Translations under genes and position numbers: made by a program
The notes under the pieces: model-generated
Databases searched by the model: none
Told to the model about the DNA's origin: nothing
Seen by the model: only the letters and a program-made list of their open reading frames with translations
DNA from: Collimonas arenae
GTDB taxonomy: Bacteria > Pseudomonadota > Gammaproteobacteria > Burkholderiales > Burkholderiaceae_D
Reading direction: 5' to 3'
Assembly (NCBI RefSeq): GCF_001584165.1
Contig: NZ_CP013233.1
Location: 1,550,001 to 1,614,000 of the forward strand
DNA length: 64,000 nt
Shown here: positions 1 to 64,000 of the stretch, piece after piece
How positions within the stretch are numbered: position 1 is the first letter of the stretch
Layout: every line of letters starts with the position of its first letter

Positions 1-473
1 CGCAGCCGCTGTTCCAGACCTTCACTCGTTTCCGCACAGTGCAATCCGACGAAGAGGCATTGCAGATGCTGGCAACCCCGCGCCCAACTGAGCTGATCGT
101 CGAAGCAATAAAGGGGCAGCCACTGCCGCCCATATCCGACACCGATAACGATCCTCGCGCCATCAGTTTTGCCATCCTGACCCGGCAGCCGACTTTCTAC
201 GCATTCGATGTCGATGCCAGCCGGCCTGGATGGCTGTTCCTGGCGGACGCCAATTATCCCGGCTGGCGCGCCACTGTGGATGGCCGGGCAGTGCCGGTAT
301 TCAGCGCCCAGCTGCTGGGCAAGGCAGTGGCGATCCCGGTTGGCAAGCACAAGGTTGAACTGTATTTTTCATCATCGACTTTCCGTTACGGCTTGCTTTT
401 GTCCCTGCTGTCGCTGGTGATTGCGGTGGCCGTGCTGCTGCGACCTTTTCTTGGGCGGCGAGGAGAGGATTGA
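1..473 (+). CDS. C-terminal end of a YfhO-like membrane protein (partial)
   Basis: The frame is open from base 3 to the stop at 471-473, so the start lies outside the window and only about 156 codons are visible. The visible part contains a small beta-rich domain with the segment NYPGWRATVDG, which is characteristic of the C-terminal region of YfhO-type polytopic membrane proteins, followed by one hydrophobic segment (about the last 35 residues) and a short basic tail ending RRGED. YfhO-type proteins are linked to glycosylation of cell-envelope polymers; this is family knowledge, not something the fragment proves. The next genes on the same strand are glycosyltransferase-like, which agrees with a role in surface glycan or lipid modification. 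Confidence 0.6.
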   Translation, partial: QPLFQTFTRFRTVQSDEEALQMLATPRPTELIVEAIKGQPLPPISDTDNDPRAISFAILTRQPTFYAFDVDASRPGWLFLADANYPGWRATVDGRAVPVFSAQLLGKAVAIPVGKHKVELYFSSSTFRYGLLLSLLSLVIAVAVLLRPFLGRRGED

Positions 474-705
474 GGCCGTGTTCGATCCGCGGCAGGCGCG
501 TAGAAGATAAGGTGATAACGAAACCGGCTTGATTGGTCGGATACTGCTTGACCGGATGTACCTGATCGATAAAACTCCCGAAGTTGGCCCGTCGATTGGC
601 TGATTAAATCAACGGATGCATCGCAAAATGGGTTATTCAATGTTTTTCAAATAAGATCCGCGAGGTCTGATGAAGAATCAATGATTTGAAAGTTGGGAGT
701 ATCTG

Positions 706-2276
706 GTGGCAAGAAAATTACCGATCTGGGTCTTCATCGCCACTGCATTGGTCTTTTATTTGGGCGCTTATTTGCAGCACCCCGCGCTGCCGGGCAACAA
801 TCTGACTTACCCGGAAGGGTGGTGGGGATGGTTCGATCAAGGTGAATATCTTAAAGCGACCAAAGCATTCTTTTCCCTGAATTTTGATCCTGCAAATCAT
901 CGTTATCCTCCGCTCTATCCGTTGCTTGGAGCGATCTTCTATAAATGGTGGCCCAACCATCCCTATTTTTTCGTCAACGGCGCGGCACTCCTGTGGTTTG
1001 TTTTTGTGTACGCGCGCATCGCGGACCGTTATGTTCCGCGCGTTGCGTCCTTCGCCTTGCTGACGCTTTCCCTGTTCTGCAACCGCGAAATACTTGCAAA
1101 TTTTGTGGTCCCTTGGACCACGGCTGTTACCGCTGCAGTTTATGCATTTGCCTTGTACGGGTTGATGAAACTGTCGGATGCCGGCGAAGCCGATAACAAG
1201 CATGATGGACAGCGGGCATGGATGGCTTTCGTTTACGCGGCAGTCGTTAGCTTGCTGGCCCTGGCGCGGCCGATTGATTCGGCCTTGGTTGCCGTCTTTT
1301 TCCCAGCCTACCTTTACGTTGGTTATCGGGGCGCCAGTGGCGCGCCATTGAAGCAACGCCTTCGCCGCATCGCGTTCATGGCAGTAGGTCTTGGGTTTGG
1401 TTTTTTGATTGGCATCCTGCTGTATTTGATTTTCAATCAGATCGTGTACGGCGCCTTCCTGGGTGGATATTTCCAGGCTACCGCATCCGCGAGCGGATAT
1501 TTCCCGTCGCAGTTGTTCCGTAAAATATTTTCGCTGGTGTTTGATGGCGGCACTGTTTTTCTTGAACAAAGAAGCGGCTTGATTTCGCATTATCCCTGGT
1601 TGATATTTTCAATCCTGGGAATGTGCTGGTGTTTTTCCGTGGCGATTGGCTGCTGCGAACCATCGTGTTGGCGATTGTTTTTCAGTTTTGTCTCTATGCT
1701 CCTTATGGAGACCTCCTGCCGAATGGGCTTTGGCGTTACCACAATGTGCATTATTTCAAATGGGCATTTCCGTACCTGGCCCTGTTGGCCTGGCTGGTGG
1801 TGAGTTGGGTGTTCTCGGGTTCGTGGGCGGCCAACGCCAAAAAGTGGATGTTAAAATCCGGGGTCGTGGCCGCAGGCACGGTTTTGCTGCTGATGCCGCG
1901 CTATGAGGTACATTCGGCGCCTGGCGACATTCAGTTGGCAAGTGCAAGTCCCGGCATTCCTGATGTTGGGTTTCAACTTCGATTTGCGCCAAGCCGAATT
2001 GACTTCATTGATTTTTCCGGGCTTTCCGGTGGATTTGCCGAGGTCTACTTCGGCGAGCATCGGGTTTGGTATGAAGGGAAGGAACTGCAGAAGGTACGAG
2101 ATTTTCGGCTTTTGCCAGCGCCATGGGGAGTTCGCCTTTTATTTAATCGTCCCATCAACACGGACCAGCTTGTGTTTGCGCCCGGGGCGGGTGTGGCGGA
2201 AGGTGCCGGCGGAGTATCGATCAAGATCAGCAGCTATGCATTTCATCTAGGTCGCCCGCGGTTGTTCCATGATTAA
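706..2276 (+). pseudogene. GT-C type polytopic membrane glycosyltransferase, frameshifted
   Basis: A GTG start at 706 follows a GGGAG ribosome site. The protein reads through many membrane segments and carries the early motif WFDQGEYLKA and HRYPPLYPLLGA, typical of dolichyl-phosphate-mannose type (GT-C/GT39-like) transferases that use a lipid-linked sugar at the membrane. Sensible coding stops near 1621 and resumes in the next frame, which runs to 2276. Adding one T to the T5 run at 1631-1635 joins the two parts as CWCFFRGDWLLR. The gene is therefore either disrupted or carries a sequencing error. The family call is moderate because no catalytic residues can be proved by eye. It lies upstream of a GT2 gene and gtrA, the usual partners in sugar transfer across the inner membrane. 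Confidence 0.6.
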
Positions 2277-2347
2277 TTTGCGAAATTAGCTTACATAAGC
2301 TGAGAAAAAAGCCACTGAGCTTAGAGATAAAAACGGGACTATGAAAC

Positions 2348-3313
2348 ATGCTGAAAAATGAAGCGGTAGAGAAAAATGTCGCAGTTATCCTGCCGGCTTA
2401 TAACGAAGAATTGACGATTGAGGGCACGATCCGAGCCTTCCGTGAGGCATTGCCGGAAGCCGCCATCTACGTCATCAACAACAATTCCCGCGATCGCACC
2501 GGCGCCATTGCGAGCCAGGTCCTGCAGGAACTGGCCTGCCAAGGCGGGATTATCGATGAAAACCGGCAGGGCAAGGGCAGCGCGCTCAGGCGTGCATTTA
2601 TCGACATCAATGCGGATATTTATGTGCTGGCCGATGCCGATCTGACTTATCCGGCAGACCAGGCGCGTGAACTGATGGAGCCGGTGCTGCAGGGCCACGC
2701 CGACATGGTGGTCGGCGATCGCCAGTCCGGCGGCGACTACGCGCGCGAGAATCAACGCTCGTTTCACGGTTTCGGCAACGGCCTGGTGCAATGGATGGTG
2801 AATAAGCTGTTCCGCGCCAAGCTGGTCGATATCATGAGCGGCTATCGGGTTTTCAGCCGCGATTTCGTCAAGACCTATCCGGTGCTGGCCGAAGGATTCC
2901 AGATCGAAACCGACATGACGCTGCATGCACTGCACAAGCGCATGCGTATTGTCGAAATTCCGGTTGCCTACAAGGATCGCCCGAGCGGCAGCGTTTCCAA
3001 GCTCAACACCTTTTCCGACGGCACCCGGGTGCTGTTTGCGATTGCCCAGATTTTCCGCTATTACCGGCCGCTGGCTTTTTTCAGCGTGTTGAGCCTGGTG
3101 TTGCTGTTGCTGGGTTTGTTGGCTGGGGCGCCGGTATTCGATGACTGGATCCAGTATCGATTCATTTATCATGTGCCGCTGGCGATCCTGGCCACCGGCA
3201 TGTGTGTGGCGGCGGTGATGGCTTTGGGTATCGGCTTGGTCCTCGATTCGGTCGCGCACCAGCAGCGCATGGAGTTTGAGTTGCGCTGGCTGGCCCGTTC
3301 GGAACGCCGATGA
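2348..3313 (+). CDS. Glycosyltransferase family 2 (polyprenyl-phosphate sugar transferase type)
   Basis: The 321-residue protein begins with the GT2 nucleotide-sugar fold: ILPAYNEE near residue 14, NNNSRDRTG near residue 51, and the metal-binding DAD of LADADLTYPA near residue 97. Further on, MSGYRVFSRDFV is typical of dolichol-phosphate mannose synthase and GtrB/DPM1-like enzymes. Two hydrophobic segments close the protein (about residues 239-260 and 275-300). Such enzymes load a sugar from a nucleotide donor onto a polyprenyl-phosphate carrier on the cytoplasmic side. It overlaps gtrA by four bases (ATGA at 3310), which indicates translational coupling with a probable flippase. The acceptor and the sugar cannot be deduced. 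Confidence 0.88.
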   Translation: MLKNEAVEKNVAVILPAYNEELTIEGTIRAFREALPEAAIYVINNNSRDRTGAIASQVLQELACQGGIIDENRQGKGSALRRAFIDINADIYVLADADLTYPADQARELMEPVLQGHADMVVGDRQSGGDYARENQRSFHGFGNGLVQWMVNKLFRAKLVDIMSGYRVFSRDFVKTYPVLAEGFQIETDMTLHALHKRMRIVEIPVAYKDRPSGSVSKLNTFSDGTRVLFAIAQIFRYYRPLAFFSVLSLVLLLLGLLAGAPVFDDWIQYRFIYHVPLAILATGMCVAAVMALGIGLVLDSVAHQQRMEFELRWLARSERR

Positions 3314-3750
3314 CTCCTGGCTTTCTGAAAAACATCCGCTGGCTGCCGGCCAGTGCGTTCGGCTTCGTGGTGGTAGGCGGCATTGGCTTCGTGGTCGATG
3401 CCTGCCTGATGATGGTGTTCTACAAGTACGCCGGTTTGCCGCTTTACCTGTCGCGGATACTATCTTTCCTGGTCGCGGTGTTCGTCACCTGGCTGTTGAA
3501 CCGCAGCTTCGTGTTCGTCACGACAGCAACAACACGCGCTCCGGTGCGTGCCAAGCGGGAATACGCAGGCTATCTCGCCGTGCAGACCGCCGGCGCCTTG
3601 TTAAACCTGGGGATATTTTCTGCCTTGATCGCTTGTTTTCCCGTATTGCATGCCTATCCGGTCGTCGCTTTGATGGCCGGTTCGGGAACGGCGATGGTAT
3701 TCAACTACCTGAGTTTACGGCGCTGGGTATACCCACATCACGACAACTGA
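3310..3750 (+). CDS. GtrA family membrane protein
   Basis: This small protein of 146 residues has four predicted membrane segments, with the family features FGFVVVGGIGFVVDA at the start and FVTWLLNRSFVF in the middle. GtrA proteins are thought to flip polyprenyl-phosphate-linked sugars across the inner membrane or to help such enzymes. The start codon overlaps the stop of the preceding family 2 glycosyltransferase by four bases, so the two are very probably translated together. The closing segment, YLSLRRWVYP-like, is usual for the family. It is the last gene of the glycosylation block; the next gene is on the opposite strand. Confidence 0.88.
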   Translation: MTPGFLKNIRWLPASAFGFVVVGGIGFVVDACLMMVFYKYAGLPLYLSRILSFLVAVFVTWLLNRSFVFVTTATTRAPVRAKREYAGYLAVQTAGALLNLGIFSALIACFPVLHAYPVVALMAGSGTAMVFNYLSLRRWVYPHHDN

Positions 3751-3778
3751 CGGTCGGCCGCCGCCGTATCTACAACGA

Positions 3779-4729
3779 TTATTTCGCAGCCGCCAGACGC
3801 CGCCGGTCCAACGGCTTCAGGTCGGCCTCCATATGCGCTGCCAGGTAATCGATGAAGACCCGCATCTTGGGTGCCAAATAACGTGTTGGCAGATATTGTA
3901 TAAAGGCAGTCCCCTGATAGGCCGCAACAAATTCCCATTCGGTCAGCACGGCCCGCACCAAACCTTGTTCCAGCGGAGCGCGGGCGATGAAATAGGGCAG
4001 GCAGCCAATTCCCAGGTTTTGCAACACACCTTCCAGCCGCGCCTCGCTGTGATTGACGACGTAGCGTCCGCGCACCTTGATGATGGTTGATTCGCCTTGG
4101 CGCAGGAAGCGCCAGTCGGAATCGCCCGGCGTTTCGCCCAGGTACAGGCAACTGTGTCCGCACAGGTCTTGTGGTTCTTTCGGTGTGCCATGCTGCGCCA
4201 GATAGCTGGGGGTGGCGCACAGAACTTGATCGATTGACATCAATGGCCGGGCCACCAGGCCGTCGGCCGGCTGGCCGGTGATGCGGATCACCAGGTCGGC
4301 ATCGTCGTTGATCAGGTCGACATGGCGGTCGGTCAATATCAATTGCACATCGACTTCCGGATATTTCGCCAGAAAGCCGGGGATCAGCGGCGTCACCACC
4401 GATTTACCGAACGCCTTCGGCATGCCAACCCGCAGCAAGCCTTGCGGGATCGCCACGAACTTGTCCGCCACTTCCATCGCCGCCCTGGCGGCGCCCACCA
4501 TTTCCAGGCAGCGCTGGTAAGCCTCACTGCCGGATTCGCTCAGGCGTAGCTTGCGGGTGGTACGCTCAAGCAGCCTTACCGAGAGCGCCTGCTCCAGCCG
4601 GGATACCTGGCGGCTGACCGCCGAGGGCGTCATGCCCAGTTCAAGCGCGGCAGCCGAAAAACTCCCGGTTTCCACTACTCGTACAAAAATCGCCATATCC
4701 GGCATCAGCTTGATGTATCGATTAGCCAT
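3779..4729 (-). CDS. LysR family transcriptional regulator
   Basis: The 316-residue protein starts with the LysR winged helix-turn-helix: FVRVVETGSFSAAALELGMTPSAVSRQ at about residues 15-41, followed by the RTTRKLRLSESG wing. The remainder is the periplasmic-binding-like effector domain. It is read away from the ArgG-like/dioxygenase/EamA cassette with a 0.12-0.13-kb gap between the starts, the classic arrangement for a LysR protein that controls its divergent neighbour. The C-terminus ends with a basic RRRLAAAK tail. The effector is unknown; from context an amino acid or amino-acid-derived compound is plausible, but this is inference. Confidence 0.9.
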   Translation of the reverse strand: MANRYIKLMPDMAIFVRVVETGSFSAAALELGMTPSAVSRQVSRLEQALSVRLLERTTRKLRLSESGSEAYQRCLEMVGAARAAMEVADKFVAIPQGLLRVGMPKAFGKSVVTPLIPGFLAKYPEVDVQLILTDRHVDLINDDADLVIRITGQPADGLVARPLMSIDQVLCATPSYLAQHGTPKEPQDLCGHSCLYLGETPGDSDWRFLRQGESTIIKVRGRYVVNHSEARLEGVLQNLGIGCLPYFIARAPLEQGLVRAVLTEWEFVAAYQGTAFIQYLPTRYLAPKMRVFIDYLAAHMEADLKPLDRRRLAAAK

Positions 4730-4762
4730 TTATTCCCACTGAGCACAAGTGTTGTTCTGAAT

Positions 4763-4775
4763 CGATAGATTATCG
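4763..4775. promoter_or_regulatory. Candidate LysR operator palindrome
   Basis: The divergent intergenic region contains CGATA-GAT-TATCG, a perfect 5-bp inverted repeat with a 3-bp centre, about 35 bases from the LysR start. Its position fits a LysR autoregulatory site. It is short and AT-rich sequence surrounds it, so chance is possible. Confidence 0.25.
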
Positions 4776-4864
4776 TAATCGGCAGAATAAAACATAATAA
4801 GTTACACGAAGAAATATTTTTCGATTAATGAATACTATCTCGTATTTGCATGCCCGGAGCGCCC

Positions 4865-6103
4865 ATGATTCAGCCGCTAAAAAGAATACGCAGCATTGAC
4901 GATCTGAAAAGTGTCGCCAGTCGCAGTGAGCACGTCCTGACTTTGTTCAGCGGGGGATTGGATAGTACCTATGCATTGAAAAGCCTAGTCGACAGCGGTT
5001 GCCGGGTGACTGCACTGACTGTCGATTTGGGCGAGGGAGTCAATGTCGCCGACCTGCAGCAGATCACTGCGCACTTCGGCGCAGAACTGTTGGTGATTGA
5101 CGGTCAGCAGGCATTTGCCGAAGACGCCGTATTACCGGCGATCCGCGCCAATGCCCGCTACATGGGGATCTATCCGATCAGTTCGTCGCTGTCGCGGCCA
5201 ATCATTGCCCGCTTCGCAGTCGAGACGGCGAAGCGCCTGGACTGTAATGCCATCGTCCACACCGCCAATCAATCGCAGAACAGCCTGCGTCGCCTGAACG
5301 GCGCGATTGCGCAACTTGGTTATGTCGGCTATTACGGGACACCGTATGAATACACGGCGATTTCGCGCGAAGAAAAAATTGAAGCATTGCGTGCGGCCGG
5401 TTTGCCGCATTTCCAGGCGCGCGGTATCAGTGGCGACGCCAACCTGTGGTGCCGCGAGTTCGAGTCGGGCTCGCTCGACAATCCGGAATCGTTCTGGGTA
5501 CCGGAATCGTTGTTCGACTGGACATCGGCACCCGATCCGGGTCTGGCTAGTGTCGACCTGTCGGTGTCTTTCGATGGTGGCCGTCCAGTGGCGATTGACG
5601 GCGAAGCACTGCCGCTGGTCGAACTGATTGCCCGCTTGAACCGGCGCGTCGGCGCCTTCGGCATCGGCCGTTATTGTGGTCTGGAACATCTGGAGCAGGG
5701 CGAGAAAGTATTGGAAGTGCGCGAAGCGCCGGCCGCCATGGCCCTGCTGGAAGCCTATCGCCATCTGGAAACCGCAGTGCTGGACGCGGAACTGCTGCGC
5801 GAAAAATTGCGGATGGAGCAGCTTTGGGTGCGCGAAGCGATTGAGGGGCGCTGGTTTACGCCGCTGCGCGTGGCGACCGATCGCTTCATCGTCGAAACCG
5901 CACAATACGTAACCGGCACCGTCAATTATCGCCTGCGCGCCGGCGCCGCCGACGTCTGCGCAATCAAGGCTGCGGCGCCGCTGTACCTGACCGATCGCGA
6001 CAGCTGGGAAAAAGACATAGCGGCGCAGCGTTCCAGTCGTCAATTGTCGTTCACGTCGAATCCGCTGATCGATGTGAAAAAGATGCTGGCCGAGGAAAAT
6101 TAA
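4865..6103 (+). CDS. Argininosuccinate-synthase-like ATP-dependent ligase, divergent
   Basis: Start at the ATG at 4865, which has GGAG five bases upstream; an in-frame ATG at 4850 has no ribosome site. The 412-residue protein aligns along its length with argininosuccinate synthase: SGGLDS ATP-pyrophosphatase loop (residues 29-34), YPISSSLSRP where ArgG has YPLGTALARP, NLWCREFESGSLDNP where ArgG has NLWGRSIEGGVLEDP, and VTGTVNYRLRAG near the end. However, the ArgG motif TGKGNDQVR, which binds aspartate and citrulline, is replaced by TANQSQNSL (residues 133-141). ATP activation is therefore likely retained while the substrates probably differ. The stop is directly followed by the dioxygenase start, so they form an operon. 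It is unlikely to be the housekeeping argG. Confidence 0.85.
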   Translation: MIQPLKRIRSIDDLKSVASRSEHVLTLFSGGLDSTYALKSLVDSGCRVTALTVDLGEGVNVADLQQITAHFGAELLVIDGQQAFAEDAVLPAIRANARYMGIYPISSSLSRPIIARFAVETAKRLDCNAIVHTANQSQNSLRRLNGAIAQLGYVGYYGTPYEYTAISREEKIEALRAAGLPHFQARGISGDANLWCREFESGSLDNPESFWVPESLFDWTSAPDPGLASVDLSVSFDGGRPVAIDGEALPLVELIARLNRRVGAFGIGRYCGLEHLEQGEKVLEVREAPAAMALLEAYRHLETAVLDAELLREKLRMEQLWVREAIEGRWFTPLRVATDRFIVETAQYVTGTVNYRLRAGAADVCAIKAAAPLYLTDRDSWEKDIAAQRSSRQLSFTSNPLIDVKKMLAEEN

Positions 6104-6853
6104 ATGGAAATCGATGCCTTGGCGCCGATCAAGCTGGCGCCGCCCATCATTGATCATCTGAGCAGCGAGGTTGAGGCACGCTTGTTCAGTGTGCTGTCCG
6201 GCAGGGCGTTGCAGGCCGCTTGCGATGTCGACCCCGCAACCTGGGACGAATTTGCCGCATGCTGGAATAATCTGCCTCAAGATCGCTACATGGGCGACAA
6301 CGGCAGCTATCGTTTCCGCCGCTACGGCGCATTCGAGCTGGACCATGCCGAAGGCGTGCTGCACCAGTTACCGCATGGCCCTTATCAGCAACCCGGTTAT
6401 ATCAATAAACTGAACGGCGATGTGGCGCGCCACTTCGAGCCGCTGGAACGGCATTTTGTCGAAAGCCCGTTTTTGTCCGGCCTTCTGCTGTCGCTGGCCC
6501 AGGTGTTCGACCAGGTGCAGGGGCGGGGCGGAAGATGGAATATCCGTCTGCATCCGTACCGGATCCGCGCCAGTGCCCACACCCCCGGTAATCCGACGCC
6601 TGAAGGCCTACACCGGGATGGTGTCGACTACATCGTCACCATGATGGTGCGTCGGCATAACGTGCTTGGCGGGGAAACCTATATCACCGATGTCGCCGGC
6701 AAGCTGATGTGCCGTTACACCTTGACGGACCCGATGGACCTGATGCTGGCCGACGACGCCAGGACCATGCACGGCGTCACCAAGGTACTGCCGCTGGAGC
6801 CGAAGCGCGAAGCCTTCCGTGACGTGCTGGTGATTGCCTATACGCGAACCTGA
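6104..6853 (+). CDS. 2-oxoglutarate/Fe(II) dioxygenase, PF10014 (amino acid hydroxylase) type
   Basis: The ATG directly follows the stop of the ArgG-like gene, with a GAGGAAAAT ribosome site inside that gene. The 249-residue protein has the jelly-roll iron site of the family: H170-R-D172 in GLHRDGVDYI and H223 in TMHGVTKV, with an arginine further on (R235 or R239) to hold 2-oxoglutarate. Also typical is VRRHNVLGGETYITD. Members of this family include isoleucine dioxygenase and related enzymes that hydroxylate free L-amino acids. The substrate cannot be read from the sequence. The tandem with a ligase and an EamA exporter suggests that it makes or modifies an amino-acid-type small molecule which is then exported. 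Confidence 0.85.
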   Translation: MEIDALAPIKLAPPIIDHLSSEVEARLFSVLSGRALQAACDVDPATWDEFAACWNNLPQDRYMGDNGSYRFRRYGAFELDHAEGVLHQLPHGPYQQPGYINKLNGDVARHFEPLERHFVESPFLSGLLLSLAQVFDQVQGRGGRWNIRLHPYRIRASAHTPGNPTPEGLHRDGVDYIVTMMVRRHNVLGGETYITDVAGKLMCRYTLTDPMDLMLADDARTMHGVTKVLPLEPKREAFRDVLVIAYTRT

Positions 6854-6979
6854 TCGAGATTCATTCCTGACCCCATATCCTCGGTGCTCCCGCCGTTTGT
6901 TCCGTTCTGTAATCCCCGTGGGCGGAACCTTTTTTATACCAAATGATAGTGCTGTGAGCGCTATCAGGAGTGAAGCGAA

Positions 6980-7960
6980 GTGACGAAATCATTCACCAAC
7001 TCATCTGTAAAAAGCCTGTGGGTCGCCGACCTGCTGCTGTTGCTGGTAGCCATCGTCTGGGGAACCAGCTATGGCGTCGCCAAGGAAGCGTTGGCGTATT
7101 ACCCGGTGATGGGTTTCCTGGCGATTCGTTTCTGCATGACTTTCTTGCTGCTGCTTCCCACCTTGCACCAGCTGGCAAGGCCGGAAGGGCGCGCCGCGCT
7201 GCGCGCCGGACTGCCGCTGGGATTGATCTTGCTTGCCATATTGATTTGCGAAACCTTTGGCGTGGCGTTGACGCGGGCATCCAACGCCGCTTTCCTGATC
7301 AGCTTGTGCGTGGTGTTTACGCCGTTTGTTGAGTGGCTCGTGATGCGGCAGCGTCCGGGCGGCAGCGCCTTTCTGGTTGCTTTCGTCTCGCTGTTCGGTA
7401 CCTGGCTGCTGACTTCCGGCAGTAACCTGACTTTCAACCTCGGCGACGGCCTGATGGTGGCAGCGGCGTTACTGCGGGCCTTGATGGTGTGCATGACAAA
7501 GCGCCTGACGCTCGACAAGAACATGGCGACGCTGACGCTGACAGCAGTGCAGTCGGGGGTGGTAGGAATCGGCAGCCTGATCGTCGCCGGCGTATTCGCG
7601 CAAGGCGGTTTGCCGCCGCTTCCGACGGATTCCGATTTTTGGTTCGGGACGATTTATCTGGTGCTGTTTTGCACGATCTTCGCTTTTTTTGCGCAGAACT
7701 ATGGCGTCCGGCGGACCAACCCCACACGGGTTTCTCTGCTGATGGGAAGCGAACCGGTATTCGGTGCGCTGTTTGCTGCGCTGTGGCTGGGCGAGAAGCT
7801 CAGCACCATGTCCTGGATTGGTGGCGCGCTGATTGTCGGCGCCACGCTGTGGGCGACTTTGCCGCGAACCTTATTCAGTCTGAGCTGGATTGTTGCGGCA
7901 CGCGACATCAAGCCGGAGAACAGCCCGATTGTTGGCGCCGGCATTGATCCCGGCCAGTAA
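6980..7960 (+). CDS. EamA/DMT family exporter (RhtA-like)
   Basis: A GTG start at 6980 lies ten bases after AGGAG. The 326-residue protein has about ten membrane segments in two EamA halves. The first half opens with LLLLVAIVWGTSYGVAKEAL and the second contains SLLMGSEPVFGALFAALWLGEKL, the best conserved EamA signature. EamA proteins of this size export amino acids and similar metabolites or, less often, import sugars. The gene follows the dioxygenase after 126 bases, in which GTTCCG...CGGAAC before six T could form a weak attenuating hairpin. An exporter beside a PF10014 dioxygenase recalls the hilABC operon of Pantoea, where hilC is RhtA-like (recalled, not checked). Confidence 0.85.
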   Translation: MTKSFTNSSVKSLWVADLLLLLVAIVWGTSYGVAKEALAYYPVMGFLAIRFCMTFLLLLPTLHQLARPEGRAALRAGLPLGLILLAILICETFGVALTRASNAAFLISLCVVFTPFVEWLVMRQRPGGSAFLVAFVSLFGTWLLTSGSNLTFNLGDGLMVAAALLRALMVCMTKRLTLDKNMATLTLTAVQSGVVGIGSLIVAGVFAQGGLPPLPTDSDFWFGTIYLVLFCTIFAFFAQNYGVRRTNPTRVSLLMGSEPVFGALFAALWLGEKLSTMSWIGGALIVGATLWATLPRTLFSLSWIVAARDIKPENSPIVGAGIDPGQ

Positions 7961-8464
7961 AGCAGGATTCAGGCGCCGCAACAGGCTGAATCGCTTATGT
8001 AATGAAACATGTAGATCGATATGAAAAAATATCACGATAAATGATATTGCCATGCGGAAATTATGTCTATATTCTGAATCACAGAGGCAACCGATTTTTG
8101 CTTTAAAGAGATATGAGAAAACATTGATTTTTCAAACGGCAGTCACTCCAAAAGAGCAAAGGGTGCCGTTGTTTATCCTCAAGAGGGAAGCATCATGATT
8201 TGCGTCAGATTCAATTTGATTTCCGCCATTTTGCCGCCATCGTCGTCCGACGAAATTTCCCGCGCCCTGCGCACCACATCTCCTCCCGTCTTCAGGCTCA
8301 GGTAGCGATTACGCTCCGGCCATCCGGTTAGCGGACCGCAAGTCCGTTAATAACTGCGTCACGGCGCGTGACGCAGATTCCAGCGCCAGACCAACCTATG
8401 CACTGTCCATTCAGTGCAGGGCTGCGGCTTCTTTTATCTGTTCCATTCAATAGGAATAAGCGAT
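7961..8464 (+). other. Long leader / intergenic region before the sedolisin gene
   Basis: This 0.5-kb stretch holds no convincing gene. The first part is AT-rich and includes AACGGCA (8135-8141) facing TGCCGTT (8164-8170), a possible weak terminator for the EamA gene. The last part holds two adjacent hairpins described separately. A promoter for the protease is probably within 8000-8200, but I cannot place the boxes with confidence. Confidence 0.4.
8328..8376 (+). promoter_or_regulatory. Tandem hairpins in the sedolisin leader
   Basis: Two stem-loops lie side by side about 90-135 bases before the start codon. The first pairs TTAGCGGAC with GTCCGTTAA (one mismatch, loop CGCAA, 8328-8350). The second pairs CTGCGTCACG with CGTGACGCAG (perfect ten base pairs, loop GCG, 8354-8376). 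Neither is followed by a T-run, so they are not obvious intrinsic terminators. They could be protein-binding operators or an mRNA structure that controls the protease. Confidence 0.45.
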
Positions 8465-10345
8465 ATGAAATCGAAAGTACCAGCAGGAAATTTTGCGATT
8501 CCCCAGGTTTCGGCATTGTCATTAGCGCTGTCCTTGGTGTTTGCCTCCTTGTCCGTCCATGCAGCCGTGGCGGATACCGGCACTTGGGTCGCAACCAAGA
8601 CACAAGCATTCTTGCCGCAAGTGCAGGCTAATCAGAAAAGCCTGGCGGCCGACGCCAGCATAGCAACGCCGGCAGCATCGGCAGTGCAATTGGCGCAGGG
8701 CGAACCAGTCCATGTAACGCTGAGTCTGAATCTGCGCAACGAAGCCAAGCTCGATAAATTCCTGCAAGATCTGCATACGCCGGGCACTGCCTCCTACGGC
8801 AAATTCCTGAAGCCTGCGCAGTTCGCTGCGTTGTATGCGCCGACGGAAAAAGATGTCGCTGCGGTGGTCGCGCACTTGAGCAAGTCTGGTTTCGTCAACA
8901 TCCGGATTGCACCTAACCGTCAACTGGTGTTCGCCGACGGCACTGCCGCCACCGTGCAAACTGCATTCCGTACTTCGCTCAAGCGCTTCCAGCAAGACGG
9001 CCGCAAAGTGTTCGCCAATACCGACGCAGCGCAAGTGCCTGCGGCGCTGGGCAATATCGTCGGTTCGGTGCTCGGACTGCAAAACGTCGCGGTGGCCCAG
9101 ACCCATCATCGCTGGATACCTAACGCGCAGGGTAGCGTGGCGCTGCAAGCCAAGGCCAAGCCAAGCGCAACCCCTATCGCAACGCCGCACAGCCCAGCGC
9201 AGTTCCCCGCAATTTATAACGCCGGCTCGACGCCGACCGCATCCAACACCACGGTCGCCATCATTTCCGAAGGAAATATCGATCCGACGATCAGCGATCT
9301 GGGAACCTTCACTTCGGCCAACGGTTTCGCTACCGTCAACACTTCAGTGGTGCAAACCGGCCCTGCAGGCAGCGATTACAGCGATACGTCTGGCCAGGTC
9401 GAGTGGAATCTGGACAGCCAGACCATCACCGGCACCTCCGGCGGCGCAGTACAGCAGTTGATATTCTACGCATCGCCAGACATGAATTTCAGCAGCATCA
9501 CTGCCTCCTATAACCAGGCAGTCAGCGACAACCTGGCAAAAGTGATCAACGTCTCGCTCGGCGGCTGCGAATCGGATACGCATAGCGACGGCACCCAGGC
9601 CGCTGACGACAATGTGTTCAAGCAAGCCGTGGCGCAAGGACAAACCTTCTCGATCTCGACAGGCGACGCCGGCACCTACAATTGCCAGACCAGCTCGATC
9701 TCCGGCGCGCCAGGCGTACCGAAGAACAAATCCACCTATGATGTCAGCGAGCCTGCCAGCTCGCCATACGTGATCGCTGTCGGCGGTACTACCTTGTACA
9801 CCGCGTCCGGTGCCTACAGCAGCGAAACAGTCTGGAATGAGGGATTGAGCGCGATTGGCGTGTACGATGCCAATGGCGATTCCGATCCGACCAAGCGCTT
9901 GTGGGCAACCGGCGGCGGCTACAGCAAATACGAAGCAGCACCGTCCTATCAGTCGGGCGTAATTGCTGCCGGCAAGACCACCCGTGGCCTGCCGGACATC
10001 GCGTTTGATGCGGCCAGCGCCAGTGGCGCCACCATCTACTACAACGGCCAAACCGGTACAGTGGGCGGCACCAGCCTGGCAGCGCCGATCTTCACCGGCA
10101 CCTGGGCACGTCTGCAATCGGCCAACGGCAATGCGCTGGGCTTCCCGGCAGCCAGCTTCTACAAGTATTTCCCGCTGGCCGCCAATGCCGCGCTGCTGCA
10201 CGACGTGACTTCCGGCACCAATGGCGCCAGCAGCTCGTACGGCTACAAGGCTGCCAAAGGCTGGGACGCAACGACGGGCTTTGGTAGCCTGAACATCGCC
10301 AACCTGAATACCTTCATCCAGAACACATCGGATTTTGCACGTTGA
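8465..10345 (+). CDS. Secreted sedolisin (peptidase family S53)
   Basis: Start at ATG 8465, which follows AGGAATAAG; an upstream in-frame ATG at 8414 would add residues that spoil the signal peptide. The 626-residue precursor has a signal peptide ending near VHAAVA, then a pro-kumamolisin activation domain (roughly residues 50-210, with GTASYGKFLKPAQFAALYAP), then the S53 catalytic domain. The Glu-Asp pair is E313 and D317 in VEWNLD, the oxyanion Asp is in STGDAG, and the catalytic Ser is S537 in GGTSLAAP. These are acid-active serine-carboxyl endopeptidases that self-process and degrade proteins outside the cell. In a soil or fungus-associated bacterium this suggests nutrient acquisition from protein. 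Confidence 0.93.
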   Translation: MKSKVPAGNFAIPQVSALSLALSLVFASLSVHAAVADTGTWVATKTQAFLPQVQANQKSLAADASIATPAASAVQLAQGEPVHVTLSLNLRNEAKLDKFLQDLHTPGTASYGKFLKPAQFAALYAPTEKDVAAVVAHLSKSGFVNIRIAPNRQLVFADGTAATVQTAFRTSLKRFQQDGRKVFANTDAAQVPAALGNIVGSVLGLQNVAVAQTHHRWIPNAQGSVALQAKAKPSATPIATPHSPAQFPAIYNAGSTPTASNTTVAIISEGNIDPTISDLGTFTSANGFATVNTSVVQTGPAGSDYSDTSGQVEWNLDSQTITGTSGGAVQQLIFYASPDMNFSSITASYNQAVSDNLAKVINVSLGGCESDTHSDGTQAADDNVFKQAVAQGQTFSISTGDAGTYNCQTSSISGAPGVPKNKSTYDVSEPASSPYVIAVGGTTLYTASGAYSSETVWNEGLSAIGVYDANGDSDPTKRLWATGGGYSKYEAAPSYQSGVIAAGKTTRGLPDIAFDAASASGATIYYNGQTGTVGGTSLAAPIFTGTWARLQSANGNALGFPAASFYKYFPLAANAALLHDVTSGTNGASSSYGYKAAKGWDATTGFGSLNIANLNTFIQNTSDFAR

Positions 10346-10428
10346 TGATTTGTTTTCTTGATGTAGGGAAGCTCGCTCGGAGGACCAGCCAGGTCTTCCG
10401 GGCGCACATAGTGTTCGGGGAGATGGAG

Positions 10429-10626
10429 ATGAGCAGGTCGAATTTAACCTGGGTTATTACCGCGCTGATCCTGGGCGCCGGTGGCGCTTATGCAGTATGG
10501 CTGATGGATGGGAGTGGAATTGATGCCAGGGCAGCCGTTGTGAATGGCGAGCATGGCGTCCATGACAGCAAGCCCGTAGCAACCAGCCTGCGGCAGGCCG
10601 TCAACATCAATCCCTTCGGGAAATAG
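10429..10626 (+). CDS. Small single-span membrane protein, unknown
   Basis: The ATG at 10429 is preceded by GGGGAGATGGAG; a second in-frame ATG lies at 10423. The 65-residue product begins MSRSNLTWVITALILGAGG, a clear N-terminal membrane segment, followed by a short hydrophilic tail ending NINPFGK. I do not recognise a family. It lies just downstream of the sedolisin gene on the same strand and may be co-transcribed with it. The tail would be periplasmic if the first residues stay inside. Confidence 0.5.
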   Translation: MSRSNLTWVITALILGAGGAYAVWLMDGSGIDARAAVVNGEHGVHDSKPVATSLRQAVNINPFGK

Positions 10627-10695
10627 CAGCATTGCATTTCAGGGTGGATGCCTGCATCGGCAGGAAGCCCTCTATCGTAGAAGGAACAATCAGTT

Positions 10696-10911
10696 ATGAC
10701 CGCATATCTGCAACGACAGGACCGTCTCGCGCTGGTGACGCAGGCTACCGCCAACGTGACCGGAAAGCGCTTTTGTTCGCATCATCAAGGTGAGGTGCCT
10801 GTGGCCGAAGGCGAATTCGTGATACGCAACAAATCCAAGCGCTGGATTTGTTTTCGCTGTCAGGAACGCAGCCGGTTGCGCCGCGACGCACTCGACAAGC
10901 GGCTAGGATAA
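10696..10911 (+). CDS. Small zinc-ribbon-like protein, unknown
   Basis: The 71-residue product begins MTAYLQRQDRLALVTQATANV and contains FCSHHQG and later WICFRCQERSRLRR. The spaced Cys/His pairs (CSHH and CFRC) could hold one zinc ion, and the tail is basic. GTAGAAGGAACA before the ATG at 10696 can act as a ribosome site. No family is recognised. It follows another small gene and the sedolisin on the same strand. It could be a small nucleic-acid-binding protein, but no function is asserted. Confidence 0.5.
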   Translation: MTAYLQRQDRLALVTQATANVTGKRFCSHHQGEVPVAEGEFVIRNKSKRWICFRCQERSRLRRDALDKRLG

Positions 10912-10973
10912 TTGCAGTTCAAGTGCCGACGGCAGCGACTTAAAGTTCCTGCCGATTAGGGCAAGCGGCAAGC

Positions 10974-11375
10974 TCAGCGAAATGCGGCCAGCGGGTCGTA
11001 TCGCGGCTCCGCTCCATCATCTTGGCCTTTCGCAGCCAATCCGGATTTGATGAAATTCACTGATGTGACGCGCCATCCGCCGCGTTGCAGCTTCCAGCCG
11101 TGGATGACCTTCTGCCACCCTGGTTTCTGATACTGCTGGTCGTGCCGATCCAGCTCCCAATGACCCGCTTCCCACACATACCAGCCACCGACATAGTTCC
11201 AGAAACCGGGACTCCACACCATGCCAGCTCGTGGGCTAGGCGTGATTTCGTCCTTGGATGGCGGTGGCGCGCTCCTGAGAACAACGTCGATTTCATCGGG
11301 TTCCTTGAGGGGCGAAGAGATGAAAGTGGAAAACCGTCCGGCTATGATGGCGGCGATGCTGAGTGGATGTTTCAA
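10974..11375 (-). CDS. WXXGXW/YXWGXW repeat protein
   Basis: The 133-residue product contains MVWSPGFWNYVGGWYVWEAG and HWELDRHDQQYQKPGW, the aromatic-glycine repeat typical of the YXWGXW (WXXGXW) repeat family of envelope proteins. The likely start is a TTG at 11373-11375, with GGAG eight bases upstream. The N-terminus (KHPLSIAAIIAGRFS) is only weakly hydrophobic, and the lipobox common in this family is not evident, so either the start or the export signal is degenerate. The function of the family is unknown. It faces the preceding plus-strand genes and is monocistronic. Confidence 0.6.
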   Translation of the reverse strand: MKHPLSIAAIIAGRFSTFISSPLKEPDEIDVVLRSAPPPSKDEITPSPRAGMVWSPGFWNYVGGWYVWEAGHWELDRHDQQYQKPGWQKVIHGWKLQRGGWRVTSVNFIKSGLAAKGQDDGAEPRYDPLAAFR

Positions 11376-11833
11376 TTTGCGCTCCTGAATGTGTTCAGTG
11401 ATATCGATTGTACGAAGCCAGGAGCCCGGAAATGTGTCCCGTGCATTTGCTTACACTTTTCACATTTAACTTACAGGCAGAATCTGCTAAATCGATCGGG
11501 AGGCGGCTATGTGGCGACACGATGGCCCTATGGGGAGGCGGCGCACGAGGCGCGTATTTATAGTCGGCGCGATGAGTGAGGTGGATTGCAAATTAGCCAA
11601 GTAAAGGTGTAGTTCAACGATGAAAATGGAGTATTTCGACTAATTCGGCGGCGCAATATTGCTTGCATGTTACATACTGTATCCGACACTATCATGTGCG
11701 ATTGCCTGCAGTAGCGAAGTGGCCATGCCCTTGGCATGCTGTGAATGCTTTTGCCGTAACGAAAGGCCGATGGAGACTCGGCAGGTTTTCACTGAAAACC
11801 ATGATGAATTTGACGATAAAAGGAGTACATGAG
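11376..11833 (+). other. Intergenic region before the GST gene
   Basis: This 0.46-kb region has no clear gene apart from a short candidate frame at 11509-11604. TTGCTTACACTTTTCACATTT and following AT-rich sequence (11440-11490) may contain a promoter. Nothing else is supported. Confidence 0.3.
11509..11604 (+). CDS. Candidate 31-residue basic peptide
   Basis: A 31-codon frame starts at ATG 11509, preceded by GGGAGGCGGCT, a near-ideal ribosome site. The product is very basic (RRRTRRVFIVG in the middle) and ends CKLAK. It matches no family known to me. The only evidence is the ribosome site and the absence of another gene here, so the call is weak. Confidence 0.2.
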   Translation: MWRHDGPMGRRRTRRVFIVGAMSEVDCKLAK

Positions 11834-12484
11834 ATGGCATCGAATCGCCGGGTCACTTTTTTTCATTCGCCGAACACGCGTTCTGCCGGTGCCCGGATCC
11901 TGCTGGAAGAATTGGGTGCCGACTACGAACTGCATGCGCTCAACATGAAGGCGGGAGAGCAGCGCGGTGCCGCCTACCTGGCGGTCAACCCGATGGGCAA
12001 GGTGCCCGCCATCAAACATGGCGATGCACTGATCACTGAGCAGCCCGCGGTGTTCCTGTATCTTGCCGACCTCTATCAGGACGCAGGTCTGGCGCCGGCC
12101 CTGGACGATCCGCTGCGCGGCCCGTACCTGCGCTGGATGGTGTATTACGGTTCGTGTTTTGAGCCAGCGTTGATCGACCGTGCACTAAAGCATGCGCCGG
12201 CGCCGCCGTCTACGTGTCCTTATGGCGATTTCGATTCAATGTGGAAGACTCTGACCGACCAGCTGGAAAAAGGGCCGTACATTCTGGGGGAGAAATTCAG
12301 TGCCGCCGACGTCCTCTGGGGTACCGCGTTGACGTGGACCACATCCTTCAAGCTGGTGCCTCTGACGCCATTGATCCAAGCCTATATCGGCCGCGTCAAT
12401 GCACGCCCGGCAGCCAAGCGCGTGGCGGCATTGGATGCCGAACTGGCGGCGTTGCATGCCAGTCAGGCTGCAGCCAATGAATGA
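11834..12484 (+). CDS. Glutathione S-transferase family protein
   Basis: Start at ATG 11834, with AGGAG eight bases upstream; more distant in-frame starts lack a ribosome site. The 216-residue protein has the thioredoxin-like N-terminal domain (FFHSPNTRSAGARILLEELG, then the cis-proline segment NPMGKVPAI and TEQPAVFLYLADLY) and an all-helical C-terminal domain with LGEKFSAADVLWGTAL. The Ser near residue 11 is a probable glutathione-activating residue, as in bacterial beta/theta-like GSTs. The enzyme conjugates or reduces small electrophiles in the cytoplasm. The substrate is unknown, and neighbours do not narrow it. Confidence 0.85.
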   Translation: MASNRRVTFFHSPNTRSAGARILLEELGADYELHALNMKAGEQRGAAYLAVNPMGKVPAIKHGDALITEQPAVFLYLADLYQDAGLAPALDDPLRGPYLRWMVYYGSCFEPALIDRALKHAPAPPSTCPYGDFDSMWKTLTDQLEKGPYILGEKFSAADVLWGTALTWTTSFKLVPLTPLIQAYIGRVNARPAAKRVAALDAELAALHASQAAANE

Positions 12485-12616
12485 AGAAGAGCAGGTAGTA
12501 GACTTGTGATCGTTCTGCCTGTGTGTGATCGTGTTCGTAGTAAATAAATGTGGCCTCGGTTAAGCCAACTATGGCACCAGCCGGCGCTATTACAACAACT
12601 GAAAAGGGAGCTTGTC

Positions 12617-12976
12617 TTGAATACTGTCGTCAACCTGCTGATTGCGTTGGTCGCTTTGCTGCACGTCTATTTCCTGGTGCTGGAGATGTTTCTCTGGGAT
12701 AAACCGTTCGGTATCAAGACATTTCGCCTGACTCAAGAGTTCGCCACGGCATCGAAGGCGTTGGCTGCCAATCAAGGGTTGTACAACGGTTTCCTGGCAG
12801 CTGGCCTGGCCTGGGGAATTTGCCTTGGCGCGCATGGCTTCTCGATCAAGGTCTTTTTCCTGGCGTGTGTGATCGTCGCGGGTATCTTCGGCGCGCTCAC
12901 CGCCAGCCGCAAAATCCTCTTCATCCAGGCAATGCCGGCTGCGATTGCGCTGGCATTGCTGTTAATCGCCCGCTAG
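12617..12976 (+). CDS. DUF1304 family small membrane protein
   Basis: The best start is the TTG at 12617, six bases after GGGAG; it gives 119 residues, the usual length for this family. The in-frame ATG at 12548 would add 23 residues of hydrophilic leader without a ribosome site. The product has four hydrophobic segments, with ALLHVYFLVLEMFLW and NQGLYNGFLAAGL as family signatures, and TASRKILFIQAMPA near the end. DUF1304 proteins are inner-membrane proteins of unknown function. It sits alone between a GST gene and a convergent FMN reductase gene. Confidence 0.8.
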   Translation: MNTVVNLLIALVALLHVYFLVLEMFLWDKPFGIKTFRLTQEFATASKALAANQGLYNGFLAAGLAWGICLGAHGFSIKVFFLACVIVAGIFGALTASRKILFIQAMPAAIALALLLIAR

Positions 12977-13011
12977 GCAGCGGGGGGAATCGGCCCAGGC
13001 CGTGAGGGAAA

Positions 13012-13551
13012 TTATTGCGGGTTCGGTGGCGCCGCCAGCGCGGCCTCACGTAAAGAAGCCAGCACTCCGCGCAGCGATGCGGCTATCTGCGGATGGGCCA
13101 CAATCTGTTCTTCATCGAGATGTGCGCCGAGAAGCGGAACCGTGATGCAAGCTTCATCGACAATGTGCGCCGACATCACCGTGACGACTTCGCGCAAGGC
13201 TGCCTGAGCGTGCACCGCGCGCGGCGATGCGTTCAGCAAAGCCACCGGCTTGAACACAAACGCTTCGCAACTTACCATCCAGTCGAGCGCGTTTTTCATG
13301 ACGCCGGTAATTCCGTGCGCGTATTCCGGGCTGGCAATCAGCAGCGCATCGGCTGAGGCGATCCGACGGCGCAAGTCAGCGACAGACGTCGGATCGTCCG
13401 CTTCAAGATCAGGATTGAACAGCGGAAGTTCACCTAGTCCAGTGAAAAATTCCACTTCGATATCATCCGGTGAAAGACGGGCGATGGCACGTAGCAGGGC
13501 GGAGTTGAGGGAGGCTGCACGCAGGCTGCCGGAGATTGCCAGGAATTTCAT
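13012..13551 (-). CDS. NADPH-dependent FMN reductase family protein
   Basis: The start is placed at the ATG giving MKFLAISGSLRAASLN, because nine residues further upstream (from 13578) are not part of the fold. The 179-residue flavodoxin-like protein has the FMN phosphate loop GSLRAASLN and the signature SPEYAHGITGVMKNALDW, as in ArsH/ChrR/azoreductase-type NAD(P)H:FMN or quinone reductases. It reduces FMN or quinones in the cytoplasm. No partner oxygenase is adjacent. It ends head to head with the DUF1304 gene. Confidence 0.85.
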   Translation of the reverse strand: MKFLAISGSLRAASLNSALLRAIARLSPDDIEVEFFTGLGELPLFNPDLEADDPTSVADLRRRIASADALLIASPEYAHGITGVMKNALDWMVSCEAFVFKPVALLNASPRAVHAQAALREVVTVMSAHIVDEACITVPLLGAHLDEEQIVAHPQIAASLRGVLASLREAALAAPPNPQ

Positions 13552-13645
13552 GTTGCCCAGAGAAATGCGTAAGGGCATCTATTATGCCAACATGCTGCGT
13601 TGTCCGTCGGCAATGACATTCCCTGCTCATCGATTTGATGAGGAA

Positions 13646-13677
13646 AAACCCGCGCAGGTCAAATTCTGCGCGGGTTT
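13646..13677 (-). terminator. Rho-independent terminator of the glycine-rich small protein gene
   Basis: A perfect 12-bp stem (AAACCCGCGCAG with CTGCGCGGGTTT, loop of eight bases) is followed on the minus strand by a T-run. It lies 8 bases after the stop of the gene at 13685-13936. Confidence 0.85.
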
Positions 13678-13684
13678 GGGTGGC

Positions 13685-13936
13685 TTATTTGGCTGGTGCC
13701 GGTGTGGCCGGCGCAGCAGCATGAGCCGCGGCTGCCTGGTCGGCTGCTTTCTTGTTGGCCAGGTGACGTCCGGCCACGCAGCCGCCGACTGCGCCAATAA
13801 CCGCATGATGGCCGGCATAATGACCGGCAACCGCGCCTACGGCGGCACCCTTGATACAGCCTTTAGCGCTGGCGGCGCCGGAAGCGCCGGCCAGGGCAAG
13901 CGCGCAGAACAGTACAGCAGTGATCTTCGAATTCAT
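13685..13936 (-). CDS. Small exported glycine-zipper-like protein
   Basis: The start at 13936 has AAAGGAG at ideal spacing. The 83-residue product has a signal peptide (MNSKITAVLFCALALAGASGAASA), then a glycine-rich segment KGAAVGAVAGHYAGHHAVIGAVGG similar to glycine-zipper 2TM proteins, and an alanine-rich tail ending PATPAPAK. A strong terminator follows directly, so it is monocistronic. Small proteins like this are common in Burkholderiales envelopes, but the function is not known. The two Cys in the mature part could form a disulfide. Confidence 0.7.
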   Translation of the reverse strand: MNSKITAVLFCALALAGASGAASAKGCIKGAAVGAVAGHYAGHHAVIGAVGGCVAGRHLANKKAADQAAAAHAAAPATPAPAK

Positions 13937-14189
13937 GGTGGCTCCTTTAATTGACGAGGACGGATGTCGCAACTCGTTGATGACAACTCATTAACGCCGG
14001 TGGCGCGGCAGCTGGTTGACAGCACTTCGAAAAAAATCTTGCCGTTACGATTGTTGATCTTTTGAGGTCGCGCTGCAAGGGGGCGGTTTCTCCCTGTGCG
14101 ACGCCCAGGAGGTAGCAGCCGGTAGATATCTTTTTCTCATTCCATCGCTTCCGGTTATAGAATTGGAGTTTTCACGAACGGATATTGCA

Positions 14190-14492
14190 ATGCCACACTC
14201 TACGCACATCGGCGCCGCCGCCGCGATTCAAAGCCTCAACGGTTGGGCTGCTGTCGACGGCCGCGATGCGATTCAAAAGACTTTCCTGTTTGCCGATTTC
14301 AACGCCGCTTTCGGCTTCATGACACAGGTAGCCTTGCTGGCGGAAAAAATGGATCATCATCCGGAGTGGTCGAACGTCTACAACCGCGTGGTTGTGTTGT
14401 TGACTACCCACGACGCCAACGGCGTCACCGACCTCGACCTGCGCCTGGCGCAATTCATGGAGCGCGTGGCCGGCGCTGCCGTCAAAAATTGA
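14190..14492 (+). CDS. phhB: Pterin-4a-carbinolamine dehydratase
   Basis: The start is taken at ATG 14190; a TTG at 14163 is possible. The 100-residue protein shows the family core [34 protein letters not shown], with the catalytic HH of the EKMDHHPEW motif, and ends in [13 protein letters not shown]. The enzyme dehydrates 4a-hydroxytetrahydropterin after aromatic amino acid hydroxylation so the cofactor can be reused. It is followed two bases later by a FolM-like pteridine reductase, so the two form a pterin recycling pair. No phenylalanine hydroxylase gene is visible in the window. Confidence 0.85.
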
Positions 14493-14494
14493 GC

Positions 14495-15298
14495 ATGCAA
14501 GCCCCCAACACGCCGCTGCCAGCCGACATGACACAAACCGTGGTGCTCATTACCGGCGCCGCCAAGCGGGTCGGCAGAGTGATCGCCGAACGTTTCGCGC
14601 AAGCGGGGTACGCGGTGGTGGTGCACTACGGCAGTTCGCAACAGGATGCGCTGGATACCGCGCAGGCGATAGAAGCCGGTGGCGGCGTGGCGTTGCTGCA
14701 GCAGGCTGATCTGCAGGATCCGCAGCAACTGCAGGCGATGATTGCCGCGACATACGCCAGGTTCGGCAGGCTCGATGTGCTGGTCAATTGCGCCGCGATT
14801 TTTTTTCCGGACACGCTGGTTGATTTCGCATTGGATGATTTGGAGCGCTCGTGGCAAGTCAACTGCCGCGCGCCGTTGCTGCTGACTCAGGCTTTTTACC
14901 AGCAAGCACAGCAACGGGGACAGCAGGGCGTAGTGATCAACGTCGTCGATCAAAAAGTCCGCGCTAACTTCCATCCCGAGGATTTCAGTTACACCGTGGC
15001 CAAGGCCGCGCTAGGCAACCTGACCGCAATGCTGGCTATGTCCAGCGCTCCAGTGCTCAGGGTCAACGCCCTGTATCCCGGCCTGATGACGCCAAGCGGC
15101 GACCAGACCCAGGCCGATTTCGAGTATTCCTCGGCCCGCTCAACTCCGCTGGGCTACATCGCCCCAGTCACGGAAATCGCCGACGCCATCCTGTTGCTGA
15201 CCAGACCATCATTCAACGGCGCCGAATTCGTCGTCGACGCTGGCCAAAACCTGGTACGCGTAGACCGCGACGTAATCAACCTCTATCGTGCGCCTTGA
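14495..15298 (+). CDS. folM: FolM-like pteridine (dihydromonapterin) reductase, SDR family
   Basis: The first ATG (14495) lies two bases after the phhB stop; an ATG at 14528 could also be used. The 267-residue short-chain dehydrogenase has TGAAKRVGR in place of the usual TGxxxGIG, which is typical of pteridine reductases and FolM, together with NVVDQKV and the catalytic YTVAK. These enzymes use NADPH to reduce dihydropterins to the tetrahydro form, for example tetrahydromonapterin, the cofactor of bacterial phenylalanine hydroxylase. Adjacency to phhB supports that role. The substrate remains an inference because other SDRs can share parts of these motifs. Confidence 0.75.
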   Translation: MQAPNTPLPADMTQTVVLITGAAKRVGRVIAERFAQAGYAVVVHYGSSQQDALDTAQAIEAGGGVALLQQADLQDPQQLQAMIAATYARFGRLDVLVNCAAIFFPDTLVDFALDDLERSWQVNCRAPLLLTQAFYQQAQQRGQQGVVINVVDQKVRANFHPEDFSYTVAKAALGNLTAMLAMSSAPVLRVNALYPGLMTPSGDQTQADFEYSSARSTPLGYIAPVTEIADAILLLTRPSFNGAEFVVDAGQNLVRVDRDVINLYRAP

Positions 15299-15328
15299 TG
15301 TCAGGTGGAGGATCGTTGTGGTGAAAAG

Positions 15329-15501
15329 CTGAGAGGTCACCGGGCGGCCTCCGGCTGGCATCCAGGGAGTCGTAACCGTTTTAAGTAACGTTCGGCGAAT
15401 AGGGCTGATGTGCCGCCGCACTTACTCCGTGGTCCGTTAAAAGGGGGCAGAGTAATTTTCGCAAGAAGCCGCGAAAAAAAACTCCGACCCCATTTAACTG
15501 C
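15329..15501. repeat. Direct repeat copy A with degenerate REP-like palindrome
   Basis: It shares CCGTTTTAAGTAAC, CTCCGTGGTCCGTTAAA and the flanking GC-rich blocks with copy B at 15773-15946. Its palindrome (15436-15453 facing 15481-15498) has drifted: GTTAAAAGGGGGCAGAGT pairs imperfectly with ACTCCGACCCCATTTAAC. A purine-rich loop containing GCGAAAAAAA separates the arms. Confidence 0.75.
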
Positions 15502-15504
15502 TCG

Positions 15505-15592
15505 GGGTTGGTTTTGATGCTGTTGTTGGTTTTGATGTTGCTTTTGAATTGGCTTTTGACTTTGCCGTTGCTTTTGACTTTTCGCATGCTGA
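15505..15592. repeat. Low-complexity T/G-rich tract
   Basis: The tract is built of degenerate units such as TTGGTTTTGATG and TTGCTTTTGAC. It looks like a decayed short tandem repeat. No coding potential is credible. Confidence 0.5.
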
Positions 15593-15597
15593 CGTTG

Positions 15598-15689
15598 CCA
15601 AATGAGCCGGGTGACAGTCGGGAATGATGGGACACATGTTTGAGCGCAGCGAGTTTGTGTCCCATCCGACTGGCGCACGGCTCATTTGG
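15598..15689. repeat. 92-bp imperfect palindrome
   Basis: The outer arms CCAAATGAGCCG (15598-15609) and CGGCTCATTTGG (15678-15689) are perfect complements. Inside them lie CAGTCGG/CCGACTG and GGGACACA/TGTGTCCC arms. The loop reads TTTGAGCGCAGCGAGT. The DNA or transcript could fold into one long cruciform or hairpin. Confidence 0.7.
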
Positions 15690-15726
15690 GGACCCGCCAA
15701 CGGCGGGCAACGGCTGTGCGATCGCC

Positions 15727-15773
15727 TTTCTTTGCTTACTTTCGGGCGCCCGGCTAGGGGCGAAGCAAAGAAA
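15727..15773. repeat. Inverted repeat TTTCTTTGCTT / AAGCAAAGAAA
   Basis: Eleven-base perfect arms (15727-15737 and 15763-15773) enclose a GC-rich loop. I associate this motif with dispersed repeats in Burkholderiales. It borders direct repeat copy B. Confidence 0.6.
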
Positions 15774-15946
15774 GTGAGCGGCTGCCGGGCCGCCCCCGGC
15801 AAGCCTCTACGGAGTAGCAACCGTTTTAAGTAACTTCGGACGAACAAGACTAATGCACCGCCGAGCGTACTCCGTGGTCCGTTAAATGGGGTCAGAGTAA
15901 TTTTCGCAAAGAACCGCGAAAAAAAACTCTGACCCCATTTAACTGC
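15773..15946. repeat. Direct repeat copy B with perfect REP-like palindrome
   Basis: This is the second copy of the repeat at 15329-15501. Its palindrome is intact: GTTAAATGGGGTCAGAGT (15881-15898) faces ACTCTGACCCCATTTAAC (15926-15943), extended by TTTTCGC/GCGAAAA. The GGGGTCAG core in inverted pairs is what is expected of REP doublets mobilised by a REP-associated transposase. Confidence 0.8.
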
Positions 15947-16091
15947 GTGGGGGCGTCGTTGTCGATCGAATGGTGGTGGTGTGCGCTTCCCACGCGCCGC
16001 CCGGTGATTCGCTGCACAGGAGCATAAAATCTGTAAGGAAGCTGATCACTGTACGACTAAACCACAACATTCATCAGCCCTGGAGACCAAA

Positions 16092-16889
16092 GTGCGAATT
16101 CTTGTCAACCTCACCAAAACCATGGCCCTGGCCGCATTGGCCGCAAGCATCCCCGCCATCGTACATGCAGCCGACTACACCGCCCAAAGCCCCGCCAACC
16201 GCGTCGCCCTGGTAGAACTTTATTCCAGCGAAGGCTGCAACAGTTGCCCGCCCGCCGATCAATGGCTGTCGAAGGTCGGCGCGCAAGCCAAGGCCAACCG
16301 CATCGTACCGCTGGCCCTGCATGTCGACTACTGGGACAATCTCGGCTGGAAAGATCGCTTCGGCGATCACCGCTTCACCGTGCGGCAACAGGAACTAGCC
16401 GCATTCGCCAACAGCCGCGTGGTATACACGCCCGAAATCTTCGTCGGCGGCAAGGAGTTGCGGCGCTGGAGTTCCGACGGTGCCTTCGACGGCGCAATCA
16501 GCAAGATCACCGCGCAACCAGCGCCAGCAGATATCTCGATCAAATTGGCGTCGACTGCAGTGCGCACATTCGACCTGACCTCGAATGTCAAGCTGCGCCA
16601 GGATTCAAAGGATAGCCACAACGCCTATGTCGCACTGTATGAAAACAAACTGGTATCAAAAGTATCGGCCGGCGAGAATGGCGGCGTGACCTTGCATCAC
16701 GACTATGTGGTGCGACGTTGGCTGGGGCCATTTGCGCTGAAAAACGGCGTTGCGCAAATCCGCGAGAAAATCGCGCTGGACAGTATCGCGCCCGATATCC
16801 GCGCAGATCGTTTTGGCATCGTGACGTTTGTGCAGAATGCCGTCAGCGGCGAAGTGCTGCAAGTGGCCAATCTGGTGGTCGATCGCTGA
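16092..16889 (+). CDS. DUF1223 family exported thioredoxin-fold protein
   Basis: A GTG start at 16092 lies after TGGAGACCAAA; an ATG ten codons further on is possible. The 265-residue protein has a signal peptide ending near IVHAADY and the DUF1223 signature LVELYSSEGCNSCPPAD, with its CxxC pair, followed by PLALHVDYWDNLGWKDRF and VYTPEIFVGG. The family has a thioredoxin-like fold and is exported, so a periplasmic redox role is likely but not proved. The C-terminal half is beta-rich. It is monocistronic and faces the flavin reductase gene. Confidence 0.85.
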   Translation: MRILVNLTKTMALAALAASIPAIVHAADYTAQSPANRVALVELYSSEGCNSCPPADQWLSKVGAQAKANRIVPLALHVDYWDNLGWKDRFGDHRFTVRQQELAAFANSRVVYTPEIFVGGKELRRWSSDGAFDGAISKITAQPAPADISIKLASTAVRTFDLTSNVKLRQDSKDSHNAYVALYENKLVSKVSAGENGGVTLHHDYVVRRWLGPFALKNGVAQIREKIALDSIAPDIRADRFGIVTFVQNAVSGEVLQVANLVVDR

Positions 16890-16918
16890 ATCAACCGAAG
16901 AATGGCGCTAAGCAAGCG

Positions 16919-17929
16919 TCACTCGTCGAGTTTGTCGTAGCCCGGCAAGTTGATAAAGCGGCGCAGCAGCGTGCGCATGGCGATGGCGTCGACGGTGCCC
17001 AAGTTGGCCAGCATTTCGGCTTCGCTCTGACGGCCGGCATCGGCGATCTGCTGCGCCAGTTCTTGTCCCAGCGGTGTCAGGTAGAACAGCCCGCGCGCGT
17101 GATGATCGCCCTGATCCACCGCAATCTGCAACAGTCCGCGTGCGCTCATGTCGTCGAGCACATGCAGCAACGGCGAGTGGCCGGCATACACAAACAGCCG
17201 GTTCAATTCTTCCAGACTGCGGCCTTGGCGTGCGGCCAGCGCATTCAATACGAAGAATTCGGTATCGTTCAAGCCGTGTTCGGCGCCGAATGCGCGTAAT
17301 TTTCCGTACATCTGGAAGTAGGCGGTGCCGAGCAGGTAGCTCAATGAGTTCTCGTCGCTGCCGTTCGATGAAGCCGTCGCTTTGATCAGCGCTTCGGCTT
17401 CGTCGGCCAGTTCCTTGCGGGTGGCGATGGCGTAGTTGCCGCGTTGATAAACCAACGGCGGCATATCCGAGTGTTCAAAGTTCATGACTTCGCCGACCAT
17501 GATGATATGGTCGCCGCCATCGTAGCGATAGGCAGTTTTACACTGCATGCGGGTGGTGCAGCCGGCCAGCAGCGGTACGTCGCCCAGACCACGCTCGATT
17601 GTCAGGCCGGCGAACTTGTCGTGGCCGCGTTTGCTGAAATGGGTGGCGAGCTGATCCTGGTCATGCGAGAGGATGTGTACGGCCCAGTGCTCGGCCTGCT
17701 CGAAGGCGGGCAGGCTGTTGGATGACTTGGCCAGGCTCCACAAGACCAGCGGTGGATCGAGCGACACCGAGTTGAAGCTGTTGGCGGTGACGCCAACCAG
17801 TGTGCCGTCGGGCCGGCAGGCGGTGATGATGGTAACGCCGGTGGTGAAGGTTCCCAAAGCATTGCGGAATTCGCGCTGATCGAATACTTGTTGAGGAACC
17901 GAAGGCTTGTTTGCGGTAGACATCTGCAT
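16919..17929 (-). CDS. Flavin reductase fused to a MarR-like domain
   Basis: The 336-residue protein begins with a flavin reductase domain (about residues 15-170, with RNALGTFTTGVTIITA and GVTANSFNSVSLDPPLVLWSL), which uses NAD(P)H to reduce FMN or FAD for a partner monooxygenase. The C-terminal 150 residues form a MarR-like winged-helix region (NDTEFFVLNALAARQGRSLEELNRLF and YLTPLGQELAQQIADAG). This layout is known from the reductase component of 4-hydroxyphenylacetate 3-hydroxylase of Acinetobacter, where the C-terminal domain restrains the enzyme until the aromatic substrate binds. No monooxygenase gene is adjacent, so its partner lies elsewhere. ATG at 17929 is the first start; another Met follows two residues later. 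Confidence 0.85.
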   Translation of the reverse strand: MQMSTANKPSVPQQVFDQREFRNALGTFTTGVTIITACRPDGTLVGVTANSFNSVSLDPPLVLWSLAKSSNSLPAFEQAEHWAVHILSHDQDQLATHFSKRGHDKFAGLTIERGLGDVPLLAGCTTRMQCKTAYRYDGGDHIIMVGEVMNFEHSDMPPLVYQRGNYAIATRKELADEAEALIKATASSNGSDENSLSYLLGTAYFQMYGKLRAFGAEHGLNDTEFFVLNALAARQGRSLEELNRLFVYAGHSPLLHVLDDMSARGLLQIAVDQGDHHARGLFYLTPLGQELAQQIADAGRQSEAEMLANLGTVDAIAMRTLLRRFINLPGYDKLDE

Positions 17930-18116
17930 TGCTTTCTAAATACTTTTTGGCATCATGTTATCAGGCTCTGGCTTTGTGCGACGGGATTGTTTATGCGGAT
18001 ACTTTATGCAGATGCTTAAGCAGCGCGCCGTTGTCGCATGCTAGGATGTCAATCTACCAATTCTTGCCGCTGCCGATTGTCGGCATGTCGGCCTCATCAT
18101 TTCTAAAGGTTTCCGG

Positions 18117-18914
18117 ATGTGGATCGACACGCACTGCCATTTGGATGCCGCCGAATTTTCTGGCGAGCAGGTGCTGGTCGCCGCTGAAGCGGCGCGGCAG
18201 CAGGTGCAGTGGATCGTCATACCGGCGGTCGAGCGCGCCAATTTCGAGACCGTCGCCAGGCATGCCGCGCAACTGCCGAACTGCGCGTATGCATTGGGCA
18301 TCCATCCATTGTATGTGCCGCAAGCCGACGAGTCCGATCTGCTCGCGTTGCATACGGCAATCGCATCGGCAATGGATGATCCGCGCTTTGTGGCAATCGG
18401 TGAAATCGGGCTGGACTTCTTCGTACCCGGCATGGAGCACGGGCCGTTGCGGGAAAAGCAGGAGTATTTCTACGTCGAGCAACTGAAACTGGCGCGTGAA
18501 TTCGATTTGCCGGTGCTGTTACATGTACGGCGTTCGCAAGACATCCTGCTCAAGCATTTGCGCCGGATCAAGGTGCAGGGTGGCATTGCCCATGCATTCA
18601 ACGGCAGTTTCCAGCAGGCTGAAGCATTTATCCGGCTCGGTTTCCGGCTTGGGTTCGGCGGAGCGATGACTTTCACACGTGCCCTGCAGATTCGGCGGTT
18701 GGCGGCTGAATTGCCGATGAGCGCGCTGGTGCTGGAAACCGATGCACCGGATATGTCGCCGTCCTGGCTGCATCCGGAAAAAAACAGTCCTCGACAGATT
18801 CCCCAGATCGGCGCGGTGCTGGCTGAGTTGCGCGGCGTGCCAATCTCTGAACTGGCTGCCGCAACATCGGCCAACGCCCGTGCAGCCCTGCCGCGACTGG
18901 CGGCACTCCGCTAA
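18117..18914 (+). CDS. TatD family metal-dependent hydrolase (DNase)
   Basis: The 265-residue TIM-barrel protein has all the metal ligands of the family: the HxH of IDTHCHLDA at the N-terminus, the Glu of GEIGLDFF near residue 101, His in LLHVRRSQ and GIAHAFNGS, and Asp in LETDAPDM. TatD proteins are 3'-5' exonucleases or related deoxyribonuclease-like hydrolases in the cytoplasm, involved in DNA repair and DNA quality control. The stop is followed 11 bases later by comEC, so they share a transcript. Which TatD paralogue (TatD, YcfH or YjjV) it is cannot be settled by eye; the length and motifs are closest to YjjV. Confidence 0.9.
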   Translation: MWIDTHCHLDAAEFSGEQVLVAAEAARQQVQWIVIPAVERANFETVARHAAQLPNCAYALGIHPLYVPQADESDLLALHTAIASAMDDPRFVAIGEIGLDFFVPGMEHGPLREKQEYFYVEQLKLAREFDLPVLLHVRRSQDILLKHLRRIKVQGGIAHAFNGSFQQAEAFIRLGFRLGFGGAMTFTRALQIRRLAAELPMSALVLETDAPDMSPSWLHPEKNSPRQIPQIGAVLAELRGVPISELAAATSANARAALPRLAALR

Positions 18915-18925
18915 ATTGAGCAGGA

Positions 18926-21382
18926 ATGCGTTGCGCCATTATCGGATTCGCGCTTGGCGTTGTCTTTTTGCAAATTCAACCTGCATTGCCAGCCAGCTGG
19001 ATGCTTTCTTGCCTGCTTGTGCTGGCGACAGCACTATTTATCGTCGCAGGCATAGTCGGCCGCCGACATGTGACATTGTCTGCAAAATTCCTGGCTGGTG
19101 CGATATTCGGCTTTGCCTGGGCGGGGCTGTTTGCCCAATATTACTTGCGACAGGAATTGCCGCCGCAGTGGGAAGGGCGAGACATCACGCTGATTGGCAC
19201 GGTGGATAGCTTGCCGTCGCATTTCGAGCGCGGCGTCGGCTTTACCTTTGCGGTGGAGCAAGTGCTGGCACGGGATGGCGAAACGCCGGTTGTTCCCGAG
19301 CGCGTGTCCTTGGCTTGGTATCGCCCTGGGACTCATACCACAGCTGCGCCGGACGACATGGACGAAACGAATCTGTCTCTACTACAGGCGGGTTCCCGCT
19401 GGCGTTTGACGGTGCGTTTGAAGCGCCCCCATGGCAATGCCAACCCTCATCTGTTCGACTACGAAGCCTGGTTGTTGGAGCGTAATCTGCGTGCTACCGG
19501 CTACGTCCGTTCGGACCGGAAGCAGCAGTTGAAAAACCAAATGCTGGCCGCGTTCGTGGCCAGCCCGAGAAATCTGATTGAGGCTGCGCGCGGCAACTTG
19601 CGTGATCGCATTCTGCATGCGTTGCCAGATCACCGCTATGCCGGCGTGCTGGTGGCGTTGGTCATCGGCGACCAGCGTGCCATCGATCAATCTGACTGGG
19701 AGGTGTTTAACCGGACCGGAGTGAGTCATCTGGTCGCCATTTCGGGTCTCCACATTACAATGATTGCTGCTCTTTTTGCTGCAGTCATGGGAGGGCTTTG
19801 GCGGCGCTCATTCTTTACCGATGCCAGATTGCCGTTACTGCTGCCTGCGCAGAAAGTCGCTGCGCTGAGCGGAGCGCTGGCAGCGTTTGTGTATGTCTTG
19901 CTGGCAGGATTCGGCGTACCGGCGCAACGTACGCTGTACATGCTGCTGGTGGTCGCACTGGCCTTGTGGAGTGGCCGCATCATCAGCATCTCGCATGTGC
20001 TTTGTGTTGCCCTGGCACTGGTATTGCTGATTGATCCCTGGGCGGTGTTATGGCCAGGATTCTGGCTGTCATTCTTCGCTGTCGGCGTCATTCTTTATAC
20101 CGGGCTCGGTCGCATGCAGGCAGGCGCCGCTGAGCAGGCCTCAAGGGCCGGCAACTGGTTGCGCGGCGTCAAGGCGGCTGGGATGACGCAATATGCGGTC
20201 ACCATCGGTTTATTGCCGTTGACGGTATTGTTGTTTGGACGCATCTCGCTGATCGGCCCGCTTGCCAACGCCGTGGCGATTCCCGTTATCGGGCTGGCGG
20301 TTACGCCGCTGGCGTTGGCTGCATGCGTGCTGCCGGCGCCGCTGTCGAACTGGCTGCTGATAGCGGCGCATGCGCTGGTGGAACAGTTGGCGGGAGTCCT
20401 GGCCTGGATGAGCAGCATGCCGTTTGCAGTGTGGCAAGCGGCGGTTCCTAGCCCGTGGACGATTGCCATCGCGCTGCTCGCTACCTTGTGGATACTTGCT
20501 CCGCGCGGCTGGCCGTTGCGTTGGCTGGCGTTATGCGGGTGGTTGCCATTGCTGGTGGATAGCGGCAGCCGGCCTGGTGCCGGAGAGATGTGGGTCACTG
20601 CACTGGATGTCGGGCAAGGCATGGCGGTGTTGGTGGAGACACCTGAGCGGCGTTTGTTGTACGATACCGGCCCGGGCTATGGAGGCAAGTCCGATGCTGG
20701 TAACCGCGTTATCGTCCCTTACCTGAGGGCGCGCGGCATCGATGCACTTGATGCGCTGATTGTTTCGCATGCAGACATCGATCATTCTGGAGGCGCCTTG
20801 TCAGTGATGGCCGGTATTGAGGTGGCTACGGTGTATTCATCGCTCGCCGCGGCCCATCCGATTGCAGTGACCGCCGCCGACCACCGACGCTGCCGCGAAG
20901 GGCAGACATGGCAATGGGGGGATACGCGATTCGAGATGCTATATCCGCGACCGGAGCATTATGCGGCGCAACCGGCGAAGAAAATAAGTAAGCCGAATGC
21001 CGTGAGCTGCACCATCAAGATTACGCATGGAGATCATGTCGTTCTTTTGCCAGGAGATATCGAGGCGCCACAGGAACGGGAACTGATTGCCAGCCACGCA
21101 GGGCAGTTGAAGGCAACTGTCCTGTTGGCGCCACATCATGGCAGCGGCACCTCTTCAACCGCCGCTTTTCTGAGTGAAGTCGATCCGCAAATTGCGTTGT
21201 TCCAAGTTGGATATCGCAATCGTTTCCGGCATCCGAAACTGCAAGTGCTGGAGCGATACCGTGATCTGGGCATAAAGATTTTGCGCAACGACGAAGACGG
21301 AGCAATCCTGCTGAAATTCGACACGGATGTCTCTGCGGCCACGTATCGCGAACAGCATCGTCGGTACTGGTACGGTCGCTAG
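18926..21382 (+). CDS. comEC: DNA internalization protein ComEC/Rec2
   Basis: The 818-residue polytopic protein has three expected parts: an N-terminal DUF4131 region with hydrophobic segments, the Competence domain (from about LVALVIGDQRAIDQSDWEVFNRTGVSHLVAISGLH), and a C-terminal metallo-beta-lactamase-like domain with DVGQGMAVLVE, YDTGPG, the metal motif HADIDHSGG and LAPHHGSGTSS. ComEC forms the channel that carries single-stranded DNA through the inner membrane during natural transformation, and the C-terminal domain is thought to degrade the other strand. All domains look intact, so competence is possible in this organism. It is co-directional with tatD. Confidence 0.95.
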   Translation: MRCAIIGFALGVVFLQIQPALPASWMLSCLLVLATALFIVAGIVGRRHVTLSAKFLAGAIFGFAWAGLFAQYYLRQELPPQWEGRDITLIGTVDSLPSHFERGVGFTFAVEQVLARDGETPVVPERVSLAWYRPGTHTTAAPDDMDETNLSLLQAGSRWRLTVRLKRPHGNANPHLFDYEAWLLERNLRATGYVRSDRKQQLKNQMLAAFVASPRNLIEAARGNLRDRILHALPDHRYAGVLVALVIGDQRAIDQSDWEVFNRTGVSHLVAISGLHITMIAALFAAVMGGLWRRSFFTDARLPLLLPAQKVAALSGALAAFVYVLLAGFGVPAQRTLYMLLVVALALWSGRIISISHVLCVALALVLLIDPWAVLWPGFWLSFFAVGVILYTGLGRMQAGAAEQASRAGNWLRGVKAAGMTQYAVTIGLLPLTVLLFGRISLIGPLANAVAIPVIGLAVTPLALAACVLPAPLSNWLLIAAHALVEQLAGVLAWMSSMPFAVWQAAVPSPWTIAIALLATLWILAPRGWPLRWLALCGWLPLLVDSGSRPGAGEMWVTALDVGQGMAVLVETPERRLLYDTGPGYGGKSDAGNRVIVPYLRARGIDALDALIVSHADIDHSGGALSVMAGIEVATVYSSLAAAHPIAVTAADHRRCREGQTWQWGDTRFEMLYPRPEHYAAQPAKKISKPNAVSCTIKITHGDHVVLLPGDIEAPQERELIASHAGQLKATVLLAPHHGSGTSSTAAFLSEVDPQIALFQVGYRNRFRHPKLQVLERYRDLGIKILRNDEDGAILLKFDTDVSAATYREQHRRYWYGR

Positions 21383-21495
21383 CACGATCAGGTCGGCGTT
21401 CGGTTCTGAGCGCAAGCTCTAAAATTCCCTTTGTCGCACCGTTGTTTTCGGTTTTTAATGGGTTCTAAAATTAAAACTGCTTTCTTGCCTTACCT

Positions 21496-22317
21496 ATGAC
21501 CTATCCGAAACATCCGATTTTGCACTTCGTCCACGGCAACAGCTTTCCATCAGGTACATATCGGCAGTTCCTCGACTACCTGCGGCATGACTACGATGTC
21601 CGTTCGCTGGATATTCATGCCCATAACCCCAAATATCCGGTGACCGACGGTTGGCCGGCATTGGTGCAGGAACTGATCGACGAGCTGGCCGCGCGTTACG
21701 ACCAACCGGTGATCCTGGTCGGCCACTCGATGGGCGGCGGCCTGGCTCTGCTGGCTGCGCAGCGGCGTCCGGATCTGGTGCGTTGCGTGGTGATGCTCGA
21801 TACGCCAGTGGTGACGGGCTGGCGTGCGGGCTTGCTGCGCGGCGCAAAGGCGCTGGGCCTGGATAACCGGGTCTCACAGGCGCGCTTTTCGGCCAAGCGC
21901 CGCAACCTGTGGCCGAGTGCGGAAGCGGCCTATCAGCATTTCGCCGGCAAGCAGGTATTCGCCAACTGGGCGCCGCAAGTGCTGCGCGATTACATCAATT
22001 ACGGCTTGGAAGAAGAGCAGGGCAATATGGTCCTGCGCTTCCGGCGCGATATCGAAACCGCAGTCTATCGGACCCTGCCGCATGACATGGGACGAGTGCT
22101 GAAGCGCCGGTTTCCGGTGCCGATCGGTTTTGTCGGCGGCGTCGACTCGGTCGAATGCCGGCAGGCCGGGCTGGAAGCCACCAGGCGCCTGGTTGGGAAA
22201 TTTTTCCGGCAAATTCCCGGCGGCCACCTGTTCCCGATGGAGACGCCGGAACTGGCCGCCGCGACGACGCGACAGATGATTGAATCGTTGCTGGCAACGC
22301 CTCGTGCACAAAGTTAA
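21496..22317 (+). CDS. Alpha/beta hydrolase
   Basis: The 273-residue protein has the nucleophile elbow GHSMGGG (Ser78) in VILVGHSMGGGLALLAAQRRPDLV, the oxyanion region HFVHGNSFPSG near the N-terminus, and the catalytic His in GGHLFPME near the C-terminus. The Asp is probably in the segment IGFVGGVDSVE. It is a soluble cytoplasmic esterase or hydrolase of unknown substrate. It lies between comEC and the PBP1A gene on the same strand, with its own gap of more than 100 bases upstream. Confidence 0.85.
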   Translation: MTYPKHPILHFVHGNSFPSGTYRQFLDYLRHDYDVRSLDIHAHNPKYPVTDGWPALVQELIDELAARYDQPVILVGHSMGGGLALLAAQRRPDLVRCVVMLDTPVVTGWRAGLLRGAKALGLDNRVSQARFSAKRRNLWPSAEAAYQHFAGKQVFANWAPQVLRDYINYGLEEEQGNMVLRFRRDIETAVYRTLPHDMGRVLKRRFPVPIGFVGGVDSVECRQAGLEATRRLVGKFFRQIPGGHLFPMETPELAAATTRQMIESLLATPRAQS

Positions 22318-22385
22318 CTGGCCAATTCGACGCCCTTAGCTCCCGCATGTTGTAGGATACAGGGCTATTTCCATCGAATATTGCT

Positions 22386-24914
22386 ATGTCATCAACAAAG
22401 AAATCCAATCAAGATGTAAACAAGTCCAAGCAGAGCGGTAGTTTGACCCGCGCACTGCTATTGAGTATCGGCGGCCTGGTGCTGGCCGGCGCGGTCATCG
22501 GCGGATTGTTGGTGACCTATGCTTTGGTGGTCATGATGCCGCAATTGCCGGATCTCGACGCGATCACCGATTATCGGCCCAAGGTGCCGTTGCGCATCTA
22601 TACCGCAGATCATGTCCTGATCGGCGAATTCGGCGAAGAACGACGCAGCCTGGTCAAGCTGGATGATATTCCGGCCGACATGAAGAATGCGGTGTTGGCA
22701 ATCGAAGATGCGCGTTTCTACCAGCATGGCGGCGTCGATGTGATCGGCATCCTGCGTGCGGTCCTGACCGACGTCATGCACGGCGGTGCGACACAAGGCG
22801 CCAGCACCATCACGATGCAGGTCGCCCGTAACGTTTTCCTGTCGAGCGAAAAGACCTATTCACGCAAGATCTACGAGATGCTGCTGGCGTACAAGATCGA
22901 GACTGCGCTGAGCAAAGACCAGATTCTTGAGGTCTACATGAACCAGATTTACCTGGGCCAACGCTCCTTCGGTTTTGCCGCTGCGGCACGTACTTATTTT
23001 GGCAAGGACCTGAAAGACATCACGCTCGCGCAAGCTGCGATGCTGGCCGGTTTGCCGAAAGCGCCATCGGCCTACAATCCGGTGGTCAATCCGAAGCGCG
23101 CGAGAATCCGCCAGGAATACATCTTGAAGCGCATGCTGGAACTGAAATTCATCAGCCAGGAACAATACGATCAAGCCTTGGCCGAAGATATCCAGGTCAA
23201 GACCAAAGGCAACAACTATAGCGTGCACGCCGAATATGCGATCGAAATGGTGCGTCAGATGCTGTACGCGCAATACAAGGACGATACTTATACGCGTGGC
23301 CTGAGCGTGATCACTACGCTCAACTCTGCCGATCAGAAGGCCGCGTATGACGCGGTGCGAAAAGGCGTCATGGATTATGATCGCCGCCATGGCTACCGTG
23401 GTCCCGAAGCCACGATCGACTTGCCGCCTGCCGGCGACGACCGCGACCAGGCGATCGAGGATGCTTTGCAGGACCGTCCCGACAACGACGACATCGTGCC
23501 AGCGGTGGTGCTGAGCGCCGACGCCAAGCAAGTGCAAGTGATGTTGCGCAGTGATGTCGCGGTGACAATCAGTGGAGAAGGCTTGCGCCTGGCGGCATCC
23601 GCATTGAGTCCAAAGGCGGGAAAAGGCTTGCGTATTCAGCCGGGTTCGGTGATTCGCGTCATCAATACCGCCAAGGGATGGCAGATTACGCAACTGCCGC
23701 AGGTCGAGGCGACCATGGTGTCGCTGACACCGCAAACCGGTGCGATCCGAGCGCTGGTCGGCGGCTTCGATTTCAACCAGAACAAGTTCAATCACGTCAC
23801 GCAAGCCTGGCGCCAGCCTGGTTCCACTTTCAAGCCGTTCATTTATTCGGCAGCGTTGGAAAAGGGTTTCGGCCCGGCGTCGATCATCAACGATGCGCCG
23901 GTATCTTATCCTGGCGGTCCCGGACAGGATGCCTGGGAGCCGAAGGATGACGACCAGCCTGATGGGCCGATGCCGCTGCGCACCGGCTTGCAACGCTCGA
24001 AGAACTTAGTGTCGATCCGGCTGCTGGATGCCATCGGCGTCAAATACGCACAGGAATTCGTGACCAGCCACTTCGGGTTCGACATCGATAAAACTCCGCC
24101 ATACTTGCCGTTGGCCCTAGGGGCAGGGCAAGTGACGCCGCTGCAATTGGTGAGTGCTTACGCGGTATTGGCCAACGGTGGCTACCGGGTCAATCCTTAC
24201 CTGATTGCACAAGTGACCGACGCGCGCGGCGTCGACCTGTCCAAGGTTGAGCCGCAGATAGCGGGCCAGAATGCACCGCGTGTACTTGATGCTCGCAACA
24301 GCTACATCATGACCAGCCTGCTGCAATCGGTAGCGCAGCGCGGCACCGGCGCTGGCACCAATGTGCTGCATAGGACTGACCTGGCCGGTAAAACCGGTAC
24401 CACTAACGATGCGTTCGACGGCTGGTTCGCCGGTTATCAGAACAGCCTGGTGGCGGTGGCCTGGATGGGTTACGACCAGCCGAAGAGCCTGGGTAGCCGT
24501 GAGTTCGGCGCACAGTTGGCATTGCCGATCTGGACCGAATACATGGGGCGCGCGTTGCGCGGCGTTCCTGAGTACCAGATGCCGATGCCAGCTGGGATCA
24601 CCATGATCAATAATGAGTTTTACTTCGATAATTTCACGCCGGGCAACGGTTTCATCGCCTCGCTTGGTTTGGGGGGCGGTAGCGGTGCACCCATCGACAT
24701 CGGTCCTGACGGTGTACCTGTGACGCCTGCGCCCACGCCGGCCGGCACCCCGGGCCGACGACAAGCCAGGAGGATGAAAAGCAGAACATACTCAAATTAT
24801 TCGGCGGTCATTGAACCTGCTGAGGGTTGGACTGTAAATAAAACCGGCAATACCTTCAATGGGTATTGCCGTTTTTTTTTGGAAAAAGTGTTTGAGTATT
24901 TTAAATTTCATTAG
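22386..24914 (+). CDS. mrcA: Penicillin-binding protein 1A, bifunctional; 3' end frameshifted
   Basis: The protein has a short cytoplasmic tail, one membrane anchor (about residues 22-50), a GT51 glycosyltransferase domain with EDARFYQHGGVD and GASTITMQVARN, and a transpeptidase domain with the Ser of PGSTFKPF (STFK), the SKN of RSKNLVS and KTG of AGKTGTTND. It polymerises and cross-links peptidoglycan in the periplasm. The last about 55 residues are abnormal: the frame runs through a strong terminator. One base added in CCCCGGG (24748-24754) would give the tail QEDEKQNILKLFGGH and a stop at 24812-24814, which fits PBP1A. The real end is probably 24814. Confidence 0.93.
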   Translation: MSSTKKSNQDVNKSKQSGSLTRALLLSIGGLVLAGAVIGGLLVTYALVVMMPQLPDLDAITDYRPKVPLRIYTADHVLIGEFGEERRSLVKLDDIPADMKNAVLAIEDARFYQHGGVDVIGILRAVLTDVMHGGATQGASTITMQVARNVFLSSEKTYSRKIYEMLLAYKIETALSKDQILEVYMNQIYLGQRSFGFAAAARTYFGKDLKDITLAQAAMLAGLPKAPSAYNPVVNPKRARIRQEYILKRMLELKFISQEQYDQALAEDIQVKTKGNNYSVHAEYAIEMVRQMLYAQYKDDTYTRGLSVITTLNSADQKAAYDAVRKGVMDYDRRHGYRGPEATIDLPPAGDDRDQAIEDALQDRPDNDDIVPAVVLSADAKQVQVMLRSDVAVTISGEGLRLAASALSPKAGKGLRIQPGSVIRVINTAKGWQITQLPQVEATMVSLTPQTGAIRALVGGFDFNQNKFNHVTQAWRQPGSTFKPFIYSAALEKGFGPASIINDAPVSYPGGPGQDAWEPKDDDQPDGPMPLRTGLQRSKNLVSIRLLDAIGVKYAQEFVTSHFGFDIDKTPPYLPLALGAGQVTPLQLVSAYAVLANGGYRVNPYLIAQVTDARGVDLSKVEPQIAGQNAPRVLDARNSYIMTSLLQSVAQRGTGAGTNVLHRTDLAGKTGTTNDAFDGWFAGYQNSLVAVAWMGYDQPKSLGSREFGAQLALPIWTEYMGRALRGVPEYQMPMPAGITMINNEFYFDNFTPGNGFIASLGLGGGSGAPIDIGPDGVPVTPAPTPAGTPGRRQARRMKSRTYSNYSAVIEPAEGWTVNKTGNTFNGYCRFFLEKVFEYFKFH
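24845..24880 (+). terminator. Rho-independent terminator of the PBP1A gene
   Basis: CGGCAATACC (24845-24854) pairs perfectly with GGTATTGCCG (24862-24871) across a seven-base loop and is followed by nine T. It lies inside the abnormal C-terminal extension of the PBP1A frame, 31 bases after the expected stop. Confidence 0.93.
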
Positions 24915-25029
24915 TTTCCTTATGGAATTTTTGTTGGAATACAAATAAACTGGCCCTTCACCCATGTGTGTGGATTCTCTGTAGCAAACGCTTCTATTGA
25001 TAACTGGGTCCAATCTTAAGGAACATGCA

Positions 25030-27042
25030 ATGCCTTTTCGTACTTTGCAAGGAATCCGACGTTTTCCCGTTGTACTGATGTTGTTTCTTTCTGCAATGTA
25101 CGGAATCGCAATGGCGCAGGCTCCGATCAAGCCGCCAAGCGTCGAAAGTTTCTTCGAACATCCAACCCTCAGCAGTGCCCAGCTATCTCCGAACGCACGT
25201 TACGTCGCGATGCTGGTACCGGCCAAAGATGGCTATGTGCGACTAGGGGTGATGGACGTCGTCGATCGTGTGCCGAAAGTGATTGCCAGTTTCGATGATG
25301 CCGATATCCGTCAGTTTCACTGGGTGAATAACGAGCGGTTGGTGTTCGATGCCGGCGACAGGAATGTTGGCGTCGGCAACCAGACGCAAGGGGCGGGTTT
25401 GTATGCGATCAATCGCGATGGTACGGAATTTCGCCAACTGGTTGATCGCTCGGTTGCTTTTCTGCAGGGCCCCAGTGGCAGTGTGCGCAGCGCCCTGCCG
25501 TGGAATACTTCGTTCTTCTCCACAATTCACGATTCCGACGATATCTACGTCTATCAGTTTGACGTGACGTGGGGAGCGGTCAAGAACCGCTCGATGAAAC
25601 CGACCAATTTGTTGCGTTTGAATACGAAAACCGGTCGTTCAACAATTATTGATCGACCTGGCTTGACGATCTCCTGGCTTATTGATCAGCAAGGGGAGCC
25701 ACGCATCGCCACGACGATAGATGGCGAAATGGAGTCTGTATTTTATCGGGATCCCGCGAAGAATGTCTGGCGCAAGCTGGCCGAGTTCAACTCGTATACC
25801 GGTGACGGATTTGCGCCGTATTTTTTTGGGCCGGACGGTTCTCTGTATGTGCGAACTCGGCATGGTCATGACAAGGTCTCCCTTTACCGCTATGACTTGA
25901 ACAAAAACAGCATTGACCCGGAACCGCTGGTCTCACTCAAGGGTTATGACTTTTCGGGTTCGATTGTCCATAACGATAAAAAGATACTGGGAGTGCGTTT
26001 CGAAACCGATGCCGATGACACCAAATGGCTTGATCCGACGATGCAGGCGCTGCAAAAATCCGTCAACGACTTGCTGCCGTCGACGGTCAACCAGATCAGC
26101 GTTGCTTATCATCCGGAGACATCTTATGTTCTGGTGCAATCGTTTTCCGACGTCCAGCCTACGGTTTATTTCCTCTACGATAGCGCAACGAAGAAGCTGA
26201 CGATGCTCGGTAATTCGATGCCACAGATTAATCCGCAACAAATGTCGCCCAAGGACATGGTGCGCTACAAGGCGAGGGATGGGCTGGAGATTCCCGCTTA
26301 CCTCACCATGCCGAAAGGCGCGGGTAAGAATAATCTGCCGCTGGTGGTGCTGGTGCACGGCGGTCCTTACGTGCGTGGCGGCTCCTGGCGCTGGAATCGC
26401 GAAGTGCAGTTCCTGGCGTCGCGCGGCTACGCGGTGCTGGAGCCGGAATATCGAGGTAGTACCGGTTTTGGTTGGCAGCATTTCCACGTCGGCTGGAAAC
26501 AGTGGGGCTTGAAGATGCAGGATGATGTTGCCGACGGCGCCAAATGGGCGATCTCGCAGGGCATCGCCGACCCGAAGCGGGTATGCATCGCCGGCGCCAG
26601 CTACGGCGGCTACGCTACGCTGATGGGGTTGATCAATGATCCGACGCTCTATCGCTGCGGATTCGAATGGGTTGGGGTGACTGACATCAACCTGATGTAC
26701 GACGTCAACTGGAGCGATATGTCGAACGAATACCTGCGGTTCGGCATGCCGGTATTGGTTGGAGACCAGGAAAAGGACGCGGCGCAATTGAAAGCCACAT
26801 CGCCGCTGGAGAATGCGGCGCGCATCAAGCAGCCTCTATTGCTGGCTTACGGCGGCTCCGATGCGCGTGTGCCGATTGTGCATGGTACGAAGTTTCGCGA
26901 TGCGGTCAAGACCGGCAATCCGAATGTCGAGTGGATCGAATATCCGGAAGAGGGTCATGGCTGGCGCTTGGAAAAGAATAACGTCGATTTCTGGACGCGT
27001 GTCGCGAAATTCCTGGATCAACAGATTGGCAAGCCGCAATAG
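25030..27042 (+). CDS. Exported S9 family peptidase (prolyl oligopeptidase type)
   Basis: Start at ATG 25030, after AAGGAACATGC. The 670-residue protein has a signal peptide ending near GIAMAQA, a beta-propeller-like N-terminal part (about residues 40-420) and a C-terminal alpha/beta hydrolase domain. The catalytic Ser is in GASYGGYATL, the Asp in GGSDARVPI and the His in PEEGHGW. HGGPYVRGG is the oxyanion segment. Members cleave short peptides after Pro or Ala (dipeptidyl or acylaminoacyl peptidases). The exported form suggests peptide scavenging in the periplasm or outside, possibly complementary to the sedolisin. It has its own terminator-bounded unit after the PBP1A gene. Confidence 0.9.
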   Translation: MPFRTLQGIRRFPVVLMLFLSAMYGIAMAQAPIKPPSVESFFEHPTLSSAQLSPNARYVAMLVPAKDGYVRLGVMDVVDRVPKVIASFDDADIRQFHWVNNERLVFDAGDRNVGVGNQTQGAGLYAINRDGTEFRQLVDRSVAFLQGPSGSVRSALPWNTSFFSTIHDSDDIYVYQFDVTWGAVKNRSMKPTNLLRLNTKTGRSTIIDRPGLTISWLIDQQGEPRIATTIDGEMESVFYRDPAKNVWRKLAEFNSYTGDGFAPYFFGPDGSLYVRTRHGHDKVSLYRYDLNKNSIDPEPLVSLKGYDFSGSIVHNDKKILGVRFETDADDTKWLDPTMQALQKSVNDLLPSTVNQISVAYHPETSYVLVQSFSDVQPTVYFLYDSATKKLTMLGNSMPQINPQQMSPKDMVRYKARDGLEIPAYLTMPKGAGKNNLPLVVLVHGGPYVRGGSWRWNREVQFLASRGYAVLEPEYRGSTGFGWQHFHVGWKQWGLKMQDDVADGAKWAISQGIADPKRVCIAGASYGGYATLMGLINDPTLYRCGFEWVGVTDINLMYDVNWSDMSNEYLRFGMPVLVGDQEKDAAQLKATSPLENAARIKQPLLLAYGGSDARVPIVHGTKFRDAVKTGNPNVEWIEYPEEGHGWRLEKNNVDFWTRVAKFLDQQIGKPQ

Positions 27043-27132
27043 CGTTCAAGGAGAAATTCGGAATCCAGAAATTTCACCGGATGGCCGGTCCAGGTGAAGC
27101 GCCTGGCTTGGCCATCCTGGGAGAGTTGATTT

Positions 27133-28779
27133 TTATTGCGGCCAGGCGCGCTGCAAAATCTGCTGTTGAAGATGCACAGCCGCCAATGTGCCGTAGACAC
27201 GCCCACCCGCTGCTTCACTGCGGCTGGCAATGAATGCCTCGGCGATGGTTGTTGGTGCGTGCTGCAGCATCAACGCGCCCTGGACCGTCAGTACCAGCTT
27301 TTGCACAAAGCGACGCGCCAGCATTTCGCGCTGTTCCGGCGGTGTCGCCAGATCCTTGAGCAGATCGTCCAGCATGGCGCGCAGGCCGGAGTGGCCATTG
27401 GCTGCTTCTACGAGTTGTTCTAACAGCAGGCCAAAACCGGCTGGTTCGCGTTCAATGGCGCGCAATACGTCCAGGCACATCACATTGCCTGAGCCTTCCC
27501 AGATCGAATTGACCGGCGCTTCCCGGTAGAAGCGCGCCATCGGCCCGGTTTCAACATAACCGTTGCCGCCCCAGACTTCCATGCATTCGCCAGTGAATTC
27601 CAGTGCCCGTTTGCAGATCCAGAATTTGGCCGCAGGAGTGACGATACGACGCCATGCACGTTGCAATGGATCTTCCGGGTGTTCAAAAGCGCTGGCCAGC
27701 TGCAGCATCAGCAGCGTCGCAGCTTCGCTTTCCAGTGCCAGATCCGACAATACGTTCTGCATCAGCGGTTGCTCCGCCAAGAGGCGGCCGAAGGCGCTGC
27801 GGTGGCGCGCATGGTGCAACGCCTGTACCAGCGCCTGACGCATCAGGCCGGCAGTGCCGATGACGCAATCGAGGCGGGTGTGGCTGGCCATTTCGATGAT
27901 GGTCGGGATACCGCGGCCCTCATCGCCGACCATGATGCCGAAGGCATCCTTGAACTCAACCTCGCTGCTGGAGTTGGAGCGATTGCCGAGCTTGTCCTTG
28001 AGACGTTGGATCTGGATCGGGTTCTTGTTCCCATCCGGCTGCCAGCGCGGCACGAAGAAGCAGCTCAAGCCCATCTCGGTGCGCGCCAGCACCATGTGCG
28101 CATCGCACATCGGCGCCGAGAAAAACCATTTGTGGCCATTCAGCAGGTAGCCGGCGCCGCGCCCGCCGCCACCTTCCAACGGCGTGGCCGTGGAGGTGTT
28201 GCTGCGCACGTCGGAGCCGCCTTGCTTTTCCGTCATGCCCATGCCGATCAGGATTGAAGTCTTGTGTTCCAGTGGGAGATCGCGCGGATCATGTTGGCAA
28301 GACAATAATTTTCCTTGTAATGCTGCAAACAGCGCCGGTTCCTGCTGCAGGACCGGAATCGAAGCGAAGGTCATGGTGGTCGGGCAGAGCGAACCGGCCT
28401 CGACCTGGGCATGCAAGAAATAGCCGGCGGCGCGCGCGACATGGCTACCCCTTTGCGGCTTGATCCAGGGCAGGGCGTGCAGGCCTTCGCGTCGCAGCAA
28501 GCCCAGCAGGGCGTGCCAGGATGGGTGAAATTCGACTACATCAATGCGGTTGCCGAGGCGGTCGAAGGTGGCTAGTTCGGGTTGGTGGCGGTTCGCCAGT
28601 TCGGCCAGTTGCCAGGTTTCCTGGCGACCGAGTTCGGCGCCGTAGCGGGCCAGGTCGACGGCGCACCATTGCCCCTGCAAGCGCTCAACGCCCTCCTGCA
28701 AGACCGGATCGTCTAGAAACAGGTTGTTGCCGTACAGTTCAGCAACCTGATTGTTCATTTCTGGGGTTTCCCCTGGCAT
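27133..28779 (-). CDS. aidB: AidB-like acyl-CoA dehydrogenase family flavoprotein
   Basis: The ATG at 28779 follows CAGGAG at good spacing. The 548-residue length, the N-terminal NQVAELYGNNLFLDDPVLQEG, the flavin-binding GMGMTEKQGGSDVRSNT, the WKFFSAPMCDAH-like segment (GHKWFFSAPMCDAH), YVETGPMARFYREAPVNSIWEGSGNV and the C-terminal SRSEAAGGRVYG match AidB rather than ordinary acyl-CoA dehydrogenases of about 390 residues. In E. coli AidB is induced during the adaptive response to alkylating agents, binds DNA and has weak isovaleryl-CoA dehydrogenase activity. The gene stands alone, and no ada gene is nearby. Confidence 0.9.
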   Translation of the reverse strand: MPGETPEMNNQVAELYGNNLFLDDPVLQEGVERLQGQWCAVDLARYGAELGRQETWQLAELANRHQPELATFDRLGNRIDVVEFHPSWHALLGLLRREGLHALPWIKPQRGSHVARAAGYFLHAQVEAGSLCPTTMTFASIPVLQQEPALFAALQGKLLSCQHDPRDLPLEHKTSILIGMGMTEKQGGSDVRSNTSTATPLEGGGGRGAGYLLNGHKWFFSAPMCDAHMVLARTEMGLSCFFVPRWQPDGNKNPIQIQRLKDKLGNRSNSSSEVEFKDAFGIMVGDEGRGIPTIIEMASHTRLDCVIGTAGLMRQALVQALHHARHRSAFGRLLAEQPLMQNVLSDLALESEAATLLMLQLASAFEHPEDPLQRAWRRIVTPAAKFWICKRALEFTGECMEVWGGNGYVETGPMARFYREAPVNSIWEGSGNVMCLDVLRAIEREPAGFGLLLEQLVEAANGHSGLRAMLDDLLKDLATPPEQREMLARRFVQKLVLTVQGALMLQHAPTTIAEAFIASRSEAAGGRVYGTLAAVHLQQQILQRAWPQ

Positions 28780-29045
28780 GATTGATCTCCTGGTATTTTT
28801 ATCGGCTGAATGAGCGTTTGATTCCTTATCTTGTCATAGTTTCCCGACGCCTGGAGCGGCGCCGACCGAGCGTTTCCTCAGTCTGGCGGTGGCGGGTGAG
28901 CGCGGATGGTGTTCTCAGCAAAAAAATGACAGGGGCGGGCGAGTTTAAAAAGCATGTTGTCCTCGTCTGTCAGGTAAAATGCCGGTAGTTCTTGTTAATA
29001 AGCATTTCACAACCAACAGCGCATACTCGCTCCCTTCGCAACCAT

Positions 29046-31145
29046 ATGTCCTACCAAGTTCTCGCCCGTAAATATCGCCCCAGAAGCTTCGATACGCTGG
29101 TCGGCCAGGAACACGTCGTACGGGCCCTGACGCATGCATTGGAGCAACAGCGCTTGCACCATGCTTACCTGTTCACCGGTACGCGTGGCGTTGGCAAGAC
29201 GACCTTGTCGCGGATCCTGGCGAAATCGCTGAACTGCGTCGGGGTTGACGGCAATGGCGGCATTACAGCCGAACCTTGCGGTGTGTGCGAAGCCTGCGTG
29301 GCCATTGATGCCGGAAGGTTCGTCGACTATATCGAGATGGACGCTGCGTCCAACCGTGGCGTCGACGAAATGGCGCAATTGCTGGAACAGGCAGTGTATG
29401 CGCCGTCGAATGCGCGCTTCAAGGTCTACATGATCGACGAAGTACACATGCTGACCAACCATGCGTTCAATTCAATGCTGAAAACGCTGGAAGAGCCGCC
29501 TGAACATGTCAAGTTCATCCTGGCCACCACCGATCCGCAAAAAATCCCGGTCACCGTGCTGTCGCGCTGCCTGCAGTTCAACCTCAAGCAGATGCCGCCG
29601 GGCCACATCATCAGTCACCTGGACAATATCCTCGGGCAAGAAAAAATTGAATTCGAAACGCCGGCCTTGCGGCTGCTGGCGCAGGGCGCGCACGGCTCGA
29701 TGCGCGATGCCTTGTCGCTGACCGACCAGGCGATTGCGTATGCCGCCGGCAAGGTCACGCTGGAAGCGGTGCAGGGCATGCTGGGTGCGCTCGACCAGTC
29801 CTATCTGATCCGCGTGCTTGATGCGCTGGCGGCCAAGGATGGCGCCGGTCTGCTGGCCGTGGCCGACGACATGGCGACACGCAGTCTGTCCTATAGCGCC
29901 GCACTGCAGGACCTTGGCACTTTGCTGCATCGGATCGCGCTGGCGCAGAGCGTGCCGGCGGCGTTGGCCGACGATTTGCCTGAGCGCGAAGAAATCATCC
30001 GCTTGGCTGGATTGTTCGACGCCGAAGAAGTGCAATTGTTTTACCAGATTGCGGTGCATGGCCGCAATGAACTGGGATTGGCGCCGGATGAGTACGCCGG
30101 TTTCTCCATGACCTTGTTGCGCATGCTGGCGTTCCGTCCGCAGGCTGACGGCAGCACCGTGTCAGCAGCGCCGCCGGCCCGACCGCGTCCGCAGGCTGTT
30201 GTTACACCTGCTGCAGCCCCGGTATCGCGCCCGGCGCAAGCGGCATCGGCTGCGCCTGCTGCGGCTCGCTTAAGCAGCGCGCCGCCGACTGCCAGCACCA
30301 GCGCGCCGGTAGCGCGTCCCGACACCAGCGGCATGAGCCCGGCCCGAGCAGCGTTGGAAGCGGCGCGTGCCGCGTCGTCGCGGAAGGTCGGCGCAGCGCG
30401 GCCGGCAGCGGCGCAGCCGGTTGCCGCAGCGCCGTCGCCCGCGCCGGTTTCGGCTCCCGCAGCGGCGGCCCGCCCGGCTCCTGTTGCCGTCAAACCAGTC
30501 GCGCCGGAATACGTGCCGCAAAACTCTTCCGTGCCGCCTTGGGAAGAAGAGATTCCACTGCCGATGGATTTGCCCGATACTGATTTTTCCAGTTCGGTGG
30601 CTGAAAAAAAAACTGAAACGTATTCGCAGTCGATGCCGCCTGCTCGCGCTGCTGGACCAGCGCGCCAGGCGGTGCGTGCGGAGCCTGTGCCGCAGCAACC
30701 TGTGGCGCCGCCAGAGCCGCTGCCGCCTCTGGTCTTGCAGCCCGTTCCCAGTCTGAATTGGGATGGTAACTGGCCGCTGTTGGCCGCCAATCTGTCGGTG
30801 CGTGGTGTGGCTCAGCAACTGGCGCTGCAGAGTGAACTGGCTAGTTGCGACAGCAGTGGCGCCGCAGTGCAGTTCAATTTGCGGATTCCGTTCGCTACAT
30901 TGCGTTCGGCAGCGGGGAGCGTCGATAAATTGGCGGCCGCACTCAGTGAGCATTTTGGCCGCACGGTGAAGGTTGAAACTGAGCTGGGCACAGTGCACCA
31001 TACCGCCCACGCGCAGGCGATGGCGGCTCAGGCCGAGCGTCAGCGCATGGCGGAACAGACCGCGCAGAGCGATCCGTTTATCCAGAGCATGGTGCGAGAG
31101 TTTGGCGCATCGATTGTGCCAGGGTCGATCCGGCCGTTGGGGTGA
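29046..31145 (+). CDS. dnaX: DNA polymerase III subunit gamma/tau
   Basis: Start at ATG 29046 (MSYQVLARKYRPRSFDTLVG); an upstream in-frame start would add 18 unrelated residues. The 699-residue tau form has the clamp-loader AAA+ domain with Walker A GTRGVGKT (45-52), a four-Cys zinc site including CGVCEAC, and Walker B DEVHML. Residues from about 375 to 545 are an Ala/Pro-rich linker, and the C-terminal part would contact the polymerase alpha subunit and DnaB. A run of nine A at 30604-30612 with a stop in the -1 frame can produce a short gamma-like form (see separate entry). The downstream order ybaB-recR is the usual one. I saw no 4.5S RNA upstream. Confidence 0.97.
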   Translation: MSYQVLARKYRPRSFDTLVGQEHVVRALTHALEQQRLHHAYLFTGTRGVGKTTLSRILAKSLNCVGVDGNGGITAEPCGVCEACVAIDAGRFVDYIEMDAASNRGVDEMAQLLEQAVYAPSNARFKVYMIDEVHMLTNHAFNSMLKTLEEPPEHVKFILATTDPQKIPVTVLSRCLQFNLKQMPPGHIISHLDNILGQEKIEFETPALRLLAQGAHGSMRDALSLTDQAIAYAAGKVTLEAVQGMLGALDQSYLIRVLDALAAKDGAGLLAVADDMATRSLSYSAALQDLGTLLHRIALAQSVPAALADDLPEREEIIRLAGLFDAEEVQLFYQIAVHGRNELGLAPDEYAGFSMTLLRMLAFRPQADGSTVSAAPPARPRPQAVVTPAAAPVSRPAQAASAAPAAARLSSAPPTASTSAPVARPDTSGMSPARAALEAARAASSRKVGAARPAAAQPVAAAPSPAPVSAPAAAARPAPVAVKPVAPEYVPQNSSVPPWEEEIPLPMDLPDTDFSSSVAEKKTETYSQSMPPARAAGPARQAVRAEPVPQQPVAPPEPLPPLVLQPVPSLNWDGNWPLLAANLSVRGVAQQLALQSELASCDSSGAAVQFNLRIPFATLRSAAGSVDKLAAALSEHFGRTVKVETELGTVHHTAHAQAMAAQAERQRMAEQTAQSDPFIQSMVREFGASIVPGSIRPLG
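30603..30616 (+). promoter_or_regulatory. dnaX slippery A9 run with immediate -1 stop
   Basis: The zero frame reads GAA AAA AAA ACT GAA. A -1 slip on the nine A yields GAA AAA AAA AAC TGA, so translation would stop at 30614-30616 after 523 residues. A GC-rich stem-loop (CCGCCTG 30636-30642 with CAGGCGG 30666-30672, inner GCGCTG/CAGCGC) lies 23 bases beyond the run. Confidence 0.65.
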
Positions 31146-31337
31146 GTGTTCTGATTAAAGCGGGGTTGGGGACGCGTTATGCTGTAGCGCTTTTTCAAGC
31201 CTGTCTTGTTATTTTTCTTTGCAATTTAAACGTTTTATTTGATCAGTTGGGGACAGGGGCGCACGGGGAGTGTAATTCGCCACGCTGCGGTAACATGCCA
31301 ACTCTGTCCCGCAATTGTTTTACTTAGGAGAAGCACC

Positions 31338-31658
31338 ATGATGAAGGGCCAACTGGCAGGGCTGATGAAACAAGCCCAGGCAATGCAGGACAACATGAAA
31401 AAGATGCAAGACCAACTGGCCTTGATCGAGGTTGAAGGCGAGTCGGGCGCGGGCCTGGTGAAAGTCGTGATGACTTGCAAGAACGCCGTCAAGCGCGTGG
31501 CTATCGATGCTTCGCTGTTGGCCGACGACAAGGACATGCTGGAAGATTTGGTGGCGGCGGCTTTCAACGATGCCGTACGCAAGGCAGAGGCTTTATCCGC
31601 AGAAAAAATGTCCGGCCTGACCGCAGGCATGCCTCCCGGCTTCAAACTGCCGTTCTGA
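31338..31658 (+). CDS. ybaB: YbaB/EbfC family nucleoid-associated protein
   Basis: ATG at 31338 follows AGGAG. The 106-residue product ([27 protein letters not shown]...) has the N-terminal helix and the [21 protein letters not shown] core of the family. YbaB/EbfC dimers bind DNA as tweezers and act as nucleoid-associated proteins. The gene lies between dnaX and recR, the conserved position in most Proteobacteria, although here a short additional gene separates it from recR. Confidence 0.95.
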
Positions 31659-31676
31659 TTCTACGCGGCGGCAAGA

Positions 31677-31967
31677 GTGATTCTGGAAGTCGCGCCGCTG
31701 GATGTGATTGCGGGGAAAGAGGCGATGTTCGAGGCGGCCTTTGCCAAGGCGCAGACGATCATCGCGTTGATGGATGGCTACCTGTCGCATGAGCTGCAGC
31801 GCTGCACCGAACATCCGAACCGTTACATCCTGCTGGTCAGGTGGCAGACGCTGGAACACCATACCATCGGCTTCCGGCAATCGCCGCAATATCAGGAATG
31901 GCGCGGCCTGCTGCATCATTTCTACGATCCGTTCCCAACGGTGCTGCATTACGAATCGGTTTTTTGA
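31677..31967 (+). CDS. Antibiotic biosynthesis monooxygenase (ABM) domain protein
   Basis: A GTG start at 31677 gives a 96-residue protein, 18 bases after ybaB. It has the dimeric alpha+beta ABM fold pattern: [25 protein letters not shown], then [43 protein letters not shown]. Members include small cofactor-free monooxygenases and heme-degrading enzymes, but many have no known activity. It is inserted between ybaB and recR within the same transcript. Its small size and lack of catalytic residues that I can assign leave the role open. Confidence 0.8.
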
Positions 31968-31981
31968 ACGCAAGGTCCGAT

Positions 31982-32578
31982 GTGAAAACCCCCTCCAGCC
32001 TTACATTGCTTACTGAAGCCTTGCGTCATCTGCCTGGGGTCGGTCCCAAGTCGGCCCAGCGCATGGCGTATCACTTGCTGCAGCATGACCGCGATGGCGC
32101 GGCGCTGCTGGGGCGCGCGTTGACGCAGGCGGTCGAGCAGATCCGTCACTGCGCGCTGTGCAATACCTTTACCGAGAATGAGGTGTGTGAGACCTGCCTC
32201 GATCCCGAGCGCGACCCGACCTTGCTGTGCGTGGTCGAAACGCCAACCGACCAATTGATGATCGAACAGACCTTGACCTTCAAGGGACTGTATTTTGTGT
32301 TGATGGGACGCCTGTCGCCGCTGGACGGCATCGGGCCAAAAGACATCCAACTGGAAAAACTGGTCAGTCGCGCCACCGATGGCGTGGTGACCGAAGTGGT
32401 GCTGGCTACCAATTTCACCAACGAGGGCGAAGCGACCGCCCACTACATCAGTGAAACGATGAAAGCCCGTGGCTTGCAAGTGAGCCGCCTGGCGCGTGGG
32501 GTGCCGGTGGGCGGCGAGCTTGAATATGTCGATGCCGGGACCATTGCCCGCGCCATGCTGGATCGCCGGGCTACCTAG
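31982..32578 (+). CDS. recR: Recombination protein RecR
   Basis: A GTG start at 31982 after AAGGTCCGAT gives 198 residues, the normal RecR length. The protein has a helix-hairpin-helix region ([20 protein letters not shown]), a C4 zinc finger (CALCN...CETC) and a Toprim domain ([15 protein letters not shown]...). RecR works with RecO and RecF to load RecA onto gapped DNA. The Toprim acidic residues and all four Cys are present. It completes the dnaX-ybaB-recR replication/repair operon. Confidence 0.96.
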
Positions 32579-32800
32579 CGCTCGCATTTTTCATGACCTG
32601 ATCGCGATATCGTCACATTTAAAAAATATAGTCGCGTCAGCAATCTTTCATTTCGCAACAGCGGTAGTATCATACAACTCGACAACAAACAGAGTGTCCA
32701 CAAGCCACGCAAGATGGCAGCGCAAAAAAGACAGAGCGGTGTCACAGGCACCGCCACAGCAACCTTGGAATATCGATTGATACTTGAGGAGACAACAGAA

Positions 32801-33838
32801 ATGAAGTTCAACTGGAAGCAGTTCGGCATCGCCCTTTGCCTGTTCCTGGCGGGGTACTTTACTTTCAATGGCAAACTGTTTGCCCAGACCCCGGAAAAGA
32901 CCAAGGTGTCGATCGCGGTCGGCGGCAAGAACCTGTTCTATTATCTGCCGTTGACGATTGCCGAGCAGCTCGGTTATTTCAAGGATGAAGGACTGGATGT
33001 CCAGATTTCCGATTTTGCCGGCGGCGCCAAAGCCTTGCAGGCTTTGATCGGCGGCAGTGCAGACGTTGTCTCGGGCGCGTTCGAACACACCATCAGCATG
33101 CAGGCCAAGAACCAGCATATCGTCGCGTTCGTGCTGCAGGGACGGGCGCCGCAAATCGTGATGGGCGTGTCCAACAAGACCATGCCCAACTACAAATCGA
33201 TTGCCGACCTGAAGGGAAAGAAGATTGGCGTCACCGCGCCTGGCTCATCAACCAGCATGATGTCCAATTTTGTCTTGGCCAAGGGCGGGTTGAAGCCGAC
33301 GGATGTGTCGTACATCGGCGTCGGTGCTTCGTCCGGTGCTTTATCGGCGTTGCGCTCCGGGTCGATCGATGTGATCGTGAATCTCGATCCGGTGATTACC
33401 ATGATGCAGCAGGATAATGAAATCCGGATCATTTCCGATACCCGTACGCTGAAAGATACCAATGCCGTCTTTGGAGGGCCGATGCCGGCAGCGACCTTGT
33501 ATGCGTCGGCCGATTTCATCAAGAAATATCCGAATACCACACAGGCCCTGACCAACGCCATGGTGCGCGCCCTCAAATGGCTGCAAAAGGCCGGTCCTTC
33601 CGATATCGTCAAGGCGGTGCCGGAAAATTATCTGCTGGGTGACCGCGCCTTGTATGTGGATGCTTTCATGAAAGTGCGCGAGGCAATCTCGCCGGACGGT
33701 TACATTCCAGATGCAGGCCCGCAAGTGGCGCTCCGTACCTTGGAGGCTTTCGATCCAGAACTGGCATCGAAGAATATCGACCTGTCGCAAACTTATACCA
33801 ATGAGTTTGTGAAAAAGGCCAACGCCAAATACAAATAA
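32801..33838 (+). CDS. ABC transporter substrate-binding protein, nitrate/sulfonate/taurine family
   Basis: ATG 32801 follows GAGGAGAC. The 345-residue protein has a signal peptide (GIALCLFLAGYFTFNGKLFAQ) and the SsuA/TauA/NrtA-type fold: YYLPLTIAEQLGYFKDEGLDVQISDFAGGAKALQALIGGSADVVSGAFEH, and later LKGKKIGVTAPGSSTSMM. It should capture the ligand in the periplasm for the ATPase and permease that follow. The ligand is unknown: sulfonates, nitrate, pyrimidine or aromatic acids are all known for this family. The next downstream operon is a molybdenum hydroxylase, so an N-heterocyclic or aromatic ligand is possible. Confidence 0.9.
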   Translation: MKFNWKQFGIALCLFLAGYFTFNGKLFAQTPEKTKVSIAVGGKNLFYYLPLTIAEQLGYFKDEGLDVQISDFAGGAKALQALIGGSADVVSGAFEHTISMQAKNQHIVAFVLQGRAPQIVMGVSNKTMPNYKSIADLKGKKIGVTAPGSSTSMMSNFVLAKGGLKPTDVSYIGVGASSGALSALRSGSIDVIVNLDPVITMMQQDNEIRIISDTRTLKDTNAVFGGPMPAATLYASADFIKKYPNTTQALTNAMVRALKWLQKAGPSDIVKAVPENYLLGDRALYVDAFMKVREAISPDGYIPDAGPQVALRTLEAFDPELASKNIDLSQTYTNEFVKKANAKYK

Positions 33839-33941
33839 CCGTTTATCGCATTGGCCATGTGTTGCCGCGAGATGGCAATGCTTGGCCTGATGCGTATGCC
33901 TGCAGACTGCAGCAAGCGGTAATCAGATCATCCTCGTGCCC

Positions 33942-34751
33942 ATGACTCCAGCTCTCTTTTTCGACAATATAAGTTGCACCTTCGTCTCCAAGGATGATCG
34001 TTCCCAGCGTTATACCGCAGTGGCCGACACTACCTTGTCGATCGCGCCAGGCGAGTTTGTTTCTGTGGTGGGGCCGACCGGCTGCGGCAAATCGACCTTG
34101 CTCAATGTTGGCGCCGGACTGCTGCAGCCATCCACCGGCAGCGTCAAGGTGTTTGGCGAACCGCTGACCGGCATCAACCGCCGTGCCGGCTACATGTTCC
34201 AGGCCGAAGCGCTGATGCCGTGGCGCAGCGCGCTGCAAAACGTGATCGCCGGCTTGCAGTATCGGGAAGCCGATGAAGCCCAGGCGCGCCAACTGGGCGA
34301 GGAGTGGCTGGCGCGGGTTGGCCTGCAAGGTTTTGGCGACCGCTATCCGCATCAATTGTCAGGCGGCATGCGTAAGCGCGTAGCGCTGGCGCAGACGCTG
34401 ATCCTGGACCCCGACATCATCCTGATGGACGAGCCATTCTCGGCGTTGGATATCCAGACCCGGCAATTGATGGAAAACGAAGTGCTCGATTTATGGAGCG
34501 CCAAGCGCAAGGCAGTGCTGTTCATCACCCATGACCTGGACGAGGCGATTGCCATGTCGGATCGCGTGGTGGTGCTGTCGGCCGGTCCCGGTACCCATCC
34601 GATCGGCGAATTCGTGATCGACTTGCCGCGTCCGCGCGATGTCGCCGAAATCCGCAATGAGCCGCGCTTTGTCGAACTGCACCAGCAGATCTGGAGCGTA
34701 TTGCGCGATGAAGTATTGAAGGGCTATCAGCAGCAAAAGAAAGTCGCTTAG
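33942..34751 (+). CDS. ABC transporter ATP-binding protein
   Basis: The start is placed at ATG 33942; a GTG two codons upstream is equally possible. The protein of about 269 residues has Walker A GPTGCGKST, the signature LSGGMRKRVALAQ, Walker B LILDPDIILMDEPFSALD and the H-loop FITHDLDEA. It matches the SsuB/TauB/NrtD type that energises import by the binding protein before it and the permease after it. The 100-base gap before it contains no terminator. It belongs to the cytoplasmic side of the complex. Confidence 0.93.
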   Translation: MTPALFFDNISCTFVSKDDRSQRYTAVADTTLSIAPGEFVSVVGPTGCGKSTLLNVGAGLLQPSTGSVKVFGEPLTGINRRAGYMFQAEALMPWRSALQNVIAGLQYREADEAQARQLGEEWLARVGLQGFGDRYPHQLSGGMRKRVALAQTLILDPDIILMDEPFSALDIQTRQLMENEVLDLWSAKRKAVLFITHDLDEAIAMSDRVVVLSAGPGTHPIGEFVIDLPRPRDVAEIRNEPRFVELHQQIWSVLRDEVLKGYQQQKKVA

Positions 34752-34784
34752 CGGCAACCAGAAAAATAAGGGATAGACAGCGTC

Positions 34785-35636
34785 ATGTGGAAAGCCATCA
34801 AGCCAAATTATAAGAACCTGCGCGTCTACCAGGCCCTGGTGCTGCTGCTGTTTTTCGCCATCTGGCATGTGGCGACGCGCAATCCGCAGACAGCATTTTT
34901 CTTCGGCGAGCCGATCAAGGTGCTGCAACGGATCTGGCAATGGTTCACCGTCGGCAGCGGTACGCTGGAAATCGGGTTTGGCGACCATACCTGGCTTACG
35001 CTGACATTCCCTGCCGAGATTTATTCGCACTTGCTGGTGACGTTGACGGAAACCATGCTGGCGTTCGGCATCGGCACTATTCTAGGTTTGGGCGTCGGCT
35101 TGTGGCTGGCCTTGTCACCATTGACTTCGGCGATTCTCGATCCTTACATCAAAGCCTCGAACGCGATGCCGCGCGTGATCCTGGCGCCGATTTTTGCGAT
35201 GTGGTTCGGCCTCGGCATCTGGTCCAAGGTGGCGCTGGCGGTGACGCTGGTGTTTTTCATCGTGTTCTTCAATGTCTACCAAGGGGTACGTGAAGTCAGT
35301 CCAGTGGTGCTGGCGAATGCCCACATGTTGGGCGCCAACCAGCGCCAGCTGTTGCGCACTGTCTATCTGCCGTCGGCGACTTCCTGGGTGTTTTCCAGCC
35401 TGCATACTTCGGTCGGGCTGGCGTTCGTCGGCGTCATCGTCGGCGAATACCTGGGCTCGGCGCGCGGCGTCGGCTACCTGATCCTGCAGGCTGAGGGAGT
35501 GTTCGATATCAACACGGTGTTTGCCGGTATCCTGGTGCTGACCGGGTTTGCTTTAGTGCTCGATACGGTGGTCGGGCTGATCGAGAAACGCCTGATGAAG
35601 TGGCAACCGAAAAGCGGCGAAACCGAACGCCTTTGA
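34785..35636 (+). CDS. ABC transporter permease, SsuC/TauC type
   Basis: The 283-residue inner-membrane protein has about six membrane segments. The EAA loop that contacts the ATPase is visible as EVSPVVLANAHMLGANQRQLLRTVYLPSA. HLLVTLTETMLAFGIGTILGLGVGLWLAL is typical of the binding-protein-dependent permeases for sulfonates and nitrate. Together with the two preceding genes it forms a complete importer. It starts 33 bases after the ATPase gene. No accessory gene for a specific substrate, such as a desulfonating monooxygenase, is adjacent. Confidence 0.93.
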   Translation: MWKAIKPNYKNLRVYQALVLLLFFAIWHVATRNPQTAFFFGEPIKVLQRIWQWFTVGSGTLEIGFGDHTWLTLTFPAEIYSHLLVTLTETMLAFGIGTILGLGVGLWLALSPLTSAILDPYIKASNAMPRVILAPIFAMWFGLGIWSKVALAVTLVFFIVFFNVYQGVREVSPVVLANAHMLGANQRQLLRTVYLPSATSWVFSSLHTSVGLAFVGVIVGEYLGSARGVGYLILQAEGVFDINTVFAGILVLTGFALVLDTVVGLIEKRLMKWQPKSGETERL

Positions 35637-36019
35637 TGGCATCGCATGGCCACGCCGATTGCGTGCGCGAATTCTACAAGGCAGGTTCCGTGAACCGGCT
35701 TGCCTGCGGCAGATTTGAATTTGTTGAATAAATAATAAAAGTGTCGTTGTCAAACACACTAATAAAGAAATCGTTCACACAAATTAAATTGCAATAACGT
35801 CATTATTTTTCTGTAATAGGCATCGAATCCGGTTGCAGATGTCGGCAGATTGCATATTCTCATCATGTCATTGTGTTTATGTTGCCCGTTCTCTAATGTT
35901 TTACAATGCCGACCCCCAGACAACTGCCCGGCAGGGGCTGTTGCTGGATCCGATGAGCGTCCGTAACGATCGCCGCTGACTGGCGGTTGCGATGCTCGGT
36001 GGTTTTTGAGGAGAAATAC
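35637..36019 (+). other. Intergenic region before the molybdenum hydroxylase operon
   Basis: This 0.38-kb stretch has no gene. It includes GGTTC-CGT-GAACC enclosed by AGGCA/TGCCT (35678-35706) without a T-run, and an AT-rich tract at 35715-35900 which is the probable promoter area. GAGGAG just before 36020 is the ribosome site. Confidence 0.4.
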
Positions 36020-38845
36020 ATGACGAAACTCGACCTTTCGCGTCGCAGTTTTTTGAAGGCCAGCGTGGTGGCCGGGGTCTCGGTCTACGTGGCGCCGATG
36101 GGCGGCAAGGCTTTTGCTGCCTTGTTTGAAGAAAAAATCCTGACACCCATCCAGTGGGACAGTAGCAACGGTCAGGTCAAGTTCCGTATCGATGGCATTG
36201 CCAAAGTCACCGGCTCCAAGGTGTTCGCGCGGGATGTCCGCGCCCGCGACATGCCGCACTGGCCAAATCAGCAGGCGCACGCATTCATCCTGCGCGCCAC
36301 CAAGGCCGACCGTAATTATCTCGGCTTCGATCTCAGCCTGTTGGGCGATGAACTCAAGCCGGACCGCGTGGTCACGGCGGCCGATCTGGCGCGCGACGGC
36401 CTGGCGTTCCCGGCGTTCTACGGCGACGACATGCTGCTGCCGGCCGGGAAGACCCCGGCTTACCTGGGGCACGCAGTGGCGATCCTGATCTATAACGATT
36501 TCGCCCGTTTCCGCTTTGCCAAGGATAAGTTGCAATTCAAGGATGAAGTGATCCAGTACGGCCCCGTGACCGGGCCGCTGGAGCGTGATCCATGGGGGAC
36601 GTTCCGTTTCGTGCGCATTGGTGGCGCCACGCCGTTTGATGACGATGTGTTTTCCAGCCTGAAGGACGCGCCGTTGTTCCCGAGCATGATGCGCAAGCAC
36701 CAGCCGGTCTGGCCGGATGGCAAGGACCATGGCAAGCTGGGCGAGCAAGGCATGTATTACGCCGGGCAGATCAAGGAGCAACTCGACCATCCACCGGCCG
36801 ATTGGCTGGTGATGGAACGCGACTACAACACGCAATCGGTCGACACTGCAGCATTGGAGCCGGACAACGCCAATTGTTGGTACGACAGCGCCAACCAGGC
36901 CTTACACATGGTGGTGCCGACCCAGTCGCCGGGCGAGGTGGTCGACAGCACCGTCGAGATGCTGAAGAAGGGCAAATTCCCGCTCAAGACACTGTTCCTG
37001 CATCCTTGCTACACGGTCGGCTACGGCTCCAAGGATCACTACAATTTCCCGTTCTACGGCTTGCTGACCTCGCTCTATGCCGACGGTCCGGTGCGCCTCG
37101 CCAATGATCGCTACGAACAGTTCCAGACCGCGATCAAGCGCCACGCATTCAAGATGCATTACCGCATCGCGGTTGATCGCAAGAGCGGCTTGCTGCAATC
37201 GTTCCAGGGCGAATTCGAAGCCAACGGCGGCGGCCGCGCCAACTTCTCGCCATCGGTAGCGATGGTGGGCGCCACCGCTGCGCAATCGATTTACTATTTC
37301 CCGAAGAACGACCTGGCTGCCGTTGCCATCGCAACGCGTGCGATCGATGCCGGTTCGGCACGCGGTTACGGCACCTTGCAGAGCATGGCGGCGACCGAAA
37401 TGATGATTGATGAGATGGCGCAAAAACTTGGCCTCGACGCTATCGATTTCCGCCTGAAGAATGCACTGCGCTCAGGCATGAAAAACACCCAGGGTGCGAT
37501 TCCCGCGGGCGCAATCCGGGTTGACGAAGTGCTGCAGAAAGCCAAGGTCCATCCGTTGTGGATCAACCGCGCGAAGAAGAAAACCGAGTATGAAGCCGGC
37601 CATCCTGGTTATCGCTACGGCGTCGGCTTTGCCTGCGTGCAGAAGGACTTCGGCACCGGCGCCGAGACTTCGTTCGCCAAGGTTGAAATCAGCGCCGACG
37701 GCCAAATTCACTTGTCGCACAGCGCCGCCGAAATCGGCACCGGCATGTCGACCTCGCAAGCGATCGCTTGCGCCAAGTGGCTCGGCAAGCCGGCCCATGA
37801 AGTGCGCACTTCGGTCACTGACTGGAGCGATCTGCCGGTGGTCACCAGTGGCGATCCTTACATCATGAGCCAGGCCGAGCAGGACAAGCTGGCGGCCAAT
37901 CCGCGCTGGTCACCCGGTTATTCGTCGCCGTCCAGCGCTACCAATTCGGCGTTCTATTTCACGCACAGTACGCGTGAAGCGGCGCGCGTGATATTCATGC
38001 ACGGCCTATGGCCAGCGGCGATGTCGATCTGGAGCCAGGGTATCGGTGGTGGCCAGGCGGCGCCGCTGGTGGTGCGGGTCGAGGATGCGCGCTGGGTCGA
38101 CGGCAAGCTGTCGGCAGCTGGACTGGAAGCACTGCCATACGAGCAACTGGTCAAGAAAGCGCATGAGCTGGGACTGGTGACCGGCGCCACGGTGCACGTT
38201 TTTAATCGCTGGCAATGGACCGAAGCCGAGTTCGACATTCTCGGCAACGTGGTTCGCATTCCACTCGACGGATTGTCGGTACGCTATGGCGACGGTGCGG
38301 CCAAGGATCGCAAGGTCACAATGAAGACGGCTGGCGGCTATGACGTACTGAATCGCAAGAAGGTATTTATCCCGCCGACCCAGCGCAACAACGCTGCAGT
38401 CACTTATTACAGTGCGGTCGGCACGCTGGTCGAACTGGCGGTGCACGAAGCCAGCGGCAAGGTTGAACTGCTGAGCCATCACTCGATCATGGAGTGCGGC
38501 AACCAGATCTCGCCGCAACTGGTCTCCGGCCAGCTGCAAGGCGGCCTGGCGATGGGTATCGGTCACGCCTTGCATGAATACCTGCCGCTTTACGAAGACG
38601 GGCCGGGCAACGGCAGCTGGAACTTCAATCGCTATCAACTGCCGCGCGCCAAGGATGTCGCGGTCTGGACACAGACCGGCGAAGTGCTGCCGCCATTGAC
38701 CGAAACCGATCCGCCCAAGGGCATCGCCGAAGTGGTGATGATTCCGGTGGTCGGCGCCATCGTCAACGGCATCGCCCACGCCATCGGCCATCGTTTCACC
38801 GACTTGCCGGTCACTCAACAAAATATTCAGGAGGCTCTGGCATGA
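36020..38845 (+). CDS. Tat-exported molybdenum hydroxylase large subunit (xanthine dehydrogenase/aldehyde oxidase family)
   Basis: The ATG at 36020 has GAGGAG upstream. The 941-residue protein opens with a twin-arginine signal (LSRRSFLKASVVAG), so it is folded with its molybdenum cofactor in the cytoplasm and exported. Motifs of the Mo-binding family include FEANGGGRANFSPS, GSARGYGTLQSMAATEMMIDEMA, EIGTGMSTSQAIACAKWLG, and PPKGIAEVVMIP, which holds the expected active-site Glu. The length exceeds the usual 720-780 residues, with additional sequence in the middle. It overlaps the 2Fe-2S gene by four bases. With the Fe-S subunit and triheme cytochrome it forms a periplasmic dehydrogenase like isoquinoline, nicotinate or aldehyde dehydrogenases. 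The substrate is not known. Confidence 0.9.
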   Translation: MTKLDLSRRSFLKASVVAGVSVYVAPMGGKAFAALFEEKILTPIQWDSSNGQVKFRIDGIAKVTGSKVFARDVRARDMPHWPNQQAHAFILRATKADRNYLGFDLSLLGDELKPDRVVTAADLARDGLAFPAFYGDDMLLPAGKTPAYLGHAVAILIYNDFARFRFAKDKLQFKDEVIQYGPVTGPLERDPWGTFRFVRIGGATPFDDDVFSSLKDAPLFPSMMRKHQPVWPDGKDHGKLGEQGMYYAGQIKEQLDHPPADWLVMERDYNTQSVDTAALEPDNANCWYDSANQALHMVVPTQSPGEVVDSTVEMLKKGKFPLKTLFLHPCYTVGYGSKDHYNFPFYGLLTSLYADGPVRLANDRYEQFQTAIKRHAFKMHYRIAVDRKSGLLQSFQGEFEANGGGRANFSPSVAMVGATAAQSIYYFPKNDLAAVAIATRAIDAGSARGYGTLQSMAATEMMIDEMAQKLGLDAIDFRLKNALRSGMKNTQGAIPAGAIRVDEVLQKAKVHPLWINRAKKKTEYEAGHPGYRYGVGFACVQKDFGTGAETSFAKVEISADGQIHLSHSAAEIGTGMSTSQAIACAKWLGKPAHEVRTSVTDWSDLPVVTSGDPYIMSQAEQDKLAANPRWSPGYSSPSSATNSAFYFTHSTREAARVIFMHGLWPAAMSIWSQGIGGGQAAPLVVRVEDARWVDGKLSAAGLEALPYEQLVKKAHELGLVTGATVHVFNRWQWTEAEFDILGNVVRIPLDGLSVRYGDGAAKDRKVTMKTAGGYDVLNRKKVFIPPTQRNNAAVTYYSAVGTLVELAVHEASGKVELLSHHSIMECGNQISPQLVSGQLQGGLAMGIGHALHEYLPLYEDGPGNGSWNFNRYQLPRAKDVAVWTQTGEVLPPLTETDPPKGIAEVVMIPVVGAIVNGIAHAIGHRFTDLPVTQQNIQEALA

Positions 38846-39393
38846 GCATGACTATCCACCCTATCACCATGCATATCAACGGCAAGCCGGTCGGCCCGGT
38901 GCCAGTGCCGGAAGGCATCATGATGATCGATTTCCTGCATGAATACCTGGACCTGACCGGCTCGCGCCTGGGTTGCGGCCAGGGTATCTGCCGCGCCTGC
39001 GTGGTGATTTTGGACAAACCTGACGGCACGAGCGAAGAAGTGCGTTCCTGCATCACCGGCGCCCATTTTTTCGAAGGCAAGAAAGTTCGCACCGTGGAAG
39101 GCCACGCCCAGCGCAATGAGCAAGGTGAAGTGGTGGCGCTGTCGCCGATCCAGCAGAAATTCCTGGAACACTATAGTTTTCAGTGCGGTTACTGCACTCC
39201 GGGTTTCGTCAATGCCGCCACCGTGCTGGTCGAAAAACTGAAACGCCAGCCAGTCGCCAAAGCCGATGTCGACCAGGCCATCACCGACGGCCTCAATGAC
39301 CACATTTGCCGTTGCACCGGCTACGTGCGCTACTTCGAGGCAGTCAAGGAAGTGGTGCTGTCCACGCCTGGCCTGGTAAAGGATGCCAAGTGA
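38842..39393 (+). CDS. 2Fe-2S subunit of the molybdenum hydroxylase
   Basis: This 183-residue protein overlaps the large subunit gene (ATGA at 38842). Its plant-ferredoxin-type N-terminal cluster uses the Cys of RLGCGQGICRACVV and VRSC, and the second helical cluster uses QCGYCTPG and HICRCTGYV. It passes electrons from the molybdenum site to the cytochrome. CRAC in place of the common CGAC is seen in the aldehyde/isoquinoline dehydrogenase group. It has no signal peptide and would be carried to the periplasm with the Tat-tagged large subunit. Confidence 0.93.
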   Translation: MSMTIHPITMHINGKPVGPVPVPEGIMMIDFLHEYLDLTGSRLGCGQGICRACVVILDKPDGTSEEVRSCITGAHFFEGKKVRTVEGHAQRNEQGEVVALSPIQQKFLEHYSFQCGYCTPGFVNAATVLVEKLKRQPVAKADVDQAITDGLNDHICRCTGYVRYFEAVKEVVLSTPGLVKDAK

Positions 39394-40664
39394 TGAGCAA
39401 AGTCCGATATCTTCGCCAGACATTGCGTGTGCTAACGGCTCCGGTGCTGGTGGCGGTTTTGCTGGCCGCTTGCGATAGCGGCTCCAGCCCGACCGCCGTG
39501 CAGAGCACAGTCAAGCCGGGCAGCGCCGACCAGTTGGCCCTGGGCCGCTACCTGACCAAAGCTGCTGACTGCGCTGCTTGCCATACCTCGGCTACCGGTG
39601 CGGCGTTCGCCGGTGGCGTCGAACTGGCTTCGCCGTTCGGTAAATTCTATGGCTCCAACATTACGCCAGACAAAGAGCATGGCATCGGCAAATGGAGCGC
39701 TGACCAGTTCTACAGGGCCTTGCATGACGGCGTCACGCCGGACCGCCATCTGTACCCGGCGATGCCGTACACCTCGTACCGTTCGATGACGCGTGCCGAC
39801 AGCGACGCCATCTATGCCTACCTGATGCAGCAGAAACCGGTCGCCGTGCCAAGCAAGGAAGCGGATTTGAAATTCCCGTACAACATGCGCTTCGGCATGA
39901 TGTTCTGGAATGTGCCGTTCCTGAAGAATTCGCTGAGCGATGCCTCGGTTGGGCAGTCCGCCAGCTGGCAGCGCGGCCAGTATCTGAGCAATGCGCTTGG
40001 TCACTGCGCCGAGTGTCATACACCGCGTGGCGCGTTCGGTCAGCTTGACCTGTCCAAGCCGCTGGGCGGCGCTGCACTCGGACGTGTCGCCGCGCCGAAT
40101 ATCACGCCGGCCGGTTTGGCGGCAGTGGGCTGGAATGCTGCCGATCTGCAGACCTTCTTCGCCACCGGCATTGCGCCGCAAGGCTCGGCCTATGGTGAGA
40201 TGTTCCCGGTGGTGCATCTGAGCACGCAGTACTTGAACAAGGACGATCTGGCGGCGCTCAGCACCTACCTGCTGGGCGACAAGCCATTGCCACCGGAACC
40301 CGTCAAGACCATCACAGCCGATACCACCGAACTGGATGCCGGCAAGCGCCTGTACACGGCGGTATGCGCCGGTTGCCACGGTTTCCAGGGCGACGGCAAG
40401 CCGCATGTGGCGGTAGCGATGAAGGGCAATTCGACGGTGCGCAACGCCGATCCGCATAACCTGATCGTCGCGATGCTGGACGGGATCGAAGCACAAAAAT
40501 TCCCCGGCACCGAAAGCCTGCAGGATATGCCGGGCTTTGCCGGGCAATTGAGCGACAAGGAGTTGGCACAGTTGTCCAACTTCCTGCGCGCTACCTGGGG
40601 CGGCCAGCCGGCCAGCATCACGCCGGACCAGGTCAAGGCATTGCGATTGACGACGGCGCATTAA
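39393..40664 (+). CDS. Triheme c-type cytochrome lipoprotein, electron acceptor subunit
   Basis: The ATG at 39393 overlaps the last base of the preceding stop. The 423-residue protein has a lipoprotein signal (VLVAVLLAACDSG) and three heme-binding CxxCH sites: CAACH near residue 50, CAECH near residue 208 and CAGCH near residue 330. This three-heme layout matches the cytochrome subunit of membrane-bound alcohol and aldehyde dehydrogenases, which pass electrons to ubiquinone or terminal oxidases. It makes the enzyme respiratory and independent of NAD. Each heme domain has a distal Met, for example in MPYTSYRSM and MFPVV. Confidence 0.93.
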   Translation: MSKVRYLRQTLRVLTAPVLVAVLLAACDSGSSPTAVQSTVKPGSADQLALGRYLTKAADCAACHTSATGAAFAGGVELASPFGKFYGSNITPDKEHGIGKWSADQFYRALHDGVTPDRHLYPAMPYTSYRSMTRADSDAIYAYLMQQKPVAVPSKEADLKFPYNMRFGMMFWNVPFLKNSLSDASVGQSASWQRGQYLSNALGHCAECHTPRGAFGQLDLSKPLGGAALGRVAAPNITPAGLAAVGWNAADLQTFFATGIAPQGSAYGEMFPVVHLSTQYLNKDDLAALSTYLLGDKPLPPEPVKTITADTTELDAGKRLYTAVCAGCHGFQGDGKPHVAVAMKGNSTVRNADPHNLIVAMLDGIEAQKFPGTESLQDMPGFAGQLSDKELAQLSNFLRATWGGQPASITPDQVKALRLTTAH

Positions 40665-40684
40665 CAGCAGACGGACGTCGCCGC

Positions 40685-40721
40685 AACAGGATCGGCCGTG
40701 CAAGCGGTTGATCCTGTTTTT
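40685..40721 (+). terminator. Rho-independent terminator after the cytochrome gene
   Basis: AACAGGATC (40685-40693) pairs perfectly with GATCCTGTT (40710-40718) across a 16-base loop and is followed by T residues. It separates the hydroxylase operon from xdhC. Confidence 0.75.
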
Positions 40722-40758
40722 CATTACACTGGCAGAATCAAAAGGAATCGGGCGAACC

Positions 40759-41763
40759 ATGGATGCAGTCGATTATCAAGTATTAAAGAGCGCCGCCGAC
40801 TGGCTGCAACAAGGGAAGCGGGTTGCGTTGGTGACGGTGGTGCGCAACTGGGGTTCTGCGCCGCGCCCGCTTGGATCGCTGTTTGCGATTACTGATGATG
40901 GCGGGTTTACTGGCTCGGTCTCTGGCGGTTGTATCGAGGATGACTTGATGCAGCGCTTTGCCGCAGCGTTCCCAGAGCGAATTGAGGTGGTGCGTTACGG
41001 TATCAGCGCCGAGCAGATGCAGCGCTTTGGCCTGCCTTGTGGTGGCACGCTCGAGTTGGTGATAGAGCCGCTGCACGATGCCGTCGCATTGAAGCCTTTG
41101 CTCGATGCCGTAGCCAATCATCGCCTGGTGCAGCGACGGTTGAACCTGCGCAGCGGTCACGTCAGCATCGAAGCGACGGATGCCGATTTTTCCTTGCGCT
41201 TCAACGAAGAAGAACTGCTGCAGGTATTCGGCCCGCGCTGGCGCCTGCTGATCATTGGCGCCGGCCAGGTTTCCGAGTATCTGGCGCAGATGGCGCCGGC
41301 ATTGGATTTTTCGGTTTACCTGAACGATCCGCGCGAAGAGCAGCGCCGCAATTGGCACGCCGACGATGTCACTTGGCTGGACGGTATGCCGGACGACGCT
41401 GTGTTGGCCTTCAAACCGGATCGCCGCACCGTGATCGTTACCCTCAGCCACGATCCCAAGGTCGACGACATGGCGTTGATGGAGGCGCTGAAGACGGACG
41501 CTTTCTATATCGGTGCGATTGGATCAATGGCAAGCAGCGAGGCACGCAAGGAAAGGCTGCTGCAGCTGGATCTGAGTCCGGACCAGATCGCACGCTTGCA
41601 CGCGCCGATCGGCCTGGCGATCATGAGTCGTTCGCCGGCCGAGATAGCGGTATCGGTGCTGGCAGAGCTGGTCATGTTGCGGAATCGTGGCAGCGTGGCG
41701 GCCACGCCGTCTGGCTGCGCCATCGGCGGGCCGGATTTGCGGATCGTTGAACGGCCTGAGTAA
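40759..41763 (+). CDS. XdhC/CoxI family molybdenum cofactor maturation protein
   Basis: The start is ATG 40759; residues further upstream come from the terminator. The 334-residue protein has the XdhC N-terminal part VALVTVVRNWGSAPRPLGSLFAITDDGGFTGSVSGGCIEDDL and a C-terminal Rossmann part with LLIIGAGQVSEYLAQMAPALDFSV and IGAIGSMASSEARKERLLQ. XdhC proteins bind molybdenum cofactor, favour its sulfuration and insert it into enzymes of the xanthine dehydrogenase family. The position just after the three hydroxylase genes indicates that its client is that enzyme. A terminator between them suggests separate or read-through transcription. Confidence 0.92.
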   Translation: MDAVDYQVLKSAADWLQQGKRVALVTVVRNWGSAPRPLGSLFAITDDGGFTGSVSGGCIEDDLMQRFAAAFPERIEVVRYGISAEQMQRFGLPCGGTLELVIEPLHDAVALKPLLDAVANHRLVQRRLNLRSGHVSIEATDADFSLRFNEEELLQVFGPRWRLLIIGAGQVSEYLAQMAPALDFSVYLNDPREEQRRNWHADDVTWLDGMPDDAVLAFKPDRRTVIVTLSHDPKVDDMALMEALKTDAFYIGAIGSMASSEARKERLLQLDLSPDQIARLHAPIGLAIMSRSPAEIAVSVLAELVMLRNRGSVAATPSGCAIGGPDLRIVERPE

Positions 41764-41924
41764 CACTTTGCCGACTGTGTTTTTTAGGCAGTGACCTTTA
41801 CTGTTGCCGCCAAGCTGCTAGTATGGAAACAGGCAATCCGCATCTATAACAGGACGCCGCCGACTGGAATGCCGACGTCAATCCGGGGTTTGCCGCAGCC
41901 AGGTGAACAAACAGGAGTCCTGTC

Positions 41925-42593
41925 ATGGATTTCACGCCGGATGGTCATAATCCGACCAGGAAACTGGTGGGCGTCAGCGTAGTGATACTGATGCATGTCT
42001 TGATCGTGTATGCATTGCTGACCGGGCTGGCGCGCAAAGTGGTTGAAGTGATCCAGCAGCCGGTGATGACCAGTATCATCGACGAAATCAAACCGCCTCC
42101 GCCACCTCCGCCACCACCGCCAAAATACACGCCGCCACCGCCAAAAACGGCAGCGCCGCCTCCGCCATACGTGCCACCGCCCGAGGTCAAGGTACAGCCG
42201 CAGCCTCAGGAAAATACGATCGCCGCGGTGACCAGCGTCAAGCCGGCCAGCAATGAATTACCAACTTCAGTCGCGCAACCGGCTCCTGCGGCAGCGGCAC
42301 AGCCAGCAGCCGGGCCGGCGCACACCAGCGCTCGTGTCGCCGGCAATTGCGAAAAGCCGGAATATCCGAGGACATCGCTGCGTAATGAGGAGGAGGGGAC
42401 GGTCAATGTGCGGCTGGTGATCGGCGTCGACGGCAGGGTGGTTGACGCGATCATTGAAAAGAGCAGCGGGTTCAAGGATCTCGACCGGGCTACGCTAAAG
42501 GCATGGAGCCTGTGTCATTTCACTCCGGCCAAGGCCGATGGCGAGCCGGTGCAGTCGTCGGTGCGGATGGAGTACGTCTGGAAGCTGGAATGA
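41925..42593 (+). CDS. tonB: TonB family energy transducer
   Basis: ATG 41925 follows GGAGTCCTGTC. The 222-residue protein has an N-terminal membrane anchor (LVGVSVVILMHVLIVYALL), a proline-rich periplasm-spanning region with ten prolines in a row and PPPPKTAAPPPPYVPPPE, and the C-terminal TonB domain (CEKPEYPRTSLRNEEEGTVNVRLVIGVDGRVVDAIIEKSSGFKDLDRATLKAWSLCHFTPA). TonB transmits the proton-motive force to outer-membrane receptors. No exbB, exbD or receptor gene is adjacent, so it depends on partners elsewhere. Two Cys flank the C-terminal domain and may form a disulfide, as in several betaproteobacterial TonBs. Confidence 0.92.
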   Translation: MDFTPDGHNPTRKLVGVSVVILMHVLIVYALLTGLARKVVEVIQQPVMTSIIDEIKPPPPPPPPPPKYTPPPPKTAAPPPPYVPPPEVKVQPQPQENTIAAVTSVKPASNELPTSVAQPAPAAAAQPAAGPAHTSARVAGNCEKPEYPRTSLRNEEEGTVNVRLVIGVDGRVVDAIIEKSSGFKDLDRATLKAWSLCHFTPAKADGEPVQSSVRMEYVWKLE

Positions 42594-42602
42594 GTCTGGC
42601 GG

Positions 42603-43946
42603 TTAATCGCGTACTTTTTCTGCCGTGTGGGAAATACGGTCCCGTACCACCCTGATCGCCTGCTTCAGCGCGTAGACATCCTGAAAATAACGCTGGGGAA
42701 TGCGGATTTGGCTGGCGTGAGCATCAATTTCTTCTATTTCGTCGCGCCATTGGGCAACTTGCGCAGCATTCGGCTGCCGGTTCTCCCAGATTTCATCTTC
42801 CAGCGATTTGATCTCGCGATACCAGACTACCAGCCGCTTTTTCATGCGCGCTTCCACCATGCGCGGCAACGCCTGCAACAGGCCTAGCAGCAAAGCCATG
42901 AAAGGTAGCAGGATCAGCAGCCTTCTTTCGATGAAGCTCGCCAGCCAGAATGGCAGGTAGCGCTGCAGGAAAGGCCGGCCTGATTTGAAGTAGCGCATGC
43001 TCTCGTCGGAAATCGGGAATTCGTCGGTCTTCAGGTTGGGAAATGCGCCATGCGGCGTGAAGTAGTCTTCGCCGCCGTGGACGGTGTTGGCGGCTTCCAG
43101 CAGCAGGTAGGCCAGGGCCGGGTGCAGCGTATCCTTCGACACCAGCAGGGCGGTGGCGGCCAGTAGGGTGACGTCGGTTTGCGGCAGATCGTTGACGATG
43201 CTGGTTGAGGCGCGCGGGAAGACGATTTTGGACAGCGAGGGGAATTTCTGCACCAAGGCATCGGCCTGGGCGAAGTTCATCAGTTTCAGGTCGCTGTTGA
43301 GCAGGGTTTGCTGCATCGGGGCATCGGGACGGCCGATGAAAAACGCGGCATCCAATTGACCGCCTTCCAGGCCTTGGTAGGCTTTGTTCGCGTCCATTTC
43401 CAGCAGGGTGGTGTTGTCGCTGTTGACTCCGCTATGCGTTAGCAATATACGCGAGACGGTCAACAGGCCGCTGCCAGGAACGCCGATGGCAATCCGCTTG
43501 CCGCGTAGCTGGGCCAGCCGGTTGATGTCGGTGTCGCCACGATAGAACACCCAGATCGGTTCATACGAGACGGCAGCGATGGTTTGTAGGTGATCGGTTT
43601 CGGACGGATTGGTGGTGCCGGATTGAATAAAGCCGACTTCGTATTCACTATCGGGATTATTCAATCGTTGATAGTTTTCGGTGGAGCCGGAAGAGCTGCG
43701 GATGTCGAGGGTGATGCCTTCGCGCTTCAGCAGCGGCGCGTAGCGGTCGGCGAAGCCGCGGTAGATGCCGTTATCGGCGCCGGTGGTGATGACGATGGTG
43801 CGTTGGATCGCCGGCTTGAGCACAATCACCAGCGCCCAGCCCAGGGCCACCAGCAGCAATATAGCGCCAACGATCAGGAGTCGCAGACGCGTCGGCGTCA
43901 TCGGCGCTTTGTGGACACGGTGCAGTGCTGGATTGTGCCTGGGCAT
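42603..43946 (-). CDS. Membrane-anchored TAXI-family TRAP solute-binding protein
   Basis: The protein of 447 residues has an N-terminal membrane segment (RLLIVGAILLLVALGWALVIVL), the TAXI binding fold (ITTGADNGIYRGFADRYAPLLKREGITLDIRSSSGSTENYQRL and GKRIAIGVPGSGLLTVSRILL), a second hydrophobic segment near residue 345 (LLILLPFMALLLGLLQALP) and a charged, probably coiled C-terminus. The second Met at residue 16 (43901) could be the real start. TAXI proteins normally deliver a solute to a fused TRAP permease, but none is encoded nearby. The extra C-terminal half would lie in the cytoplasm and is unusual for a simple binding protein. Confidence 0.8.
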   Translation of the reverse strand: MPRHNPALHRVHKAPMTPTRLRLLIVGAILLLVALGWALVIVLKPAIQRTIVITTGADNGIYRGFADRYAPLLKREGITLDIRSSSGSTENYQRLNNPDSEYEVGFIQSGTTNPSETDHLQTIAAVSYEPIWVFYRGDTDINRLAQLRGKRIAIGVPGSGLLTVSRILLTHSGVNSDNTTLLEMDANKAYQGLEGGQLDAAFFIGRPDAPMQQTLLNSDLKLMNFAQADALVQKFPSLSKIVFPRASTSIVNDLPQTDVTLLAATALLVSKDTLHPALAYLLLEAANTVHGGEDYFTPHGAFPNLKTDEFPISDESMRYFKSGRPFLQRYLPFWLASFIERRLLILLPFMALLLGLLQALPRMVEARMKKRLVVWYREIKSLEDEIWENRQPNAAQVAQWRDEIEEIDAHASQIRIPQRYFQDVYALKQAIRVVRDRISHTAEKVRD

Positions 43947-44055
43947 AGGTGTCGGATTCGGCGAATTGGATTGGATTCAGCGCATTCTGGCCCGGCGGCG
44001 GATTTTTATCAAATGCATTTTGCATGATCCCGGCAACGGCCGGGATGTAGCAAAC

Positions 44056-44397
44056 TTAGACTTTCTTGACGAATTCCGATTTCAGGCTCATGGCGCCGAA
44101 TCCATCGATCTTGCAGTCGATGTCGTGGTCGCTGTCCACCAGGCGAATGTTCTTCACCTTGGTGCCGACCTTGACCACGCCGCCGGAACCCTTCAGTTTC
44201 AGATCCTTGATCACGGTCACGGTATCGCCGTCCTGCAAAATATTGCCGACCGCATCGCGATAGACTTTGGCGCCTTCGGCCGCGGATTCGGCGGCTTGCT
44301 GCGGCCATTCATGGGCGCATTCCGGGCAGATATAGAGGCCGCCATCCTCGTAAGTGAATTCGGAGCCGCATTGCGGGCAGGCTGGTAACGTATTCAT
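44056..44397 (-). CDS. yjdM: YjdM/PhnA family zinc-ribbon protein
   Basis: The 113-residue protein begins with a zinc ribbon ([31 protein letters not shown]) that has two CxxC pairs, followed by the PhnA C-terminal domain: [51 protein letters not shown]. It is the E. coli YjdM (formerly PhnA) type. Despite the old name, a direct role in phosphonate breakdown is not established, and it is widely conserved as a single gene. Downstream is a short hairpin (44027-44046) without a T-run. Confidence 0.92.
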
Positions 44398-44504
44398 GTT
44401 GGATTCCTTCGGACTGAGCCATTGCTATAAAAGGCCAACAGTATACTGCTTGACAGTCGCCGCTCCTGTTTTTTGCCATTGTGCAGGTTGTGTCGGCAAC
44501 AAGA

Positions 44505-45689
44505 TCAAACCGTCGCCGGCATCGCTTGGTCTACCGCCTGCACATCGTCCGGCAGCACCCGATTACGGCCGGCACTCTTCGCCGTATAGAGCGCGCGGTC
44601 GGCACGCATGCTCAAGCGGTCGAAGGTTTCGCCGGTGCGCCAGCTGGCGACGCCAGCGCTGATGCTGTAGCGGCATTCACCAAATGCGCCGATGACCAGC
44701 TGCATCTTGGTTTGTTCACGCAGGCGTTCGGCAATCCTAAGGGCGCCTGCGGTATCGGTGTCGGGCAGTAGCACCGCGAACTCTTCACCGCCCATCCGGC
44801 CCAGCGCGTCGCTATCGCGCAGGCTGGCGCGCGTCATGCGCACGAACTCTCGCAGCACGGTGTCGCCGCCGGCGTGGCCGTGGTTGTCGTTGATGTGCTT
44901 GAAGTGATCAAGATCGATAATCAGCAGCGATAGCGGCCGGCCAGCTTTGACGGCGTTAGCGATCTGTTCGCGCGCCAGTGTTTCCAGGCGTTTGCGCGAA
45001 AGAGCACCGGTCATGTGGTCGTGATTGGCGGCATCCTCGGCCGCAGCCAGCATGGCGTCGTGAATCATCATGACCGCCACCATGGTCATGGCTGGCATGA
45101 TCACGGCGCCAACGATCAGCAGCGCCATGTTCCATGTGCTATGGAATATCAGCGGGTCGGAAGGCAGCGGCAACATGATGAAGTGAATCCCGCGCGCCAC
45201 CTGGCATAGCGCGAAAATCAGCGCCAGGGCGGCGGCGAACCAATAGTTGTAGCGACGCCGTGTGGATGGACGATGGCGTAGGAGCAGGACTGCCACAGCC
45301 ACGCAAACGATGCCGGTGTACGTGGTGGTTGCCAACACGCGCAAGGGGATGTTGTCATCAATATAGAGCCAGATTGTCAGAGCAAGGGCCAGTGCGCCGA
45401 TGCCGGCCGCCAGCCGCAGCCAGTGCGGTGGCCGTCCGAGAAAGCGTGCGCAACCGGCGTAGTAACAGGCCGTCGATAACGCCAGAACGAGATTGGCAGC
45501 GACAATCGAAAAGAAATCCGGAACCAGGCCGCGCAGTCCGAGCAACAGCAGGCCGCCAATCACTGCCAGGTTGGAGGTAAACCATTCGCGCACTCCCGCC
45601 ATTTCTGCGCGGAGTAGCGACCCTAGCACCAATACCATCGCCAGGCTGAGCAGCACGGTGGTGATGAGGATGGAGGCAGGAGTCAGCAT
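44505..45689 (-). CDS. Membrane-bound diguanylate cyclase (GGDEF)
   Basis: The 394-residue protein has an N-terminal hydrophobic half with about six or seven membrane segments (residues 1-215), followed by a GGDEF domain. The active-site motif is GGEEF, preceded by RDSD five residues upstream, a complete inhibitory c-di-GMP binding site (RxxD). LIIDLDHFKHINDNHGHAGGD and GRNRV complete the nucleotide-binding elements. It should synthesise c-di-GMP in response to a membrane-detected signal and be subject to product inhibition. No EAL domain is present. The gene is monocistronic. Confidence 0.93.
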   Translation of the reverse strand: MLTPASILITTVLLSLAMVLVLGSLLRAEMAGVREWFTSNLAVIGGLLLLGLRGLVPDFFSIVAANLVLALSTACYYAGCARFLGRPPHWLRLAAGIGALALALTIWLYIDDNIPLRVLATTTYTGIVCVAVAVLLLRHRPSTRRRYNYWFAAALALIFALCQVARGIHFIMLPLPSDPLIFHSTWNMALLIVGAVIMPAMTMVAVMMIHDAMLAAAEDAANHDHMTGALSRKRLETLAREQIANAVKAGRPLSLLIIDLDHFKHINDNHGHAGGDTVLREFVRMTRASLRDSDALGRMGGEEFAVLLPDTDTAGALRIAERLREQTKMQLVIGAFGECRYSISAGVASWRTGETFDRLSMRADRALYTAKSAGRNRVLPDDVQAVDQAMPATV

Positions 45690-45788
45690 GGCCGGCGGAC
45701 GGGTTGAGGTGGCGGGTATTGTAATGCCTGGACAAAGTTGCGTCGATCTTGTTTACCCGAAGTTCGCCGAGCCGTCCACAAGCATTGT

Positions 45789-46172
45789 TCATTCCACTGG
45801 ACGCTCTTCGATTGCATCGACGCGGTCGGGATAGAAAGCCAGGTGATCCTTGATGGCGGCAACTGCCGCATGTGGCGTCTCATAACTCCACACCGCATTC
45901 ACCGAGCGATTACCGCCGAGAGGAATGCTGAAATAGGTGCAGTCACCTTTGTAGGGGCAGTAGGTGGCATGGTCAGTCCGCTGCAGCAGTGACATATCGA
46001 CGTCTTTGCGGGGAACATACTGCACGGCTGGATAAGAGGCTTCCTGGAGCGTCAGTGCTTCGTGGGTATCGGCGATGACCTTCCCTGCGAGAGACACGAC
46101 TATCCGCGCGGGATTTTTTGTGATGGTAATTGGATGGTCTACGCTCGGGACTTTGATTGGCTTGGTTTCCAT
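45789..46172 (-). CDS. DUF427 domain protein
   Basis: The start at 46172 has GGAAAG upstream; longer frames start in non-coding sequence. The 127-residue protein has the DUF427 pattern ITITKNPARIVVSLAGKVIADTHEALTLQEASYPAVQYVPRKDV, with later TYCPYKGDCTYF and AVWSYETP, which are conserved in the family. The fold is a small beta-barrel of unknown function. It is alone on the minus strand between the diguanylate cyclase and a divergent DUF1439 gene. The Cys in CPYKGDC may have a role, but this is not known. Confidence 0.87.
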   Translation of the reverse strand: METKPIKVPSVDHPITITKNPARIVVSLAGKVIADTHEALTLQEASYPAVQYVPRKDVDMSLLQRTDHATYCPYKGDCTYFSIPLGGNRSVNAVWSYETPHAAVAAIKDHLAFYPDRVDAIEERPVE

Positions 46173-46405
46173 GGTGTCGGTTTCTTTCCTTGACTGAGTT
46201 GGAATACGTTGCGCTTGAGCTGGATTGCGATGAGATTGATTTAATTGCAATGTATCTTGGCCGGTCTCGATACGGCATGAATACACAGCGATCTTAGAAC
46301 GTTTCCGGCGATGCTGCCGGCACTGTCGGTGTCGAACTTAGGGACTGTGGCCGAAATGGGGTATAACTGGATGCGTTTGGATGAATACAAGAGTGATAGG
46401 AAGCA

Positions 46406-46972
46406 ATGCATATGAAACGACGCAAATGGATGGGTATGCTGTTGGCGGTCGCGGCGATGGGTGTCGCGACGACTGCCTTAGGTGGCTATAACGTCTGGTC
46501 CAATGAATATACGCTGTCGCAGCAACAGCTACAGACGGCGATAGAAAGCAAATTTCCGGCGCGCTTGCGTTACGCGGAGGTGTTCACTGTGGATATCAGG
46601 CATCCGCGCCTGGCGCTCAATCCGACAGAAAATCGCGTCGTGACGATTGTCAGTGTCAGTGTGCAGAGCCAGCTGCCGCTGGTGCCGCTGAACGGCACCA
46701 TCAAGTTGAGCAGCGCCTTGAAATACGATAGCCAGGCACGTGCTATCCGCCTGGATAATCCGACCGTGGATGCAATCGATTTCGGCGAACTTGCCGCACC
46801 GTACGCACAGCAACTCAATGAGATCGGCGCCATCGTTGCGCAGCGGGTGCTGAAGGACTATCCGATTTACACCTTCAAGCCCGAGCAGTTGCGTCTGAAC
46901 GGAAAACTGTTTGAACCGGGTGCGATTACCGTGCAGGCCGACGGTATTGCGGTCGAGGTCAATGCTTCCTGA
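46406..46972 (+). CDS. DUF1439 family lipoprotein-like protein (YceB type)
   Basis: ATG 46406 follows AGGAAGCA; a second ATG two codons later is equally good. The 188-residue protein has an N-terminal membrane or signal segment (GMLLAVAAMGVATTALGGY) and a DUF1439 domain with YTLSQQQLQTAIESKFPARLRYAEVFTVDIRHPRLALNPTENRV. In E. coli the homologue YceB is a putative lipoprotein; here no lipobox Cys is visible. The fold resembles lipid-binding tubular proteins, so interaction with envelope lipids is possible but not shown. Confidence 0.8.
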   Translation: MHMKRRKWMGMLLAVAAMGVATTALGGYNVWSNEYTLSQQQLQTAIESKFPARLRYAEVFTVDIRHPRLALNPTENRVVTIVSVSVQSQLPLVPLNGTIKLSSALKYDSQARAIRLDNPTVDAIDFGELAAPYAQQLNEIGAIVAQRVLKDYPIYTFKPEQLRLNGKLFEPGAITVQADGIAVEVNAS

Positions 46973-47010
46973 GCGCTCGCTAGAATAGAGAGCGGGCAAT
47001 CACCGAGCGA

Positions 47011-47850
47011 TCATGCGTCGCGCTGGCGGACAAAAGTCGATTTAGTATAGGCAAGGCCAAAACCGGCACGCTCTGTATTCCGCGCGCTCGTGTTCGCCGG
47101 TCTCGCGGTGACGCATGCAAGCACGCAGCCTGCGCCGCGCGCTGCAGCCAGCCGCGCATTCAACAGCGCAAGTTGTACCCCTCTACCGCGATGCGCCGGC
47201 AACGTGCTGGCGATATACAAATGCGCAACCAGGCCCGCGCCAGTCTCAATCAGGCTCATTGCGGCAGTACCCGCAACGATGCCATCGTAGGTGGCAGCGA
47301 ACAGCCGGGTGTCGGTGCGCAGCACAGCGATGCGCGCCAGCGTTTCAAGCAAAATGACCGGCCGGCTCACCGCCTGCACCGAGAAACCTGCCATCGATTG
47401 CTCTACAAATATCGGCTCGACTATGGCCCGATCGGTAACTATCTCTATCCCGTCACGCGGCGCAGCAAACACGTCAGCAGGAGACAAATAGCGTGCGTAG
47501 GTGTTGCTGTATGCGTTGACATGATAATTGCGCTCGGCCATGGCCGCCAGCACGCTGTTGTGTGCATGCGGGCAGATATCCACCTGCGTTTCCAGACCTA
47601 GAGTGGAGTAGGTTCTTTCCAGTTCTGCCAGTTCCTTGGAATTCAATTGTGCACCCATGCCGAGTCCAGTGACGTGATTCAGCTTGCGTCCGTATGCCGC
47701 ATCCGTGACAGCCGCAACACCGCCGGCGATTGCGATTATCCGGCATTCGTCGCGTCCGCTCAACTGCACGTAGGTAGCGACTTGGCGGCTCAAATGCGTG
47801 GCTTCGGCGTGTTCGAGCGCTTGAGCGAGTTCGGGACTGGTCAACAGCAT
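47011..47850 (-). CDS. GNAT family N-acetyltransferase
   Basis: The start is placed at the ATG for MLLTSPELAQ (47850); a TTG five codons upstream is possible, and neither has a strong ribosome site. In this protein of about 279 residues the C-terminal GNAT domain holds the acetyl-CoA pyrophosphate loop in STLPAHRGRGVQLALLNARLAAARGAG, followed by ARPANTSARNTERAGFGLAY. The N-terminal 130 residues form a second, degenerate domain. GNAT enzymes acetylate amines of small molecules or proteins; the substrate is unknown. It is divergently placed to the frameshifted aminotransferase with a 0.25-kb AT-rich gap. Confidence 0.85.
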   Translation of the reverse strand: MLLTSPELAQALEHAEATHLSRQVATYVQLSGRDECRIIAIAGGVAAVTDAAYGRKLNHVTGLGMGAQLNSKELAELERTYSTLGLETQVDICPHAHNSVLAAMAERNYHVNAYSNTYARYLSPADVFAAPRDGIEIVTDRAIVEPIFVEQSMAGFSVQAVSRPVILLETLARIAVLRTDTRLFAATYDGIVAGTAAMSLIETGAGLVAHLYIASTLPAHRGRGVQLALLNARLAAARGAGCVLACVTARPANTSARNTERAGFGLAYTKSTFVRQRDA

Positions 47851-48097
47851 GGAATGTGAAGGCAAGGTTTTTGGGGTGGCGATAAGGTCAAAAAACGTAT
47901 TGATTCGCCTTGTATGTGGCAGGCAGAATCAATGGGGCGCTTCTATTTGGGCCAGATTAAATATTATCAGTGTATTGCAAATTGGTAATTAAATTATTGA
48001 CTGATAGAATGTTTGTTTTGTCGTTTTTAAATAGAACGCGCGTTTCACATTTGCTTCACATTTCCGGCATGGCCGCTGGCAACTCCGAAGACTTCCA

Positions 48098-49218
48098 ATG
48101 ACAAAAACCAATTTACTCAATTTCGCGCAGCCCCAGCTCGACGAGGCGACCATTGCCGCAGTAGTGGATGTGTTGCGCTCCAACTGGATTGCCAGCGGCC
48201 CCAATGTGCAGGCTTTCGAACAAGCCTTGTCTGATTCCTTCGGCGGGCGGCCGACACGTGTGCTGACCTCGGCCACCGGCGCAATGGAAGTCGCGCTTGA
48301 ATTGTGCGGCATCGGCGCTGGGGATGAGGTCATTACTTCCGCGCAGAGTTTTTTTTCGACGATGAACATGATCGTCAAGGTCGGCGCAAAACCGGTTTTC
48401 GTCGATTGCGATCTGGAGACCCGGAATATCGATCTGGCGCAAGTGGAAGCGGCAATCACGCCACGCACCAAGGCAATCATGCCGACCCACTTTCCAGGTG
48501 CGTTGGTCGACATGGATGCCTTGTTCGCCTTGGCGAAAAAGCATGGCTTGCGCGTGATTGAGGATGCGGCGCTGGTCCAGGGCTCCCAGTGGAAAGGGCA
48601 GGCCGTCGGCAGTTTCGGCGACATCGCAACGTTCAGCTTCCATCCCAACAAGAACATGACAACGATCGAGGGCGGCGCGATCGTCGTCAATGATGAGGCT
48701 GAGGCGAAACAGGTTGAGGTGTTGCGTTTCCACGGCATCGTGCGGCTGCCGGACGAGACACGAGACGTCGTCGTTGCCGGTGGTAAGTTCAATATGTCTG
48801 ACGTGTCTGCCGTCATCGGCTTGCATCAACTGCAGCAGTTGCCGCAGTTTTTGGCGAAACGTTCTGTCCTGGCGGCGCGTTATTTTGAGCGCTTTCCGAA
48901 GATTCCGGGCGTAGTGTTGCCGCCGCAAGGCGTACCGGATCAGAGCTGGAACATGTTTTGTGCGCTGATTCCATTTGAACGGCTTGGCCAGACACGCCAG
49001 CAATTCCGCGCTGCATTGCGCGCGCAAGGAGTTGCGACCGGCGTGTCGTACGAAGCCTGTCATCTCACAAGCATAGGACGCGGTTAGGCTGTCGCGAAGG
49101 ACAGTTTCCTCATGCAGAACGCATTAGCCGCGAAACCGTGTCGCTGCCGCTGCATGCAAGGATGACCGAAGAGGATGTCGACCGCGTATGTGCGGTGGTG
49201 CTGAACACCTGTCAATGA
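48098..49218 (+). pseudogene. DegT/DnrJ/EryC1/StrS aminotransferase, frameshifted near the 3' end
   Basis: The first 330 codons encode a PLP-dependent sugar-aminotransferase-like protein with SGPNVQAFEQALSDSFGG, TSATGAMEVALELCGIGAGDEVIT, and the PLP-binding Lys185 in FSFHPNKNMTTIEGGAIVV. The frame ends at a TAG at 49085-49087 after CHLTSIGRG. In the next frame the family C-terminus continues: CREGQFPHAERISRETVSLPLHA, then MTEEDVDRVCAVVLNTCQ and a stop at 49216-49218. One base is therefore missing around 49075-49088. Members aminate keto-sugars for surface polysaccharides or antibiotics. The following gene is also frameshifted, so the pair may be decaying or the local sequence may be inaccurate. 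Confidence 0.85.
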
Positions 49219-49311
49219 GCGCTTGGGTTGATGGCTGCCGGCATACAGTCCGTGCAGCAGTAAGCTCATTGAATTCCGATTTTGAATCTCGATTTTTCGC
49301 TAACAAGCACA

Positions 49312-50518
49312 ATGAATGATTTGAAAACAGCGCCGACTTTCCAGGATTCAACTCCCACTGAAACTTCTGTCCGCCGTCGTTCCCTGATAGCCGCCTGCAG
49401 CGCCCATGCAATACATGACGGCCTGACCGATGTCATCTATGTGCTGTTGCCGATATGGCAGGCGCAATTTTCCATCAGTTATGCAATGGTGGGCCTGTTA
49501 CGCGGATCCTACTCCGGCATGATGGCTGGCTTTCAACTACTGGCAAGCAGATTGGCAAAGCGCTGGGGGCGAGAGCGCATGCTGGTGGGCGGGACGGTGC
49601 TGGCAGGCCTTGCCTACCTGGTTGCCGGGCAGGCCGGCAGTCTGACGGTGCTGCTGATCGCGCTTTTGCTCGGTGGCTTGGGGGCCAGCACACAGCACCC
49701 GCTGGCATCCTCCATCGTCGCCGACACCTACGAGGCAGGCGGTGGCGTCAAAGAGGCGCTGTCACAGTACAACTTTGCCGGCGACATCGGCAAGACGTTG
49801 ATCCCGGGGTTGGTGGGTTATTGCTGGTTGTCGTGAGCTGGCGGGCCAGTGTGACATTGATGGGGCTGCTCGGCCTGGCCGCAGCAGGCCTGCTGTGGTG
49901 GCTCATCCCGACACCGACCGAACCGGCATTGGATCGGAAGAAACCGGCAAGACAATCACCGGAACCGGCTCGGTCAGCGGTCTGCGTGCGCTGCTGCTGA
50001 CCGGTACCTTGGACAGCGCAGTGCGGATGGGATTTCTCACCTTCTTGCCATTCCTCCTGAAAAGTAAAGGCGCCGGCACCGCAGGCATCGGCTTGGCGCT
50101 GTCGCTATTGTTCATCGGCGGCGCGTTCGGCAAGTTGTTTTGCGGTTATCTGGGCGCACGCATCGGCATGATGAAGACGGTGTGGCTGACTGAGTCCGCC
50201 ACATCGCTGCTGATCGTATTGGCAGTGTGGCTGCCGCTTGTCGGAATGATGGCAATGCTGCCGCTGTTGGGGCTCGCCTTGAACGGGACGTCGTCGGTGT
50301 TGTATGGCGTCGTGCCGGAACTGGCCGCGGCAGGCAAGCGCGAGCAGACTTTTGCATTGTTCTATACCGGCACCATCGGTGGCGGGGCGCTAGCGCCGAT
50401 ATTGTTTGGACGGCTGGGCGACGTCGCCGGCATTCCCGTCGCCGCGGTCACGCTGGCGGCGATCCTGTTGTTTACGTTGCCATTGTCGTGGTGGGTGCAG
50501 AAAGCGTTGGAGGAGTAA
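49312..50518 (+). pseudogene. MFS transporter with two frameshifts
   Basis: Three overlapping frames together encode one major facilitator of about 400 residues: the first from ATG 49312 (CSAHAIHDGLTDVIYVLLPIWQAQF and GGLGASTQHPLASSIVADTYE), the second after about 49815 (VVSWRASVTLMGLLGLAAAGLLWWLIPTP), and the third after about 49970 (SGLRALLLTGTLDSAVRMGFLTFLPFLL to the stop at 50518). One extra G in the GGG before 49813 repairs the first break as GLVGLLLVVVSW. The N-terminal HDGLTD motif resembles fosmidomycin-resistance-type transporters. As the sequence stands, no full-length transporter can be made. Confidence 0.85.
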
Positions 50519-50604
50519 TTCCGCGCGTGTCGGGCTGCAACTGCTCGATGGCCGCCGACTGCAGTTTCGAAAAGAGGGCGGCCAATACTGAGCAAGCTGG
50601 GTTA

Positions 50605-51354
50605 TCAGCGTAGCCCACCCGAAACGAACAGAATATCGCCGCTTACCCAGGCCGCATCGTCCGACGCGAGAAAGACTGCGGCCGGAGCGATGTCGGAGGG
50701 TTTGCCCAAACGTCCGAGCGGAGTCGCGCTGATCATTTGCGTATCCATACCGCTACCGATAAAGCCTATCGCTTTCGCTCCCTCGGTGTCGGTAGCGCCC
50801 GGCGCTATTGCGTTGACCCGAATATTCCTGGCGCCCAGCTCTTTTGCCAGAACGCGCGTTATTGTCGCTACGGCGCTCTTGGTGGAGGTGTACAGGGAAG
50901 ACCAAGGCGGATTCATCTCCACTCCCGCGGTAACGATGTTGATGATGCTGCCGCCCGCCGTACCGAAATATTTCAGCGCCTCCTGGATAGTCAAAAAGAC
51001 TGACAGCACATTCGAGTTGTAGTGATGATGAAAGCCTTCTTCGGTCACGGCCTCTACCGGCGCAAATTTGAAGATGCCGGCGTTATTGACCAGTACATCC
51101 AAGCGATCGAATTGACGCTTGGTTTCGGCAAATAAACGTTGTACATCAGCTGCTTTCGATACATCGGCTTGCACGGAGATAGCCTTGCCTCCCTGGGCAA
51201 CGATTTCGGCGACCGCGCGGTCTGCGTCTTCCTTGCTGTTGACGTAATTCACAACCACCGATGCGCCTTGCGCGGCAAGGCCGATCGCGATACCGGCCCC
51301 AATGCCTTTGGATGCGCCGGTAACAATTGCCACTTTTCCATTGAGTTTGCTCAT
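50605..51354 (-). CDS. Short-chain dehydrogenase/reductase (FabG-like)
   Basis: The ATG at 51354 has AGGA nine bases upstream; an ATG two codons before it lies too close to that site. The 249-residue SDR has the cofactor motif TGASKGIGAGIA, NNAGIF, the catalytic Ser and Tyr-x-x-x-Lys in SSLYTSTKSAV, and the C-terminal PSDIAPAAVFLASDDAAWVSGDILFVSGG. It oxidises alcohols or reduces ketones with NAD(P)H. The substrate is unknown. It is read away from a LysR gene 0.15 kb upstream, which suggests LysR control, but that regulator is frameshifted in this sequence. Confidence 0.9.
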   Translation of the reverse strand: MSKLNGKVAIVTGASKGIGAGIAIGLAAQGASVVVNYVNSKEDADRAVAEIVAQGGKAISVQADVSKAADVQRLFAETKRQFDRLDVLVNNAGIFKFAPVEAVTEEGFHHHYNSNVLSVFLTIQEALKYFGTAGGSIINIVTAGVEMNPPWSSLYTSTKSAVATITRVLAKELGARNIRVNAIAPGATDTEGAKAIGFIGSGMDTQMISATPLGRLGKPSDIAPAAVFLASDDAAWVSGDILFVSGGLR

Positions 51355-51445
51355 ATCCATTCCTGTATGCGGTTAGTTGCTAGCCAAAGTCATGTGACTC
51401 TGCTGATACGGAGCGTAGCGGTTACACTGGTAATGAAAAATAGCA

Positions 51446-51455
51446 TTATCGATAA
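51446..51455. promoter_or_regulatory. Candidate LysR site TTATCGATAA
   Basis: A perfect ten-base palindrome lies in the divergent region between the SDR gene and the LysR reading frame, and AGTCA/TGACT forms another about 50 bases away. Either could be the LysR-binding site. The motif is short, so confidence is low. Confidence 0.25.
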
Positions 51456-51509
51456 ATCATTGTTTCGTTTAAATTGACAATCTCGTTCGATAAAACCAGG
51501 AGAGTTTGT

Positions 51510-52461
51510 GTGGACGTGAATCTAAATCGCTTGCAGTCATTTGTTGCAGTCGTTGACGCCGGCTCGCTTACTCGTGCGGCGCAGACATTGGGCGTGACCA
51601 AAGCGATGGTCAGCTTGCACCTGAAGCAGCTGGAGGCAGAGCTGGGATGCGCTCTGCTCACACGCACTACGCGCAGGCTGGCCTTACCGACGTCGGCGAG
51701 CGCTTTTACACGGATTGCGTACAACTGCTTGGCGACGCGCAGGTAGCGGTAGATAACGCGCGATCAGGTCATGCCAGGCTAACGGGAGAGTTGCGGATAA
51801 CCTCGACGCTGGAATATGGGATTCATGTGGTTGTGCCCGCATTGGCAGCCTTCTCCAAATTGCACCCCGATTTGGGCATCGATTTTTCAGGTGCTACCAG
51901 CCTGGCGAATTTGGTGGCAGATCGCTTCGACCTGGCGATTCGGCTTGGACAACTCAACGACTCTCGATACCGTGCCGCACCGCTGGACAGTTTGATATCG
52001 TACTGGTCACCACGCCCACTTATATCCGCGAGCATGGTTTGCCCAACTCTCCGTCAGACCTCCAGCGACTACGTTGGATTGTGCTTTCAGGTTTCGATCA
52101 GCGCATCAAGCTCTCTAAGCGCGACGCAAGTACGCCGCCATTTTCAGTACCATTTCGCAGCAGCATTCAAGCCGATAGCGCTTCAGCCAAGCTGCACTTT
52201 GTCCTGGCCGATTTAGGCATCGCCGTATTGCCGGAATGGGTGGTGCGCCAGGACCTGAAACTCGGTCGATTGGTGCGTTTGCTTCCTGACTACGAAATGC
52301 CCAAGCAGGGGATATTTGCAGTATTTCCCAACACCCAGCACATACCGGCCAAGGTGCGGCAGTTTATCGATTTTATGCGCGAGTATGTGGCGCAAGACAC
52401 TGCTCGCATGAATCATGCGGCGCCAGAAAATGCGCCAACTCAAGCAAAGAAGAGGCGCTGA
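51510..52461 (+). pseudogene. LysR family regulator with two frameshifts
   Basis: The GTG at 51510 has AGGAG upstream and gives a perfect LysR start: VNLNRLQSFVAVVDAGSLTRAAQTLGVTKAMVSLHLKQLEAELG. The reading shifts near 51688 (TTRRLAL continues as TDVGERFYTDCVQLLGDAQ in the next frame) and again near 51993 (APLDS continues as FDIVLVTTPTYIREHGLPNSP). One extra base in CC/TT at the first site and one extra T in TTT at the second restore a protein of about 317 residues. As it stands the gene would not yield a working regulator for the divergent SDR. Confidence 0.85.
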
Positions 52462-52609
52462 CGCAAGTCGTTCAACAGCCAGCTCCCGACCGGCCCAAGA
52501 GGTTTGTCTCGAATATGCGCAGCATAAATCAACAGGCGTGTGCTGGGTACGATTTTTTGATCTTGACGAGGCCACGCAGCGGATGGTTTTGAAATGCCGC
52601 CGTCAGTTC

Positions 52610-53515
52610 TTATGGGGTATGAAAATCCTGAGCGAATAGCCGAGTCGAGATGAAGTCCACGAAGACTCTGATCTTTGGGGATAGCTGGCGATTTGATGGC
52701 CACAACGCCCAGAACTGGCCGCGATCCAACTGGTAATCATCCAGCACGATTTGCAGCAGCTTCTCGCTCACGGCTTTTTGGGCCAGGAAATCAGGCACGT
52801 AGGCAATGCCGTGGCCGTCGATTGCGGCAGTGAATACCGCTTCCATATTGTTGAACGTCAGCATCGATGGCAAGCGTAATTGCGACCATACTGGATCGGC
52901 CGACATGGTCCAGTCCATGAGTTTTCCCGTTGTCAAAAAACGGTAGCGCAAACAATCATGCTGCTCCAGGTCGGACGGAATGTGCGGAACGCCCTTGCGC
53001 TCCAGATACGCAGGGGCTGCGCACAGCACGAAGCGAAACGCCCCTATCCGTCGCGACATCAATTTGGAATCCGGCAAGTTGCCACTGCGGATGACGACAT
53101 CAAAGCCATCCTCGATGACGTCGACGAGTTGGTCGTTGAAGTCGACGTCCAATTCGACTTCCGGGTAAAGACGTCGAAACTCGGGCAACACTGGCAGCAG
53201 GAAGCGATAACCGATGGTTGGTACGCCGACTCGTAGCTTGCCACGCGGCGCCTCGACGGCATGCGACAACATCGACTCCGCATCTTGCAGATCATCCAGG
53301 ATGGATCTGCAGCGTTGATAGAACAGTTCTCCTTCTGTAGTCAGGTGCACCCTGCGTGTGCTGCGTTGAAACAGGCGTACCCCCACGGTCTGCTCAAGCT
53401 TCGCCACGTTCTTGCCCACGGCCGAAGCAGACACGCCAAGCGCACGCGCGGCCGCAACGAAACTCAGGGCTTCCGCCGTCTTTACGAATGAGACGATTCC
53501 GCTAAGGCTATCCAT
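52610..53515 (-). CDS. LysR family transcriptional regulator
   Basis: The 301-residue protein has the helix-turn-helix ALSFVAAARALGVSASAVGKNVAKLEQTVGVRLFQRSTRRVHLTTEG and the effector domain with GKLRVGVPTIGYRFLLPVLPEFRRLYPEVELDVDF. It is divergent from an MFS drug-efflux gene with a 150-bp gap, which strongly suggests that it regulates it. In that gap CTTGAATCC occurs twice in direct orientation, 20 bases apart (53616-53624 and 53636-53644), at a spacing suitable for dimers on one DNA face. Confidence 0.9.
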   Translation of the reverse strand: MDSLSGIVSFVKTAEALSFVAAARALGVSASAVGKNVAKLEQTVGVRLFQRSTRRVHLTTEGELFYQRCRSILDDLQDAESMLSHAVEAPRGKLRVGVPTIGYRFLLPVLPEFRRLYPEVELDVDFNDQLVDVIEDGFDVVIRSGNLPDSKLMSRRIGAFRFVLCAAPAYLERKGVPHIPSDLEQHDCLRYRFLTTGKLMDWTMSADPVWSQLRLPSMLTFNNMEAVFTAAIDGHGIAYVPDFLAQKAVSEKLLQIVLDDYQLDRGQFWALWPSNRQLSPKIRVFVDFISTRLFAQDFHTP

Positions 53516-53665
53516 CAGGCTCCAATTAGAGAGTTTTACTCCCTTATAAGTGGAAGTGTAGTGTGTTTATCTAGCATTGCATCTAATTTATCATCATTCC
53601 AAGTGTCCAGTCCAACTTGAATCCCTTGGTTCTGGCTTGAATCCTTTCACCTACTTGGTATTTCG

Positions 53666-55246
53666 ATGACGAATTCAACTTCTGAAACTGACCGTAGCAG
53701 ACTGCTCATTCTTGCCTCCGTCTGCTTGGCCGCGGTGGTGCTGCCTTTGAGCTTCTCCGGAGGCGCAGTCGCCACGCCGGCGATCGGCCGTGACCTGGGA
53801 GGTAGCCCTGCGGCGCTAACGTGGATCACCAACGCCTTCATGCTGAGCTTTGGCAGTCTGCTGATGGCGGCCGGCGCCCTGGCCGACGAGTTCGGGCGCA
53901 AGCGCCTGTTCATTCTAGGTATGGCGCTATTCATCGTTGTTTCGCTGGCGTTGAGCTTCGCACCGACAGTTGCATGGCTCGATGTGCTCCGTGCCATACA
54001 AGGAGTTGCGGCTGCGGCTTCGCTATCGAGCGGTTCCGCAGCGCTGGCGCAGGAATTCGAGGGGCATGCGCGAACGCGCGCCTTCAGTTTGCTCGGTACA
54101 AGTTTCGGCGTCGGCCTGGCTTTTGGTCCACTCTTGGCGGGCGCGCTGATTGACGTCTTCGGCTGGCGATCAATCTTTATGACGACAGCCGGAATTGCCG
54201 CCTTGGCTCTTGTTTTTGGCGCACCCCGCATGCGAGAGACGCGCAATCCAAATGCCGCCGGACTAGACTGGCCGGGTACGCTTACCTTTACGGGGACTCT
54301 CGCTCTTTTCACTTTTGGGGTAATTCAAGCGCCGGAAAGTGGTTGGACGAGTCCGTTTGTTGTCGCGTTGCTAGCTGCCTCCTTGATTTTTCTGGCCGCC
54401 TTCATTTGGGTGGAAACACGCGTTGCGCGACCAATGCTGGATCTCAGCCTGTTTCGGTATCCGCGTTTCGTCGGTGTCCAGATGCTGCCCATCGGAACTT
54501 GCTACTGCTATATCGTCCTGGTGGTACTTTTGCCACTTCGTTTTATTGGCATGGGGGGATTAAGCGAAATAGATGCCGGTTGGCTGATGCTTGCGTTATC
54601 TGCGCCGATGCTAGTGATCCCGCTAGCCGTAGCCACATTGGTGCGCTGGATTTCTGCGGGTGTGCTTTCTGGCATAGGTTTTTTGATTGCGGCGATCGGA
54701 CTTTACTGGCTCAGCAACATTGGCGTTGGCGAGCCGGGCCATGCTGTCGTGATCCCGATGTTTTTGATTGGAGTCGGTGCCGGCATGCCGTGGGGATTGA
54801 TGGATGGACTATCCGTCAGCGTTGTACCCAAGGAACGCGCCGGCATGGCGACCGGTATTTTCAATACCACGCGCGTGGCGGGTGAGGGCATCGCGCTTGC
54901 CATTGCTGTGGCCATGCTTTCGGCGTTTGCCCAAAGCGGCCTTCAATCTGCACTGTCAAAAAACGGTCCTATCGCTGTCGCACGAATCAACGAAGCGGCT
55001 CAACGTGTCGCAGCGGGCGATCTTCTCCATGCATCTGCAAGCCTTCCGGAGGTTAGCCCGGATATTCTTATCGCCAGTTATGCCGGTGCATTCCAGAGTC
55101 TGCTCCATACCTTGATAGCGATCACGGTCCTCTCCGCGATAGCCGCTTTTCTATTTCTCAGTCGTACTCCATTAACGGGCAGCGACTCGGAAGACAGCCC
55201 GAGCGTTGTGGATGCCACCGTTACACCTGAGTATGCGGAAACCTGA
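53666..55246 (+). CDS. MFS drug/proton antiporter, DHA2 (14-TM) family
   Basis: The 526-residue protein has about 14 membrane segments and the motifs LSFSGGAVATPAIGRDLGGSPAALTWITNAFMLSFGSLLMAAGALADEFGRKRLFILG (motif A as ADEFGRKR) and GVAAAASLSSGSAALAQEFEG. Its layout matches the EmrB/QacA family that exports toxic compounds in exchange for protons. The preceding divergent LysR gene is its probable regulator. No HlyD-type periplasmic adaptor (EmrA) is adjacent, so it likely works alone in the inner membrane. The substrate is unknown. Confidence 0.9.
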   Translation: MTNSTSETDRSRLLILASVCLAAVVLPLSFSGGAVATPAIGRDLGGSPAALTWITNAFMLSFGSLLMAAGALADEFGRKRLFILGMALFIVVSLALSFAPTVAWLDVLRAIQGVAAAASLSSGSAALAQEFEGHARTRAFSLLGTSFGVGLAFGPLLAGALIDVFGWRSIFMTTAGIAALALVFGAPRMRETRNPNAAGLDWPGTLTFTGTLALFTFGVIQAPESGWTSPFVVALLAASLIFLAAFIWVETRVARPMLDLSLFRYPRFVGVQMLPIGTCYCYIVLVVLLPLRFIGMGGLSEIDAGWLMLALSAPMLVIPLAVATLVRWISAGVLSGIGFLIAAIGLYWLSNIGVGEPGHAVVIPMFLIGVGAGMPWGLMDGLSVSVVPKERAGMATGIFNTTRVAGEGIALAIAVAMLSAFAQSGLQSALSKNGPIAVARINEAAQRVAAGDLLHASASLPEVSPDILIASYAGAFQSLLHTLIAITVLSAIAAFLFLSRTPLTGSDSEDSPSVVDATVTPEYAET

Positions 55247-55481
55247 TGAAGGGCGGGCAAGCGGGAGAGGACAATCTGGATATCATTTCCTCAATGTCCG
55301 TGAGCGCCAACGCGGCTCGGCCATCAGGAACGTCCGCTCGCGCCAGAAGCACAAAGGAAGCGCTGGCTCGCCCTCCAATCAGTTCAAGTTCAGTCTTCCA
55401 TATATTCCATTTGTTCGAGATCAGCGATCAGTCCCGGACCAGTCGGGCGCCACGCTAGCCGTTCCTGCGTTTTTGCGAAGT

Positions 55482-55556
55482 CGGGGTCAGGTCTTGCAAT
55501 GACATAATGCTCAAGCACTAGAGCAAAAAAATGTTTCGGTGCAAGACCTGACCCCG
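55482..55556. repeat. REP-like palindrome with 17-bp perfect arms
   Basis: CGGGGTCAGGTCTTGCA (55482-55498) faces TGCAAGACCTGACCCCG (55540-55556) across a 41-base loop. The GGGGTCAG end of each arm is shared with the palindrome at 15881-15943. It sits at the left edge of a gene fragment, just upstream of an insertion sequence. Confidence 0.8.
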
Positions 55557-55736
55557 TCGTCGTTGGATCAATACGACCCCGAAGTCTATGGTTCGTATCG
55601 CGTCTTTCGCGGCGGGGGCTGGTCGGATACGGCCAGAGGATACCTTGCGACTAACCGTCGCCGCAGTCATCCGACATTTTCGATCGATGATCTTGGTTTT
55701 CGTGTTGCCAGATCAGTAGGCCATGACGGCGAATGA
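55539..55736 (+). pseudogene. C-terminal fragment of a formylglycine-generating-enzyme (SUMF1) family protein
   Basis: The frame reads VFRGGGWSDTARGYLATNRR and then SIDDLGFRVARS, the closing motif of the FGE-sulfatase (SUMF1) domain, where RGG(S/G)W, NR and GFR(L/V)A are the usual landmarks. Only about 55 residues remain out of some 200-300, and the upstream part is replaced by the REP-like palindrome. It is a relic of a larger gene cut by mobile elements. There is no ribosome site. It would not be functional. Confidence 0.75.
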
Positions 55737-55764
55737 GGTCATCATAGTCTCGAAGACTGAAATC

Positions 55765-57462
55765 GGCCGAGGCCGTGTAAAAACGCTGAATCCATCAAGG
55801 GAGCCGAGATCCACGTCATTTTAACGCGACATTGTTGATAATAGAGAGCCCTGCAAACGCGGCGGCTATTTCCCTTGGCCTAGTAAATAGCCGTCTCCAA
55901 ACATATCTCCTGACGCTAAAAGCGCCTATGCGCTCATCACCTTCATCAAGGTTCCCACGCCCAGCACGTTGATCATCCGCTTCATGTTGTAAGCCAGGAC
56001 ATGCAAGCTCATCTCGGTGCTCACTCGGGCCTTGGTTTTGGTGAGGAAGTGCGTAGCACCCATCCATGCCTTGATGGTGCCGAATGGATGCTCAACCGTT
56101 TGCCGGCGTATTCGCATCGCCTTCGGCGTTCGTTCCAACCGCTCCTGCATGGCCTCCAGTACAGACTCATGCTCCCATCGTGTCACGCGCCGTTGAGGAC
56201 TTGGCGTGCATGCGGATTTGAGTGAGCACTGCTGGCAATTCGAGCTCCAATAGCGGTGCAAATTCAAGCCTTTCTCTTTGCTCGTGAAACGCCAGATCAA
56301 TCGCTCTCCGGCGGGACACTGATATTCATTGGCGCGTGCGTCGTAAATGAAATCCGCTTTGCCAAACCGACCTTCAGCAGAGGCATTGGAGGTCAGGTTC
56401 TTCGGGACGATCACGTTGATGCCGGCTTGTGTGCACGCCAGGATCTCTTCTCCTTTGAAGTAACCACGATCAGCAACTACGGTCAGCGATGCGGTGCCAA
56501 TCGCTTCTTGCGCTTGCCGGCTCATCGAGTGCAGTTGATCCCGGTCGCTCCCGATGTTGGTCACCTCGTGCGCCACAATCAGATGATGCTTTGCGTCGAC
56601 CACCGTTTGTACGTTGTAGCCAACGACGCCTGTACCACGCGTCTTCATCGACCGTGCATCAGGATCGGTTTGGGAGACTTGTTGATCCGGCGTCTTCTGG
56701 AGTTTTAATTGGATGTCTTCAAGCTCTCGCATCTGCGCCTTGAGCGCTGCGATATTCTCATGCAGTCGAGTTGTCGTGAGTTGCTTGCGGTCCGGCTCTT
56801 GGCGATCCGCCGTGTCGAGGGCTGTCAGATAGCGATCAATGCTCGCTGCGATCTCTTCCATGCGCCGTTGCAGCTTGGCGCTGGTGAAGTTGCGGTCGCG
56901 GTTGTTGACGGCTTTGAATTTGCTGCCGTCAATAGCGACCAGCGCTTCAGAGAACAGGCCAAGTCGCTGACACAGCACGACGAACTGCTTGCATACATTG
57001 GAGATGGCACGGCCATTGTCTTTGCGGAAGTTGGCGATAGTCTTGAAGTCCGGCGTCAAATGCCCTGTCAGCCACATCAGTTCAACGTTACGCTGCGCCT
57101 CTCGTTCCAGGCGACGGCTTGATTGGAGCCGATTGAGATAGCCGTAGATGTAAATCTTGAGAAGAACCGATGGGTGATAGGCCGGACGTCCTGTTTGTGC
57201 AGGCATTGTTCCTTCGAAACCCATTTGCACCAGGTCCAGTTCATCGACGAAAACATCGACTACCCGCACTGGGTTGCTATCGGCAACGTAGTCGTCCAGT
57301 TGCTCGGGAAGCAAAATGCGTTGACTGCGATCCAGCCCTTCAATGAAGCGTTTCATAGGTGTACCTCGAACAGAGTCATCTGTTCGTGTGACATGGATCG
57401 CCGCAAATCGTTTACTTCCGATTAGAATTAGCGCTCGACAGCGTTTTTACACAGCCTCGGCC
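55765..57462. mobile_element. IS1182-type insertion sequence with 24-bp inverted ends
   Basis: The ends GGCCGAGGCCGTGTAAAAACGCTG (left, 55765-55788) and its near-complement at 57439-57462 match at 23 of 24 positions (shown here as GGCCGAGGC, C or T, then GTGTAAAAACGCTG). They enclose a single intact transposase gene on the minus strand. Flanking target duplications are not evident, so one side may have been rearranged since insertion. Confidence 0.85.
55926..57356 (-). CDS. IS1182 family transposase
   Basis: The 476-residue protein starts at ATG 57356 after GAGGTACACCT. It has the DUF772 N-terminal domain (MPAQTGRPAYHPSVLLKIYIYGYLNRLQSSRRLEREAQRNVELMWL), a coiled middle insert and the DDE catalytic residues in AIDGSKFKAVNN, VADRGYF and EHPFGTIKAWMG. 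The Cys-containing segment CQQCSLKSAC near residue 360 is common in the family. All domains look intact, so the element may still be active. It mediates cut-and-paste transposition between the inverted ends. Confidence 0.93.
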   Translation of the reverse strand: MKRFIEGLDRSQRILLPEQLDDYVADSNPVRVVDVFVDELDLVQMGFEGTMPAQTGRPAYHPSVLLKIYIYGYLNRLQSSRRLEREAQRNVELMWLTGHLTPDFKTIANFRKDNGRAISNVCKQFVVLCQRLGLFSEALVAIDGSKFKAVNNRDRNFTSAKLQRRMEEIAASIDRYLTALDTADRQEPDRKQLTTTRLHENIAALKAQMRELEDIQLKLQKTPDQQVSQTDPDARSMKTRGTGVVGYNVQTVVDAKHHLIVAHEVTNIGSDRDQLHSMSRQAQEAIGTASLTVVADRGYFKGEEILACTQAGINVIVPKNLTSNASAEGRFGKADFIYDARANEYQCPAGERLIWRFTSKEKGLNLHRYWSSNCQQCSLKSACTPSPQRRVTRWEHESVLEAMQERLERTPKAMRIRRQTVEHPFGTIKAWMGATHFLTKTKARVSTEMSLHVLAYNMKRMINVLGVGTLMKVMSA

Positions 57463-57572
57463 AGAAGCGGCCATCTCTGCGACACCCTCGGATGGCACTC
57501 GCACATCCGACATACAATATCCTCATCCATTAACGCCACCTGACGACAGGTGTCATGCCATGAGGTATTGCC

Positions 57573-58229
57573 ATGAATAACGCTTTGAAAATCGATTTCG
57601 TCTCCGATGTCGTATGCCCCTGGTGTGCGATCGGGCTGGCGGGTCTCAATATTGCGCTCGAACGCCTCACTCCGGAGACGCACGTCGACTTCACCGTCCA
57701 CCCCTTCGAGCTCAACCCTGGTATGCCCGCAGCCGGGCAGGAGCAACTTGAACATATCACCGAAAAATACGGCATCACCGCTGATCAGGCGCGCATCAAC
57801 CGCGAACAGATTCGGGCCAGGGCGGCTGCCGTCGGTTTCACCATGAACCGCAATGACGCCAGCCGTGTCTACAACACTTTCGACGCGCATCGTCTGCTTG
57901 CCTGGGCAAAAGAGAAGAATGCGCAAGCAACGCTCAAACTGGTCTTGCTCAAGGCCTATTTCACCGACGGGAAAAACATCTCGGACAGGACTGTGCTGGC
58001 GCAACTTGCCATCCAGGCCGGCCTGGATGGCGCCGAAGCCAACGAAGTACTGGCATCGGATCGCTTTGCTCAGGAAGTGAAGGAGGAGGAAACGCTATGG
58101 GCCCAGCGCGGCATCAGCAGCGTGCCCGCAGTCATCGTGAATGATCGCTACCTGATCTCGGGCGGCCAGCCGCCTGAGGTATTTGAAGAGCAGCTTCGGG
58201 CGATCCTGGCGAGCGACGAGCGGGATTGA
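57573..58229 (+). CDS. DsbA family oxidoreductase (FrnE-like)
   Basis: ATG 57573 follows GAGGTATTGCC. The 218-residue cytoplasmic protein has the redox motif CPWC in DFVSDVVCPWCAIGLAGLNIAL, the helical insertion of DsbA folds, and the cis-Pro loop GISSVPAVIVNDRYLISGGQPPEVFEEQL. It is the FrnE/2-hydroxychromene-2-carboxylate isomerase-like branch, without a signal peptide, so it acts on cytoplasmic thiols. In some bacteria FrnE protects against oxidative stress. It lies just outside the right end of the IS element. Confidence 0.88.
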   Translation: MNNALKIDFVSDVVCPWCAIGLAGLNIALERLTPETHVDFTVHPFELNPGMPAAGQEQLEHITEKYGITADQARINREQIRARAAAVGFTMNRNDASRVYNTFDAHRLLAWAKEKNAQATLKLVLLKAYFTDGKNISDRTVLAQLAIQAGLDGAEANEVLASDRFAQEVKEEETLWAQRGISSVPAVIVNDRYLISGGQPPEVFEEQLRAILASDERD

Positions 58230-58478
58230 TTGTCGCGGGGAGTGTTCACGAACTTGTGCTGACCGGGAATGACCGGCGTCGGCCACAAGCCGCCGTCTGG
58301 CCACTAGGTTGAAATTTTAGAGAAATTGTATGAATGATGGCTTGTTTGATGATCTATTGAGTCGAATGACTGCTTCGAAAGTTGCTACTCTTTCCGGTAG
58401 TCGCTGATCGGTTCAAACGGACATTTTTAACGCAAATAATATAGACACTGATTAGATTCATCAATTCTGACAACAGCC

Positions 58479-59336
58479 ATGAAAAAACTTATTGTCGTTT
58501 TACTTGCAACATGGTGTTGTGGATGTGTAACCGGTAAGGTGCCCGCCAGCATGCATTCATCCCGATCCATTGACTTGAATGCCTCTCTGACAGAGGCCAA
58601 GGAGGCCCATGAACTGCACGATTATCTCAGAGAGCGTCAACTGCTCGAACCGCTTGCAAAAGACGGAAATGCGGAAGCACAGGCTATGCTCGGTTTCTTG
58701 TATCGGTTCGGTCTGGGTGTCACTGAGAATCACACCGAGTCTGTGAGCTGCTTTCAAAAGGCAGCGGCGCAAGGAAACGCGTGGGCGCAACAGAGTTATG
58801 GTGCAGCTCTGTTGAAAGGAGATGGGGTCGTACAGGATATTGCTCAGGGCATTGTCTGGCTGCGGAAGGCGGGCGACAACGGATTTGTCGGTGCCTACGC
58901 TACTCTTGGGGATCTTTATCTTCATGGAAAGGGGGTCGCGAAAGATCTAAAAAATGGACTGGCGTACTATTCAATGGCTGCCGATGGCGGGGATGGAGGG
59001 GCGAATTTCGTGCTCGGTTCTATGTATGAACAAGGGATCGAGGTTGACAAGGACCTGACGAAAGCGGCGCTCTGGTACAGCAAGGGTGCTGAACTTGGCT
59101 TCTTCATGTGCCAATACAATCTTTCCTTACTGTATACAAGCGGCTTCGGTGTACCTCAAGATTTGGTTGAGGCCTACAAATGGGCCGAGCTCGCCGCAAA
59201 CTCAGGGCCGCCTGACGCCACTACCTTGCGTGACTTTCTGAAGCCAAGACTGAGTGAGGTTCAGCGTGCCAAGGCGGAGCGCCTAGTTAGCGATTGGCAA
59301 GCCACCCACCAGAAACGCAAATGGCAGCAGCTTTAA
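58479..59336 (+). CDS. Sel1-repeat lipoprotein-like protein
   Basis: The 285-residue protein has an N-terminal export signal with a Cys-rich end (LIVVLLATWCCGCVTG, probable lipoprotein) followed by about five Sel1/TPR-like repeats, for example AEAQAMLGFLYRFGLGVTEN, AWAQQSYGAALLKGDGV and ANFVLGSMYEQGIEVDKDLTKAALWYSKGAELGFF. Such repeats form a curved solenoid that binds partner proteins. The protein is probably in the periplasm and attached to a membrane. No partner is adjacent. The gene lies between an insertion sequence and an attC-like site, so it may have been acquired horizontally. Confidence 0.8.
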   Translation: MKKLIVVLLATWCCGCVTGKVPASMHSSRSIDLNASLTEAKEAHELHDYLRERQLLEPLAKDGNAEAQAMLGFLYRFGLGVTENHTESVSCFQKAAAQGNAWAQQSYGAALLKGDGVVQDIAQGIVWLRKAGDNGFVGAYATLGDLYLHGKGVAKDLKNGLAYYSMAADGGDGGANFVLGSMYEQGIEVDKDLTKAALWYSKGAELGFFMCQYNLSLLYTSGFGVPQDLVEAYKWAELAANSGPPDATTLRDFLKPRLSEVQRAKAERLVSDWQATHQKRKWQQL

Positions 59337-59664
59337 CCGCCATTGTCGAAAGACTGCTCTCGGTCGAAATCGACCAGTCGTGACCGGCTCAAAACGGCCA
59401 AATCCAGACGATGGAGCTTTCACTCCAAAGAAGACTTTCGCAACCGCTCAAGCAATACAATCCGTTGCTCAAACGATACTTTGCTCATAAACTAACGTGA
59501 CAGCTAGCTGTCTGCCTTTCACGGTTTTTCTATTGACGCCTAACTTGGCCAAAAAGGAAATCGCATGCAGCGGCGCACGTTTCCTGCCGACCGTCGGCCG
59601 GGATAGGTGGACAGCCTGCCAAGTTAGGCAGAGATTTTTTTCACCCTAACTAGAGTTGGATTCA
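59337..59664 (+). other. Intergenic region with an attC-like inverted repeat
   Basis: There is no credible gene in this 0.33-kb stretch. The first 200 bases are without recognised features. The rest is occupied by the attC-like structure at 59538-59629 and an AT-rich run leading to the next start. Confidence 0.5.
59538..59629. repeat. Possible orphan integron attC site (92 bp)
   Basis: The ends GCCTAACTTGGC and GCCAAGTTAGGC are perfect 12-bp complements. They fit the attC ends RYYYAAC and GTTRRRY, with inner L-box-like TTGGC/GCCAA. The 80 bases between ends 59549 and 59618 include smaller internal pairs (GGAAA/TTTCC). Length and end sequences agree with attC, but no integrase or second attC was found; a long-loop terminator before T8 is an alternative. 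Confidence 0.4.
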
Positions 59665-60150
59665 ATGCGTAGATATATCAAGCCAGTATTGCTCTCCATC
59701 TTGCTTCTCTTGGCCGGCTTTGCGGGAGGAACAATGTATGGCATCTGGACCGGATTAGGCGCGTCGTTAATGCTGGAATCAACTCCAAAAGGTGTACTTG
59801 CTGTCGCGAATTTGAAAGCATTGGAATTAGGCAAAACCGAACCGTTGAAATTGCTCCTAGAGTCGGACGTTGACCAAGCTCTATCGTATTATTCCCTGCA
59901 AAAGGACACGTGGTGGTACCCGCTTTTCAAGTCCGGTGCTTTACTCGTTAACCCAGGCGACTATGAGGGCTACATTCGTCGCGTAGCGAACTACCGGGAG
60001 CTGCATCCTTCGCCTATGAACGAGAGCGCGTTCGATGTTGTACCGGCAGACAAATCTGAGTACAAGGAAGAGTATAAACAGATGGCAAAAGCATTGCGGG
60101 AGCATACGAAGCGTGTCAACGATACGGTCAAAAAATATGCCGATAAATAA
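59665..60150 (+). CDS. Membrane-anchored protein of unknown function
   Basis: The start is ATG 59665; a TTG three codons upstream is possible. The 161-residue protein has one N-terminal membrane segment (IKPVLLSILLLLAGFAGGTMYGIW) and a polar domain that is Lys-rich at its end (EYKQMAKALREHTKRVNDTVKKYADK, likely helical). I recognise no family. The gene is more AT-rich than its neighbours and follows an attC-like site by 35 bases, so it may be a captured cassette gene. Confidence 0.6.
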   Translation: MRRYIKPVLLSILLLLAGFAGGTMYGIWTGLGASLMLESTPKGVLAVANLKALELGKTEPLKLLLESDVDQALSYYSLQKDTWWYPLFKSGALLVNPGDYEGYIRRVANYRELHPSPMNESAFDVVPADKSEYKEEYKQMAKALREHTKRVNDTVKKYADK

Positions 60151-60437
60151 TCTAGCTCGTTGTTCGAAACCGACGCCTCGCGGTGCTGGTCAACGTGGTC
60201 GTTGGGTGTCATGAAACTCACGCTGGGCCACAATGTCATCATCGACATGGCGAACGGCTCGGGCGACCGCTTTGGGTCGCTTTTAGCCTTTCGCGATTAG
60301 CTCAAAACGCCCACAAGCTGCGGCTTGTTGAAGGCAGGAAAATGTTCCTGTCGGGTCGTTAGCAGATGCTTATATTGATCACTCTTTCGGCCGACCATAA
60401 GTATCTCGCCTCATCCAATCCGTTGCATTCGGCCAGA

Positions 60438-61388
60438 TCATGCTTGACCTGATCCCGCTGAATACACCATCTCACGCGACTCACCCATCAGGAATGCCCG
60501 ATTAGGCTCGATCGCCTCGCGCAGGTAGCGCCACAGCGCGGCTACCCGGGCGACATTGCGGGTTTCGGTCGCCGCCACTAACCAGAATGCACGCTGGATA
60601 TCGACCTGGCCGTCCAGCACCGGCACCAGGTCGTCGCTTTGCTGAGCCAGGAAGCAGGGCAGGATCGCCAGGCCCTGGCCGCTGCGCGCGGCAGTGTACT
60701 GGGCGATGACGCTGGTGCTACGGAAGGCACGGAATGCGGTTGGCGCGACGTTGTCCTTGTAGCGCAGTTCTTCACTGAACACCAGGTCGTCGACATAGCC
60801 GATAAACGGATGGCTGGCGAGATCTTGGACTGTCTTGATCGGCGCGTGATTTTCCAGGTAGGAGCGGGTGGCGTACAGCTTGAGCAGGTAGTCGGTCAGC
60901 TTGGTGACGACATAGTTGCCGCTTTGCGGGCGCTCGATGGTGACGCCGATATCGGCTTCGCGCTTGGACAGGTTGACGAAACGTGGCACCGGCAGCAGGT
61001 CAACGGTGATGTGCGGATGGCGTGCGCAAAAATGCGCCAGGTGCGGCGCCAGGACAAAGGTGCCAAAACCTTCGGTGGCGCCCAACCGCACCTGGCCCGA
61101 CAGCAGGCGGTTGTGGCCGCTGAGTTCTTCTGCGGCGGCGTACACCGTGCTTTCCACCCGCTCCGCGTATTCGATCAGGCGATGCCCTTCGGCGGTCAGG
61201 GTGTAGCCCTGGTTATTGCGTTCGAACAGCTGGCTGCCGACTTGCTCTTCGAAGCGGCGCATGCGGCGCGATACGGTGGAGTGATCGATTCCGAGTTTCT
61301 TGGCGGCCTCGACCAGGCCCTGGCTGCGCGTCAGTTCCAGGAAGACGCGCAGGTTGTCCCAATTCAGCATGGCATTCGTTGATTTCAT
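60438..61388 (-). CDS. LysR family transcriptional regulator
   Basis: The 316-residue protein has the DNA-binding segment LNWDNLRVFLELTRSQGLVEAAKKLGIDHSTVSRRMRRFEEQVGSQLFERNNQGYTLTAEG; the IDHSTVSRR helix is typical of the GcvA/AmpR-unlike subgroup that acts in catabolic control. It is divergent from a binding-protein gene and mmsA, with 156 bases between the starts containing an 18-bp palindrome. It probably controls this valine/methylmalonate-semialdehyde operon, inferred from position only. Confidence 0.9.
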   Translation of the reverse strand: MKSTNAMLNWDNLRVFLELTRSQGLVEAAKKLGIDHSTVSRRMRRFEEQVGSQLFERNNQGYTLTAEGHRLIEYAERVESTVYAAAEELSGHNRLLSGQVRLGATEGFGTFVLAPHLAHFCARHPHITVDLLPVPRFVNLSKREADIGVTIERPQSGNYVVTKLTDYLLKLYATRSYLENHAPIKTVQDLASHPFIGYVDDLVFSEELRYKDNVAPTAFRAFRSTSVIAQYTAARSGQGLAILPCFLAQQSDDLVPVLDGQVDIQRAFWLVAATETRNVARVAALWRYLREAIEPNRAFLMGESREMVYSAGSGQA

Positions 61389-61400
61389 CGTGTCTCTTTG

Positions 61401-61418
61401 CTTTGCATTAATGCAAAG
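61401..61418. promoter_or_regulatory. 18-bp perfect palindrome, probable LysR operator
   Basis: CTTTGCATTAATGCAAAG is a perfect palindrome and includes the LysR T-N11-A pattern. It is 13 bases before the divergent regulator start and 127 bases before the binding-protein start, where an autoregulatory site is expected. Confidence 0.6.
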
Positions 61419-61544
61419 TCATTGTGGAATATTGCCTATTGTCCCAATAATAATGCACATGCAGAATGACTCTACAGAAAATTTTATAAAAACGATGTGG
61501 GGTGGATGCATCTTTGCGCTCAGCCCACAAAACAGGAGACAAGA

Positions 61545-62768
61545 ATGACAAAGCGCATGCTGCTTGCGAGTGGTTCGGCCGTGGTCTTTTCGTTAATGGG
61601 TTTGCTGGGAAGCGGCCAGGCACTGGCCCAGGACAGCGACGTCTACAAGGTCGGCATCCTGACCGACATGTCGGGGCCGTATTCGGCGATGGGCGGCCCG
61701 GGTTCGGTGGTGGCGGCCAAGATGGCGATCGAAGATTGCATGAAGGCTGAATGCAAGGGCATGAAAATCGAATTGCTCACTGCCGATCATCAAAACAAGG
61801 CCGACATCGGCGCTTCCAAGGCACGCGAATGGATCGACCGCGACAAGGTTGATGCGATTGCCGACTTGACCAATTCTTCGGTAGCGCTGGCGGTGCAGCG
61901 GCTGATCCGCGACAAGGGCGGCATTGCCATGTACAGCGGCCCGGCCACCACCGTGTTGACCAATGCTGAATGCGCGCCGAATGGTTTCCACTGGATGTTC
62001 GATACTTACTCGCAGGCTGCCGGCGCAGCCGCCGCGCTGACCAAGATGGGACAGAAATCCTGGTACTTCGTAACCGTCGACTACGCCTTTGGTCAATCGC
62101 TGGAAAAGGATGCCGGCGATATGGTCAAGAGCCTCGGCGGCACCGTGGTCGGCTCGGTTCGCCATCCCTTGAACGCCAGCGACTTCTCGTCCTTCCTGCT
62201 GCAAGCCCAGAGCTCGAAGGCGCAAGTGATCGGTCTGGCGGATGGTGGCCAGGATACGGTCAATGCGATCAAGGCGGCGCGCTCGTTCGGCGTCGGTACC
62301 AAGAACCAGCGTCTGGCGGCGTTGCTGGTGTTCCTGTCAGACGTCCATGCGCTGGGTCTCAACGATGCCCAAGGCCTGATCTATACCGACGGCTTTTACT
62401 GGGATTTTGATAACGACACACGCACTTTCTCCAAACGTTTCGAAGCGCTCAACAAAGGCAACAAACCGACCATGGTGCATGCCGGCGTGTACTCCAGCGT
62501 CTACCACTACCTGAAGGCGGCGGCGGCCACTAAATCCCACGATTGGAAAGTGGTCACGCAAAAAATGCGCGAGATTCCGATTCACGATGCCGTGATGCGT
62601 AACGCATCGATCCGTCCTGATGGCCGGGTGATCCACGACATGTATCTGTATCAGGTGAAAACACCAGCCGAATCGAAAGCGCCGTGGGATTACCTGAAGC
62701 TGCTGTCGACGATTCCGGCGCAGCAAGCCTTTAAGCCAATGGACGCTTCTTGTTCGTTGACTAAGTAA
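61545..62768 (+). CDS. Periplasmic binding protein, branched-chain amino acid/urea type
   Basis: ATG 61545 follows AGGAGACAAGA. The 407-residue protein has a signal peptide ending near QALAQD and the LivJ/UrtA-like fold: YKVGILTDMSGPYSAMGGPGSVVAAKMAIEDC, ELLTADHQNKADIGASKAREWIDRDKVDAIADLTNSSVALAVQ, and FVTVDYAFGQSLEKDAGDMVKSLGGTVVGSVRHPL. It captures amino acids or related carboxylates and feeds an ABC importer whose other subunits are not in the window. It shares its direction and probably its regulator with mmsA. Three Cys in the mature protein may form disulfides. Confidence 0.9.
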   Translation: MTKRMLLASGSAVVFSLMGLLGSGQALAQDSDVYKVGILTDMSGPYSAMGGPGSVVAAKMAIEDCMKAECKGMKIELLTADHQNKADIGASKAREWIDRDKVDAIADLTNSSVALAVQRLIRDKGGIAMYSGPATTVLTNAECAPNGFHWMFDTYSQAAGAAAALTKMGQKSWYFVTVDYAFGQSLEKDAGDMVKSLGGTVVGSVRHPLNASDFSSFLLQAQSSKAQVIGLADGGQDTVNAIKAARSFGVGTKNQRLAALLVFLSDVHALGLNDAQGLIYTDGFYWDFDNDTRTFSKRFEALNKGNKPTMVHAGVYSSVYHYLKAAAATKSHDWKVVTQKMREIPIHDAVMRNASIRPDGRVIHDMYLYQVKTPAESKAPWDYLKLLSTIPAQQAFKPMDASCSLTK

Positions 62769-62774
62769 TGCCGG

Positions 62775-62822
62775 CGGTGCCGGGCGCTGCGTGGCGCGTC
62801 GTGCAGGCACCGTCGTTTTTTT
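62775..62822 (+). terminator. Probable terminator between the binding-protein gene and mmsA
   Basis: CGGTGCC (62775-62781) pairs with GGCACCG (62806-62812) across a GC-rich loop and is followed by seven T. It may reduce, rather than stop, transcription into mmsA. Confidence 0.5.
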
Positions 62823-62860
62823 AACGATTCTTAATTGTTTTTCTGTTCGAGGAAGTCATC

Positions 62861-64000
62861 ATGTCAGTTACCAATATCCCAAATGTTCCGCTGTATATCG
62901 GCGGCAAAGCGGTCCAGTCGACCAGCACCGAATGGCGCGATGTCCTGAATCCGGCAACCCAGGAGGTGGTGGCGCGTGTGCCGTTCGCCACCAAGGCGGA
63001 AGTCGACCTTGCGGTAGCCAACGCCAAGGAAACTTTCCGCACCTGGCGTAATACTTCGCTGGCGCAACGCATGCGCATCATGCTCAAGTTCCAGCAACTT
63101 CTGCGTGAGAACATTGCGCCGCTGGCCGAACTGATTACACGCGAACACGGCAAGACCCTGCCGGATGCTGAAGGTGAAGTGATGCGCGGCCTGGAAGTGG
63201 TTGAGCATGCCTGCTCGATCACCTCGCTGCAACTGGGCGAACTGGCCGAAAATGCCGCTACCGGAGTCGACGTCTACACTATCAACCAGCCGCTCGGTGT
63301 GGGCGCCGGCATTACTGCGTTCAACTTCCCGGTGATGCTGCCTTGCTTCATGTTCCCGGTTGCGGTCGCTTGCGGCAATACCTTCATCCTCAAGCCGTCC
63401 GAGCAGGATCCGTCATCCTCGCTGTTCCTGGTTGAACTGGCGCAGCAGGCCGGTTTGCCGCCAGGCGTGCTGAACGTGGTGCATGGCGGCCCGGAAGTCG
63501 CCAACATGCTGTGCGATCATCCTGATATCAAGGCGATTTCGTTCATCGGCTCGACCCATGTCGGCACGCATATCTATCGCCGCGCTGGCGAATCGGGTAA
63601 GCGCGCGCAGTGCATGATGGGCGCGAAGAACCATTGCATCGTGCTGCCGGACGCCAACAAGGACCAGGCCATCAACAATTTGCTGGGTGCGGCCTTCGGC
63701 GCTGCCGGTCAGCGTTGCATGGCGAATTCGATGGTGCTGCTGGTTGGCAAGGCACGCTCCTGGCTGCCGGAAATCGTCGAGCGTTCGCGCGGCCTGAAAA
63801 TCGGTCCTGGCAGCGATCGCAAAGCCGACCTCGGACCGATGGTGTCGAAAGCCGCCAAGGCGCGTACCGAGCGTCTGATCGGATCGGGTGTGGAGCAGGG
63901 CGCGCAATTGCTGCTGGATGGCCGCAATTGCCAGGTCGATGGTTATCCAGATGGGAATTTTGTCGGGCCGACGATTTTCTCTGGCGTGACTGCCGAGATG
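62861..64000 (+). CDS. mmsA: Methylmalonate-semialdehyde dehydrogenase (CoA-acylating), partial
   Basis: ATG 62861 follows AGGAAGTCATC, and the frame is open to the window end (380 codons visible of about 500). It is an aldehyde dehydrogenase with LNPATQEVVARVPFATKAEV, LKPSEQDPSSSLFLVELAQQAGLPPGVLNVVHGG and the active-site Cys286 in GAAGQRCMANSM; GQRCMA is the hallmark of the CoA-acylating MmsA type. It converts methylmalonate semialdehyde to propionyl-CoA (or malonate semialdehyde to acetyl-CoA) with NAD and CoA in valine and inositol catabolism. The C-terminus is cut by the window. Confidence 0.95.
   Translation, partial: MSVTNIPNVPLYIGGKAVQSTSTEWRDVLNPATQEVVARVPFATKAEVDLAVANAKETFRTWRNTSLAQRMRIMLKFQQLLRENIAPLAELITREHGKTLPDAEGEVMRGLEVVEHACSITSLQLGELAENAATGVDVYTINQPLGVGAGITAFNFPVMLPCFMFPVAVACGNTFILKPSEQDPSSSLFLVELAQQAGLPPGVLNVVHGGPEVANMLCDHPDIKAISFIGSTHVGTHIYRRAGESGKRAQCMMGAKNHCIVLPDANKDQAINNLLGAAFGAAGQRCMANSMVLLVGKARSWLPEIVERSRGLKIGPGSDRKADLGPMVSKAAKARTERLIGSGVEQGAQLLLDGRNCQVDGYPDGNFVGPTIFSGVTAEM

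Follow-up and report, generated by a model that had tools for sequence, protein, structure and literature searches.

The window analysed here is a stretch of 64,000 nucleotides from Collimonas arenae (contig NZ_CP013233.1, positions 1,550,001 to 1,614,000), and it possesses a compact group of four genes. A LysR-family regulator gene (3779..4729, minus strand; PF00126 and PF03466) is divergent from three plus-strand genes: argG_rel (4850..6103; PF00764, PF20979 and NF038212), which encodes a predicted ATP-dependent amide-to-nitrile synthetase; a gene for a PF10014 (BsmA-like) Fe(II)/2-oxoglutarate dioxygenase (6104..6853; PF10014, 224.4 bits), a predicted amino-acid hydroxylase; and an EamA (DMT) transporter gene (6980..7960; PF00892, 118.4 bits, two stretches for the two EamA repeats), the predicted product exporter. 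The first-pass annotation had described a divergent LysR gene, an ArgG-like gene whose stop abuts a PF10014 start and then an EamA gene, and all four are where it placed them. The argG_rel stop codon TAA (6101–6103) directly precedes the dioxygenase ATG at 6104, and this abutment is identical in the seven other Collimonas loci looked at. The start of argG_rel may be better assigned to the ATG at 4865, right behind a GGAG as judged by eye, than to 4850; this context recurs in relatives. A Pfam scan of 3310–10345 gave the gene order GtrA, LysR, argG_rel, PF10014, EamA and a kumamolisin-like protease, and the protease gene (8414–10345; Pro-kuma_activ and S8 domains) is kept downstream of the locus in Collimonas. 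Elsewhere in the window (706–2276), the overlapping frames 706–1803 and 1623–2276 resemble, by eye, a single membrane protein with a possible frameshift.

The ArgG-like protein scores 612.6 bits against NF038212 ("argG_rel", argininosuccinate synthase-related protein; cut-off 425) and stays below the cut-offs of the true-argG models (TIGR00032, 217.3 versus 268.2 bits; NF001770, 222.4 versus 334 bits). Since this genome carries a canonical argG at another position (G000:C1:1179523-1180743), the window gene is a second, divergent copy, and on both grounds we rejected an ordinary second argG. The nearest PDB relative by sequence is the nitrile synthetase ArtA (9leh and 9lei), with a match that spans residues 5–392 of the query, nearly its full length. 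By predicted fold, too, ArtA is the nearest, and both sequence and fold are closer to it than to argininosuccinate synthase; in the model, the loop 195–199 and 205–207 has pLDDT values below 50. The amide-interacting residues Q146, S197 and D199 of ArtA are kept as Q143, S194 and D196 in the window protein, where the ArtA numbering follows from a constant, inferred offset of 29 from the PDB chain that agrees with the entry numbering. Among six true argininosuccinate synthases, however, S194 has a counterpart in five and D196 in all six, which leaves only Q143 and the lost aspartate-site residues as discriminating features. The latter correspond to Thr119 and Asp124 in human numbering, which we take to be the aspartate-site residues of argininosuccinate synthase; they are replaced by Asn140 and Ser145 in the window protein and changed alike in 84 and 87, respectively, of 88 relatives, and ArtA has the same replacements. 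Compared with argininosuccinate synthase (ArgG/ASS1), argG_rel shares the fold, the ATP site and part of the citrulline site and differs in the aspartate-site Thr and Asp, as well as in Y282, which is Arg, and S189, which is Glu. With a nitrile synthetase as the closest relative and the aspartate-site residues lost, the product of argG_rel is more likely to be dehydrated, from amide to nitrile, than ligated, and the earlier label of ligase is not upheld.

In the dioxygenase, H170, D172, H223 and R239 are invariant in all 64 alignment rows with a residue there; from family knowledge, we take the first three to be the metal triad (His-X-Asp...His) and R239 to be the 2-oxoglutarate-binding Arg. 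The nearest PDB relatives are 3pl0 (Methylibium petroleiphilum, MpDO; E 3.2e-45) and 9dqp. No function was found for either, 3pl0 being entered in the PDB as uncharacterized, and a text search of the open-licence literature by PDB code returned no papers on 9dqp, 9dq0, 8jms, 8w8h or 9leh. For characterized PF10014 enzymes, C4 hydroxylation of free Ile, Leu and Thr is described (PMC3684760). The first-pass annotation had likened the locus to the hil operon of Pantoea, and the parallel is fair inasmuch as the Hil systems of Pantoea and Pseudomonas and the IDO system of Bacillus thuringiensis combine LysR, a PF10014 enzyme acting on a free amino acid and, in some cases, an RhtA/EamA-type exporter (sections of PMC3684760). 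It is loose in other respects: the Hil core outlined in these sections comprises LysR, a solute-binding protein, two dioxygenases and a dehydrogenase, with RhtA exporters in some bacteria only, and the operons described there add the dehydrogenase and second dioxygenase and include no ArgG-like enzyme. HilA, HilC and HilP genes were not found at 3310–10345 around the cassette, and the window dioxygenase reaches 32.4 bits against the HilB equivalog model, the cut-off of which is 350.

A contig scan for argG_rel provided 147 relatives, the best 80 of which were kept, and the fractions that follow are therefore not a census. A dioxygenase relative is present in 58 of these best 80 loci, always on the same strand and directly downstream, the distance between ORF ends not exceeding 178 bases; 55 of the 80 have EamA as well, and 40 the full quartet including a divergent LysR relative. 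Where the dioxygenase is present, EamA is found too in 55 of 58 loci; none of the 22 loci lacking it has EamA. One locus (L016) holds an argG_rel fragment only and was counted as a gap, and another (L023) has a partial dioxygenase. The pattern extends over Collimonas, other Burkholderiales, Vibrio, Marinobacter, a Gloeocapsa and Streptomyces, and all 13 Vibrio loci among the 80 have the full quartet. Whole-genome searches supplied an independent sample, with argG_rel scores above the cut-off for 10 of 15 Collimonas species, for 5 of 398 genomes across the phylum (Collimonas accounting for two of these) and for 1 of 199 from a rhizobial-type family. Both the dioxygenase and EamA lie within about 1.4 kb in all 13 distinct loci of this sample (two close kin), compared with a dioxygenase in 0 of 41 and an EamA relative in 1 of 41 canonical argG controls with about 1.4 kb of flank each. 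A chance neighbourhood was rejected because no canonical argG control had the dioxygenase beside it. The trio that the first-pass annotation proposed to seek in other genomes is therefore found there, and its recurrence supports the idea of a conserved cassette for biosynthesis and export of an amino-acid-type compound.

Plasmids carry these genes as well. Eight plasmid records have argG_rel, and six of them are rhizobial; the dioxygenase is present in all six (in one as a fusion), and a DMT exporter lies directly upstream in five. On the plasmids of Burkholderia cenocepacia and Vibrio halioticoli, a PF10014 relative is located about 1.3 kb and 0.1 kb from argG_rel, respectively. In the rhizobial branch, both enzymes are encoded in a single reading frame at three loci (L143, L115 and L116). 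Fusion and adjacency argue that the dioxygenase would act on the same small molecule as argG_rel. Over 58 loci the two proteins co-diverge with r 0.78 (0 of 999 permutations), and the distances of argG_rel also correlate with those of EamA (0.92) and LysR (0.95), again with 0 of 999 permutations; common ancestry by itself could account for all three values.

In the divergent promoter region, the palindrome CGATAGATTATCG (4763..4775) is a possible LysR operator, with one match in the window at up to one mismatch versus 0.05 expected; the pattern GATAG.TTATCG recurs at four of the seven other Collimonas loci with the cassette and at three of the four Collimonas loci without the enzymes. In all four enzyme-less Collimonas genomes examined, LysR and EamA are retained at the same place (78–82% and 76–77% identical, respectively; 107–277 bases apart), and the same promoter-side sequence now precedes EamA. 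This remnant indicates that the two enzymes form a removable block and that EamA is under the LysR promoter there; it also indicates that the exporter is useful without the enzymes and not strictly tied to the product. Perhaps LysR and EamA alone give tolerance in non-producing sister species. EamA belongs to a common family, with 31 domain matches in this genome, and its predicted role as exporter of the cassette product is deduced from synteny.

A terminator-like hairpin separates the dioxygenase gene from EamA in Collimonas. It is part of a conserved plus-strand intergenic element (6875..6980) of about 100 bases, almost invariant within the genus, that also includes a palindrome and the EamA ribosome-binding site and has a mean column identity of 78% over eight Collimonas loci. 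Its predicted hairpins show two-sided change in only 1 of 28 pairs. A 26-base core has a single copy in each of 14 of the 15 Collimonas genomes; among 150 genomes of the order, no other genus carries it. An Rfam search of 6700–7100 gave no match at E values up to 5. The element may be a small RNA or an attenuator. We rejected the notion of an EamA leader as too narrow, since the core sits downstream of EamA in the four enzyme-less Collimonas genomes. A stretch within the element could pair with the EamA ribosome-binding site. Over 3600–8450, promoter-like sites number 2 versus 2.3 by chance and terminator-like sites 8 versus 5.6 (sd 2.3), which is near the chance count.

Some loci depart from this arrangement, and the exceptions to the EamA pattern fit a peptide fate. 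In Salmonella enterica diarizonae (L029 and L152), argG_rel and the dioxygenase lie between a three-module peptide synthetase and a divergent seryl-tRNA synthetase paralogue, in what looks like an unstudied peptide cluster. The cluster also has a phosphopantetheinyl transferase; the seryl-tRNA synthetase paralogue, which in L029 shares 35% identity with its housekeeping counterpart, may serve as self-protection against a Ser-like product. Peptide synthetase genes are likewise found beside the two enzyme genes in Mesorhizobium huakuii. Read by position rules, the A-domain codes of the Salmonella diarizonae and Mesorhizobium synthetases look in part Ser-like and Gly-like and do not name the nitrile substrate. 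Among the best 80 loci, the 22 without a dioxygenase imply that the argG_rel enzyme also works without one; an ATP-grasp-like gene, with Pfam hits below cut-off, is directly upstream in 6 of these 22 and anywhere in the locus in 10. In Streptomyces and Kitasatospora (L051, L053, L059 and L063), argG_rel without a dioxygenase directly follows the ATP-grasp-like gene. Other such loci (L060, L068, L072, L078 and L081) encode an M18 aminopeptidase and a thioesterase near argG_rel. Loci of these kinds perhaps make dipeptides that contain a nitrile. In Burkholderia (L015 and L027), argG_rel is beside an FAA-hydrolase-family gene and an aldehyde dehydrogenase gene, and the model did not detect a dioxygenase. 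A Collimonas genome (G002) has a second canonical ArgG adjoining ArgH, EamA, LysR and an agmatinase-family gene (L161:3243-8966).

We consider it probable that the cassette makes and exports a small, hydroxylated, nitrile-bearing amino acid under LysR control, in a model whose chemistry rests on homology with one fungal enzyme, ArtA. As suggested by ArtA and the kept residues, the ArgG-like enzyme would bind ATP together with an amino acid (Asn, Gln or a hydroxylated derivative) by its side-chain amide and adenylate the amide oxygen, as argininosuccinate synthase does with citrulline; the aspartate site being altered, AMP would be expelled and a nitrile left. The PF10014 dioxygenase, judging from its family and the gene fusion, would hydroxylate this same compound, either ahead of the nitrile-forming step or following it, EamA would, by synteny, export the product, and LysR would control the shared divergent promoter. 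The earlier view of a hydroxylated, ligated and exported compound is retained as to biosynthesis and export and revised as to ligation, dehydration being more likely.

Several other explanations were weighed. The ArgG-like enzyme might keep argininosuccinate-type chemistry, in which an activated ureido or amide group is joined to aspartate or another amine. The ligated product, an amino acid of guanidine or amidine type, would then undergo hydroxylation and export, which comes near the first-pass view. We regard this as unlikely: T119 and D124 are replaced in nearly all of the 88 relatives, as they are in ArtA, and next to the window gene we noticed no argininosuccinate lyase. It is similarly improbable that the enzymes make a nitrile building block for peptides while EamA and LysR constitute a separate, neighbouring amino-acid efflux unit. 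The Salmonella and Mesorhizobium peptide synthetase genes, the ATP-grasp-like gene directly upstream in 6 of the 22 dioxygenase-less loci and the four Collimonas genomes with LysR and EamA alone speak for it. On the other hand, no peptide synthetase or ligase adjoins the window genes in 1–12000 (ORFs by eye, six scanned), and EamA goes with nearly all dioxygenase-bearing loci in several phyla.

The dioxygenase might instead act on an unrelated amino acid, so that two products have only the regulator in common. PF10014 relatives without argG_rel on other plasmids have varied neighbours and no common partner gene, which is in line with this idea; the single-chain fusions and, with the caveat of shared descent, the co-divergence of the two enzymes argue against it, and we give it little credence. 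Very improbable, in our judgement, is that the dioxygenase hydroxylates the nitrile-bearing carbon to form a cyanohydrin amino acid and, from it, hydrogen cyanide; were the nitrile derived from Gln, hydroxylation at C4 would yield aspartate semialdehyde as the remainder. That a nitrile synthetase and a hydroxylase occur together, in some bacteria as a fusion, is compatible with this reading, whereas the presence of an exporter mildly favours a stable product. If true, it would represent a new amide-based bacterial cyanide route, unrelated to the glycine-based HCN synthase.

For the preferred model, in which a hydroxylated nitrile amino acid is exported, the product is likely an antimetabolite against competitors. 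By our judgement, an Asn-type substrate is close to an even chance, a Gln-type substrate slightly below that and any other class unlikely. The nitrile of auranthine is Gln-derived, which favours Gln. Dehydration of Asn by argG_rel would yield beta-cyanoalanine without cyanide. Vibrio is listed as a maker of beta-cyanoalanine in a passage of one review, and passages of PMC8567248 name marine cyanobacteria instead; given this listing and the quartet in every Vibrio locus, the cassette is a candidate source of the compound.

ArtA, the nitrile synthetase of auranthine biosynthesis, is fungal and linked to a product of a peptide synthetase (PMC13060819). The same source presents QueC/ToyM, PesC and CalN as enzymes that resemble it in activating an amide or a carboxylate with ATP to give a nitrile; they belong to other families, QueC/ToyM and PesC start from a carboxylate, and PesC reportedly does not conserve the residues of ArtA (PMC13060819). 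The likeness of argG_rel to ArtA covers near-full-length sequence, predicted fold, amide-contact residues and the altered aspartate site, whereas ArtA is fungal and peptide-synthetase-linked and argG_rel is bacterial and stands beside a dioxygenase, an exporter and LysR. If correct, the model would also suggest that the fungal enzyme originated in a bacterial cassette. The ArtA-type reaction has been known since 2025; its occurrence in a bacterial hydroxylase–exporter cassette and in a broad bacterial family seems to be new, and no published description of the cassette was found in open-licence PubMed Central.

Nitriles are rare among bacterial primary-metabolite-like compounds and useful in drugs. 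If the model is true, a large family labelled only "argininosuccinate synthase-related" would gain a function, a cyanide-free source of beta-cyanoalanine in Vibrio would become testable, and a compact cassette of two enzymes and one exporter would supply bacteria of soil, plants and the sea with hydroxylated nitrile amino acids.
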